Virus record (IMG/VR): IMGVR_UViG_3300042938_002066
Coordinates: 1 to 34,133 of that record
Source of the DNA: a virus
Length of the DNA stretch: 34,133 nucleotides
Reading direction: 5' to 3' (one strand)
Part shown: positions 1 to 34,133 of the stretch, piece by piece
Layout: each line of letters opens with the position of its first letter
How positions within the stretch are numbered: position 1 is the stretch's first letter
Made by a program: the position numbers and the translations under genes
Notes under the pieces: generated by a model
What the model saw: only the letters and a program-made list of their open reading frames with translations
Told to the model about the DNA's origin: nothing
Database searches by the model: none

Positions 1-127
1 TGCGCTCCGGGCCTAAAATTGCGGGCCAGACGGCGATCCCGGCCGGCACCTACGCCGTGCGACTTACCTGGTCCCCGCGCTTCGGCCGCATCCTGCCGCT
101 GATTGAGGCCGTGCCGGGCTTTGAAGG
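1..127. repeat. Terminal direct repeat, left copy (circular overlap)
   Basis: These 127 bases are identical to 34007-34133. The coding frame of the DUF5675 gene runs through the join, so the sequence is a circle or a circularly permuted molecule of 34,006 bp. A repeat of exactly 127 bases matches a common assembler k-mer, so it is probably an assembly overlap and not a physical terminal repeat. Confidence 0.95.
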
Positions 128-326
128 AGTCCGCATCCATCCAGGCAACACGCAACACGACACGGAAGGCTGCATCCTGGTGGGCCGTGGCTTCCTGCCC
201 GACCGCGTGACGCAAAGCGCGCTCGCTTTCGATGCGCTATTCGCCCGGTTGCTGGCGGTGCACGAGGCCAAGGAGCCGATCACGATCGAGATCCGCAACG
301 CCGCAGTGCGGGAGCCAATGGCATGA
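1..326 (+). CDS. DUF5675 family protein, C-terminal part (begins at 33907)
   Basis: This is the 3' part of the 141-aa protein that starts at 33907; codons are in phase from base 3. It carries the family hallmark: 'SPRFGR', then 'VRIHPGN', then 'DTEGCILVG'. A His followed about ten residues later by a Gly-Cys resembles the His/Cys arrangement of YkuD-type L,D-transpeptidases, but the spacing is not canonical, so this is only suggestive. The stop overlaps the ATG of the next large gene at 323. Its place between two large ejection-type genes, not beside the holin-like gene at 4745, is unusual. Family assignment is fairly sure; enzymatic function is unknown. Confidence 0.8.
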   Translation, partial: RSGPKIAGQTAIPAGTYAVRLTWSPRFGRILPLIEAVPGFEGVRIHPGNTQHDTEGCILVGRGFLPDRVTQSALAFDALFARLLAVHEAKEPITIEIRNAAVREPMA

Positions 327-2719
327 GCGGCAGCAACTTCACCGCCTGTCTCGGCGCCGCCAACGCCGCGGCCGGGCGCCAACTGACCCAGGACGAGCAG
401 GACCGCATCTTCACCCGCGCCCACCAGCGTACCCGCCATTACCAGGCGCAGGGCATGGGCAGCCTGCAAGCCGCGCAGCGGGCCGGTGCCGAGCTGGGCA
501 GCGAGATCCGCCAGGCCGCCGCCATAGAGCGCCGCACCGAGGCCATCAACCTGCTGGCCCGCCGCCGGCTGGACGCGCGCGTGATCCCCGGCCGCGAATA
601 CGACAGCGTGCTGGCCAGCCTCACCGGCGTGCAGCGCGGCACCGAGCGCGGCCTGGCCGATAGCGTCGATGCGCAATGGCACGGCACGCGCAACCAGCTG
701 CTGGGCGGCCTGACGCACGACCTGGAACAGGCCGGCCTGCTGCACGCCCTGCGCACCCGCGACGAGGCCTTCGAGCGCGACCTGGCCCGCGAGCTGTGGC
801 GATCCCGCGACCAGACCCTGCCGCCCACCGGCAACCGCCCGGCGGCCGAGGCTGCCAAAATCATGGGCAAATACCAGGATGCCCTGCGCCAGATGCTGAA
901 CGACGCCGGCGCCTGGATCGGCAAGCAGGACCACTACATCACCCGCCAAAGCCACGACCAGCTAAAGATCCGGGGCGATGGCAGCGAAGCAGCTTTCCAG
1001 GCATGGCGCGACGCCATCCTGCCGGCGCTGGACCCCATCACCTTCCGCGATGCGCCAGACCCCGAGGAGTTCCTAAGCAACGTCTACAACAACCTTAAGA
1101 CCGGCGTGCACACCACCAGCACCAGCGAAACGCTGGCCGGTTTTTCCGGCCCCGGCAGCTTGGCCAAGAAGGTGAGCCAGGAGCGCGTGCTGATCTTCAA
1201 AGATGCCGATGCCTGGTTCGACTACAACCAGCAATTCGGCCGCGGCGCGGTGGCCGACAGCATCATCACCAGCCTGGAAAAGGGCGCGCAAGACGTGGCC
1301 CTGATGCGCCAGTTCGGAACCAACCCCCAGGCCATGCTGGATGGCTGGATCGAGCGCCTGCGCAACGCCGCGCGCGATCGCAGGGACGACAAAACGGCTG
1401 GCCAGTTGGGCGGCAAGTTCCCCCACCAGGTAATGGAAGTGCTGGACGGCCGCGCCGCTTTGCCCGGCAGCGCCACGCTGGCCCAAGCCGGCGCCACCAT
1501 CCGCGCCGTGCAGTCGCTGGCCAAGTTGGGCGGCGTGGTGCTGTCCTCCCTGCCCGACCTCGCCGTGAACGCCGCCATGCTGCGCCACAACGGCATCCCG
1601 CTGTTTCAGGCCTATGCCCGCGAGATGACCGCCCTCATTCCCAAGGGCCCGGAAACGCAGCAGGTGGCGCGCGCCCTCGGCCAGGGGATCGACACACTGC
1701 TGGGCGACGTGGCCGCGCGCCTCGGCGCCGATGAAAACCTTTCCGGCCGCATGGCCCGGGCCACCAACACCTTCTACAAATGGAACGGCCTCGCCTACTG
1801 GACCGACAGCATGAAGCGGACCAGCGGCCTGATGCTGGCCAGCAACCTCGCCGACAATGCCGGCCGCCAGTTCGCCGATCTCAACCCCCGTCTGATGGCC
1901 ACCCTGCGCCGCTACGGGATCGAGGATGCGGAGTGGAACGCCATCCGCGCCGCCCCTGCGCGCACCGCCGATGGCACCGCCTACCTGCTGCCGGAAGGCA
2001 TCACCGACGCCGACGCCAGCCGCAAGCTCGGCGCCTACTACGCCGACCAGGTGCGCGAGGGGATGACCGAAAGCACCGCAGGCGTGCGCGCGATGGTCTC
2101 GCTGGGCACGCAAACCGGCACGGTCGCCGGCGAGCTGGTTCGCCTGCTGGCGCAGTTCAAGACCTTCACCGTGACGTACATGACCCGCAGCCTGGGCCGC
2201 GAGTTCCGCCGCGATGGCATGGATGCCGGCGGCCTCGCCCACATCATCGCCGCCACCACCGCGCTGGGCTACCTCAGCATGACGCTGAAGGAATTGGCCA
2301 AGGGCCGCAACCCGCGCGAGCCAGACGATGCCGCCAGCTACGGCAAGCTGGTGGCCGCCGCGGCGGTGCAGGGCGGCGGGCTTGGCATCTACGGGGATTT
2401 CCTCTTCGGCGAGGCCAACCGCGTGGGCGGCGGCATGATCGCCAGCCTCGCCGGCCCCACCGCCGGCACCATCGAGGGCCTGCACAAACTGCTGGGCGCC
2501 GCGCGCGGGGAAGGCAACTTCGCGGCCGAGGCCATCCGCCTTGGCGTGGGGCACACCCCATTCCTCAACCTGTTCTGGGCCCGCGCCGCGCTTGATTACA
2601 ACGTGATCTACCGCCTGCAGGAATGGGCCAACCCTGGCTACCTCCGGCGGATGGAGCAGCGGGTGAAGCGCGACAACGACCAAACGTTCTGGCTACGCCC
2701 CACGGAGGCCGCACGATGA
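323..2719 (+). CDS. Large internal virion / DNA-ejection type protein
   Basis: 798 aa. GGGAG lies 8 nt before the ATG, which overlaps the previous stop. The N-terminal third is charged and helical. The C-terminal half has the pattern seen at the end of large phage ejection and 'polyvalent' proteins: 'TFYKWNGLAYWTDSMKR', an 'LRRYGIEDAEWNAIR' segment, 'YYADQVREGM', and a 'GELVRLLAQFKTF' block followed by Ala/Gly-rich segments that could insert in a membrane. No enzymatic motif is visible. It lies downstream of gp13-, gp14-, gp15- and gp16-like genes and just before the tailspike. By position and size it is probably ejected with the genome and may be the detached C-terminal partner of the 784-aa protein at 31556. 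Confidence is good that it is a virion protein and moderate for the exact role. Confidence 0.65.
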   Translation: MSGSNFTACLGAANAAAGRQLTQDEQDRIFTRAHQRTRHYQAQGMGSLQAAQRAGAELGSEIRQAAAIERRTEAINLLARRRLDARVIPGREYDSVLASLTGVQRGTERGLADSVDAQWHGTRNQLLGGLTHDLEQAGLLHALRTRDEAFERDLARELWRSRDQTLPPTGNRPAAEAAKIMGKYQDALRQMLNDAGAWIGKQDHYITRQSHDQLKIRGDGSEAAFQAWRDAILPALDPITFRDAPDPEEFLSNVYNNLKTGVHTTSTSETLAGFSGPGSLAKKVSQERVLIFKDADAWFDYNQQFGRGAVADSIITSLEKGAQDVALMRQFGTNPQAMLDGWIERLRNAARDRRDDKTAGQLGGKFPHQVMEVLDGRAALPGSATLAQAGATIRAVQSLAKLGGVVLSSLPDLAVNAAMLRHNGIPLFQAYAREMTALIPKGPETQQVARALGQGIDTLLGDVAARLGADENLSGRMARATNTFYKWNGLAYWTDSMKRTSGLMLASNLADNAGRQFADLNPRLMATLRRYGIEDAEWNAIRAAPARTADGTAYLLPEGITDADASRKLGAYYADQVREGMTESTAGVRAMVSLGTQTGTVAGELVRLLAQFKTFTVTYMTRSLGREFRRDGMDAGGLAHIIAATTALGYLSMTLKELAKGRNPREPDDAASYGKLVAAAAVQGGGLGIYGDFLFGEANRVGGGMIASLAGPTAGTIEGLHKLLGAARGEGNFAAEAIRLGVGHTPFLNLFWARAALDYNVIYRLQEWANPGYLRRMEQRVKRDNDQTFWLRPTEAAR

Positions 2720-4368
2720 CGATCACCGCCAACCTGGTCCGCGTGGACTATGCCGCCGATGGCAGCACCACCACCTTTCCCGTGCCGTTCATCTTCTACG
2801 GGGCCGACGAGCTCGTGGTGTACGAGCGCGCCAGTGGCGGCACCCTCACCGCCCTCTCCCGCGGCACGCATTACACCGTCACCGGCGGCAACGGCGCCAC
2901 CGGCACGGTAGTGGCCCTCAGCGCCCCGGCCTCGCCGTTGGTGTGGTCCGTGGTGAGAAACACCACCGCCACCCAGCAGGCGGCTTTCAACAACGCGGAT
3001 CCGCTGCCGGCACCCACCGTGGAACGCGCCTATGATCGCCTGACCGCCATGGTGCAGGAGCTGCAGGCCCAGATGGCCCGCGCCGTGCGCGTGTCACCGG
3101 GCGAGCAGGCGGAAGTGTCGCAGCTACCAATCCCCGCCACCCGCGCCAACCTAGCCCTCACCTTCGACGCGGCCGGCAACCCCACCGCCAGCACCCTGGC
3201 TACCGGCAGCGTGGCAGTGTCTGCTGCCATGCAGCCGGTGCTGAATGCCTCCACGCTGGCCGCCGGCCGCCTGATCCTGGGCAGCCGCCAGCATGTGGAT
3301 GCGGTGAAAGACTACGCCGCCGACAACACCGGCGCCGCCGATGCCAGCACCGCCATCCAGTCCGCCATCAACGGCCTCACCTCCGGCGTGGTCTATCTCC
3401 GCCCGGGCACCTACAAGGTAACCACCGACATCACGATGAAGCCAGGGGTGGCAATCGTGGCCGACAACCCACGGCTGGTGACGCTCACCGCCGCGGCCAA
3501 CAACGTGAAGATCCTGAAGTATGTGGCAGCCGCCACGCAAACCGGCTTCACCGTGCAGGGTGTCGGCTTCGCTGCCGGCGGCTACAGCGGCGTGCGCGCC
3601 ATCAGCCTGGACGGCACCGACAGCGCCAAGCGGCTGCTGCAAGTGAACATCGAGGACATCCTGATCACCGGCGGCGCCCGCGGCGTGGATCTAAAGTTCT
3701 GCGCCGACGACATCCTAGAGCGCGTGCGCACCAGCGGCACGATCGTCGGCATCTACCTGGACCAGTGCGCCAACACAGAGGTGGCCGGCGGCTATAGCAA
3801 CGGCGGCAGCGGCGCCGGCATAACCGTGGTGGGCGGCGCCGGCACCACCGACGAAGTGATGCGCATCCACGGCTACGCCACCAGGGACCAGGCGCAGGGC
3901 GTGGCAATCTCCGGCCAGGATTGGGGCCAGATCACCGGCTGCAGCTTTATCAACTGCAGCGGTGGCCCGCTGTCCTTCGTCTCGTCCAGCAACTGGCAGA
4001 TCAGCGGCTGCCAGCTCGTGACTGGCGGCGGCGCCCCGGCCACCCCGGGCGCCAGTGCCGACGCCCTCAGCAGCGGCTTGCAGTTCAACGCCAATGTGCT
4101 GACCAGCAACACCTTCGGGTTTAATTTGCTCGGCACCCAGCACGTGGTCACCGGCAACCGCCTAGCCAGCAACAGCAGCAACGACATCAACCTGCAGGCT
4201 ACAAAGTGCACCGTAGTGGGCAACGTGTGCGACAGCACCGGCACCGCCTACTCAATCACGGAACAAGTAGGAAGCGATTTCAACAACATCAGCGCCAACG
4301 CCACCAACGGCATCGTCTACATCGCGGGTGCCAACAGCGTCACCACCGGCAACAATCTGGTGTATTGA
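2716..4368 (+). CDS. Tailspike / tail fibre with T7-type N-terminal adaptor and beta-helix
   Basis: 550 aa. The ATG at 2716 overlaps the previous stop and has GGAGG 7 nt upstream. Residues 1 to about 130 match the T7 tail-fibre N-terminal (virion attachment) domain: 'VDYAADGSTTTFPVPF', a beta-rich stretch, then 'ERAYDRLTAMVQELQAQMAR'. From about residue 200, 'VKDYAADNTGAADASTAIQ' and 'GVVYLRPGTYKV' mark the start of a pectate-lyase-superfamily parallel beta-helix, which continues with Asn/Gly/Ser-rich rungs to the C-terminus. Such proteins bind host surface glycans and often depolymerise them; no catalytic residues can be named here. It is the last structural gene before the lysis genes. Confidence 0.85.
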   Translation: MTITANLVRVDYAADGSTTTFPVPFIFYGADELVVYERASGGTLTALSRGTHYTVTGGNGATGTVVALSAPASPLVWSVVRNTTATQQAAFNNADPLPAPTVERAYDRLTAMVQELQAQMARAVRVSPGEQAEVSQLPIPATRANLALTFDAAGNPTASTLATGSVAVSAAMQPVLNASTLAAGRLILGSRQHVDAVKDYAADNTGAADASTAIQSAINGLTSGVVYLRPGTYKVTTDITMKPGVAIVADNPRLVTLTAAANNVKILKYVAAATQTGFTVQGVGFAAGGYSGVRAISLDGTDSAKRLLQVNIEDILITGGARGVDLKFCADDILERVRTSGTIVGIYLDQCANTEVAGGYSNGGSGAGITVVGGAGTTDEVMRIHGYATRDQAQGVAISGQDWGQITGCSFINCSGGPLSFVSSSNWQISGCQLVTGGGAPATPGASADALSSGLQFNANVLTSNTFGFNLLGTQHVVTGNRLASNSSNDINLQATKCTVVGNVCDSTGTAYSITEQVGSDFNNISANATNGIVYIAGANSVTTGNNLVY

Positions 4369-4370
4369 TC

Positions 4371-4742
4371 GTGGCCGACGATCCCGTGAAATTCGACCTG
4401 TTCGTGATGGTCGAAAGTGCCATCATCGCTGGCGGCATGGCCCTGGCCGGCATCCTCTACCGCCGGCAAGACAAGCAGGATGCCCGCATCGCCGCCGTGG
4501 ACGACAAGGTGCAACTCCTGTCCGACCGCGCCGCCAATCGCCACGACACCGCACTAAGCGACGTCTGGCAAGCGCTGGACGACCACAGGACCGAAAGCCG
4601 CCGCCAAGCCAGCGACGAAGAAAAGCACAGCCGCGAGTTCCGTGAAACCACGCTGCGCCAGCTGGGTCATATCGAGGCCACCCTGGCCCGCCTGGAAACC
4701 CGGCTGCCCCCCCCCCTGCTGCCCCACCACCCAGGAGCGTAG
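4371..4742 (+). CDS. Small membrane protein, one TM plus long helical tail (lysis-region, spanin- or holin-like)
   Basis: 123 aa from a GTG at 4371, two bases after the tailspike stop. One hydrophobic segment (about residues 12-30, 'MVESAIIAGGMALAGILY') is followed by a charged, probably coiled-coil region (about 32-110) and a proline-rich end. One N-terminal TM followed by a coiled coil is the layout of an i-spanin (Rz), and the gene sits directly before a holin-like gene. Single-TM holin-like proteins have a similar look. No nested Rz1-type lipoprotein was found. It ends in TAG, one of several plain uses of that stop codon in this genome. Confidence 0.5.
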   Translation: MADDPVKFDLFVMVESAIIAGGMALAGILYRRQDKQDARIAAVDDKVQLLSDRAANRHDTALSDVWQALDDHRTESRRQASDEEKHSREFRETTLRQLGHIEATLARLETRLPPPLLPHHPGA

Positions 4743-4744
4743 CT

Positions 4745-4963
4745 ATGCCCCGCGTGCCCGCCCCCTCGCATCGGCCTCGCTGGTCACAGTTCATGGAGGA
4801 CCAGGCCCGCCAGACCAGCACCCGCAGCGGGCTCCTGTTCTTCGGGCTGTCCGCTGCCGGAGTGGTCCTGACTGAGCAGGAAACCACCACCATCATGGCC
4901 CTGGCCGGCGCCATCGCCGCCGTGTTCGGCTTCATCTTCCAAGACAAAGACACCGCCGACTAA
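4745..4963 (+). CDS. Putative holin, two TM segments
   Basis: 72 aa. AGGAG is 7 nt upstream of the ATG, which follows the previous stop by two bases. After a basic N-terminus there are two hydrophobic segments (about 28-42, 'SGLLFFGLSAAGVVL', and about 50-65, 'IMALAGAIAAVFGFIF') separated by a short polar turn with 'TEQETTT', then a short charged tail. Small size, two TM helices and position at the end of the late operon suggest a pore-forming holin that times lysis. It could be another small phage membrane protein; the sequence alone does not settle this. Confidence 0.6.
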   Translation: MPRVPAPSHRPRWSQFMEDQARQTSTRSGLLFFGLSAAGVVLTEQETTTIMALAGAIAAVFGFIFQDKDTAD

Positions 4964-4995
4964 GCACCGCCCAGCCGCGTGCCTGTGCGGGGCAT

Positions 4996-5157
4996 AGTTG
5001 GACAAAATTGCAGATTGTCTCTGAATTTCAACGGGCTACAGAAAACGCTGCGCCTCATTCGTAATCAGTAGGTCGTCAGTTCAATCCTGACCGTCGGCAC
5101 CAGCATTTTCAAAGACTTAGCGCCAGAAAACGCGGATTGTCCAACTGCTGTCCAACT
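4996..5157. repeat. Candidate integrase arm-type sites (three 9-bp copies)
   Basis: The 9-mer TGTCCAACT occurs at 5138-5146 and 5149-5157, 11 bp apart and so nearly one helical turn. Its exact reverse complement AGTTGGACA is at 4996-5004. The copies flank the tRNA-like core on both sides, as arm-type sites of tyrosine integrases do. The repeats are seen directly; the function is inferred. Confidence 0.55.
5057..5102 (+). other. attP: Candidate attP core: 3' half of a tRNA-Thr(CGT) gene
   Basis: This block folds exactly as the 3' half of a tRNA. The anticodon loop TTCGTAA (anticodon CGT) is at 5058-5064, followed by the 3' anticodon strand 5065-5069 and variable loop 5070-5074. The T stem GTCAG/CTGAC (5075-5079 and 5087-5091) encloses loop TTCAATC. 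The acceptor strand CGTCGGC, discriminator A and CCA end at 5102. Upstream bases do not form a D arm or 5' acceptor strand, so it is not a whole tRNA. The integrase gene's 3' end lies about 560 bp away. Integration would restore the host tRNA gene. Confidence 0.8.
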
Positions 5158-5193
5158 GGTGCTGGCCAACTCACGGAGAACGGGGCGTGAACG

Positions 5194-5670
5194 CTAAAGC
5201 TCGCCACCCTTCGGGCGCGCCGTGATCACCAGCAGCTGCGTGCGGCCGGGATACCACCAAGATGGAAAATCCTTCGGCCACTGTGCACGCAGCCCGTGTT
5301 GCCATGCCCAACGCTCGATAGAAGCAGCCGAGTGTTCTGCCAAGGTCGTGTCATAAAGGTGAGCCGCAACGGCGGCAGCTCGTTTGTCTGGATATCGAAA
5401 CCAGTATGGCTTTGTCAAAAAACCGGGCCAGTCGTCGATCTGCGGTGAAGTGCGCCATTTCTCACGCTCTAGCACTTTGACAGGAAACCATTTATCGGTG
5501 GGAATCCAGTTGTTCTTAATCGCAAACCTCGCTCTCATTGCTCGCCGCAATTGCGCGCGGGTGTGAGCCAGATCAAGTTCAATGCCGGCAGCAGTGGGAC
5601 CTTCAATCGTCTGGACAATCATTTTAGCCAACTGATCCGCAGACAAATCCCCTATCAAAATCTCAACCAT
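5194..5670 (-). CDS. Unknown protein encoded between integrase and attP
   Basis: 158 aa. The ATG lies inside the last codons of the integrase gene (8-nt overlap), with an AAGGA site just upstream, so it is translationally coupled to integrase. I do not recognise the family. The C-terminal half is rich in aromatic residues ('WFPVKV', 'WPGFLTKPYWFRYP', 'WAWQHGL', 'FPSWWYPGR'), and no TM segment or catalytic motif is apparent. Base composition is visibly more A+T-rich than in neighbouring genes. A gene lodged between int and attP and compositionally distinct is a common position for prophage cargo (superinfection exclusion, defence, toxin). That role is only inferred here. Confidence 0.75.
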   Translation of the reverse strand: MVEILIGDLSADQLAKMIVQTIEGPTAAGIELDLAHTRAQLRRAMRARFAIKNNWIPTDKWFPVKVLEREKWRTSPQIDDWPGFLTKPYWFRYPDKRAAAVAAHLYDTTLAEHSAASIERWAWQHGLRAQWPKDFPSWWYPGRTQLLVITARPKGGEL

Positions 5671-6841
5671 TGCCGCCTTCCTTCTGCAGGCGCGCCGTGA
5701 AAGCTCGTTCGGCCTCGGCGCTGGTTCGGATCAGGTAGTGGCGATCCAGGATCGCCTGGACACTTTGGGCGGTGTGGCCGGTGATGCTGGCGATCGCAAG
5801 GGCATCGAGGCCGGCGGCTTTCAGGGCGGTGACGGCGGTGTGGCGAAGTTCCATCCAGCGAAGGGTGGTGCAGCTGGGCATGGCGGGGAGGTTCAGCTTG
5901 GTGTCGCCCTCGGCGGCCTTCTGGCGGATCTCGGCGAAGGTGTGCGTGAAGGTGAAGGGCTGCCAGGGGCGGCCGGTGCCTTCGTGGAGAAGCAGGTGCG
6001 TCAGGCTGGCCAGCTTGCTGGTGCGCTGGCGTTCCGCCTCCAGCCGCGCCACCAGCTCCGGCACCAGGTGCACTGGCAGGCTGACCTTGCGGCCGCGCTT
6101 GCGCTGGGTGAGCATGATGGCGCCCTGGGCGAGCTGGTAGGGGGCGAGGTTCAGGATGTCGGCTTGGCGCTGGCCGCACCAGAAGTTGAGGACCATGGCG
6201 GTGCCCTGGCTGTGCCAGCCCATCGCGTCGGCCGTGGCCACCAGGTGATCAAGCTGCAGGCGGGTCCATAGGACCGGCTCGCGCTGGCGTTCCACGCTGA
6301 TGCCGGCGCGCAAGGCGGGGTTGATCGGCACGAAACCCAGGCGCACGCCGGCGGACATCAGGGCGGAGAGCACGCGCACGGCGGCGGCGGCGCGGGCGGG
6401 TGTTTCGATGATGCGGCGCTGCCGCCCCTTGCCTTCGGTGCGGCGGGCCATGGCATCGTGGAAGGCCTGCACGGCGCGGGGCGTGATGGCGCGGGCGGGC
6501 TGGTCGCCGGCCCAGTCGGCGATCTTGTCCAGGTAGAGGCCGTAATCCTTGCGGGTGCGCGCGCCCTTGGGCCACCACTTGCTGGCCTTGTAAGCCGCAA
6601 TCATGGCCAGCACGCTGCCGGCCGGTGCCTTGGCGGCCTTGCCGGTGGGCAACTGGGCGCGCCTGGCATCGACCTCGGCGTTGAGCTCCTCGGCCACCTT
6701 CATCGCCTCGGCCTGGGTGCTGACCAGCAGGCGCTGCGGGTTCCAGCCGGCGGCGCGCAGCTTGGCGGAGGGCTGCCAATACCAGCGCGGGCCGTGCGCG
6801 CCGGGCTTCTCGACCAAGTGCCGTATGGTGTGGCGCGACAT
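5663..6841 (-). CDS. int: Tyrosine recombinase integrase
   Basis: 392 aa. The start at 6841 was chosen because a strong GAGGAGG lies just upstream. An N-terminal arm-binding and core-binding region (to about residue 180) precedes the catalytic domain. Visible active-site residues are Arg225 ('CGQRQADIL'), Lys248 ('QRKRGRK'), Arg333 ('ELRHT'), His356 ('ITGHT') and nucleophile Tyr369 ('DRHYL'). The first His of the usual HxxR motif is replaced by Met330, a tolerated variation. It catalyses site-specific integration and excision, here presumably at the tRNA-Thr-derived attP near 5057-5102. It is co-transcribed with the Xis-like gene upstream and the unknown gene downstream. Confidence 0.95.
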   Translation of the reverse strand: MSRHTIRHLVEKPGAHGPRWYWQPSAKLRAAGWNPQRLLVSTQAEAMKVAEELNAEVDARRAQLPTGKAAKAPAGSVLAMIAAYKASKWWPKGARTRKDYGLYLDKIADWAGDQPARAITPRAVQAFHDAMARRTEGKGRQRRIIETPARAAAAVRVLSALMSAGVRLGFVPINPALRAGISVERQREPVLWTRLQLDHLVATADAMGWHSQGTAMVLNFWCGQRQADILNLAPYQLAQGAIMLTQRKRGRKVSLPVHLVPELVARLEAERQRTSKLASLTHLLLHEGTGRPWQPFTFTHTFAEIRQKAAEGDTKLNLPAMPSCTTLRWMELRHTAVTALKAAGLDALAIASITGHTAQSVQAILDRHYLIRTSAEAERAFTARLQKEGGNG

Positions 6842-6852
6842 GGTTTCCTCCT

Positions 6853-7137
6853 CTACCCCGCCGCCATCGCCTGGGCGCGGCCCAGGAGGATGGCTTCGCA
6901 GGCGGCCACGTCTGCCTCCAGCGCCGGGTTTGTTGGCGCAGAGGGGCGGCCATCGATCCAGGCTAGCACCGCGGCGCGGCTGTAGCGACGGCCGCCGCTG
7001 CAAGGAATGGCGGCCGGGAAACCGTGGTGCAGGCGCATTTTGCCGATGCAATCAACCAGGGTCGCCGGGCTGATGCCCAGCAGCTCGGCCACCTTGGCGC
7101 GGGTGATGACGGGGGTGATGACGGGGGCTTCAGCCAT
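6853..7137 (-). CDS. xis: AlpA/excisionase-like helix-turn-helix protein
   Basis: 94 aa. It has a MerR/AlpA-like winged helix-turn-helix: 'TRAKVAELLGISPATLVDCIGKM', then 'FPAAIPCSGGRRYSRAAVLAWIDG'. The 'G-R-R-Y-S-R-A-A-V-L-A-W' end is typical of AlpA/Xis proteins that specify and bend DNA at attachment sites. The ATG overlaps the stop of the upstream gene, and its own TAG stop lies in the ribosome-binding region of int, so expression is tightly linked to integrase. It is most likely the excisionase; a transcriptional activator of int is the alternative. Confidence 0.75.
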   Translation of the reverse strand: MAEAPVITPVITRAKVAELLGISPATLVDCIGKMRLHHGFPAAIPCSGGRRYSRAAVLAWIDGRPSAPTNPALEADVAACEAILLGRAQAMAAG

Positions 7138-7372
7138 TCACCGCCACCCGCAGCGGCGTTTCGTGCTGGTGGACGGGTTCGCCGTGCCAGCCGCTGAGAT
7201 CCGACAGGCGGCGGTTGGCGGTGAAGGTGAGCACCTGCGCTTCCTCCGGCTGACCGTTGCGGTCCAGCCAGTAGCCCAGCAGGAGCACGGGCAACCCGCC
7301 CAGCGTGTTGTCTCGCACCACCTGCAGCGTGCGGGCGGCGCGAAACGGGCGGCGTTCGGGGTGCTTGCTCAT
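7130..7372 (-). CDS. Small unknown protein in the int-xis operon
   Basis: 80 aa. The ATG overlaps the stop of the upstream gene (ATGA), and the end overlaps the start of the excisionase gene. The sequence is basic at the N-terminus ('MSKHPERRPFRAARTLQ'), followed by an alternating hydrophobic stretch ('GLPVLLLGYWLDRNGQPEEA') that looks like a beta-hairpin and not a TM helix. I do not recognise a family. The overlaps on both sides are the main reason for believing that it is translated. Confidence 0.65.
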   Translation of the reverse strand: MSKHPERRPFRAARTLQVVRDNTLGGLPVLLLGYWLDRNGQPEEAQVLTFTANRRLSDLSGWHGEPVHQHETPLRVAVNG

Positions 7373-7662
7373 GCCGCATGTCCCCCGTGGCCGATGTGGA
7401 TCCTGCGGCGCGCGGGGAAGGCAATAACGGTGCCGGCGCGGATCGCTTCTTCGCGGGCTCGGTGTTCGGCCAGGGCATCGTTGGCCATCTCGTCTGCGGC
7501 TTCCTCGGATTTGGCCAACTGCACCAGGTGCTTCTGCAGGCGGACGACATAGGCCAGCACGGTGGCGGGGCCGACCGGGCCGGAGCGGGCGGCGTTGGCC
7601 AGCTCGGCGACGGTGAGGCGGGCGCAATCGGTTTCGGTGGCGGGCTTCGTGGATGCAGACAT
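7369..7662 (-). CDS. Small unknown helical protein, first gene of the int operon
   Basis: 97 aa from the ATG at 7662, chosen over an in-frame codon at 7701 because a GGAGG lies 6-7 nt upstream of it. It is mostly predicted helix: 'LTVAELANAARSG', then 'VVRLQKHLVQLAKSEEAADEMANDALAEHRAREEAI', ending in a basic, His/Gly-rich tail. No family is recognised. It heads the leftward operon that leads to xis and int. The 7-bp inverted repeat at 7672-7691 lies just before its ribosome-binding site. Confidence 0.65.
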   Translation of the reverse strand: MSASTKPATETDCARLTVAELANAARSGPVGPATVLAYVVRLQKHLVQLAKSEEAADEMANDALAEHRAREEAIRAGTVIAFPARRRIHIGHGGHAA

Positions 7663-7671
7663 GTCAATCCT

Positions 7672-7691
7672 CCATCGCTTGAGTGCGATGG
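7672..7691. promoter_or_regulatory. Inverted repeat before the int operon (candidate operator)
   Basis: Perfect 7-bp arms CCATCGC and GCGATGG with a 6-bp spacer, abutting the ribosome-binding site of the gene starting at 7662. It could be an operator, or an RNA hairpin that modulates translation. Confidence 0.4.
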
Positions 7692-7720
7692 TCGGCAACA
7701 TGTCACCGGAGTTGGCGTTA

Positions 7721-7737
7721 CGTCAACTCTCTTGACG
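7721..7737. promoter_or_regulatory. 17-bp inverted repeat (candidate operator)
   Basis: CGTCAA and TTGACG are separated by CTCTC, at the end of the membrane-protein gene and upstream of the int operon. The TTGAC half-site also occurs in the repressor/cro control region (8470-8533), so the same regulator may bind both places. No T run follows, so a terminator is unlikely. Confidence 0.4.
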
Positions 7738-8025
7738 CAGAAACTGTATTCGTTCGGCACGCGCCGCTGCTTCCGCTTCGGCTTCGGCCTTCTCGTGCTG
7801 CAGCGCAGCGCCCCAGCGTTTCAGTAAGCTGCGACGGCCCCACCAACGAGCGGCAAACAACGCCATGGCTATGGCAAAGAAAAAGAAAGCTGCAAAGCGA
7901 TCACCGCCCAATAGCGCCAGCAACGTGGACAGCGCCAGAAAAGCCACCGCCATATAGTCTGGCGGCTGAATGTGGCGGTATCGCTCTAAATCTTCCTCTA
8001 GTTTGGCCGCTGGCTCATGGAACAT
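7723..8025 (-). CDS. Two-TM membrane protein linked to the repressor gene
   Basis: 100 aa. I chose the ATG at 8025, which overlaps the repressor stop as TGATG; a GTG lies one codon earlier. The N-terminal part is acidic ('AAKLEEDLERYRH'). Two hydrophobic segments (about 24-41, 'DYMAVAFLALSTLLALLGG', and about 44-60, 'FAAFFFFAIAMALFAARWW') are followed by a basic, then Ala/Glu-rich cytoplasmic helix. Because it is translated with the repressor it is probably made in the lysogen, which fits a superinfection-exclusion or immunity accessory protein. That role is inferred; no family is recognised. Confidence 0.7.
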   Translation of the reverse strand: MFHEPAAKLEEDLERYRHIQPPDYMAVAFLALSTLLALLGGDRFAAFFFFAIAMALFAARWWGRRSLLKRWGAALQHEKAEAEAEAAARAERIQFLRQES

Positions 8026-8459
8026 CACTGTTCCTGCTGCGGCGCATGCAGCGTTACACGCCGCCTGCGGGTGGGCACGCTGGCTACCGGCCGCTGTGCA
8101 GCAACCCCTGCGCGCCGTTCAACCTGCATCGGCGATTCCGGGGCCGGTCGACCTACCGTGGCGCCTAGATTGCCGGCGGCGCGCGCGAGCCGGTCCGCCA
8201 GGTCGTAATCGACGTGGCGCAGCTGGCCCAGGAAGATCCACTCCAGCGGGATGCCGAGCCAGGTAAAGAGCCGCACCATGGCGCGCACGTCGGGCAGACG
8301 CCCGGCCTCCCAGTTGGCCAGCGCGGTGCGGGTGATGCCAAGCTCGGCGGCGAACGTCTCCTGTTTGATGACGCCGCGCTCGTCCCACACCTCGCGCACC
8401 GCCCGAAGGCGCAGGCCGGCCATGCGGTCGATATCGGATGCGGGCGGCTTCTTCGGCAT
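8025..8459 (-). CDS. CI-like HTH repressor, no peptidase domain
   Basis: 144 aa from the ATG at 8459; a GTG further upstream at 8507 would run through the inverted repeat at 8468-8491 and is less likely. An XRE-type helix-turn-helix spans about residues 15-70: 'RLRAVREVWDERGVIKQETFAAELGITRTALANWEAGR', then 'PDVRAMVRLFTWLGIPLEWIFLG'. The C-terminal half is Arg/Pro-rich, with no LexA/S24 Ser-Lys protease signature, so RecA-stimulated self-cleavage is not expected. Divergent from a Cro-like gene, it is the probable lysogeny repressor. Induction must use another route, such as an antirepressor or partner. Confidence 0.8.
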   Translation of the reverse strand: MPKKPPASDIDRMAGLRLRAVREVWDERGVIKQETFAAELGITRTALANWEAGRLPDVRAMVRLFTWLGIPLEWIFLGQLRHVDYDLADRLARAAGNLGATVGRPAPESPMQVERRAGVAAQRPVASVPTRRRRVTLHAPQQEQ

Positions 8460-8467
8460 CTGTGGAA

Positions 8468-8491
8468 ACTTGACCGCCCCGGCAGTCAAGT
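8468..8491. promoter_or_regulatory. Inverted repeat between repressor and cro-like gene (candidate operator)
   Basis: Perfect 7-bp arms ACTTGAC and GTCAAGT with a 10-bp spacer, immediately upstream of the repressor start. A third TTGAC half-site lies at 8529-8533 just before the cro-like start. I could not identify a convincing -10 element in either direction. Confidence 0.45.
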
Positions 8492-8535
8492 CACGCCACC
8501 GCTGCACGGCTGTTTTGTGTCATGGGAGTTGACAT

Positions 8536-8766
8536 ATGCGGGCAGGAAGATGCAGCGTGTGCGGCATGGACGTATCCGAAATCATTGAACGCCTGGGCGG
8601 GCCGGTGAGAGCGGCCGATGCGCTGGGCCTGAAGCGCTCCACCGTTTCCATGTGGAAGGCGGCGGGCCGCGTGCCGCTGCGCCATGTGCCGGCGGTGGCC
8701 AGCGCGCTGGGCGTGCCGAACGAGACAATCTGGCCCGCACTGGGCGCGCACCAGGTGGCCGCATGA
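8536..8766 (+). CDS. Cro/YdaS-like HTH regulator
   Basis: 76 aa from the ATG at 8536, which has GGGAG 7 nt upstream; an internal ATG at 8566 would remove a short Cys-containing leader and is also possible. The domain 'IIERLGGPVRAADALGLKRSTVSMWKAAGRVPLRHVPAVASALG' is the compact HTH of the Cro/YdaS family. As first gene of the rightward operon and divergent from the CI-like gene, it should repress the lysogeny promoter and favour lytic growth. Its stop overlaps the next start (ATGA). Confidence 0.8.
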   Translation: MRAGRCSVCGMDVSEIIERLGGPVRAADALGLKRSTVSMWKAAGRVPLRHVPAVASALGVPNETIWPALGAHQVAA

Positions 8767-8939
8767 TCACCGCCGCCGCCCTGCCGCCGTTGCTTGTCCT
8801 GATCGCCGGCCTGGTGCTCGGCGTGCTGCTGGTGCGGATGTGGGTGGATGGCAGGCGCGCCGGCAGCGGAGCGCGAGGCGCCATACCAAGCGCGTGCATC
8901 ACGCGGTGGCATCGGGAAATGCCGGAGGGGCCTCCGTGA
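8763..8939 (+). CDS. Small single-TM protein
   Basis: 58 aa, with its start overlapping the cro-like stop. One strong N-terminal hydrophobic helix (about residues 3-25, 'TAAALPPLLVLIAGLVLGVLLV') is followed by a short basic, Gly-rich tail. Nothing identifies a function. The coupling to the cro-like gene implies early expression. Confidence 0.55.
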   Translation: MITAAALPPLLVLIAGLVLGVLLVRMWVDGRRAGSGARGAIPSACITRWHREMPEGPP

Positions 8940-8954
8940 CACCCTCCGGCGGCA

Positions 8955-9003
8955 AGTATTTTGGCAAATATTACTCCGTTCTGTTCCGTGACACGCACAG
9001 AAC
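8955..9003. promoter_or_regulatory. Inverted repeats in an early-operon gap (candidate operator/promoter zone)
   Basis: The 76-bp gap 8940-9015 is A+T-rich compared with its surroundings. It holds a near-perfect dyad at 8955-8972 (AGTATTT, TGGC, AAATATT) and a perfect 7-bp inverted repeat GTTCTGT/ACAGAAC at 8978-8984 and 8997-9003. Together they suggest a second control point before the regulator at 9016. No clear -35/-10 pair was found. Confidence 0.4.
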
Positions 9004-9015
9004 TGGAGCAAATTC

Positions 9016-9324
9016 ATGCGAAACGATAGCGGGATTTCCCCGCGAAACATTCACGGGGATGATGCCATGTCGCAAACATTAACATACCCCGACCTGATCA
9101 CCGGCTTCCTGCGCGGGCGTTTCGGCCTGGAGCGCGGAGCGGAGAAGCGGCTGGCGCGGGCGGGCAAGTGCTCGCCCCGGACGGTGGAGAACTGGATGCG
9201 GGGTCAGAGTGCCCCCGCCGGTGAGCATTTGTTGAACCTGATGGCGGAGTGCGACGGGCTGGCGGAGGCCGTATTGGCCGAAGTACAGCGCCGCCGCCGC
9301 GCCCCTTCCGTAGGAAGTGCATGA
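9016..9324 (+). CDS. Putative HTH regulator of the early operon
   Basis: 102 aa from the ATG at 9016, which has GGAG 7-8 nt upstream; an in-frame ATG at 9067 is an alternative. The region 'LARAGKCSPRTVENWMRGQSAPAGEHLLNLMAECDGL' reads as a helix-turn-helix followed by a helical pair, similar in style to small phage XRE or CII-type regulators. The inverted repeats at 8955-9003 directly upstream may be its own operator. The stop overlaps the next start. Family placement is uncertain. Confidence 0.6.
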   Translation: MRNDSGISPRNIHGDDAMSQTLTYPDLITGFLRGRFGLERGAEKRLARAGKCSPRTVENWMRGQSAPAGEHLLNLMAECDGLAEAVLAEVQRRRRAPSVGSA

Positions 9325-9500
9325 CGAGCTGGACCCTGTTGCTAAGCATCGGCCGCTGCGGCTTCGGCTGGCACGGCGGCGACATGCCGGAGCTGCGGCT
9401 GGGCCTGCTGCGACTGAGTTGGTGCCGCGGCTGCATCACGCTTCGCATCGCTGCCTGGCGTGAGGCGCTGCAAGCGGCCACGCGGGGGATTGGCGCGTGA
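9321..9500 (+). CDS. Small unknown protein
   Basis: 59 aa, with ATGA overlap at its start and GTGA overlap at its end. The composition is unusual for a soluble protein, with many Trp, Cys, Gly, Leu and Arg residues ('SIGRCGFGWHGGD', 'LLRLSWCRGCITLRIAAW'). The 'CRGC' pair could bind metal, but nothing identifies a function. Gene overlaps on both sides are the main support. Confidence 0.45.
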   Translation: MTSWTLLLSIGRCGFGWHGGDMPELRLGLLRLSWCRGCITLRIAAWREALQAATRGIGA

Positions 9501-10132
9501 TCCGATCCGGCCGCAGCACGCATTTCTACCCGGACGCACTGCGCCAGGCGCTGTGCGAAATCGCAGTGGGGGTGCCGTGCCAGTATGGCGCCACCAGTGC
9601 GCTGGCCCGCGAGTTCGGCAAGAGCCGAGACGTACTGAACATGGTGGTGCACCGCCTGCGCAAGGTGGACCTGCCGCCCGATACGCCGTGGCAGGAGCGC
9701 TACCGCGCCGCCATGGCAAAGCAGCGCAGCGGTGCGCCGCAAAACCAACAGGATGGCGCTGCCGGAGGGTCCTCTCCGGCTTGCGTGTGTGGCCCCGAGC
9801 GCGCTGGCGCTGTGTCGGGGCACGACAGCCAGGGGCCGTCACCCCTGGCTGCCGTGGCTTCTCGTGACTTGGACGTTTCCTCCCTTAACCTGGGTGCCCG
9901 CGGCGAAAGCCGGGCGGTGGCGCCAGCGGCCGGCGTTGCGCCCCCTGCTCCGTTGGAGCGCGTGGGTGCGACGCCGGCCGCCGAATTTTCGGAGGAAGAA
10001 CCGTATTCGCCCGGGCTGTGCTGGGCGCGTCAGCGGCTGCTGGCCGGCATCCCGCTGGACAAGCTGCTGCGGACGGCTGGCGAGCAGCTCACCTGGCGTG
10101 ATCGCGACCAGTTGCGGGGCGTGCCGGCATGA
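9497..10132 (+). CDS. Unknown early protein with long disordered middle
   Basis: 211 aa from a GTG at 9497 overlapping the previous stop. Residues about 8-70 look like a compact helical, possibly DNA-binding domain ('YPDALRQALCEIAVG', then 'LAREFGKSRDVLNMVVHRLRK'). Residues about 75-165 are Ala/Pro/Gly/Ser-rich and probably disordered. The C-terminal 45 residues ('YSPGLCWARQRLLAGIPLDKLLRTAGEQLTWRDRDQLRG') are again helical. Its place before a primase-like gene suggests a replication accessory or regulator. I do not recognise the family. Confidence 0.6.
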   Translation: MIRSGRSTHFYPDALRQALCEIAVGVPCQYGATSALAREFGKSRDVLNMVVHRLRKVDLPPDTPWQERYRAAMAKQRSGAPQNQQDGAAGGSSPACVCGPERAGAVSGHDSQGPSPLAAVASRDLDVSSLNLGARGESRAVAPAAGVAPPAPLERVGATPAAEFSEEEPYSPGLCWARQRLLAGIPLDKLLRTAGEQLTWRDRDQLRGVPA

Positions 10133-10449
10133 ACCGGGCCGTGACCCTTCAAGTTCGGCTGGATAGCGGCGAGACGATCGGCGTGGCGGCGCGGGCAGTG
10201 TTCGCGACCGATGGCGCGCTGATGCGGGTGATCCTGCCCATGGTACCGGCGCACGATCCGCGCGAGCGGGCGGCGCGGCGGCTGGTGGCGCGGATCGATG
10301 CCGAGCTGGCGCGGCCGGGCGCGCCCGGCGCCGAGGTGATCCGGCGCGAGGCCGAGCTGGTGGCGGACCTGGCGGAGCAGCTGGTGAACCTGGAAGCGCA
10401 GCACGGGCTCGCGATGGTGCGCACGGCCGCGCTGGAGGCGGGCCAATGA
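10129..10449 (+). CDS. Unknown small protein upstream of the primase-like gene
   Basis: 106 aa, with ATGA overlaps at both ends. The N-terminal 40 residues are beta-rich ('VTLQVRLDSGETIGVAARAVF', 'ALMRVILPMV'), and the rest is a long amphipathic, probably coiled-coil region ('RERAARRLVARIDAELAR', 'IRREAELVADLAEQLVNLEAQ'). No family is recognised. Operon position suggests a replication-associated role. Confidence 0.6.
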   Translation: MNRAVTLQVRLDSGETIGVAARAVFATDGALMRVILPMVPAHDPRERAARRLVARIDAELARPGAPGAEVIRREAELVADLAEQLVNLEAQHGLAMVRTAALEAGQ

Positions 10450-11564
10450 GCCTGATTTCGATTGACCAGGTGGCGGCCCTGCTGGCCGGGCGCATCGATG
10501 CGTTGGCGCCGGAGCTGCTGGCCGGTGGCAAGCGCGAGGGGCGCGAGTGGCGCGCGGGATCGCTGGCTGGTGAGGCCGGGCAATCGCTGGGCGTGCACCT
10601 GACCGGGGCCAAGGCTGGCGTGTGGTGCGATTTCGCCAGCGGCGAGACGGGCGACGCGCTCGACCTGGTGGCCCAGGTGCTGTTCCGCGGCGACAAGAGC
10701 GAGGCGCTGAAGTGGTCTCGCCGCTGGCTGGGGCTGGAAGATGGCGACCCGGCGGCGATGGCCACGGCGCGCCGGCAGGCCGAGCAGCGCCGCGCGGTGG
10801 CCGACAAGCAGGCCGCCGAGGATGAGGAACGCCGCCGCCGTGGCGCGCTGGCGATGTGGCTGGAGGCGCGGCCGATCGAGGGCACGCCGGCCGAGGCCTA
10901 TCTGCGCGGGCGCGGCATCGACCTGCGCGCCCTCGGCCATGTGCCGGCGGCGCTGCGGTTTCACCCTGCGCTATATTGCCGCGAGGCCGACATGAAGCTG
11001 CCAGCGATGGTAGCGGCGATCGGCGCGCCGAATGGCCGGCACGTGGCCACGCACCGCACGTTCCTGGCACCGGTGGCCGGCAGCTGGGCCTCGCCGTTGC
11101 CGCCGCACCAGGCCGGGCAATGGGGCAAGGCCAAACTACGCGAGGCCAAGCTGACCTATGGCACCTATGCCGGCGGGTTCATCCGCCTGACGCGCGGGGC
11201 CAGTCAACGGGCATGGCGCGAGATGCGCGGCGACGAGACGGTGGCGTTTGCCGAGGGCATCGAAACCGCGCTGTCCGTGGCAGTGCTGGTGCCGGAATGG
11301 CGGGTGGCAGCCAGCGTTTCGCTCTCAAACCTCAAGCGCGTTCAGCTGCCGCCGACGGTGCGCCGCCTGGTGGTGTGCGCGGACCGCGACCCGCCCGACA
11401 GCCGCGCCACCGAGGCGCTGGCCCAGGCGCTGCGCGCGCTGCAGGCGCAGGGGGCCGAGGTGTTCGTGGTGCGGCCGGATCATCCGCATAAGGATTGGAA
11501 CGACCAACTGCAGGCCGAGCTGGCGGATCAGATGACGACCGGCGCGCGCGAGGCTTCGGCATGA
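10446..11564 (+). CDS. Toprim-domain primase-like replication protein
   Basis: 372 aa. The N-terminal part has the phage primase pattern 'GVWCDFASGETGDALDLVAQVLF', which follows a CHC2-type zinc-finger fold but lacks the cysteine/histidine ligands. A charged linker (about 105-140) and 'AEAYLRGRGIDLRALGHVPAALRFHP' precede a Toprim domain. The Toprim acidic residues are Glu270 ('FAEGIETAL') and Asp313/Asp315 ('VVCADRDPP'), with a late 'KDWND' motif. It probably makes or supports RNA primers together with the ATPase at 12466, from which a minus-strand cassette now separates it. Its stop abuts the stop of the convergent HTH gene at TGATCA. Confidence 0.85.
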   Translation: MSLISIDQVAALLAGRIDALAPELLAGGKREGREWRAGSLAGEAGQSLGVHLTGAKAGVWCDFASGETGDALDLVAQVLFRGDKSEALKWSRRWLGLEDGDPAAMATARRQAEQRRAVADKQAAEDEERRRRGALAMWLEARPIEGTPAEAYLRGRGIDLRALGHVPAALRFHPALYCREADMKLPAMVAAIGAPNGRHVATHRTFLAPVAGSWASPLPPHQAGQWGKAKLREAKLTYGTYAGGFIRLTRGASQRAWREMRGDETVAFAEGIETALSVAVLVPEWRVAASVSLSNLKRVQLPPTVRRLVVCADRDPPDSRATEALAQALRALQAQGAEVFVVRPDHPHKDWNDQLQAELADQMTTGAREASA

Positions 11565-11765
11565 TCACCCCGGCCGGTTGGCGCCCCACCATGCTTGCAG
11601 CTGCAGCAGCCACGCCGCCACGTGCGGCGGCACCTGGTTCCGGCCCGACAGCCATTGCCGCACCGTGTTCTCCGATGCGTAGCCGAACAGCGCGGCAAGC
11701 CGCCGGGCGGAAAGGCCCAGCGGCTCCAGGTCTGCAAGGATCTCGGCGAGTTGTTGCGGTGTCAT
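11565..11765 (-). CDS. Small HTH regulator of the inserted minus-strand cassette
   Basis: 66 aa from the ATG at 11765, chosen because a GGGGGGAAACC site lies just before it. The core 'LEPLGLSARRLAALFGYASENTVRQWLSGRNQVPPHVAAWLLQLQAWW' is a compact XRE-like helix-turn-helix. It is the second gene of a two-gene minus-strand unit lying within the plus-strand replication operon; only 11 nt separate it from the LPD29-like gene. It is a good candidate for the factor that binds the 23-bp palindrome at 12386-12408. It runs tail-to-tail with the primase gene. Confidence 0.75.
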   Translation of the reverse strand: MTPQQLAEILADLEPLGLSARRLAALFGYASENTVRQWLSGRNQVPPHVAAWLLQLQAWWGANRPG

Positions 11766-11776
11766 GGTTTCCCCCC

Positions 11777-12358
11777 TCACGCCCCCACGCAGTGGGTGCG
11801 GCAGGCGGCGCGGTATACCTCCCGCTCCATGTCAAAGCCACGGGTCACGGCGGCATCGTACGTGACCGTGCGGATGCTGGCGCCGAAGCTGCCTTCCTGG
11901 ACTTCGACCGCTTCGACCGGGTAGCCCTTGGCGGCCAAGCGAGCGACGGCGCGGCGCAGCAGATCGGCGGACATGTCGCGCTTGGTGAAGACGAAATCGG
12001 CGCCGAAGCTGACCAGCTTGGCCTCGGGGTGCGGCATCCATTCGCGCACGGCCGAGATCACGCCGGTGCTGCCGTCGGTGCCGGGATGGCTGGCAATGGT
12101 GGCGGTGCCATCCGGCAGCAGCCAGCTGGTGAAGTGCACCTTCATGTCGATCATGCCGTCGAAATCACCGCGGCGGAACTGCTGCACGATGGGATCGACC
12201 GCAGCGGCGGCGGGGCCGTCGGCCCAGCCCACATCGATGGAGGCGCCGCCGCTGTAGCGGTGGCTGCGCACGCTGAACTTGGTGCGGGGAAAAGCGCGCT
12301 TGAGGGCGGCGCGGATCAGCTTGGCGGTTTCGGCGGTGCTGAGGTAGGTGGTTTTCAT
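11777..12358 (-). CDS. LPD29-like (large polyvalent protein-associated domain 29) protein
   Basis: 193 aa; GGGAG lies 8-9 nt upstream of the ATG. The N-terminal half matches the LPD29 pattern as I know it: 'YLSTAETAKLIRAALKRAFP', 'TKFSVRSHRYSGGASIDVGWADGP', then 'FDGMIDMKVHF'. The C-terminal half ('LVSFGADFVFTKRDMSADLLRRAVARLAAKGY') looks like a second small domain. LPD29 domains were described in multidomain polyvalent proteins of phages and conjugative elements involved in inter-element conflict. The molecular role is unknown. It is transcribed against its surroundings, together with an HTH gene, which suggests a self-contained accessory cassette. Confidence 0.7.
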   Translation of the reverse strand: MKTTYLSTAETAKLIRAALKRAFPRTKFSVRSHRYSGGASIDVGWADGPAAAAVDPIVQQFRRGDFDGMIDMKVHFTSWLLPDGTATIASHPGTDGSTGVISAVREWMPHPEAKLVSFGADFVFTKRDMSADLLRRAVARLAAKGYPVEAVEVQEGSFGASIRTVTYDAAVTRGFDMEREVYRAACRTHCVGA

Positions 12359-12385
12359 CGGTCGGTCTCCCTTGCTGGTGGAGAC

Positions 12386-12448
12386 ATGATGCGCAAAATG
12401 CGCATCATTGAGAAGCGCCAACCGTACATGTCTGATGCGCGATTTGAG
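12386..12448. promoter_or_regulatory. Perfect 23-bp palindrome plus degenerate second site between divergent genes
   Basis: Arms ATGATGCGCA (12386-12395) and its exact reverse complement (12399-12408) flank AAA. A second TGATGCGC with a degenerate partner lies at 12433-12448. A rightward promoter is plausible: TTGAGA (12408-12413), 17 bp, TCTGAT (12431-12436). A weaker leftward one is TTCTCA, 17 bp, CATCAT on the minus strand (12414 to 12386). Both would be covered by the palindromes, as expected for a two-way operator. Confidence 0.6.
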
Positions 12449-12465
12449 CATACCGAGAGCCGGGC

Positions 12466-14223
12466 ATGAGCGACACCGGCGGAAAATCCCGTGCGCGGGA
12501 AAAGCTGTTGAACGCGCGGCCGGTGAAGGCCTCGGCGGAGCAGCTCGAAGATGTGGCCAAGCCGCTGCCCGATGGGTGCCCGGTGCATCCGCTGGGCATG
12601 CAGAGCGGGGAAACACCAACGGCGGTGTATCTCTCCGCCTCCGGCATCATCAGCAAGCTGGCCGGGCAGGCACATGGGCTGGGCAACCTTGAGGGGTTGT
12701 TTGCGCCGCAAAATAAGTTCCTGTGGGAGCACTGGCCGCGGCGGACGCAGGACGGCGCCACGGTAAACGGTTTCAAGGCCGAGCTGGTGCGGTCCGACCT
12801 GTTCGCCGCCGCCGGCCGCCTGGGCATTTGGGACGAGCTGGAGCGCGTGCGCGGCCCGGGCGCCTGGCGCGGGGCCGGTGGCGAGCTGATCCTGCACCTG
12901 GGTGACCGGGTGATGATGGACGGCGAGCTGCACCCGTGGGGCGTGCTCGATGGCATGGTCTATCCCGCCGGGCCCACGATGCTGGGCCCTGCCCCCCGCA
13001 CCCTGAAAGGGGCGAACCCCACGCAGCCCGGGCAGCAGGTGCTGGCGCTGCTGCAGACCTGGAACTGGCGCCACCCGACCATTGCGCCCCGGCTGATGCT
13101 GGGGTGGATTTGCGCCGCCATGGTCGGCGGCGCGCTGAAATGGCGCCCGGCGGTGTGGCCGACCGGCGACCGCGGCACGGGCAAGAGCACCTTGCTGGAT
13201 GCCTGCAAGGCGCTGCTCGGCCCGAACGCGGCGGTGCAGACCGCCAACACCACGGCCGCCGGCATCCGCCAGGCGGTGATGGCGCGCTCCGTGCCGGTGC
13301 TGCTCGACGAGCTCGAAAGCAGCGACGATGGCGGCGACGTGGTGCAGAAGGTGATCGAGCTGCTGCGGCAGGCATCCTCTGGCTCCATCGGGTTGCGCGG
13401 CGGGGCCGACCACAAGGGGCAGGTGTTCCAGATCCGCAGCGCGATGCTGGCCACCTCCATCATGGTGCCGCCGCTGCGCTCCCAGGATCGCAGCCGGATC
13501 GCGGTGCTCGATCTTCGGCCGCTGGACAGTTCCAAACCCCCGCCCGATGTGCGCGCGGATCGGCTGCACGCCCTCGGCCAGCAGTTGCTGCGGCGCATGG
13601 TGGACAACTGGCCGCAGCTGGATGGCCGGCTGGCCACGTGGCGGGCGCAGCTGGAGGCGCATGCCGGCATGGATGCGCGCGGGGCCGACCAATACGGCAC
13701 GCTGCTGGCCTGCGCGGACCTGGTGCTGAGTGATTTGCCGCCCGATGGCGAGCTGCTGGCGGAGGTGGTGGGCGAAGGCCTGACCAAGATGCTGGGCGAG
13801 CTGCGCGCCGATGATGTGCAGGACTGGCGCCGGGCGATCGACCACATGTTGACCGCGCCGGCGGAGGCCTATCGCGGTGGCGATCGGTTGACGCTGGGCG
13901 AGCTGGTGGGCCGCGCGGCTGGGCATGTGCCGGGCATCGATCCCGATGACGCCAACAAGGCTCTGGCCAGTGCCGGGCTGCGGGTGGTGGTGCAGTCTGG
14001 CGTGTGGTGGCTGGCGGTGGCGAACCAGCACCAGCACCTCAGCCGCGTGTATCAGGGCACCATCTGGGCGGGGCGGAGCGGCACCAGCGGCGGGTGGCGG
14101 CAAGTGATGCTGCGGGCACCGGGTGCGCTGGTACCGCCCAATGCGCTGCGCTTCGGGGCTGGTGTGAGCCAGCGCGTGGTGATGCTGCCGCTGCTGGTGG
14201 CGCTGAACCAGGAGGGGCCGTGA
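12466..14223 (+). CDS. P-loop replicative ATPase / helicase-like protein
   Basis: 585 aa. A Walker A motif is at residues 234-242 ('GDRGTGKST') and a Walker B at about 278-282 ('VLLDE'). Downstream 'MLATSIMVPPL' and 'QDRSRIAVLDL' fit sensor and arginine-finger positions of primase-helicase proteins of the D5/VapE/DUF927-like type. The N-terminal 200 residues have the 'YLSASGIISKLAGQAHG' opening seen in phage replication ATPases; the C-terminal part (from about 430) is a probable winged-helix region. It presumably unwinds the origin and works with the Toprim protein at 10446. The iteron-like array lies immediately downstream. Confidence 0.85.
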   Translation: MSDTGGKSRAREKLLNARPVKASAEQLEDVAKPLPDGCPVHPLGMQSGETPTAVYLSASGIISKLAGQAHGLGNLEGLFAPQNKFLWEHWPRRTQDGATVNGFKAELVRSDLFAAAGRLGIWDELERVRGPGAWRGAGGELILHLGDRVMMDGELHPWGVLDGMVYPAGPTMLGPAPRTLKGANPTQPGQQVLALLQTWNWRHPTIAPRLMLGWICAAMVGGALKWRPAVWPTGDRGTGKSTLLDACKALLGPNAAVQTANTTAAGIRQAVMARSVPVLLDELESSDDGGDVVQKVIELLRQASSGSIGLRGGADHKGQVFQIRSAMLATSIMVPPLRSQDRSRIAVLDLRPLDSSKPPPDVRADRLHALGQQLLRRMVDNWPQLDGRLATWRAQLEAHAGMDARGADQYGTLLACADLVLSDLPPDGELLAEVVGEGLTKMLGELRADDVQDWRRAIDHMLTAPAEAYRGGDRLTLGELVGRAAGHVPGIDPDDANKALASAGLRVVVQSGVWWLAVANQHQHLSRVYQGTIWAGRSGTSGGWRQVMLRAPGALVPPNALRFGAGVSQRVVMLPLLVALNQEGP

Positions 14224-14600
14224 TGTTGGCCCTGTTCCGCCGCGCCCTTCCGCTGTACACCACCCTTGCCCGCACCCCGGCCCGCCTGCCGCAAGCAATG
14301 GATAGCGCGCGGCTTGGGTGGGGGGGTGTGACAGGGTGTGACGCTGGCCACGGCGCTGTCACACCCATTGTCACACCTAGGCGGTTGATATCGCGTGGCA
14401 ATGGGCGGGGGTGTGACGATGTGACGCTCCGCAGCCTCGCATATGCGCATACACGCGCGGGTGCGTCTGGGTCTCTCTTCTCTGTCACATCGTCACAGGT
14501 AAAGAAAAGGATAGATGCAGACAGGGGAAACCCTGTGACGGTGGGTGTGACAGAGGGTGTGACGGGAGGCGCGGGCGTCACACCCCGCGGAAACCGTTGA
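14223..14600 (+). CDS. Short ORF containing the TGTGAC repeat array (probably translated, function unknown)
   Basis: 125 aa. The ATG overlaps the ATPase stop (TGATG) with GGAGG 7 nt upstream, and its stop overlaps the next start (TTGA), so translation is plausible. The protein has no recognisable domain: a basic N-terminus, then a low-complexity stretch with repeated Gly-Val-Thr and Val-Thr-Pro produced by the DNA repeats. The repeats occur in both orientations and more than one reading frame, so selection seems to act on DNA and not on protein. The ORF may be a passenger reading through a replication origin. Confidence 0.4.
   Translation: MLALFRRALPLYTTLARTPARLPQAMDSARLGWGGVTGCDAGHGAVTPIVTPRRLISRGNGRGCDDVTLRSLAYAHTRAGASGSLFSVTSSQVKKRIDADRGNPVTVGVTEGVTGGAGVTPRGNR
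14327..14582. repeat. Array of twelve TGTGAC/GTCACA repeats (candidate replication origin iterons)
   Basis: Forward TGTGAC copies start at 14327, 14337, 14412, 14420, 14534, 14546 and 14558. Reverse GTCACA copies start at 14358, 14370, 14484, 14492 and 14577. About 0.1 copies would be expected by chance in 256 bp. Most extend to GGGTGTGACR. Within clusters, start-to-start spacing is 8, 10 or 12 bp. The 14-mer TGTGACGATGTGAC at 14412-14425 is exactly inverted at 14484-14497. An array next to a replicative ATPase gene fits an iteron origin; function is inferred. Confidence 0.7.
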
Positions 14601-15325
14601 ATACCGTCCTGCAGGAGATGGCGGAGGATCGCGTGGCGGAGGCGTTCCCGCTGCAGCACGAACTGCTCGGCCTGCCGGAGTTGGCGCCGGGCAGCAAGGG
14701 CGCGGCGGCGATCGAGGCCCGGCGGAGCAAGGGCGGCCGTCCGCTGGGGGCGCGCAACAAGCGCATCGAGGACGTGGCGCGGGCGGTGGTGGAGCACCTG
14801 GGGGATCCGCTGGTGCACTTGGTGGCGATTGCCACGGCGGGCGTGGACGAGCTGATGGCGATCGGGCTGAAGCCGTCCGAGGCGTTCGCGGAGAAGCGCC
14901 TGGCGGCCACGGCGGCGCTGCCCTATCTGCACCAGCGGCAGGCCGTGCGGGTGGACGTGAGCTCGCACCAGGTGGTGCATCTGAGCATCACGGATGGGGT
15001 GGCGCTGGCCTCGCAAAATCAAGGGGTTATCGACGCGATAGCGGTGCAGTTGGACAGCGGCGAGTTGGACAGCGACGGCAACCCGTTGAACCTGCTGGCC
15101 TTCGCGCCCACCGAGCAACTGATTGCGGATCAGGCGGGCGAGGCCACGGCGCCCACCCCCCCGCCCCCCGCGCCCGTGCCCGCCCACCCCCCCACCCCCC
15201 CCGGGGGGGGCGGTTTCGCGCCCGCGCCGCTGTCTCGTGCCCCTGCCAGCGTGGTTTCCCCCTCGTCCCGAATTTTTCGCGGATCCACCAAGCCCGCCAC
15301 CCAGGGCTGGGGGGATGAGGCATGA
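14597..15325 (+). CDS. Small terminase subunit-like DNA-packaging protein
   Basis: 242 aa from a TTG at 14597 that overlaps the previous stop; the next in-frame ATG (14618) has a ribosome site too close to use, so TTG is preferred but unsure. The motif 'RSKGGRPLGARNKR' near residues 43-56 is a basic, AT-hook-like DNA-binding stretch common at the start of phage small terminases. It is followed by a helical domain ('VARAVVEHLGDPLVHLVAIATAGVDEL', 'PSEAFAEKRLAATAALPYLHQ'). The C-terminal 50 residues are Pro/Gly-rich and encoded by long C and G runs. Its stop overlaps the large-terminase start, which supports the assignment. Confidence 0.7.
   Translation: MNTVLQEMAEDRVAEAFPLQHELLGLPELAPGSKGAAAIEARRSKGGRPLGARNKRIEDVARAVVEHLGDPLVHLVAIATAGVDELMAIGLKPSEAFAEKRLAATAALPYLHQRQAVRVDVSSHQVVHLSITDGVALASQNQGVIDAIAVQLDSGELDSDGNPLNLLAFAPTEQLIADQAGEATAPTPPPPAPVPAHPPTPPGGGGFAPAPLSRAPASVVSPSSRIFRGSTKPATQGWGDEA
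15195..15210. repeat. C8G8 homopolymer palindrome in the small-terminase 3' end
   Basis: Eight C residues (15195-15202) are followed directly by eight G residues (15203-15210), inside a 60-bp tract of C runs. This is a place where sequencing error or polymerase slippage is likely. The reading frame stays open to the ATGA overlap with the large terminase gene, so the length shown is plausible. Confidence 0.8.
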
Positions 15326-16842
15326 GCGACAACCGCATCAACATCACCTGGGCGCCCCCCGGCCCGGTGGCTTCGGCCTTCATGGCGGACCGCAGCGCAA
15401 TCTCCATCGTCAACGGGCCCGTGGGTTCGGGGAAGACCACCACCGCAATCATGAAGGGCATCCGCCTCGCTCAGGCGCAGCAGCCGTCCACCCTCCTCCG
15501 CGCGCCGGGGTTGGGGGGCGGGCAGTGGCCGGTGCGCCGCTTCAAGCTCTGCGTGGTGCGCGACACCTACCGCCAGCTCTGGCGCTCCACCATGCACAGC
15601 TGGTTCCAGCGCTTCCCCCGCACGCTGGGCACCTTCACCGGCGCCGAGAACGCGCCGGCCGCCCACGCCATCACCTTTGCCCCCGGAGACAACACCTTCG
15701 TGCAGCTCCACGTGGATTTCGTCGCGATCGGCGACCAGTCGGTGGAGGAGGTGCTGCGCGGCTACGAGCCCACCGCCTTCTACCTGAACGAGCTCGACAT
15801 GCTGGCGCAGGAAGTCTTCACCTACGCGGTGGGCCGCACCGGCCGCTTCCCCCCCATGGCCGAGGGCGGCCCCAGCTGGCACGGCATCATCGCCGACTGC
15901 AACGCCCCGGTGCTGGATAGCTGGCTCTACGAGCAAATGTTCCTGGCCACCCATGCCGAGCTGGCCGAGCGCAGCATCGCACTGTTTCGCCAGCCCGGCG
16001 GGCGCGAGCCCGGCGCCGAGAACCTGCCCAACCTCCCCGGCGGGCGCGACTACTACACCCGCCAGGCCGCCGTGAACGCGGGCGATCCCGGATACGTCAA
16101 GCGCATGGTGGACAACCAGCCCGGCTTCAGCCGCGCCGGCAAGCCCGTGTATGGCGAGTTCAACGACCTGGTGCACGTGGTCGAAGGCCTGCGCGGCGTG
16201 CCCAGCCTGCCGCTGATCGTGGGCCTGGATGCAGGCGGCTCCCCAGCCGGCGCCTTCGCCCAGCGCCTGCCCAGCGGCAAGTGGCTGGTGCTAGACGAGC
16301 TGGTGAGCGAGCCCGGCACCGGCCCCGGCCGCTACGGCGACATGCTCGCCCAGCGCATCCGCGAACGCTTCAGCGACTGGCCCGGCGGCATCGCTGGCGT
16401 GTGCGACCCCAGCGCCCTCTACGGCGCCGACCGAACCGCCGGCGATAAGGACTGGTCGGAGATCGTCGCCGCCCGCAGCGGCATCAGCATCAAGCCGGCC
16501 CCCACCAACAAGCCCACCGCCCGCTGGGAAGCCGTGCGCCGCCCCCTATCCCTGCTGATCGACGGCAGCCCCGCTTTCGCCCTGCACCCGCAATGCCGCC
16601 TGCTGCGTGCCGGCTTCAACGCCGGCTACCGCTTCCGCGCCATCGCCGGCACCACCGGCCGCTTCAACACCGACCAGGCCGAGAAAACCCACGAGAGCCA
16701 CGTGCACGACGCGCTGCAATACGCGCTGCTCTGGGGTGGCGAAGACATCGAGATCCGCGCCCGCCGTGGCGCCGAGGCCAACCGCACCGCCCGCCTTCCC
16801 ACCCAGTCCCCCGAGTGGGACGCGTACGCAGCAGGAGCCTGA
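15322..16842 (+). CDS. terL: Terminase large subunit
   Basis: 506 aa. The ATPase domain has a Walker A at 32-40 ('GPVGSGKTT') and a Walker B-like 'AFYLNELD' at 152-159, with Glu157 the probable catalytic carboxylate. The C-terminal RNase H-like nuclease domain shows Asp303 ('LIVGLDAGG'), a 'GVCDPSA' strand and a terminal 'HVHDALQYALLWG' containing Asp463, the expected three acidic positions. It translocates DNA into the prohead through the portal and cuts it. The start overlaps the small-terminase stop. By family it resembles terminases of epsilon15/BPP-1-like podoviruses. Confidence 0.93.
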   Translation: MSDNRINITWAPPGPVASAFMADRSAISIVNGPVGSGKTTTAIMKGIRLAQAQQPSTLLRAPGLGGGQWPVRRFKLCVVRDTYRQLWRSTMHSWFQRFPRTLGTFTGAENAPAAHAITFAPGDNTFVQLHVDFVAIGDQSVEEVLRGYEPTAFYLNELDMLAQEVFTYAVGRTGRFPPMAEGGPSWHGIIADCNAPVLDSWLYEQMFLATHAELAERSIALFRQPGGREPGAENLPNLPGGRDYYTRQAAVNAGDPGYVKRMVDNQPGFSRAGKPVYGEFNDLVHVVEGLRGVPSLPLIVGLDAGGSPAGAFAQRLPSGKWLVLDELVSEPGTGPGRYGDMLAQRIRERFSDWPGGIAGVCDPSALYGADRTAGDKDWSEIVAARSGISIKPAPTNKPTARWEAVRRPLSLLIDGSPAFALHPQCRLLRAGFNAGYRFRAIAGTTGRFNTDQAEKTHESHVHDALQYALLWGGEDIEIRARRGAEANRTARLPTQSPEWDAYAAGA

Positions 16843-16845
16843 TCC

Positions 16846-17193
16846 ATGGCCGTTATCACCGGCGCGCCCACCGTCACCATCGCCAGCGGGCAATCCCTGT
16901 CTTCCAGCGTCCAGCTCAACGGCGGGTTCGTGGAAGGCTTTTACATGCCCGCCGGCTGGGATGCCGCCGTGGTCAGCTTCCTGGTCTCGGAAACCAATGC
17001 CAGCTACGTGCCGCTGATCGACGCGCTGGGCGTGGAAATGCAGATCACGGTGGCCGCCAGCCGCGCCATCCAGCTGCCGCTTGGCAGCCTGCACGGCTGG
17101 AACTGGCTGCAGCTGCGCAGCGGCACCAGCGGGGCGGCGGTCAACCAGACCGCCAACCGCACCCTCACCCTGATCACCCGTCCCTACCGGTAG
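16846..17193 (+). CDS. Small beta-rich phage protein, probably structural
   Basis: 115 aa, three bases after the large terminase stop. The sequence is almost entirely beta-type: 'PTVTIASGQSLSSSVQLNGG', 'GFYMPAGWDAAVVSFLVSE', 'GVEMQITVAASRAIQLPLGSL', 'WLQLRSGTSGAAVNQTANRTLTLITR'. Similar small proteins occur in tailed phages near tail or receptor-binding genes, but I cannot name the family. Its position directly before the glycine-rich protein suggests that it belongs to the same appendage module. It ends with TAG. Confidence 0.6.
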   Translation: MAVITGAPTVTIASGQSLSSSVQLNGGFVEGFYMPAGWDAAVVSFLVSETNASYVPLIDALGVEMQITVAASRAIQLPLGSLHGWNWLQLRSGTSGAAVNQTANRTLTLITRPYR

Positions 17194-17202
17194 GACCCGA
17201 CC

Positions 17203-18156
17203 ATGAGCATCCCGTTCAACGATTGGGGCGCGCTGGGCCTCGCTGGCGCCCGCAAACTCACCACCTTCACCGCCAACGGCACCTACGCCCGCAACTCGTA
17301 TGCCCGCTTCGTTTCCATGCTCGTCGTTGGTGGCGGCGGTGGTGGTGGCTTTGGAGGCACCTACGCTGCTGTAGGCGGCGGGTCTGGCGGGGGCGGTGGT
17401 GGTGGTGCCGGCTGGATGTACGCTGTGGTTCGGGCGTCAGATGTTGGCGCCACAGAAACCATCACCGTTGGTGTTGGTGGTAGCGCAGGAACATCAGGAT
17501 CGCCAACTGGCGGCAGAGGTGGCACTTCAAGTTTCGGCACAAAATTCTACGGCGGCGGTGCTGGCGGTGGTGCTTCAGGAGGGGCGGCGGTCGCATCGGG
17601 TGGTGGTGGTGGCGGTACCAACTACAATGTACAAGCAGGTTCAGGAACCAATTTAGTAGGCGGCAACGGCATGAACTTTGCCCCAGATGGTTCTTTTGGG
17701 GGCTCAGGCTTAGGAACAAACACTTTATTTCTTGGCGGTAGTGGTGCAGGATCATCAGCCGTAGGAGTTTCGGGGCAAGGTGGTGGCGCCCTCATAGGAC
17801 CTGCTGCTGGAGGTGCTGGCGGCGGGTTTAACTCGGCAGGAACAACAGCACAGCCGGGCAATTTTGGAGGTGGGGCTAACTACAATGGAGGCAGCAATTT
17901 TGCAGTTGGAGGCGCAGCCGGTGCGCCTGGACAATCAGGCGCAGCGCCCACGTTGACATATCTTTCTACCACTGCGCCTGCGGCGGGCGGGGCTGGAGGA
18001 GGCGGCGGCCTTAGCGCAAATGGTGGCGCAGGCGGCGCGGGTGCAAACTATGGCGCCGGCGGTGGCGGTGGCGGCGCAGGTAACAGCACCAACAGCTTTG
18101 TTGGTGGCGTCGGCGGCGCAGGCGCGCCGGGCGTCGTCATCATCATGGAGTGGTGA
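17203..18156 (+). CDS. Glycine-rich adhesin-like protein
   Basis: 317 aa. A short N-terminal domain ('KLTTFTANGTYARNSYARFVSMLVVGGGGGGG') leads into about 260 residues of Gly-rich sequence with Ser, Ala, Asn and Thr, ending in a hydrophobic strand ('GAPGVVIIMEW'). This is the pattern of glycine-rich domains that pack as polyglycine-II bundles in phage receptor-binding adhesins. From about 17450 the DNA is clearly richer in A/T and in GGT/GGA/TCA codons than neighbouring genes, suggesting separate ancestry. Its site between terminase and portal is odd for a tail tip gene. A host-recognition role is inferred. Confidence 0.7.
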   Translation: MSIPFNDWGALGLAGARKLTTFTANGTYARNSYARFVSMLVVGGGGGGGFGGTYAAVGGGSGGGGGGGAGWMYAVVRASDVGATETITVGVGGSAGTSGSPTGGRGGTSSFGTKFYGGGAGGGASGGAAVASGGGGGGTNYNVQAGSGTNLVGGNGMNFAPDGSFGGSGLGTNTLFLGGSGAGSSAVGVSGQGGGALIGPAAGGAGGGFNSAGTTAQPGNFGGGANYNGGSNFAVGGAAGAPGQSGAAPTLTYLSTTAPAAGGAGGGGGLSANGGAGGAGANYGAGGGGGGAGNSTNSFVGGVGGAGAPGVVIIMEW

Positions 18157-18158
18157 TC

Positions 18159-18365
18159 ATGACAACAGCCCCCGTGCCCCCTGTGGAAAATGAAGCAGAT
18201 CCCACACCAGAGCCGCCCCCCATACGTCGCTACCTGGTGCTGAACGACCAGGGCGAACCGGTGAACATCACGCTGTGGGACGGCATCACGCCCTGGCATC
18301 CCGGCGAAGGCCTGCGCGCCGTGCCAGAGCCAGAGCCAGAGCCAGAGCCAGAGGCAGCACCCTGA
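18159..18365 (+). CDS. Small acidic protein with PE repeat, linked to the adhesin gene
   Basis: 68 aa from the ATG at 18159 (GGAG 8 nt upstream); a GTG at 18150 overlapping the previous gene is less likely. The core 'RYLVLNDQGEPVNITLWDGITPWHPGEG' looks like a small beta domain, flanked by a Pro/Glu-rich N-terminus and a C-terminus of alternating Pro-Glu. Small genes following adhesin genes sometimes encode assembly factors, but nothing proves that here. Confidence 0.6.
   Translation: MTTAPVPPVENEADPTPEPPPIRRYLVLNDQGEPVNITLWDGITPWHPGEGLRAVPEPEPEPEPEAAP
18324..18353 (+). repeat. Five tandem CCAGAG hexamers
   Basis: Five perfect copies of CCAGAG encode part of the C-terminal Pro-Glu run of the 68-aa protein. 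Copy-number change would keep the reading frame and alter only the length of this tail. Confidence 0.9.
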
Positions 18366-18415
18366 CATGGCCGCCCACCCGCTCACGTAACCCCGCGCCC
18401 CGAAAGGCCCCCATC

Positions 18416-18742
18416 ATGTCCACCCGAAACACCTTTGGCTCGCCTAAAGGGGCAGTCACCAACAACACACGGCGCCCTAGCAGCTCCGTCTCGCAGGACA
18501 GGGGCGGTGCAACGATCAAAAGCACCGGCATTGCCTTCGTGGCATCGAGCACCTTCACCGACAGCAACAACGGCTTCGCCGCGGTGCAGATCGGCATGCG
18601 CGTCAAGGTGCGCGGCTCCGCGCTCAATTCCCGCGCGTGGGAAGTCATTGGCAAAGCCAGCGACGGTCAGATCGCCGTGCGTCCGCAGCAGGTGCAAGCC
18701 GAGGCGGCGGGCGCGGCCGTCACCATTACAATCGAGGGCTGA
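18416..18742 (+). CDS. Small beta-domain structural-type protein
   Basis: 108 aa from the ATG at 18416 with an AAGG site 8-9 nt upstream. After a polar N-terminus, residues about 36-108 ('GIAFVASSTFTDSNNGFAAVQIGMRVKVRGSALNSRAWEVIGKASDGQIAVRP', then 'GAAVTITI') follow the pattern of a small beta domain repeatedly seen in phage head and tail decoration proteins ('G..I.VsGS..N...y.V...'). It is probably a virion or appendage component. The exact role is unknown. Confidence 0.55.
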   Translation: MSTRNTFGSPKGAVTNNTRRPSSSVSQDRGGATIKSTGIAFVASSTFTDSNNGFAAVQIGMRVKVRGSALNSRAWEVIGKASDGQIAVRPQQVQAEAAGAAVTITIEG

Positions 18743-18746
18743 GGCC

Positions 18747-18965
18747 ATGGGTTTCCTTGGCGGCGGCGGCGGCGGCAGCAGCGCGCCACCGGTCATCCCG
18801 GCCCCGGCGCCGGTGCGCGACGATGCCAGCGTGATGGGTGCCGCGGCCGAGGAACGCCGCCGCATCGCCGCCCAGCGCGGCCGGGCCAGCACCATCCTGG
18901 GCAATGCCAGCAGCTACCTGCCGGGCGGCGACATCAAGCCCACCCTCACGGGGGCTGGCGCATGA
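18747..18965 (+). CDS. Small conserved podovirus protein upstream of portal
   Basis: 72 aa; GAGGG is 8 nt upstream of the ATG. It opens with 'MGFLGGGGGGSSAPPVIPAPAP' in pattern (Gly-rich then Pro/Ala-rich), followed by a charged helix ('AAAEERRRIAAQRGRASTILG') and a short tail. Small proteins with this Pro-rich plus 'RRR...RGRASTIL' layout are common next to the portal gene in short-tailed phages. Their function is not established. The end overlaps the next start. Confidence 0.65.
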   Translation: MGFLGGGGGGSSAPPVIPAPAPVRDDASVMGAAAEERRRIAAQRGRASTILGNASSYLPGGDIKPTLTGAGA

Positions 18966-19315
18966 TGCACATCGACGAGTTGATCGGTGCCATCGACAAC
19001 GCCGAAGGGCCCAACGCCACGCTGGACCGCCTGGTGGCCGAGCGCCTCGGCAAGCCTTGGGCCAGCTACACCGGCAACTTCGCCGCCGCGCGCAGCGCGC
19101 TGCCGGAAGGCTGGGGCTACACGGTGGACCACTACCCCGGCCGCGTGCCGTATGGCGAGGCGACGGGCCCCAAGGCGCTGGGCTATGTCCGCATCGCCGC
19201 CACCGCCGCCACCGCCGAGCTGGCGCTGCTGTCCGCCGCCATGCGGGCGCAGAAGCACCTGCGCTCTCAGGCGCCGATCGGCACGCCCCACAAGGAGCCC
19301 GCGCATGGCGCTTGA
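18962..19315 (+). CDS. Unknown small protein upstream of portal (possibly ABA-sandwich-like)
   Basis: 117 aa. Two consecutive ATG codons begin at 18962, overlapping the previous stop. The middle 'FAAARSALPEGWGYTVDHYPGR' and the Ala-rich helix 'RIAATAATAELALLSAAMRAQKH' resemble the 'Phage ABA sandwich' family in layout, but this match is weak and from memory. It overlaps the start of the portal gene by 11 nt. No function can be assigned. Confidence 0.55.
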   Translation: MMHIDELIGAIDNAEGPNATLDRLVAERLGKPWASYTGNFAAARSALPEGWGYTVDHYPGRVPYGEATGPKALGYVRIAATAATAELALLSAAMRAQKHLRSQAPIGTPHKEPAHGA

Positions 19316-20894
19316 TCCCAAGGCGATCCAGGCCCGCAAGCAGCAGCTGAAGGCGCAGCGCGGCACCTTCGAAACCCACTGGCAGGAGGTGGCGGAGCGC
19401 GTGCTGCCCTCGCGCGAATTCAGCACCAGGTCCGCGCCCGGCGCCAAGCGCAGCACCACCAAGATATACAACACCGCGCCGGTGCTGGCGTGCCAGCAGC
19501 TCGCCGCCAGCCTGCACGGCATGCTGGTGTCGCCGGCCCTGCGCTGGGTGGCGCTGCGCCCGCTGGCCGGGGAGGCCAACAGCCCCGCCGCCCGCGCCTG
19601 GTTCGAAGACGCCACGGAGCGGATGCACGGCGTGTTCCAGTCCCCTGGCAGCGGCTTCACCTCCGCCAGTGCGGAATTCCTGCAAGACCTGGTGGCGTTC
19701 GGATCCGGCATCATGTTCGCTCCTGATCGCGGCCGGCGCGGCCCGGGCTTCCAATCCGTGCCGCTCGCCGAATGCCTCTACGCCGAGAACGCCGAGGGCC
19801 GCGTCGATACGCTCTACCGCGACTACGAGCTGCCGGCGCGCGAGGTGCTGCGCCTCTGGCCAGATACCACCCCCGCCCGCCTGCGCGCCGTGGCGGAAAA
19901 GGAGCCCGACAAGGCCATCCCCATCACCCACGCCGTGGAGCCGGACGGCCGCGGCGGCTGGGACAGCTGCTGGTGCACCGAGGCGGATTACCTGGAGCAT
20001 GGGCGCTTCCAGGAATTCCCCTACATCGTCGCCCGCTGGTCCAAGCGCAGCGGCGAGACCTACGGCACCGGCCCCGGCATGGACGCCCTGCCCGACGTGA
20101 AACTGCTGAACGAGCTGGAAAAGCTGAACCTGCGCGGCCTGGCTAAGGCAATCGACCCGCCCATCATGGTGCCGGACGATGGCTTCCTAAGCCCCGCGCC
20201 CAACTTCAACCCCGGCGCCATCAACTACTTCCGCAGTGATGCCCGCCACCTGGACCGCGTGGGCGGCATCGACACCGGCAGCAAGCCGCAATTGGCCGAA
20301 GCCAAGATCGAGCAGCTGCAGCAGCGCGTGCGGGATATCTTTTACACCACCTGGCTGAACCTGCCGGCTCAGCCGAACATGACCGCCACGGAGATCCTCC
20401 AGCGCCGCGACGAATACCTGCGCCTGTTCAGCCCCATCACCCACCGGCTGATCAATGAATTCCTTGCCCCGGTGGTCGAACGCACCTGGGCGATCATGTG
20501 GCGCAACCGCATGTTCGCCCCGATCCCGCAGGAGCTGCAGGGCCGCGGCTGGACGGTGGAATACCAGAGCCCCCTGGTGCGTGCCCAACGCGCGGCGGAT
20601 GCGGAAGCGGTGGTGCGCTGGATGCAGGGCATGCAGCCGCTGGTCGCCGCCGATCCGCGCGTGTTGCAGGCGGTGGATACCGACGAGGCCGCCCGCTACC
20701 TCGCCGACCGCCTCGGCGCCCCCGCCCGCATCGTCCGCACCCCGCAGCAGCTCGCCGCCATCCGCGAAGCCGCTGCCCAGGCCGAGCAGCAACAGGCCCA
20801 GGTGGCCATGGCCCGCCAGGCGGCCGGCACCGCGAAAGACGGCGCCAGCGCGCTCTCCACCCTGGCCGGCATCGGGGGAGGGCAGCCGGCGTGA
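19305..20894 (+). CDS. Portal (head-tail connector) protein
   Basis: 529 aa, close to T7 gp8 (536 aa). AAGGAG is about 7 nt upstream of the ATG. The N-terminus 'RGTFETHWQEVAERVLPSR', then 'YNTAPVLACQQLAASLHGMLVSPALRWVALR' and 'FLQDLVAFGSGIMFA' match the head-tail connector family of T7-like and epsilon15-like podoviruses. 'QQRVRDIFYTTWLN', 'MTATEILQRRDEYLRLFSPI' and a C-terminal Gln/Ala-rich helix complete it. It forms the dodecameric ring through which DNA is packed by the terminase and later ejected; adaptor and nozzle attach to it. Confidence 0.92.
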   Translation: MALDPKAIQARKQQLKAQRGTFETHWQEVAERVLPSREFSTRSAPGAKRSTTKIYNTAPVLACQQLAASLHGMLVSPALRWVALRPLAGEANSPAARAWFEDATERMHGVFQSPGSGFTSASAEFLQDLVAFGSGIMFAPDRGRRGPGFQSVPLAECLYAENAEGRVDTLYRDYELPAREVLRLWPDTTPARLRAVAEKEPDKAIPITHAVEPDGRGGWDSCWCTEADYLEHGRFQEFPYIVARWSKRSGETYGTGPGMDALPDVKLLNELEKLNLRGLAKAIDPPIMVPDDGFLSPAPNFNPGAINYFRSDARHLDRVGGIDTGSKPQLAEAKIEQLQQRVRDIFYTTWLNLPAQPNMTATEILQRRDEYLRLFSPITHRLINEFLAPVVERTWAIMWRNRMFAPIPQELQGRGWTVEYQSPLVRAQRAADAEAVVRWMQGMQPLVAADPRVLQAVDTDEAARYLADRLGAPARIVRTPQQLAAIREAAAQAEQQQAQVAMARQAAGTAKDGASALSTLAGIGGGQPA

Positions 20895-21190
20895 TGACCT
20901 GCACCAGGTGCACCGGCTGGCCGTGCCGCTGCGCTTCCATGGATAGCGCCACTGCGTTGCCGCTGCCCGGGCTGCAACCGCAGCACGATCCGGTGAACCA
21001 CCCGGCGCACTACACGCAGCACCCCAGCGGCGTGGAGTGCATCACCATCACCCAGCACATGAGTTTCTGCCTCGGCAACGCCGTGAAATACATCTGGCGC
21101 GCCGACCTGAAGGCCGATGCCCTCGAGGACCTGCGCAAAGCCCGCTGGTATATCGAGCAGGAACTGCGCCGCCGCGGGGCCACGCCCTGA
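20894..21190 (+). CDS. DUF3310 family protein
   Basis: 98 aa. The ATG overlaps the portal stop (TGATG); an ATG at 20939 could be an alternative start. The domain 'DPVNHPAHYTQHPSGVECITITQHMSFCLGNAVKYIWRADLK', followed by 'LEDLRKARWYIEQEL', is the full DUF3310 signature, including the 'VNHPxHY' and 'GNAxKYxxR' motifs. DUF3310 proteins are common in phages and usually lie among nucleotide or early genes; their biochemical role is not established. The first 15 residues contain four Cys (CTRC..CRC), possibly a metal site. Finding it inside the capsid operon is less usual. Confidence 0.88.
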   Translation: MTCTRCTGWPCRCASMDSATALPLPGLQPQHDPVNHPAHYTQHPSGVECITITQHMSFCLGNAVKYIWRADLKADALEDLRKARWYIEQELRRRGATP

Positions 21191-21507
21191 TGCGCATCTT
21201 CCAAACCTGGCGCGAGCGCCGCCGGCTGGTGGAGGACGAGCGCGCGGCGCGGGATGCCCGGGCCGGGCTGGTGATGGATTACCGCTTCGTGTTCCGCGGC
21301 GAGGCCGGGCAGCGCGTGCTGGCCGACATCCTGCGCCGCGCCGGCGTGATGACCGACCCCTTCCGCCCCGACGAGCGGGAAACCGCCTACCAGCTCGGCA
21401 TGCGCCGGCTGGGGATGGAAATCGTCGAGATGATCAACAGCGACCCCGACGCGCACCTGGCGCTTCTGACCGTCGGGGACACAGAGGAGATCCTGCGCAA
21501 TGTCTGA
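21190..21507 (+). CDS. Bbp19-like phage protein
   Basis: 105 aa, overlapping the DUF3310 stop (TGATG). The core 'YRFVFRGEAGQRVLADILRRAGVMTDPFRPDERETAYQLGMRRLGMEIVEMI' matches the Bbp19-like domain named after Bordetella phage BPP-1, found between portal and capsid genes of related podoviruses. An N-terminal basic helix ('TWRERRRLVEDERAARDAR') precedes it. The molecular function is not known to me. The assignment supports a BPP-1-like structural module. Confidence 0.8.
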   Translation: MRIFQTWRERRRLVEDERAARDARAGLVMDYRFVFRGEAGQRVLADILRRAGVMTDPFRPDERETAYQLGMRRLGMEIVEMINSDPDAHLALLTVGDTEEILRNV

Positions 21508-21835
21508 CAACTTCATCCCGGCCAAAGCTCGCGGCTCGGGCATGACCGGCGTGTCCGCGGTCGGATACGACAGCTACACCAAATCGGAGATGCGAATTCT
21601 GCAGACGTTGCTGGACGCGGTGCAACCGTGTGGGGGCAGCAACTTGATCAACCGCGCCACGCTCAAGACCAGTGCCAACAAAATGCGGGAACTGTTTTAC
21701 AACGGTTGGGTCAACGGCGCAGGCTCCAGAGATGATCGCGGCAGCGGCAACACGCCAGAAAGCTCTTGGTGGTGGTTGACCAAGGCAGGCGAAGCTGTCG
21801 CGCGCAAGGTGCTGAATAAGGAACTCGCGGCATGA
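21500..21835 (+). CDS. Unknown protein, possibly winged-helix
   Basis: 111 aa, overlapping the previous gene by 8 nt with a GGAG about 10 nt upstream. 'SYTKSEMRILQTLLDAV' and 'NKMRELFYNGWVNGAG', then 'SSWWWLTKAGEAVARKVL', read like a small winged-helix fold (helix, helix, hairpin, helix), but this is only a pattern impression. Codon use is less GC-extreme than in the capsid genes around it, which may mark a later insertion. It overlaps the scaffold gene start (ATGA). Confidence 0.6.
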   Translation: MSDNFIPAKARGSGMTGVSAVGYDSYTKSEMRILQTLLDAVQPCGGSNLINRATLKTSANKMRELFYNGWVNGAGSRDDRGSGNTPESSWWWLTKAGEAVARKVLNKELAA

Positions 21836-22737
21836 GCGAAACCGCCCCCGCCCCCACCACCGTGCTGGGCAGCAGCGCCGCCGCCCCCCCCGCCACCCCG
21901 GCGCCGGCCGCCGCCGCGCCGGCCGCCACCGCCCCGGCGCCCGCGGCCCCCACCGACACCCGCGCCTGGCTGCCGGAAGGCTACCGCACCGACCCCACCT
22001 TCAAGGACATCGGTGACATCGAGGTGCTGGCCAAGTCCTACAAAAACGCCGCCAGCCTGATCGGCGCCGACAAGGCCACCGTGCTGCGCATCCCCACCGA
22101 CCCCGCCAGCGCAGACATGGGCGAGATCTACAACCGCCTCGGCCGGCCAGAGAGCCCGGAGAAGTATTCCGCCTGGGAAGGCGCCCCGATCGGCGAAGCC
22201 GCCGTGCCGGAGCTGCGCGCCAAGTTCCACGAGGCCGGCCTGTCCGACGCCCAGGCCAAGGCGGTGGTGGGCCTCTACGCCGAGCAGACCCAGACCGCCG
22301 TGGTGCAACGCCAGGCGCAGGACACCCAGGTGGCCGAAGCCACCATCGCCGACCTCAAGCGCGAATGGGGCGATGCCTTCGGCGACCGCCTGCTGCGCGC
22401 CGAGCGCGCCCTGCTGGATACCGGCGGTGAAGACCTGCTGGCCCTGTTCCAGCAGGCTCGCGGCCCCGACGGCGCGCCGCTGGCCAGCAACGCCGCCATG
22501 ATCCGCGCCCTGGCCAAGATGGGCGAACGCATCGCTGAGCCCAGCACCCTGCGCGGCACCAACGGCAACAGCGGCGCCGGCCCCCGCACCCCGGCGGATG
22601 CCCAGGCCGAGATTGCCAAGCTCACCAACGACCGCGCCTTCTACGAAGTGCTGAAGGATCGGTTCCATCCGGAGTATCCGGGGAAGAAACAGTTGTGGGT
22701 CACACTGCACCAGCAGGCGTTTCCCAGCGCGGCGTAA
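21832..22737 (+). CDS. Scaffolding (capsid assembly) protein
   Basis: 301 aa. A disordered Ala/Pro-rich N-terminus (about 1-40) leads to 'WLPEGYRTDPTFKDIGDIEVLAKSYKNAASLIG', 'IYNRLGRPESPEKYS' and a long helical region, typical of podovirus and related scaffold proteins. The C-terminal 'AQAEIAKLTNDRAFYEVLKDRFHPEYPGKKQLWVTLHQQAF' is the expected short basic helical end that contacts the capsid protein. It guides prohead assembly and then leaves. It directly precedes the capsid gene but is separated from it by a 263-bp non-coding leader. Confidence 0.85.
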   Translation: MSETAPAPTTVLGSSAAAPPATPAPAAAAPAATAPAPAAPTDTRAWLPEGYRTDPTFKDIGDIEVLAKSYKNAASLIGADKATVLRIPTDPASADMGEIYNRLGRPESPEKYSAWEGAPIGEAAVPELRAKFHEAGLSDAQAKAVVGLYAEQTQTAVVQRQAQDTQVAEATIADLKREWGDAFGDRLLRAERALLDTGGEDLLALFQQARGPDGAPLASNAAMIRALAKMGERIAEPSTLRGTNGNSGAGPRTPADAQAEIAKLTNDRAFYEVLKDRFHPEYPGKKQLWVTLHQQAFPSAA

Positions 22738-23000
22738 CGAAAAACCTTGCGGCACCCCTGAATATTCCGGTACTAATGGGAAGCCAGCAGCCGGGTAACG
22801 CCGCAAGCGTCCGATCCTGCCGGCCGGAGAGAGGCCCACCGCAACGGGCCAGACGCGGGTCCGGCTGACCTGCGCCACGAGCGGGGCCGAAATCGGCGGG
22901 GAGCGGAACAAGTTCCGTCCGCCTGACCGCCCCGCCGGCGGGCACGAGATTGCCGGGGAGCTCAGTCGATTGTGCAAACGCATGATCGGGAGCCCCCGTT
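22738..23000 (+). ncRNA. Hairpin-rich 263-nt leader before the capsid gene (candidate structured RNA)
   Basis: No ORF on this strand explains this stretch, in a genome where genes otherwise overlap. Complementary segments are many. CTTGCGGC (22746-22753) pairs with GCCGCAAG (22800-22807); GCGTC (22807-22811) with GACGC (22852-22856); GGCCC/GGGCC at 22833-22850. Further ones are a 6-bp stem at 22856-22872 (with one G-U pair), GCCGA/TCGGC at 22886-22897, a two-part stem at 22895-22923 and palindrome 22931-22942. GC-rich DNA forms hairpins easily, so conservation is needed to prove a real RNA. The ribosome site GGGAG is at 22988-22992. Confidence 0.45.
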
Positions 23001-23888
23001 ATGTCCATCGAAGTTTCCACCTCGTTCGTCCAGCAATTCCGTTCCAACCTCGTGATGCTGGCGCAGCAGATGCCCAGCCGCTTGGAAAGCACGATCTATG
23101 CTGAGCCCGTCACCGGCACCACCGCCTGGTATGACCAGATCGGCACCGCCACGGCGCAGCGCATCATCAACCGCCACGCCGACACCCCCATTGCCAACAT
23201 CCAGCACCGCCGCCGCCGCATCGACGTACTCAGCTACAACGTGGCCGAGCTGATCGACGGCGCCGACCGCGTGCGCATGCTGGCCGATCCCTCCAGCGCC
23301 TACGCCCAGGCCCTGGTGGCGGCGATGAACCGCCAGAAGGATGATTTGATCATCGCGCAGTTCTTCGCCTCGGCGAACACCGGCGCCGATGGCACCACCG
23401 CGGTGACCTTCCCCGCCGCCAACCAGGTGGCGGTGAACAGCTGGAAGTATGGTTCCGGCTCCGGCAACGCCGGCCTCACCATCTCCAAGCTGATCGAGGC
23501 CAAGGCCCTGCTGGATGCCGGCGAGGTGGAGGAGACGGAGCGCTACATCGCCGTTTCCGCCAAGCAGCTGGCGGACCTGCTGGGCACCACCGAAGTCACC
23601 AGCAGCGACTTCAACGCGGTGCAGGCCCTGGTCTCTGGCCAGATCAGCACCTTCCTGGGTTTCAACTTCATCCGCTCGGAGCGCCTGCCCATCGATGGCT
23701 CCAGCTACCGCCGCGTGGCCGCGTGGCAGAAAATGGGCATGTACCTGGGCAAGAGCCAGGACATCATCGCCGACCTTGGCCCGCGGCGAGACAAGAACAA
23801 CGCTATGCAGGCCTACTACGAAATGACCATGGGCTGCGCCCGCGTGGAAGAAGCCCGCGTCATCGAGATCAAGTGCCTGGAGAGCTGA
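23001..23888 (+). CDS. Major capsid protein
   Basis: 295 aa; GGGAG lies 8 nt upstream of the ATG. 'FVQQFRSNLVMLAQQMPSRLESTIY', 'TAWYDQIGTATAQ', 'RRRRIDVLSYNVAELIDGAD' and 'YAQALVAAMNRQKDDLIIAQFFASANTG' match the HK97-fold capsid proteins of the BPP-1/epsilon15 group; the end ('LGPRRDKNNAMQAYYEMTMGCARVEEARVIEIKC') is characteristic of them. It follows the scaffold gene and precedes a decoration-protein gene. It forms the icosahedral shell. It is bounded by non-coding gaps on both sides, so its expression may be set separately from its neighbours. Confidence 0.9.
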   Translation: MSIEVSTSFVQQFRSNLVMLAQQMPSRLESTIYAEPVTGTTAWYDQIGTATAQRIINRHADTPIANIQHRRRRIDVLSYNVAELIDGADRVRMLADPSSAYAQALVAAMNRQKDDLIIAQFFASANTGADGTTAVTFPAANQVAVNSWKYGSGSGNAGLTISKLIEAKALLDAGEVEETERYIAVSAKQLADLLGTTEVTSSDFNAVQALVSGQISTFLGFNFIRSERLPIDGSSYRRVAAWQKMGMYLGKSQDIIADLGPRRDKNNAMQAYYEMTMGCARVEEARVIEIKCLES

Positions 23889-23906
23889 TCTCCAGCTGAT
23901 CCTCAG

Positions 23907-23929
23907 GGGCCCGCGTGATGCGGGCCCCG
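23907..23929 (+). terminator. Perfect 9-bp hairpin after the capsid gene
   Basis: GGGGCCCGC and GCGGGCCCC form a perfect 9-bp stem with loop GTGAT, 19 nt after the capsid stop. No T run follows, so it is better seen as an attenuator, processing site or 3'-end stabiliser than as a full intrinsic terminator. Confidence 0.55.
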
Positions 23930-23981
23930 CCCCCATTCCACCGGCGCCCCGCCACGGGCCGGCACAATCCAGGAGGCTCGC

Positions 23982-24479
23982 ATGCCTGTCTTCAACCTCA
24001 ATTCCACCTCCATCACCAACCGCAACGCCTCGCCGCCGGTGAACACGGCGATGTATCTCTCGGCCGGCACCGTCAAGCGCGCGCTGGCCACGTTCGAGTG
24101 CACCAGCAGCGACAGCATCAGCAGCACCTATCGCATCTGCGAGCTGCCGCGGAACGCCTGCATCAACTCCATCCGCGTGTTCTGCGATGCAATCACCAGC
24201 GCCGCGGGCGACCTCGGCCTGTACCAGACCACGGCCAATGGCGCCGCGGTCAAGGCGGTGTCCTGCTACGCCACGGCGCAGTCGATCGCCACCGCCATCA
24301 CGTTGGGCACCGAGATCGCCTTCGAGGCCCGCGACATCGCCAACCTGCAGCGCCGCGTGTGGGAAGATGCCGGCGACACCAGCGACCCCGGCCGCAACTA
24401 CGACCTGGTGTTCACCCTCACCGCCGCCAGCACCGCCGCCGGCACGCTGTCGTTCATGGTGGAGTGGACGGAGCTTTAG
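23982..24479 (+). CDS. Capsid decoration / cementing protein (Bbp16-like)
   Basis: 165 aa; AGGAGG is 6 nt upstream of the ATG. It begins 'PVFNLNSTSITNRNASPP' and is beta-rich throughout ('RALATFECTSSDSISSTYRICELPRNACINSIRVFCDAI', 'AGTLSFMVEWTEL'), the pattern of the jelly-roll-like cement protein that trimerises on BPP-1-type capsids. Its position immediately after the capsid gene supports this. It would stabilise the shell against packaged DNA. It ends with TAG. Good confidence as a virion protein; family from memory. Confidence 0.75.
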   Translation: MPVFNLNSTSITNRNASPPVNTAMYLSAGTVKRALATFECTSSDSISSTYRICELPRNACINSIRVFCDAITSAAGDLGLYQTTANGAAVKAVSCYATAQSIATAITLGTEIAFEARDIANLQRRVWEDAGDTSDPGRNYDLVFTLTAASTAAGTLSFMVEWTEL

Positions 24480-24524
24480 CAGCGCTGCTGCCTCGCGGGG
24501 CTGGCGCCCCTGCCCACACGCCGC

Positions 24525-24587
24525 GCCGGGGCTCTCCGCCCCGGCACGTCCAGCCGCCCCGGTTGCGCGCCAGAACGCCGGGGCGGC
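24525..24587 (+). terminator. Two strong hairpins between decoration and adaptor genes
   Basis: The first stem is GCCGGGG/CCCCGGC (24525-24531 and 24539-24545). The second is a perfect 10-bp stem GCCGCCCCGG/CCGGGGCGGC (24553-24562 and 24578-24587) with a 15-nt loop. No T run follows. They probably limit readthrough or protect the upstream mRNA, which would favour capsid and decoration protein over tail proteins. Confidence 0.5.
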
Positions 24588-24609
24588 GCCCCATTTCCCA
24601 GGATGACCC

Positions 24610-25188
24610 ATGGCCGCAGTCAGCCTGACCAACGTCGCCAACATGGCCATGGCGCTGATCGGCCAGGAACGCATCGCGCGCCTGGACGACAGCTCCAAGC
24701 CGGCGCGGCTGGCCAATGAATTCCTGCCGCAAGTGCGCGATGCCTGCCTGGTGCGCCACCCCTGGAATTTCGCCATCGCCCGCGCCAGCCTGCCAGCCCT
24801 GGCCACCGCGCCCGCCTTCGGCTTCAGCCGCGCCTTCGAACGCCCAGCCGATTGCCTGCGCGTGCTCACCCTGAACGGCGCCGACCCGCACGAGCCGTTC
24901 CAGATCGAGGGCAGCTCGATCCTTTGCAGCCTCGAAGCCCCGCTGGGTATCCGCTACATCCGCCAAGTGGCCGACGCCGGCAGCTGGTCCCCGCTCTTCG
25001 TGGACCTGGTGGCCGCCGAGCTGGCGCGCCGCCTGTGCATTCCGCTGAGCGCCGACAAATCCCAGCACGCCCAGCTGATGCAGATGATCGAGCAGCTGGA
25101 ACGGCGCGCCCGCAGCACCGACGCGGCCGAGGGCACGCCGATGCCGGCCATCCTGCCAGCCGACGACCTGATCCTGGCCCGGTTGTAG
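24610..25188 (+). CDS. Tail adaptor (T7 gp11 / tail tubular A-like)
   Basis: 192 aa, near T7 gp11 (196 aa). An AGGA site lies 6 nt before the ATG. 'NVANMAMALIGQERIARLDDSSKPARLANEFLPQVRDACLVRHPWNFA' and 'FSRAFERPADCLRVLTLNG' are the family signature, followed by 'IRYIRQV' and 'FVDLVAAELARRLCIPLSADKS'. It forms the ring that joins portal to nozzle in short tails. The TAG stop overlaps the GTG start of the next gene by one base. Confidence 0.9.
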   Translation: MAAVSLTNVANMAMALIGQERIARLDDSSKPARLANEFLPQVRDACLVRHPWNFAIARASLPALATAPAFGFSRAFERPADCLRVLTLNGADPHEPFQIEGSSILCSLEAPLGIRYIRQVADAGSWSPLFVDLVAAELARRLCIPLSADKSQHAQLMQMIEQLERRARSTDAAEGTPMPAILPADDLILARL

Positions 25189-25826
25189 TGCCCACCACCT
25201 ATCAGGCCTCGTTCGCCGCCGGCATCCTCTCTCCCCGCCTACGCGGGCGAATCGATCTGGCTCAATACGCGGCTGGCGCGGAAGACCTCACCAACATGGT
25301 GGTGCTGCTGGGTGGCGGCGCCACGCGGCGCCAGGGCAGCTACCGCGTGGCGGCCCCCAAGCCCGGCGGGCGCGTGCGCCTGGTGCCGTGGCGCATTGCC
25401 AGCGATGTCACCTACCTGCTGGAATTCGGCGCCAGCTACATCCGCTTTTTCCGCGATCGCGGGCAGCTCACCAACAGCGCCGCCGCCGTGCTGGAAGTCG
25501 CCACGCCCTACACGCTGGACCAGCTGCGCGAGCTGTCCTTCACCGCCAGCGCCGATGTGCTCTACATCCTGCACGGCAGCCACCAGCCGCGGAAGCTGAG
25601 CCGCACCGCCAGCGATACATTCAGCCTCGCGCTGGTGGCTTTCGCCGATGGCCCCTACGACACCGAGAACACCGGCAACACGGGCGCGGCCAGCCCCGCC
25701 CCCACCGTGACCGCTCCCGAAGGCGGCACCATTGTGCCCGATGCCGGCGCCGGCAGCGGCGCCATCTGGGGTGGCGATGCCACCGGGGGCGAGGCTGAAG
25801 GCGGCAACGGCGGGGGCGAGGGCTAG
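25188..25826 (+). CDS. Tail nozzle (T7 gp12-like) N-terminal portion, ends at in-frame amber
   Basis: 212 aa from the GTG at 25188, which overlaps the adaptor stop. 'TTYQASFAAGILSPRLRGRIDLAQYAAGAEDLTNMVVLLGGGATRRQGSYRV', 'RVRLVPWRIASDVTYLLEFG' and 'VATPYTLDQLRELSFTASADVLYILHGSHQPRKLSR' form the N-terminal domain of nozzle proteins. The last 45 residues are Gly/Ala/Thr-rich low complexity. The TAG at 25824-25826 is followed in the same frame, one codon later, by the GTG of the C-terminal portion. A fused product would be about 800 aa, the size of T7 gp12 (794 aa). TAG is a normal stop elsewhere here (4742, 17193, 24479, 25188). Confidence 0.85.
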   Translation: MPTTYQASFAAGILSPRLRGRIDLAQYAAGAEDLTNMVVLLGGGATRRQGSYRVAAPKPGGRVRLVPWRIASDVTYLLEFGASYIRFFRDRGQLTNSAAAVLEVATPYTLDQLRELSFTASADVLYILHGSHQPRKLSRTASDTFSLALVAFADGPYDTENTGNTGAASPAPTVTAPEGGTIVPDAGAGSGAIWGGDATGGEAEGGNGGGEG

Positions 25827-25829
25827 CCC

Positions 25830-27590
25830 GTGGCCGACACAAACATCACCCTCACGCCCAGTGTGGCGCACACCAGCGGCGCCGCCACCGTCACGGCCAG
25901 CGCCGCCCTGTTTACGCCGGATGATGTGGGCCGCCTGATCTCGATCCTGCAGGCCTGCAACACCACCCGCGCCGCCGCCACCGCCTACAGCGGCGGGCGC
26001 ATCCTGGTCTCGGAATACAACCAGGTGCCGCGCCTCTATCGCGTCATCACCGGCGGCACCACCGCGGCGGCCATCCTAGCCGGCACAACGCCCAACTACG
26101 ACCTAGCCGCCCCAAACGACACCGGGCTGACGGTGCAAGATGGCACCGCCGTGCTGCGCTACCTCGGCCCCGGCCGGCACGTGTGGGGCTGGGCGCTGAT
26201 CACCGGCTTCACCAGTGCTACCGTGGTGGCGGTGAGTGTGGAGCCGCGCGGCGTGTTTGCCGCTACCACGGCAAGCCTGCGCTGGCGCCTGGGCGAATTC
26301 TCCAACACCCGCGGCTGGCCGCGCAGCGCCACCTTCCACAAAGGCCGGTTCTGGCTGGGCGGCAGCAGCACCCGCCCGCAAAGCCTGTGGGCCAGCCAGT
26401 CCAACGATTTCGAGAACTTCGCCCCCACGGAGCCCGACGGTTCCGTGTTCGACACCAACGCCATCAGCATCGCGCTGGATGCCGATACCGTGCAGGCGGT
26501 GCGCTGGCTGGCCAGCGTGCCGCGTGGCCTGGCCGTGGGCACCAGTAGCGGGGAATGGCTGGTGGCGCCGGCCAACCGCAACAACGCCATCAGCCCCAGC
26601 AACATCACCGCCGACCCGCACGGCAGCCGCGGCACCGGCAGTGGCGCCAACCCGCAGCGCGTCAGTGGACCCGTGCTGTTCCCCCAGCGCGGCGGCCGGC
26701 GCCTGCGCCAACTCGAATACGACTACGCCACCGACCGCTTCACCACCGCCGACCTCACCACCCTGGCCGATAACATCGCCGGCGCCGGCTTCCTGGAAAC
26801 CGCCTACGCCGACACGCCCGACGGCGTGTTCTACGGCCTTCGCACCGACGGCAAGATCGCCTGCCTGACCTTCGACACCGACCAGAAGCTGCGCGCCTGG
26901 AGCCTGTGGGAAATGACCGGCGGCACGGTGGAAAGCATCGCCGCGGTGCCAGACCCGAATGGCACCGGCACCGACCTCTGGTGCAGCGTGGTCCGCACCG
27001 TGGCCGGCGCTGAGCAGCGCAGCATCGAATTCATCCGCTCCCCGTTTCGCGCCGAGCTGGAGGATGCAACCGACGCCTTCATGCTCGACAGCGGCCTGAC
27101 CTATGCCGGCACCCCCGTCATCAGCGTTACCGGCCTGTCTCATTTGGACGGGCAAACCGTGCAGGTGGTGGCAGATGGCTCCCGCCGGGATAACCAGGTG
27201 GTGGCCAGCGGCGTGGTGGCCATCACCGGCCCGGCCGCCAGCACGGTGCATGTGGGCCTGCCCTACCGGCACCGCATCGTTGACCTGCCACCCGGCGGCG
27301 TGCTGCCCAACGGCGCCCCGCTGCGCACCCTGACGCTGCGCGTGGTCAAAGCACACCTCACCCTGATGGACAGCTTGGGCGGGCGCGTGGGCGGCGCGGA
27401 CGACCAAGGCGAAGACCTCGCCTTCCGCACCATCGACATGGCGATGGGCGAGGCCGTGCCGCTGTTCACCGGGGAACGCAGCGTGACCACTTTCGGCAGC
27501 TGGGGCAGCAAAGGCCAGGTGGAGATCATCGGCGACGACCCGTTCCCGTTCACCCTGCTGGCGATCACCAAGGAGATTTCCGCGTCGTGA
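25830..27590 (+). CDS. Tail nozzle (T7 gp12-like) C-terminal portion
   Basis: 586 aa from a GTG at 25830, in the same frame as the preceding ORF and one sense codon after its TAG. GAGGG (25818-25822) lies 7 nt upstream, so independent initiation or reinitiation is possible. It opens with 'NITLTPSVAHTSGAATVTASAALFTPDDVGRLISI', a segment found in the middle of full-length nozzle proteins, then 'LRWRLGEFSNTRGWPRSATFHKGRFWLGGSSTRPQSLWASQSNDFENF' and 'RRLRQLEYDYATDRFTTADLTTLADNI', both typical. It forms the tail tube tip that contacts the tailspike and gates ejection. The stop overlaps the next start (GTGA). Confidence 0.88.
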   Translation: MADTNITLTPSVAHTSGAATVTASAALFTPDDVGRLISILQACNTTRAAATAYSGGRILVSEYNQVPRLYRVITGGTTAAAILAGTTPNYDLAAPNDTGLTVQDGTAVLRYLGPGRHVWGWALITGFTSATVVAVSVEPRGVFAATTASLRWRLGEFSNTRGWPRSATFHKGRFWLGGSSTRPQSLWASQSNDFENFAPTEPDGSVFDTNAISIALDADTVQAVRWLASVPRGLAVGTSSGEWLVAPANRNNAISPSNITADPHGSRGTGSGANPQRVSGPVLFPQRGGRRLRQLEYDYATDRFTTADLTTLADNIAGAGFLETAYADTPDGVFYGLRTDGKIACLTFDTDQKLRAWSLWEMTGGTVESIAAVPDPNGTGTDLWCSVVRTVAGAEQRSIEFIRSPFRAELEDATDAFMLDSGLTYAGTPVISVTGLSHLDGQTVQVVADGSRRDNQVVASGVVAITGPAASTVHVGLPYRHRIVDLPPGGVLPNGAPLRTLTLRVVKAHLTLMDSLGGRVGGADDQGEDLAFRTIDMAMGEAVPLFTGERSVTTFGSWGSKGQVEIIGDDPFPFTLLAITKEISAS

Positions 27591-28039
27591 TAGTCAGGGA
27601 GTTCCAGCCGCTCGACCTGCACCGGATCGTCGTGGCCAGGGTGGCCGTGCCGGGCTGGCGCAACCACGGCGCAAAACTGCTGGCCAGCGGTCCGTGCTGG
27701 TCCGCGGTGCATGACGGCGAGGTGATCGCCTGCGCCGGGCTGGCATTGCACTGGCCCGGCCGCGCCGGCGCCTGGTGCCTGATCGGCGCGCGGTTTCCCC
27801 GCAGCGGCTGGATATGGCTGCACCGCCAGGTGTCGCAGGGATTGATCAAGGCAACCGCCGACCTCCGGCTGCGCCGCATCGAAGCGGAAGCTGCCTATGG
27901 CTGGCCGCCCGGCGCCCGCTGGCTGGGCATGCTGGGCTTCGAACGAGAGGGCGTGATGCGCGCCTTCGGCCATGGCGGCGAAGATTTCGAACGCTGGGCA
28001 CGCATCGCCGATGCAGCCGCAACAGAGGCGCATAGCTGA
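27587..28039 (+). CDS. gp13-like (DUF2833) virion-associated protein
   Basis: 150 aa from a GTG overlapping the nozzle stop; AAGGAG lies about 11 nt upstream. 'MIVREFQPLDLHRIVVARV', 'VIACAGLALHWPGRAGAWCLIG', 'LRRIEAEAAYGWPPGARWLGMLGFEREGVMRAFGHGGEDFERWARI' follow the GNAT-like fold of T7 gp13/DUF2833 proteins, including the late 'LGFEREG' segment. In T7 this protein is needed for making infectious particles. Gene order nozzle, gp13, gp14, gp15, gp16 is kept here, which supports the call. No acetyltransferase activity is implied. Confidence 0.75.
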   Translation: MIVREFQPLDLHRIVVARVAVPGWRNHGAKLLASGPCWSAVHDGEVIACAGLALHWPGRAGAWCLIGARFPRSGWIWLHRQVSQGLIKATADLRLRRIEAEAAYGWPPGARWLGMLGFEREGVMRAFGHGGEDFERWARIADAAATEAHS

Positions 28040-28587
28040 TGGACCCCACATTCGCCCTGGTGGCAACCATCGCCAGCACGGTGCTCTCCGCCGGCTCATC
28101 CATTGTGGGCGGCATCCAGCAATCCAACGCCGCCGATCGGCAGGCGGAGGCGGACCGCAACAACGCCGCCCAGGCCCGCATCAACGCCGCCGTGGCGCTG
28201 AACACCAGCGAGGCGGAAACGCAGCGCGCGCAGCAGCAAACCCGCCGCCGCGTGGCCACCGCCGCCAACCAGTTCGCCGCCAGCGGCGTAGATCCCGGCT
28301 TCGGCAGCCCGCTGGACGTGATGGCGGACATGAGCGCAGAGGGCGCGCTGGATGCCCAGATCACCCGCTGGAAAGGCAACAACCAGGCGCGCGCCTATCA
28401 GGCCCAGGCCGCCGGCTACGACCAGCGGGCAGGAAACGCCGAGCAGGCCGGGCAAGATGCGCTCACCGGCGGCTTCATCCGCGCCGGCACCACCGTGCTG
28501 GGCGGTGCTGCCCGCTACGGCCAGATGCAGATGCGCATGAGCAGCCCCGGCAGCCCGGCGGGCGCCTATGCCGTGGGCGATTTCTGA
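28039..28587 (+). CDS. gp14-like internal virion protein
   Basis: 182 aa, with TGATG overlaps at both ends. One N-terminal hydrophobic segment ('TFALVATIASTVLSAGSSIVGGI') is followed by a long Ala/Gln/Arg-rich helix ('SNAADRQAEADRNNAAQARINAAVALNTSEAETQRAQQQTRRRV'), a 'GVDPGFGSPLDVMADMSAEGALDAQITRW' motif and a Gly-rich end. This is the usual layout of T7 gp14-type proteins, which are ejected first and form a pore in the outer membrane. Family placement rests on layout and gene order. Confidence 0.75.
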   Translation: MDPTFALVATIASTVLSAGSSIVGGIQQSNAADRQAEADRNNAAQARINAAVALNTSEAETQRAQQQTRRRVATAANQFAASGVDPGFGSPLDVMADMSAEGALDAQITRWKGNNQARAYQAQAAGYDQRAGNAEQAGQDALTGGFIRAGTTVLGGAARYGQMQMRMSSPGSPAGAYAVGDF

Positions 28588-31559
28588 TGAGCTACACCAG
28601 CCAGAACCCCTACGGCGGCCCGGTGAACATGCCGGAGCAGCGCGGGCCAGACATCAACAGCGCCGGCCTGCCCGCGCGCCAGCTCGCCCAGGGCCTGGCT
28701 GAAGTCTCCGGCCAATGGGCCGGCTTTTGGGCGCAGGCGCAACAGGCCCAGAACGTCGCCACCGCCAGCAAGCATTCCGCCGATGCCCAGATGGAACTGG
28801 GCGACATGATCCGCGGCTTCGACAGCGACCCAGACCCCGCCGGCGCCGCCGAACGCTTCAAGCAGCGCGCCGCGGAATGGCGCACCAAGAAGCTGGAGGG
28901 GCTGGACCCCGGCGTGCAGCGCGTGCTCGACGGCCAGCTGCAGCGCCTGGTGCCCGCCGCCTACAACCAGGTGGCCGGCCGCGCCGCCGAGCGCACCCGC
29001 ACCAACCTGCGCGCGGGTTTCACCGATACGCTGGGCACGTTCGCCCAGGGCCTCGCCGCCGCGCCGGACGAGCCCACCACGCAGGCGCAGCTGCAAGGCA
29101 TCAAGGCCCACATCTCCGGCAACGTGGCCGCGGGCATCATCCCCCAGGCGGATGCCACCCAATACTTCAGCCGCGCCGTGGCCCAGGCCATTACCATCAA
29201 ATCCGCCACCGACCCCATCGCCGCCCAGCAGATGCTGGAACAGCACAAGGCGGAGATGGACGCCGGCACAGTCGCCACCCTCACCACCAGCCTGCGCGCC
29301 CCGGTGGAGCGGCGCCAGGACGAGAACGACGTGCAGCAGCGCATCACCCTGAGCCAGGACGTGCGCACCCGCGCCGATGCCGTGGTGCAGGGCCTGGTGG
29401 CACGCAACATCCCGCTGCACGTGGCGCAAGGCCTCGCCGCGAACGCCATCCAAGAAAGCGGCGCCAACCCCGCCACCCGCCCCGGCGACGGCGGCGCCAG
29501 CGACGGCCTGTTCCAGTGGCGCGACAGCCGGCGGCAGGCTTTCAAGGCGCAATACGGCATCGACCCCAGCCAGGCTACGTTGGACCAGCAGCTCGACTTC
29601 ACCGTGGCCGAGCTGCAGGGCAGTGAGAAGCGCGCGGGCGATGCCCTGCTGGCCACCCGCACGCCGGAGGATGCCGCCCGCGTCGCCAGCACCGCCTACC
29701 TGCGCCCGCGCGACACGGCCGTGGAGGAACGCCGCCGCGCCGGCTACGCCACCGCCCTGGCCGGCGGCAGCCCGCGCCAGATGGTGCTTGACCAGGTGCG
29801 CCAGGATAGCGCCGATATGCCCCTCGGCCGCCGGTTGCACCGGGAGGCGCTGGTGGAACAATGGTTCAACCGGCTGGATGCGCAGCAAGGCCAGCAACGC
29901 GCCGCGCTGGGCAGCGAGCTGCGCGACCTCTCCGCCACCTACCTCGCCGGCAACACCACCCCCGCCATCCCGGAAAACCGCATCCGCGAGCTGCACCCGG
30001 CCGATAGCCAGCGCATCATCGACAGCCTCAACATCACCCGCACCGCGGGCGATGCGTTGAAAGCCTCTGCCTTCGCCAGCCCCGCCGACCAAACCTCGAT
30101 GCGCGCGCAACTCGCCGGCAACCCCGCCGACACGTACTTGGCCGCCGAGCGCCAGCAGGCCGTGGGGCACTACGACCAGGGCCTGACCCGCATCCGCACC
30201 GCCATCAAGGACGACCCCGGCGGCTATGCCGGCACCGCGCCGGAAGTGCAGGAATTGGTGCGCGCCGGCGCCACCGCGCCGCAGATCATGGCCGCCAGCA
30301 TCGGCGTGCAGCAGCGCATGGGCGTGCTGCCTTCCGCCCGCCGCCTGCTGACCAACGACCAGGCCACCGTGATGGCGGAACTGCTGCGCACCACCCCGCC
30401 GGAAAAGGCCGACATGGCCGCCACGCTGGGCAGGCTTGCGCAGGATTTCGGCGCGGGCGATGCCGACCCCGCCCGCCGCGCCACCGGCGCCGCCCTGTTC
30501 AATGCCGCGCTGGGCGAGCTGGTGAAGCACCAGAAAATCGGCTGGGAATGGATTGCCTTCGCCGGCATGGACCGCCCGGAACAGGCGCAGGGCCGCGCCA
30601 TGCTGCAGCAAGCCCTCGTGTTCGAAGCCGCGCGCGGCGGGCCGGAAGCCGTGGTGAAGCTGCTGCCGCAAGACCAGGCCAAGGCCCTGCCCGGCGAGCT
30701 CGACAGCGCATTGACCGACCTGCGCACCGTCACCAGCCACCACCCAGGCGGCATGGCGCTGTTCGACAACAGCCGCCGCAGCATCGAGACCATCGCCCGC
30801 ATGCGCGTGATGAAGGGCGAGAGCGCCAGCCAGGCCGCCAAGAACGCCTACAACGACGTGATCGGCCACAAATGGGAGCCGGCCGGCGACGACGGCAGCG
30901 GCTGGATGTTCGATACCCACACCATGCTGGTGCCCAAGGGTCAGGCCGGCGCCATCGAAACCTCCCTGGCCACGGTGCGCGGCGGCATCAAGCCCAGCGA
31001 CATCATGCCTCTGCCGGACCCGATGCGCCGCACTGCCAGCGAGGCCGAGCTGCGCGACGCCACCGCCAGCGCCGCCCGCCGCGGCTTCTGGATCAACAAC
31101 GCAGACGGCAGCGGCGCCGTGCTGGTGGGCCGCTCCACCGGCGGCGCCATCATCAACATCATGCGCGCCGATGGCCGCCCGATCGAGGTGCTGTTCGAAC
31201 ACCTGCCGAAACCCGGCCAGCCCGCCATCGCCCTGCCGGCCGCCACCACCGACCAGCCGGGCACCGCGCCCGCACCGACCCCGCCCGAAGCCCGCCGCGC
31301 CCGCTTCCTGGACCTGATGAGCCGGCCCAGCTTCGACCCTTACACGGCGCTATCCAACGTCATGGCCGACGCGCTGTTCCCCAACGCCCTGCCGCCCGGC
31401 GTGCGCCAAGACAGCCCGATGCCCGCCAGCACCGTGCCCGCCGCTCAGCCCGCGCCCCAGCAATTACCCGTCTGGCGCGGCCTGCCCAGCTGGAGCCAGC
31501 GCGCCGCCGAACGCTACGGCCGCCCGCGCCAGGGCACGCCGATGGAAGGTGACCGATGA
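28587..31559 (+). CDS. Internal virion (gp15-like) protein with lysozyme-like domain
   Basis: 990 aa. The start at 28587 (TGATG overlap) is used because upstream in-frame codons lie within the gp14-like gene. Residues 1-260 are helical. Residues about 265-390 form a phage-tail-lysozyme-like domain: 'HVAQGLAANAIQESGANPATRPG', then 'GLFQWRDSRRQAFKAQYG', 'TLDQQLDFTVAELQGSEKRA', 'TPEDAARVASTAYLRPRD'. Glu290 in 'AIQES' is the likely catalytic acid. The remaining 600 residues are helical, followed by a small beta region and a Pro-rich tail. It is probably ejected and cuts peptidoglycan locally so that the ejection channel can cross the periplasm. The next gene overlaps it by ATGA. Confidence 0.85.
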   Translation: MSYTSQNPYGGPVNMPEQRGPDINSAGLPARQLAQGLAEVSGQWAGFWAQAQQAQNVATASKHSADAQMELGDMIRGFDSDPDPAGAAERFKQRAAEWRTKKLEGLDPGVQRVLDGQLQRLVPAAYNQVAGRAAERTRTNLRAGFTDTLGTFAQGLAAAPDEPTTQAQLQGIKAHISGNVAAGIIPQADATQYFSRAVAQAITIKSATDPIAAQQMLEQHKAEMDAGTVATLTTSLRAPVERRQDENDVQQRITLSQDVRTRADAVVQGLVARNIPLHVAQGLAANAIQESGANPATRPGDGGASDGLFQWRDSRRQAFKAQYGIDPSQATLDQQLDFTVAELQGSEKRAGDALLATRTPEDAARVASTAYLRPRDTAVEERRRAGYATALAGGSPRQMVLDQVRQDSADMPLGRRLHREALVEQWFNRLDAQQGQQRAALGSELRDLSATYLAGNTTPAIPENRIRELHPADSQRIIDSLNITRTAGDALKASAFASPADQTSMRAQLAGNPADTYLAAERQQAVGHYDQGLTRIRTAIKDDPGGYAGTAPEVQELVRAGATAPQIMAASIGVQQRMGVLPSARRLLTNDQATVMAELLRTTPPEKADMAATLGRLAQDFGAGDADPARRATGAALFNAALGELVKHQKIGWEWIAFAGMDRPEQAQGRAMLQQALVFEAARGGPEAVVKLLPQDQAKALPGELDSALTDLRTVTSHHPGGMALFDNSRRSIETIARMRVMKGESASQAAKNAYNDVIGHKWEPAGDDGSGWMFDTHTMLVPKGQAGAIETSLATVRGGIKPSDIMPLPDPMRRTASEAELRDATASAARRGFWINNADGSGAVLVGRSTGGAIINIMRADGRPIEVLFEHLPKPGQPAIALPAATTDQPGTAPAPTPPEARRARFLDLMSRPSFDPYTALSNVMADALFPNALPPGVRQDSPMPASTVPAAQPAPQQLPVWRGLPSWSQRAAERYGRPRQGTPMEGDR

Positions 31560-33910
31560 GCGGCTTCACCGGCCTTTATTTTGGCGACCCCGCCGCCCCC
31601 GCCGCCGTGCAGGCGCAGGGCCTGTCTGCCGTGCAGGCCTCCACTGGGGAAGTGCTGGCCGCCACCGCCGGCAGCGCATGGGCCAACAGCCTCGGCCCGC
31701 GCCTGTTCGATTGGGGCGGGCGCCAGTTCGCCCCCTCCGGCCGCACGCTGGACGCCACCGAGGCCAACGCCAGCTACAGCGTGCCCGGCCTCACCTTCGA
31801 CCGCCCGGTGGCGGAAGGCGTGGCCCAGGCCCTGCGCGACGGGCGGGAGGCGGAGAACCGCCGCCAGGCCATCATCGCCCGCCGCAGCGACAGCCTCGCC
31901 ACCAGCGCCGTGGGCCGCGGTGTCGTCACCTTTGCCACGGCCATGCTGGATCCCGTGAACATCGGTGCCGCGCTGATCCCCTTCGTGGGGGAGGCGCGCA
32001 TGATGCAACTGCTGGGCACCACCAGCGTGGCCGCCGTGCGCGCCGCCACCGGTGCCGCCAACGGCGCGCTGGGCATGGCGGTGCTGGAGCCGCTGGAATG
32101 GGGCCTGTCCCGTTCGGAATTCAACGACCGCCACATGAGCGAGACGCTGGCCAATGTCGCCTTCGGTGGCGTGCTGGGCGCCGGCCTCCATGTGCTAGGC
32201 GGTGCCGCCGTGGATTGGAAGCGCGGCAGCGGCCCGGCCTGGGCGCCCAAGCCCAACCCCACCCCGGTGGAACGCGCCATCTCCGAAGCCGCCCCGCAGG
32301 CGCGCGAGCTGATGCTGCGCGGCGCCGTCGCCGCCGTGGCCGAAGGCCGGCCGGTGGAAGTGGGCGCGGTGATGAACCTGCCCACCGCCACCACCTACCG
32401 CGAGGTGGCCGGCGAGGCCCGCCAGGGCGCCTACGCCGCCTACACCCCCGGCGGCCTGCGCATCGAGGCGCGGCCGGAGGTGGTGGACCTGTCCGCCCTG
32501 GTGCCCAGCCACATGGCCGACGGCACTGTCAACGCCGCCTATCCACATGCCGAGGGATTGCAGCCGCGTGACCGAAGCACCGCAGGAAGCCAGGACCAAA
32601 TCGGAACCATCGCCGCCAACCTTCAGCCGGAGCGCCTCGGCCCGTCGCCCGAGGCTGGTGCTGGCGCCCCTCTTGTGGACGCGCGCGGGGTGGTGGAAAG
32701 CGGCAATGGCCGAGTGGCAGCACTCGATCGGGTCTATTCCAACCCGGAGCTGGCGCACCGCGCCCAAGCCTACCGCGCCTATCTGGAGGCCCAAGGCTAT
32801 GACCTCACCGGGATCGAACGCCCGGTGCTGGTCGGCCGGCGCGTGTCGGACCTGTCGCCCCAGGAAGCCGCCGCGTTCGCCAAGGGCGCCAACGAACGCC
32901 CGAACCTCAGCATGACCGCAGCCGAGCAGGCCCGCGCCGATGCCGACCGCGCCGGCCGCGCCGTGGACCAGCTGCAACCAGGCGCGCTCACCAGCAGCCA
33001 GAACCGGGACTTCACCCGCGCCTTCCTGGCCATGCTGCCGGCGGAGGAACGCGGCAGCTTGGTGCTGGCCGATGGGCGCCTGTCGGCCGCCGGAGAGCTG
33101 CGCATGCGCCAGGCGATCCTCGCCCACTCCTTCGGCGACAGCCTCGGCCCGCTGCTGGAAAAGCTGCTGAACGGCGAGGCCGACAACCTGAAGGGCATTG
33201 CCGGCGCCCTGGCCGATACCGCCGGCCCGTGGGGCCGCATGCGCGCCGCCGCCGCGCGCGGCGAGATCCCCGCCGACCTGGACATTACCGCCGCCCTCGG
33301 CGAGGCCGTGCAGCTGGTGGAAAAGGCCCGCAGCAGCGGCAAGACCATCGCCGAGCTGCTGGCCCAGGCCGATGCCTTCACCGCCCCGCCCGGCCCCGCC
33401 ACGCTGGCCCTGCTGCGCCTGATGCACCGCGACGAAACCCTTGCCCGCACCCTCGGCCGCGAGCCCATGGCGGAGCTGCTGACCCGCTACGCCGACGAGG
33501 CAATGAAGGTGCAGCCGGGCCCCGATTTGTTCGGCACCCCGCCCGCCAGCCCCGCCGATTTGCTGCGCGCCGCCGCCCGCCACGTGGACCCCGCCGCCGC
33601 CACCGCCCAGGCCCTGGACGACCTCGCCCGCGCCCCCCGCGCCGCGCCGGAGGACGTGCTGGCCAGCCGCGAGGCCGCGCGCATGGCCAACGCACAGCCG
33701 CCAGTAGTCAAGCAATCCTTGACCGCTGCCGACCCCGAGCTGGCCGCCATCACCGCCGACGCGGACCGCATCACCCAACAGCTGGAAACCCTGCCCTTGG
33801 CGCCAGACGAAGCGGCCACGCTGACCCGCCTGCGCGAAGGCGTGCAGCTCGCCGAAACCGAAGCCCGCGCCACCGAGGCCGCGGCCCTGTGCATGGTGGG
33901 TGTCCGATGA
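31556..33910 (+). CDS. Internal virion (gp16-like) protein with DdrB-type ParB-like domain
   Basis: 784 aa. The N-terminal region has Gly/Ala-rich segments that could act as membrane-inserting helices ('VGRGVVTFATAMLDPVNIGAALIPFVGEA', 'NVAFGGVLGAGLHVLGGAAV'). Residues about 343-462 match the DdrB-like ParB domain of polyvalent proteins: 'DQIGTIAANLQPERLGPSPEA', 'VDARGVVESGNGRVAALDRVY', 'YRAYLEAQGYDL', 'RPVLVGRRVSDL', 'NLSMTAAEQARADADRAG'. The rest is helical with an Ala-rich tail. Such proteins are packaged and enter the cell with the genome; P1 DdrB is linked to protection from restriction. An anti-restriction role here is inference. The end overlaps the DUF5675 start. Confidence 0.8.
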   Translation: MSGFTGLYFGDPAAPAAVQAQGLSAVQASTGEVLAATAGSAWANSLGPRLFDWGGRQFAPSGRTLDATEANASYSVPGLTFDRPVAEGVAQALRDGREAENRRQAIIARRSDSLATSAVGRGVVTFATAMLDPVNIGAALIPFVGEARMMQLLGTTSVAAVRAATGAANGALGMAVLEPLEWGLSRSEFNDRHMSETLANVAFGGVLGAGLHVLGGAAVDWKRGSGPAWAPKPNPTPVERAISEAAPQARELMLRGAVAAVAEGRPVEVGAVMNLPTATTYREVAGEARQGAYAAYTPGGLRIEARPEVVDLSALVPSHMADGTVNAAYPHAEGLQPRDRSTAGSQDQIGTIAANLQPERLGPSPEAGAGAPLVDARGVVESGNGRVAALDRVYSNPELAHRAQAYRAYLEAQGYDLTGIERPVLVGRRVSDLSPQEAAAFAKGANERPNLSMTAAEQARADADRAGRAVDQLQPGALTSSQNRDFTRAFLAMLPAEERGSLVLADGRLSAAGELRMRQAILAHSFGDSLGPLLEKLLNGEADNLKGIAGALADTAGPWGRMRAAAARGEIPADLDITAALGEAVQLVEKARSSGKTIAELLAQADAFTAPPGPATLALLRLMHRDETLARTLGREPMAELLTRYADEAMKVQPGPDLFGTPPASPADLLRAAARHVDPAAATAQALDDLARAPRAAPEDVLASREAARMANAQPPVVKQSLTAADPELAAITADADRITQQLETLPLAPDEAATLTRLREGVQLAETEARATEAAALCMVGVR

Positions 33911-34133
33911 AACTGCTTTTGCAGCGCAGAGCCTCGGCAAACGGCTGCACGCTGGGCCAGCTCGGCATCAACGGCACTCACCAATGCTACACGCTGGAGG
34001 ACGTGGTGCGCTCCGGGCCTAAAATTGCGGGCCAGACGGCGATCCCGGCCGGCACCTACGCCGTGCGACTTACCTGGTCCCCGCGCTTCGGCCGCATCCT
34101 GCCGCTGATTGAGGCCGTGCCGGGCTTTGAAGG
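33907..34133 (+). CDS. DUF5675 family protein, N-terminal part (continues at 3-326)
   Basis: This is the 5' part of a gene interrupted by the window end. Joined across the circle (33907-34006 plus 1-326) it encodes 141 aa. The ATG overlaps the stop of the preceding ejection-protein gene (ATGA), so translation is probably coupled. The N-terminal part reads MKLLLQRRASANGCTLGQLG and continues into a 'CYTLED' segment and 'IPAGTY', which fit the DUF5675 pattern known from phages. The role is not established. The position within the virion and lysis genes and the lack of another endolysin make a peptidoglycan-related role possible. That part is inference. Confidence 0.8.
   Translation, partial: MKLLLQRRASANGCTLGQLGINGTHQCYTLEDVVRSGPKIAGQTAIPAGTYAVRLTWSPRFGRILPLIEAVPGFE
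34007..34133. repeat. Terminal direct repeat, right copy (circular overlap)
   Basis: Exact copy of 1-127. It should be trimmed before coordinates are used for a circular map. Confidence 0.95.

Follow-up and report, generated by a model that had tools for sequence, protein, structure and literature searches.

A dyad-symmetric array of TGTGAC repeats behind an ATPase gene is a probable replication origin in a tailed phage

What is the function of a dense cluster of TGTGAC hexamers lying directly behind an ATPase gene? The cluster is found in IMG/VR record IMGVR_UViG_3300042938_002066, and the whole record of 34,133 bases is the window analyzed here. A preliminary description, made from the letters of the window, had read the cluster as an origin of replication with a dedicated initiator binding site. 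The window has a 127-bp direct terminal repeat, at 1-127 and 34007-34133, so the record is probably a complete genome. Its source is a tailed phage, and family matches identify downstream structural genes for a phage capsid protein, a head-tail connector, and tail and internal virion proteins.

The window contains 14 copies of TGTGAC on both strands, and 12 of them fall within 14327-14582, seven forward and five reverse, exactly as first counted. The segment 14223-14600 was shuffled 2000 times with dinucleotides preserved, and the shuffles held a mean of 0.37 copies and a maximum of 3, so the excess over chance reported before is confirmed. When the whole window was shuffled (n = 100), no hexamer had more than 9 copies in any 256-bp stretch, compared with the 12 observed. 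A chance cluster is thus ruled out by both sets of shuffles. The array begins 104 bp past the last base of the ATPase gene, which bears out its placement directly behind that gene. With > and < for forward and reverse copies, the order, measured from start to start, is >10>21<12<42>8>64<8<42>12>12>19<. The center is a perfect 14-bp inverted repeat with arms at 14412-14425 and 14484-14497 and 58 bp between them, as the preliminary description had it, and the nearest flank copy is 42 bp from the core pair on both sides. The strict core detector described below gives a single match in the whole window, at 14412-14497. The parts of the array are as follows.

14327-14582, no strand: dyad-symmetric iteron array of twelve TGTGAC copies (counts and shuffles; the layout recurs with other words in relatives)
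14327-14375, no strand: left flank cluster of four copies, two in each orientation (copy order)
14412-14497, no strand: core, two forward copies 8 bp apart, a 58-bp loop, and two reverse copies 8 bp apart
14426-14483, no strand: core loop, candidate unwinding element (22-base alternating purine-pyrimidine run)
14534-14582, no strand: right flank cluster of four copies, three forward at 12-bp spacing and one reverse (copy order)

The genes that bear on the array are listed next.

8025-8507, minus strand: HTH repressor-like protein (Pfam)
10446-11564, plus strand: DUF7146/Toprim primase (Pfam/PHROG)
11777-12619, minus strand: open frame with an LPD29 domain (Pfam, E 1.4e-20)
12466-14223, plus strand: ATPase of 585 aa, candidate self-loading initiator helicase (Pfam AAA_29, PHROG primase families)
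13891-14220, plus strand: aa 476-585 of the ATPase, candidate reader of the iterons (residues 562 and 570 vary with the motif)
14223-14600, plus strand: stop-free frame of 125 aa that spans the array (its start overlaps the ATPase stop in TGATG)
14597-15325, plus strand: next open frame after the array (matched in neither Pfam nor PHROG)
31556-33910, plus strand: 784-aa frame with a ddrB-like ParB-superfamily domain (Pfam, E 1.1e-29)

The Toprim primase likely belongs to the same replication module as the ATPase and the array. The frame with the LPD29 domain lies between the primase and ATPase genes and runs in the reverse direction to the replication genes, and the frame with the ddrB-like domain lies close to the end of the structural gene block. 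An integrase gene is encoded on the minus strand, as is the repressor-like protein (Pfam/PHROG). Cumulative GC skew turns at 5684, in the integrase region, and at 15143 (the maximum), just past the array. The GC-skew check proposed earlier therefore does find a turn near the array, but the polarity of the turns is the reverse of the usual origin rule. Because the turn is near the border of the replication and structural genes, it was left out of the evidence.

Relatives of the ATPase were collected at 143 loci, made up of 9 of 23 named phage records, the best 80 of 496 IMG/VR stretches, and 54 loci from bacterial genomes. The IMG/VR stretches were obtained with the ATPase alignment as the query (599 stretches, 496 confirmed, best 80 used); a search for related loci with the ATPase sequence alone found none. 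A detector blind to the motif was then applied. In its strict form, it asks for any hexamer twice at 7-10 bp, then 36-115 nt, then the reverse complement twice at 7-10 bp, and in its relaxed form one mismatch is allowed if at least three further copies are near. A core was detected in 88 of the 143 loci, a sample which includes those best 80 of 496 IMG/VR stretches, while 459 shuffled sequences, three from each of 153 sequences (more than the 143 ATPase loci), gave one strict and four relaxed matches. L073 and L092 are weak matches, with one and zero extra copies, respectively. The detector found no core in the other 55 loci, including all 14 loci from cyanobacterial genome records. For the named phages, cores were detected in L010, L015, L016, L017, and L018, a further array is visible by eye in L014, and neither the detector nor the eye finds an array in L011-L013.

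The layout of the window array recurs in these loci. The core lies within 1 kb behind the matched ATPase gene in 66 of 88, and the other 22 arrays are 1-5.5 kb from it on either side. Seventy-five arrays were curated, namely, the window and 74 of the 88 core loci, with 14 near-duplicate or unclear loci excluded (L015, L033, L036, L043, L046, L050, L057, L072, L073, L077, L087, L092, L107, and L111). The geometry was calculated for the 62 of the 75 that meet the placing rule. The core pairs are mostly spaced at 8-9 bp. The next copy outward is at 40-45 bp on the left in 41/62 and on the right in 43/62, and it has the opposite orientation in 56/62 and 61/62, respectively. The spacing that follows is 11-13 bp in 90 of 122 cases. 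The earlier description knew of no account of the motif; we found no earlier account of this layout in tailed phages in the open-access literature, but the architecture itself is precedented by PICI and P4 origins.

The exact TGTGAC core was also sought in IMG/VR, giving eight stretches. As these were chosen by the core pattern, their core is there by selection. In 7 of the 8, extra TGTGAC copies are present beyond the core. Some of the stretches are AT-rich (GC 0.38-0.42) and some GC-rich (0.64-0.65), and L003 and L006 encode D5_N/DUF5906 ATPases. The odd one among the eight is L002, where inverted TGTGAC pairs at 3262-3345 lie between genes for a ParB-like protein and an AAA_25 ATPase, with five copies in the region shown and without flank clusters; it may be a different kind of site. 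At loci of D5/DUF5906 helicases, the core was detected in 26/80, compared with 0/80 after one shuffle each; one of this set, L155, is on the same contig as L006, which had already been found by pattern. The open frame at 15322 as the query returned two loci, L235, on the contig of L019, and L236.

Is the repeated DNA or the encoded protein under selection? The preliminary description stated that the copies fall in different frames of an otherwise featureless ORF. They do occupy more than one phase, but only two of the three phases counted from 14223 are used; a forward TGTGAC copy in the third phase would create an in-frame TGA. The amino acids appear unconstrained, but the frame is not wholly without features, since the forward frame is stop-free across the array in 32/62 arrays, compared with 10/62 for the other strand and 12% of shuffled segments. 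Forty-eight arrays follow the ATPase stop codon within 900 bp. In 29 of these, the core is read through by a frame with a possible start close to the stop codon, and in 25 the stop codon overlaps an ATG. One idea is that the open frame keeps ribosomes on the message and so avoids Rho termination. The substitutions between relatives number 423, 449, and 445 at the three codon positions (14 pairs, not all independent). This even distribution shows that the ORF protein is not the conserved thing, and coding selection as the cause of the repeats is rejected. Together with the geometry kept in relatives, it agrees with the earlier view that selection is on the DNA. Thus, judged by comparison of sequences, the array DNA seems to be under selection and the ORF protein does not. 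The alignment of relatives proposed at the outset, comparing motif and spacing with the protein, shows that the spacing persists, the protein does not, and the word of the motif changes.

No fewer than 44 distinct 7-mers serve as words in the 75 curated arrays; over positions 2-6 alone, there are 23 distinct 5-mers. There are 52 different strings, 13 of them with an undefined position, and 44 is the conservative count. The words fit a loose frame, with mostly G at position 2, A or C at position 5, and mostly C at position 6. Each motif was aligned manually to its A/C-C positions ahead of the residue tests, and this choice of frame could have introduced bias. The signal at positions 1 and 7 is frequently weak. 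For the 61 arrays with a fully defined word, 45 word changes are placed on the tree of the ATPase core. The copies of one array change together between lineages. The nearest relative with a passing core among the matches listed, L019, is 66% identical over the ATPase core and has ten copies of GCTACG in the layout <19<55>8>63<8<45>11>11>18<. In L236, at 2985-3240, CTGTAATG is found in 4/5 of the left-hand copies and CTGAAATG in 4/4 of the right-hand copies. The closest ATPase in the bacterial genome collection, in L099, a Rhodospirillales metagenome bin, has 64% identity, and this locus has no passing core but scattered copies of mixed words in a degenerate array at 3030-3440. L236 and L099 may be arrays in transition between words.

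If the ATPase reads the repeats, then its reading domain should change with the repeats. For 72 nonredundant arrays, motif similarity is correlated with identity in aa 476-585 when the rest of the protein is controlled, with a partial r of 0.19, and none of 500 permutations gave a value as high. The converse correlation, with the rest of the protein when aa 476-585 is controlled, is -0.10. Region 121-220 shows a weak signal as well, with 21 of 500 permutations as high. The permutations shuffle the motifs irrespective of kinship, and pairs taken from the tree are the guard against this.

The clearest single association is with residue 562. In the 75 arrays, Tyr or Trp at this residue occurs with C at position 2 in 11/11 and Arg or Lys in 0/53 (Fisher 1.3e-12), and the one remaining array with C at position 2 has Gln. 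On a tree of aa 34-475, which omits the C-terminal domain, C at position 2 involves six changes. In five independent pairs on supported branches, residue 562 changes in the same direction in 4.9 of 5 cases on average and in the other direction in 0.0; with only five pairs, the sign test has a floor of 0.0625. Residue 570 is associated with the end of the word. With the GGTTC group left out, Lys at this residue is found with C at position 7 in 7/8 arrays and Arg in 4/39, and Thr is found only in the group with T at position 6 (10/10). Of nine independent changes at position 7, residue 570 goes along in about four and is unchanged in about five.

A mutual-information scan without the GGTTC group (59 arrays) places residue 562 and position 2 as the top pair, with residues 413, 324, and 134 close behind. 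In the full set (71 arrays), residue 134 with position 5 is first and residue 562 with position 2 is sixth, and the top pairs lie outside the C-terminal domain. The top 100 column pairs are not enriched in the C-terminal domain in either scan, with 16 (71 arrays) and 19 (59 arrays) found and 19.0 expected in each. Since the column ranking is not enriched for the domain, the link between word and domain rests on the domain-level test and the two residues.

What kind of protein is this ATPase? AAA_29 is its sole Pfam match at E up to 0.01, and the DUF927 model does not match. Searched as a profile against PDB sequences, the ATPase has 50 matches at E 10 or below. The strongest, at E 0.0002, is to a phosphate-loop protein, and the matches inspected cover the P-loop region. 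The AlphaFold model has a pLDDT of 92.8 and a pTM of 0.88. The top VIA-align row for this model is Cch of SCCmec (5dgk), with Z 16.7, an rmsd of 6.2, and 413 residues aligned over residues 32-577 of 585. The MCM homologue 3f8t (Z 16.4) and the SaPI5 primase-helicase 7ola (Z 16.2) are tied with it and reach no further than residue 450. A Cch-like fold thus extends over nearly the full length of the ATPase model; sharing a fold does not by itself prove membership. The C-terminal domain modeled alone (aa 468-585) has a pLDDT of 91.9, and its top rows are the DNA-binding domains of HSF1, TcpK-type, and vIRF-1 proteins, a weak resemblance to winged-helix domains, with Z of at most 3.1; Foldseek gave no match for this domain at E up to 0.001. 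Residue 562 of the ATPase model is in the strand 561-563, and residue 570 is between the strands 567-569 and 571-575. These residues might be placed as in a reading wing.

The loop of the window core contains an alternating purine-pyrimidine run of 22 bases, and the fraction of control windows with an equal run is 0.000; the controls, mostly coding DNA, were same-length windows every 25 bp and more than 400 bp away. The loop is 36% AT (locus 31%), and its stacking energy is ordinary for the record, with a fraction of 0.186 as weak or weaker. The same is seen in GC-rich relatives, where the longest alternating run of the loop, up to 51 bases, is in the top 5% of its locus in 54 of 56 arrays, and the loop is among the weakest 5% by stacking energy in 2 of 56. 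AT-richness as the defining feature of the loop is rejected on this last count. The loop is one of the weakest in four of the six loci below 60% GC, and in five of the six its alternating run is in the top 5%. From these data, the AT-rich element of PICI origins seems to be replaced by the alternating tract in GC-rich phages. Alternating purine-pyrimidine tracts favor Z-DNA, and a Z-DNA-prone tract may act in the origin here.

We suggest, with a probability of roughly 0.8, that the array is the replication origin of the phage, of the PICI/P4 type, and that the MCM-like ATPase encoded upstream binds the iterons by its C-terminal domain and loads as rings. The comparison of relatives supports the original proposal of an origin with a dedicated initiator site well. 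Of the two initiator candidates then named, the ATPase encoded at 12466 and the 9497 product, the evidence favors the ATPase, in which the C-terminal domain varies together with the motif; no Pfam or PHROG family matched the 9497 product. In the proposed mechanism, the array would serve as the origin, and the AAA+ ATPase would bind the TGTGAC iterons via a domain at about aa 476-585. Given the dyad layout, two rings would face each other across the central tract, head to head. After opening of this tract, the rings would load on single strands and two forks would leave, with priming by the Toprim primase of the same gene block. Binding, double-ring loading, loop opening, and origin activity are the steps that we infer. 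A wider proposal, tentative and on balance doubtful, is that a large group of tailed phages shares one blueprint of constant geometry, in which the word and the reading wing of the helicase would switch in concert. Residue 562 would read position 2 and residue 570 positions 6-7, giving each lineage an origin of its own that is incompatible with the others, and GC-rich origins would open by means of a Z-DNA-prone tract that stores or releases supercoiling.

Could the array have another function at this position in the genome? It might be a packaging start site (pac or cos) read by a small terminase subunit. A large-terminase gene does follow the core by 1.1 kb in L004 and by 2.4 kb in L005, and the two frames after the window array sit where terminase genes are expected. 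The product of the first, at 14597-15325, could at a guess be the small subunit, from position alone, and the frame at 15322 has the expected place of the large one; neither matches a Pfam or PHROG family. However, the array has no terminase gene as its neighbor in three annotated phages: it is upstream of a primase-like gene in L017, followed by hypothetical genes in L018, and three genes before the terminase in L016. The 22 of 88 arrays located 1-5.5 kb from the ATPase gene on either side, the covariation of the motif with the ATPase C-terminal domain, and the annotation of a similar layout in P4 as ori and crr also speak against packaging, which we consider improbable. An operator array, through which a phage regulator would control the following genes, is very improbable. 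The array does separate the replication genes from the structural genes, regulators typically bind dyad sites, and the window encodes the HTH repressor-like protein, but an operator would not be expected to have twelve sites spaced at 8/42/12 bp about a long loop or to covary with a helicase domain, and the L076 array is flanked by convergent open frames (mechanically called).

The inverted copies might instead act by pairing, either in a transcript or by extrusion from the DNA as a cruciform. Folding of 14320-14590 gives a z of -6.15, with 0/200 shuffles as stable, and the core is a perfect 14-bp inverted repeat. Good folding is to be expected of any set of inverted copies, though, and pairing has no need of direct-repeat spacings or of the 40-45 bp offset. 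A search of 14000-14900 gave no Rfam match at E up to 1. We therefore attach very little probability to a structured RNA or cruciform as the function of the array, and a cruciform may be part of origin opening. Hardly more credible is a parS-like site for partition or plasmid maintenance. It is brought to mind by L002, one of the eight exact-pattern matches, which adjoins a ParB-like gene, and by the ddrB-like ParB-superfamily domain encoded in the window. However, L002 is atypical in its copy number and missing flank clusters, the gene for the ddrB-like domain lies in the virion region at a distance of 17 kb, the ATPase is the protein with which the motif covaries, and the integrase gene of the window suggests maintenance by integration.

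If the array is a replication origin, as we prefer, its occurrence at both ATPase loci (88/143) and D5/DUF5906 loci (26/80) would tie satellites and phages into one self-loading replicon family. The link between the motif and the residues offers a candidate recognition code that can be tested directly, and the alternating tract raises the question of how a GC-rich origin opens without an AT-rich element. The motif-blind detector is a simple means of proposing phage origins.

How does the array compare with known origins? Lambda ori is similar in being a phage origin of repeats read by a phage initiator. Its iterons are four same-strand repeats inside O, and the detector found no dyad core in lambda 37500-40500. 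Lambda O is not known to be a helicase.

PMC6092414 describes PICI origins as sets of iterons on both sides of a presumed AT-rich melting region, 3' of rep, and a cloned rep-ori segment of one Escherichia coli PICI as functional. According to PMC7581432, SaPI Rep reads the origin, just downstream of its gene, via its C-terminal domain, and binding of the initiator as two hexamers has been suggested (PMC6092414, PMC7581432). The window array is similar in having its iterons in two sets that flank a central region and in lying directly 3' of a helicase gene, whose product would be the initiator. The candidate reading domain of the window ATPase, identified by covariation, is C-terminal as in SaPI Rep. 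The differences are that the center is not AT-rich, with an alternating purine-pyrimidine loop in GC-rich loci, that the array is in a full phage of 34 kb with virion genes and not in a satellite, and that the helicase matches no DUF927 model. As the array is not in a satellite and its center is not AT-rich, we have not classed it as a PICI origin. The 8/40-45/11-13 bp geometry is described here for the phage arrays, and word switching linked to residues is a further difference from PICI and SaPI origins. PMC7581432 relates Cch to Rep, the initiator of SaPIbov1. Cch (5dgk), a DUF927 protein, has 12% sequence identity to the window ATPase, and the 5dgk chain is not among the sequence-profile matches of this ATPase in the PDB sequences.

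P4 has a similar spacing. The type 1 repeats of P4 ori have the order >10>11>22<43>10>, which resembles the first half of the window array, >10>21<12<42>8>, and crr is just 3' of the alpha gene. The two P4 stretches compared are L153:4291-4590 and L153:9310-9413. The P4 word GGTGAACA fits the motif frame of the phage arrays. The strict detector finds no core in P4 and the relaxed detector does. The alpha protein is a fused primase-helicase, according to PMC7145576. Unlike in the window, the P4 sites are in two places about 4.7 kb apart, and by analogy the contiguous phage array may be what P4 carries split in two. On our best reading, what is new relative to PICI and P4 origins is the occurrence in tailed phages, the strict geometry, the concerted switching of the word, and the alternating loop in GC-rich phages.

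Follow-up and report, generated by a model that had tools for sequence, protein, structure and literature searches.

In most known relatives of the locus described here, the tail nozzle, through which DNA leaves the virus, is one protein. Nozzles of the T7 gp12 type (PHROG 376) sit in six copies on the adaptor ring, where they close the DNA channel. The propellers of the T7 nozzle form the narrowest gate that retains the DNA within the virion, and opening of this gate requires movement of whole protomers (PMC6702177). Within the T7 protein, the platform barrel draws three of its strands from the first 45 residues, and the chain later exits the propeller via a blade 3 loop into the tip domain (PMC6702177). 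T7 gp12 (PDB 6r21, 7ey7 and 9jyz) is the 794 aa product of one gene, unlike the pair reported below, and has the adaptor gene upstream. The best solved relative of the present locus, gp36 of the Cobetia phage Carin1 (PDB 8ck1), is likewise one gene and one chain of 830 aa, with a connector gene upstream and the same neighbours as found here. Salmonella phage epsilon15 and Burkholderia phage BcepC6B belong to the same family and share the gene order; gp12 of each is a single gene (825 and 768 aa, respectively). Carin1 gp36 and the gp12 proteins of epsilon15 and BcepC6B are all without the Gly-rich tail found in the present nozzle.

The window, that is, the whole stretch of DNA analysed, is a virus record of 34,133 bases in which the virion genes follow the order of epsilon15/T7-like podophages (Table 1). 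The nozzle is located directly after the adaptor gene, the GTG at 25188 that starts the N chain overlapping the TAG of the adaptor gene (25186–25188), and the same arrangement is seen in relatives. As in epsilon15, a GNAT-like (acetyltransferase-like) gene comes after the nozzle, and the internal virion proteins come after this gene. The small gene at 23982–24479 possibly encodes a head decoration protein. Because an integrase is present, the phage is probably temperate.

Table 1. Features of the window discussed in the text
Feature	Position	Strand	Description	Basis or remarks
Integrase	5663–7051	-		PHROG 1
Helix-turn-helix repressor-like frame	8025–8507	-		Judged by eye
Major capsid protein	23001–23888			PHROG 3437
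Small gene between capsid protein and adaptor	23982–24479			No PHROG match; conserved in all relatives
Head-tail adaptor (gp11-like)	24610..25188	+		PHROG 394, E 2e-44; conserved upstream neighbour
Nozzle N chain	25188..25826	+	212 aa, GTG start, TAG stop	PHROG 376 and 8ck1 matches
Gly-rich acidic C-terminal tail of N chain	25674..25823	+	Residues 163–212	Composition; pLDDT <50; partly conserved start
Putative ribosome-binding site of C chain	25811..25819	+	Inside N-chain tail codons	Duplex energy
TAG stop of N chain	25824–25826	+	In frame with C chain	Identical in L003 and L004
Nozzle C chain	25830..27590	+	586 aa, GTG start	PHROG 376 match; start aligned with relatives' ATG
Small GNAT-like gene	27587..28039	+		PHROG 4177; conserved downstream neighbour

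The frames of the N and C chains are identical, and TAG-CCC-GTG is the entire separator between them, as the initial annotation had described; from GTG 25830 the C chain runs 586 codons to a TGA at 27588–27590. The N chain matches positions 7–169 of the 712 of PHROG 376 (E 1e-52) and the C chain positions 163–708 (E 3e-120). These matches adjoin, overlapping by a few positions, and since they tile the family the two chains together make up one full-length nozzle, which agrees with the initial estimate of about 800 aa for the pair. By sequence, the N chain also matches residues 13–170 of 8ck1 (E 1e-23), and the joined protein matches Carin1 gp36 with an E of 1e-69. A Pfam search gave no match at threshold. 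Alignment to a single T7 gp12 sequence shows very little similarity (136 columns at an hhalign probability of 61 %), and folds were therefore compared. An AlphaFold model of the joined sequence, with the TAG read as Q and an alignment of 23 rows, is of middling quality (pLDDT 68, pTM 0.65); it matches the Carin1 nozzle 8ck1 with a VIA Z of 31 over 580 residues and the T7 gp12 nozzles with a VIA Z of 19–20, the overall fold being the same. By these matches the joined model fits the nozzle fold of seven-bladed propeller, tip, dock and platform, with domain borders drawn by analogy with T7. Thus, the first assignment of the locus to a T7 gp12-like nozzle holds both by family and by fold.

The same TAG, within a junction without differences, is present in two other IMG/VR contigs, 3300035682 (2 SNPs relative to the window in 6708 nt, 99.97 % identical) and 3300034105 (5 SNPs in 4024 nt, 99.88 % identical). 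TAG also normally ends the adaptor gene and the gene at 23982–24479, and no tRNA gene was found in a search of the window. Phages that recode TAG read it as an amino acid within genes and often carry a suppressor tRNA. Thus, sequencing error at the TAG is ruled out by three agreeing assemblies, and recoding of the TAG by its ordinary use elsewhere in the window together with the lack of a tRNA gene.

Relatives were gathered by scans with the N and C chains. Five further lineages encode a C chain 55–67 % identical to that of the window, and all five are split at the aligned place. In L137–L139 (three contigs) an ATGA overlap follows GGEGAS, while TGATG overlaps are found in L140, L136 and L155/L205 (three lineages). 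In L135 a gap of 111 nt (L135:3890–4000), in which two stops are in frame, lies between the genes, and AAGGAG is located 11 nt before the ATG. A small frame, about MGMIPISVLALFLRPGAVADQVARCGRARGAKERR, also occupies this gap and stops just short of the second start; it may encode a leader or have no significance. In four of the five further lineages the second gene is in a different frame from the first, L135 being the exception. Given that the junction DNA differs at the same place between relatives, what is conserved is the encoding of the nozzle by two genes, the second of which has a start of its own, and the shared frame of the two parts in the window is incidental. One polypeptide is usual in the nozzle family, without being strictly defining; all six lineages of this clade have two genes. 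Comparison with relatives had been proposed initially as a check on whether the TAG is conserved: it is kept in the two near-identical contigs, and in the five other lineages the gene is broken by other means.

These junctions bear on the two alternatives that the initial annotation had offered, readthrough or two separately started chains. Programmed readthrough of the TAG would yield, in addition to the short N chain, a certain amount of a fused nozzle of 800 aa, giving a mixed hexamer. The arrangement in the window, where one frame runs through both parts and only the stop and a single CCC codon intervene, is what such a mechanism would use. However, in no relative found would readthrough of one stop join the parts: the C chain is out of frame in four and is preceded by two stops in the fifth. 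Readthrough is thereby rejected as a conserved mechanism. The aligned start codon of every lineage, the normal use of TAG as a stop by other genes of the window and the lack of a tRNA gene also count against it, and programmed readthrough is considered very improbable. Some fused product could be made by minor readthrough in the window phage because its two parts share a frame, but none is needed. The alternative of two chains, with separate genes in five lineages and an aligned start, is the part of the initial proposal that has stood: it is very likely that the nozzle of this clade is two genes working as two chains. The nozzle is thus very probably built from two proteins, with the TAG as the ordinary end of the first gene.

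The start codon of the second gene is aligned in six of six lineages, GTG 25830 included, and the C chain opens M-[ATV]-D-T-x-I-T-L. The predicted ribosome site of GTG 25830, CGGGGGCGA, is located 10 nt upstream, among Gly/Glu codons of the tail. Its energy of -9.0 kcal/mol ranks near the 5th percentile for the ATG/GTG triplets in the window (triplet median -2.9 kcal/mol), in keeping with the good site described at first. Predicted sites at the C-chain start reach -9.3 kcal/mol in L137 and -7.7 kcal/mol in L135, and are only moderate in L136, L140 and L155 (-5.5 to -6.4 kcal/mol), which counts against the two-chain reading. Overlapping or near-touching stop and start codons are the usual layout for coupled translation, and the stop and start overlap or almost touch in five of the six lineages. 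The N chain of 212 aa would terminate at the TAG, and the C chain would be separately initiated at GTG 25830, aided by the ribosome site within the Gly-rich codons; coupling to the adjoining stop probably also helps initiation of the C chain.

One uninterrupted gene is present in the named phages above and at 162 more distant loci (loci with both parts readable, near-copies included), all 162 being without the tail. In unsplit loci of the same type, GPYxxEN passes into the TASAALF segment with no Gly-rich tail between them. Such intact genes would fit the window carrying a dead or damaged gene, or an error at the stop. However, three assemblies agree, and every near relative is split, with the start and the reading frames preserved over 60 % identity. 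Additionally, ratios of 0.04–0.17 for the N-chain core and 0.21–0.27 for the C chain in the L137 group indicate purifying selection on both chains, and damage or error is accordingly extremely unlikely. The initial suggestion that relatives might be intact and this gene a dead variant is ruled out within the near clade, intact genes being confined to distant relatives. In a tree of 30 nozzles the six split lineages group together as a single clade (100/100), no single-gene member of this clade was found, and gene order around the nozzle pair is kept in relatives. Two pattern scans of bacterial genomes, made with C-chain alignments and few patterns, returned no prophage with this nozzle, which is weak evidence of absence. 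On plasmids only distant relatives were found.

When solved single seven-bladed propellers are aligned with the joined model, they span roughly residues 46 to 620; this span is defined by the first and last aligned residues only and crosses the break. This is good, not residue-level, evidence that strands on either side of the break contribute to the propeller, in which case two polypeptides must be brought together to make the gate domain. By analogy with T7 gp12, platform-barrel strands and the first propeller blades would come from the N chain. The C chain would contribute the tip module and the remaining blades, together with the fibre dock and what is left of the platform. The two chains would then fold together and be interlocked in two domains. 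The break would lie in the loop where the chain passes from the propeller to the tip module, leaving a disordered, acidic, Gly-rich tail on the free end of the N chain; on Carin1 gp36 a break of this type would map near residues 170–185. We infer from this arrangement the co-assembly of both chains in the virion and the position of the tail.

The Gly-rich low-complexity insertion at which the split was first placed is confirmed as a tail of 50 residues (34 % Gly) with 6 acidic and 0 basic residues. Over the six lineages the tails are 40–78 aa long, with 28–45 % Gly, 6–14 acidic and 0–1 basic residues. Residues 164–216 of the joined model have pLDDT <50 and are predicted to be disordered, flanked by ordered parts. 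The window also encodes, among its virion genes, a 317-aa, very Gly-rich protein (17203–18156), whose codons are the one further place where the DNA weakly matches that of the nozzle tail; this match is composition-based.

Whether the break and tail bring any gain is a separate matter from whether the nozzle is split. The chances are about even that they are neutral, the loop having tolerated an insertion and a stop/start with no benefit. Tail length and sequence are highly variable among lineages, the loop is predicted to be disordered, and the split apparently arose twice (the second case is given below), all of which would fit neutrality. Against this, all six lineages have an acidic tail whose opening (ENTGDVGAA-PS) shows partial conservation, and no single-gene member of the clade was found. 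A functional break is possible but rather doubtful. In that case, the cut at the border of the tip module would make the distal tip less tightly joined to the propeller gate. Six disordered, Gly-rich tails of acidic character would lie near the channel exit and help closure or envelope contact, with CP2-like phages having independently done the same at the other border of the tip.

No earlier report of a split or two-chain nozzle was found in the open papers searched, an absence that is not proof. A second split is present in Xanthomonas phages. In Xanthomonas citri phage CP2 the nozzle is encoded by ORF19 (463 aa) and ORF20 (570 aa), which meet in a TAATG overlap (L213:4001–7104; AB720064.1 15292–18395), and Xanthomonas phage Olaya has the same two-gene nozzle (L222:986–4089; MW802488.1). 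There are ten CP2-like records in all, at least 96.8 % identical in ORF20, and the split was read in CP2 and Olaya. The nozzle ORFs of both phages are annotated only as hypothetical or tail proteins, and a term search of a paper on CP2-like phages brought up neither a nozzle nor a tail tubular protein. Pseudomonas phage UFJF_PfDIW6, annotated with a split tail tubular B gene (gp11/gp12; L215:1486–3955, NC_070881.1), was rejected as a third case; a near-copy of the same stretch appears to be read a second time, in a different frame, as its first gene, which points to a local duplication or assembly fault.

Pairs of nozzle genes are recorded as two unrelated proteins or may be mistaken for a broken gene, which is a warning for annotation. 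They also offer natural pieces for test-tube assembly of the nozzle and a natural experiment on the coupling of tip and gate. ORF19 of CP2 covers epsilon15 gp12 to approximately residue 305 and ORF20 covers the remainder, and the first chain again ends Gly-rich (GGGGGVNGSGGGS...). The tree joins CP2 to a Pseudomonas phage with an unsplit nozzle (99/99; both branches long), and for this reason the CP2 split is apparently independent of that in the window clade. That the gate is very probably cut into two chains throughout one clade, and apparently on two occasions, suggests that it tolerates a free chain end there, the break being at the exit of the tip module in CP2 and at its entry in the window clade.
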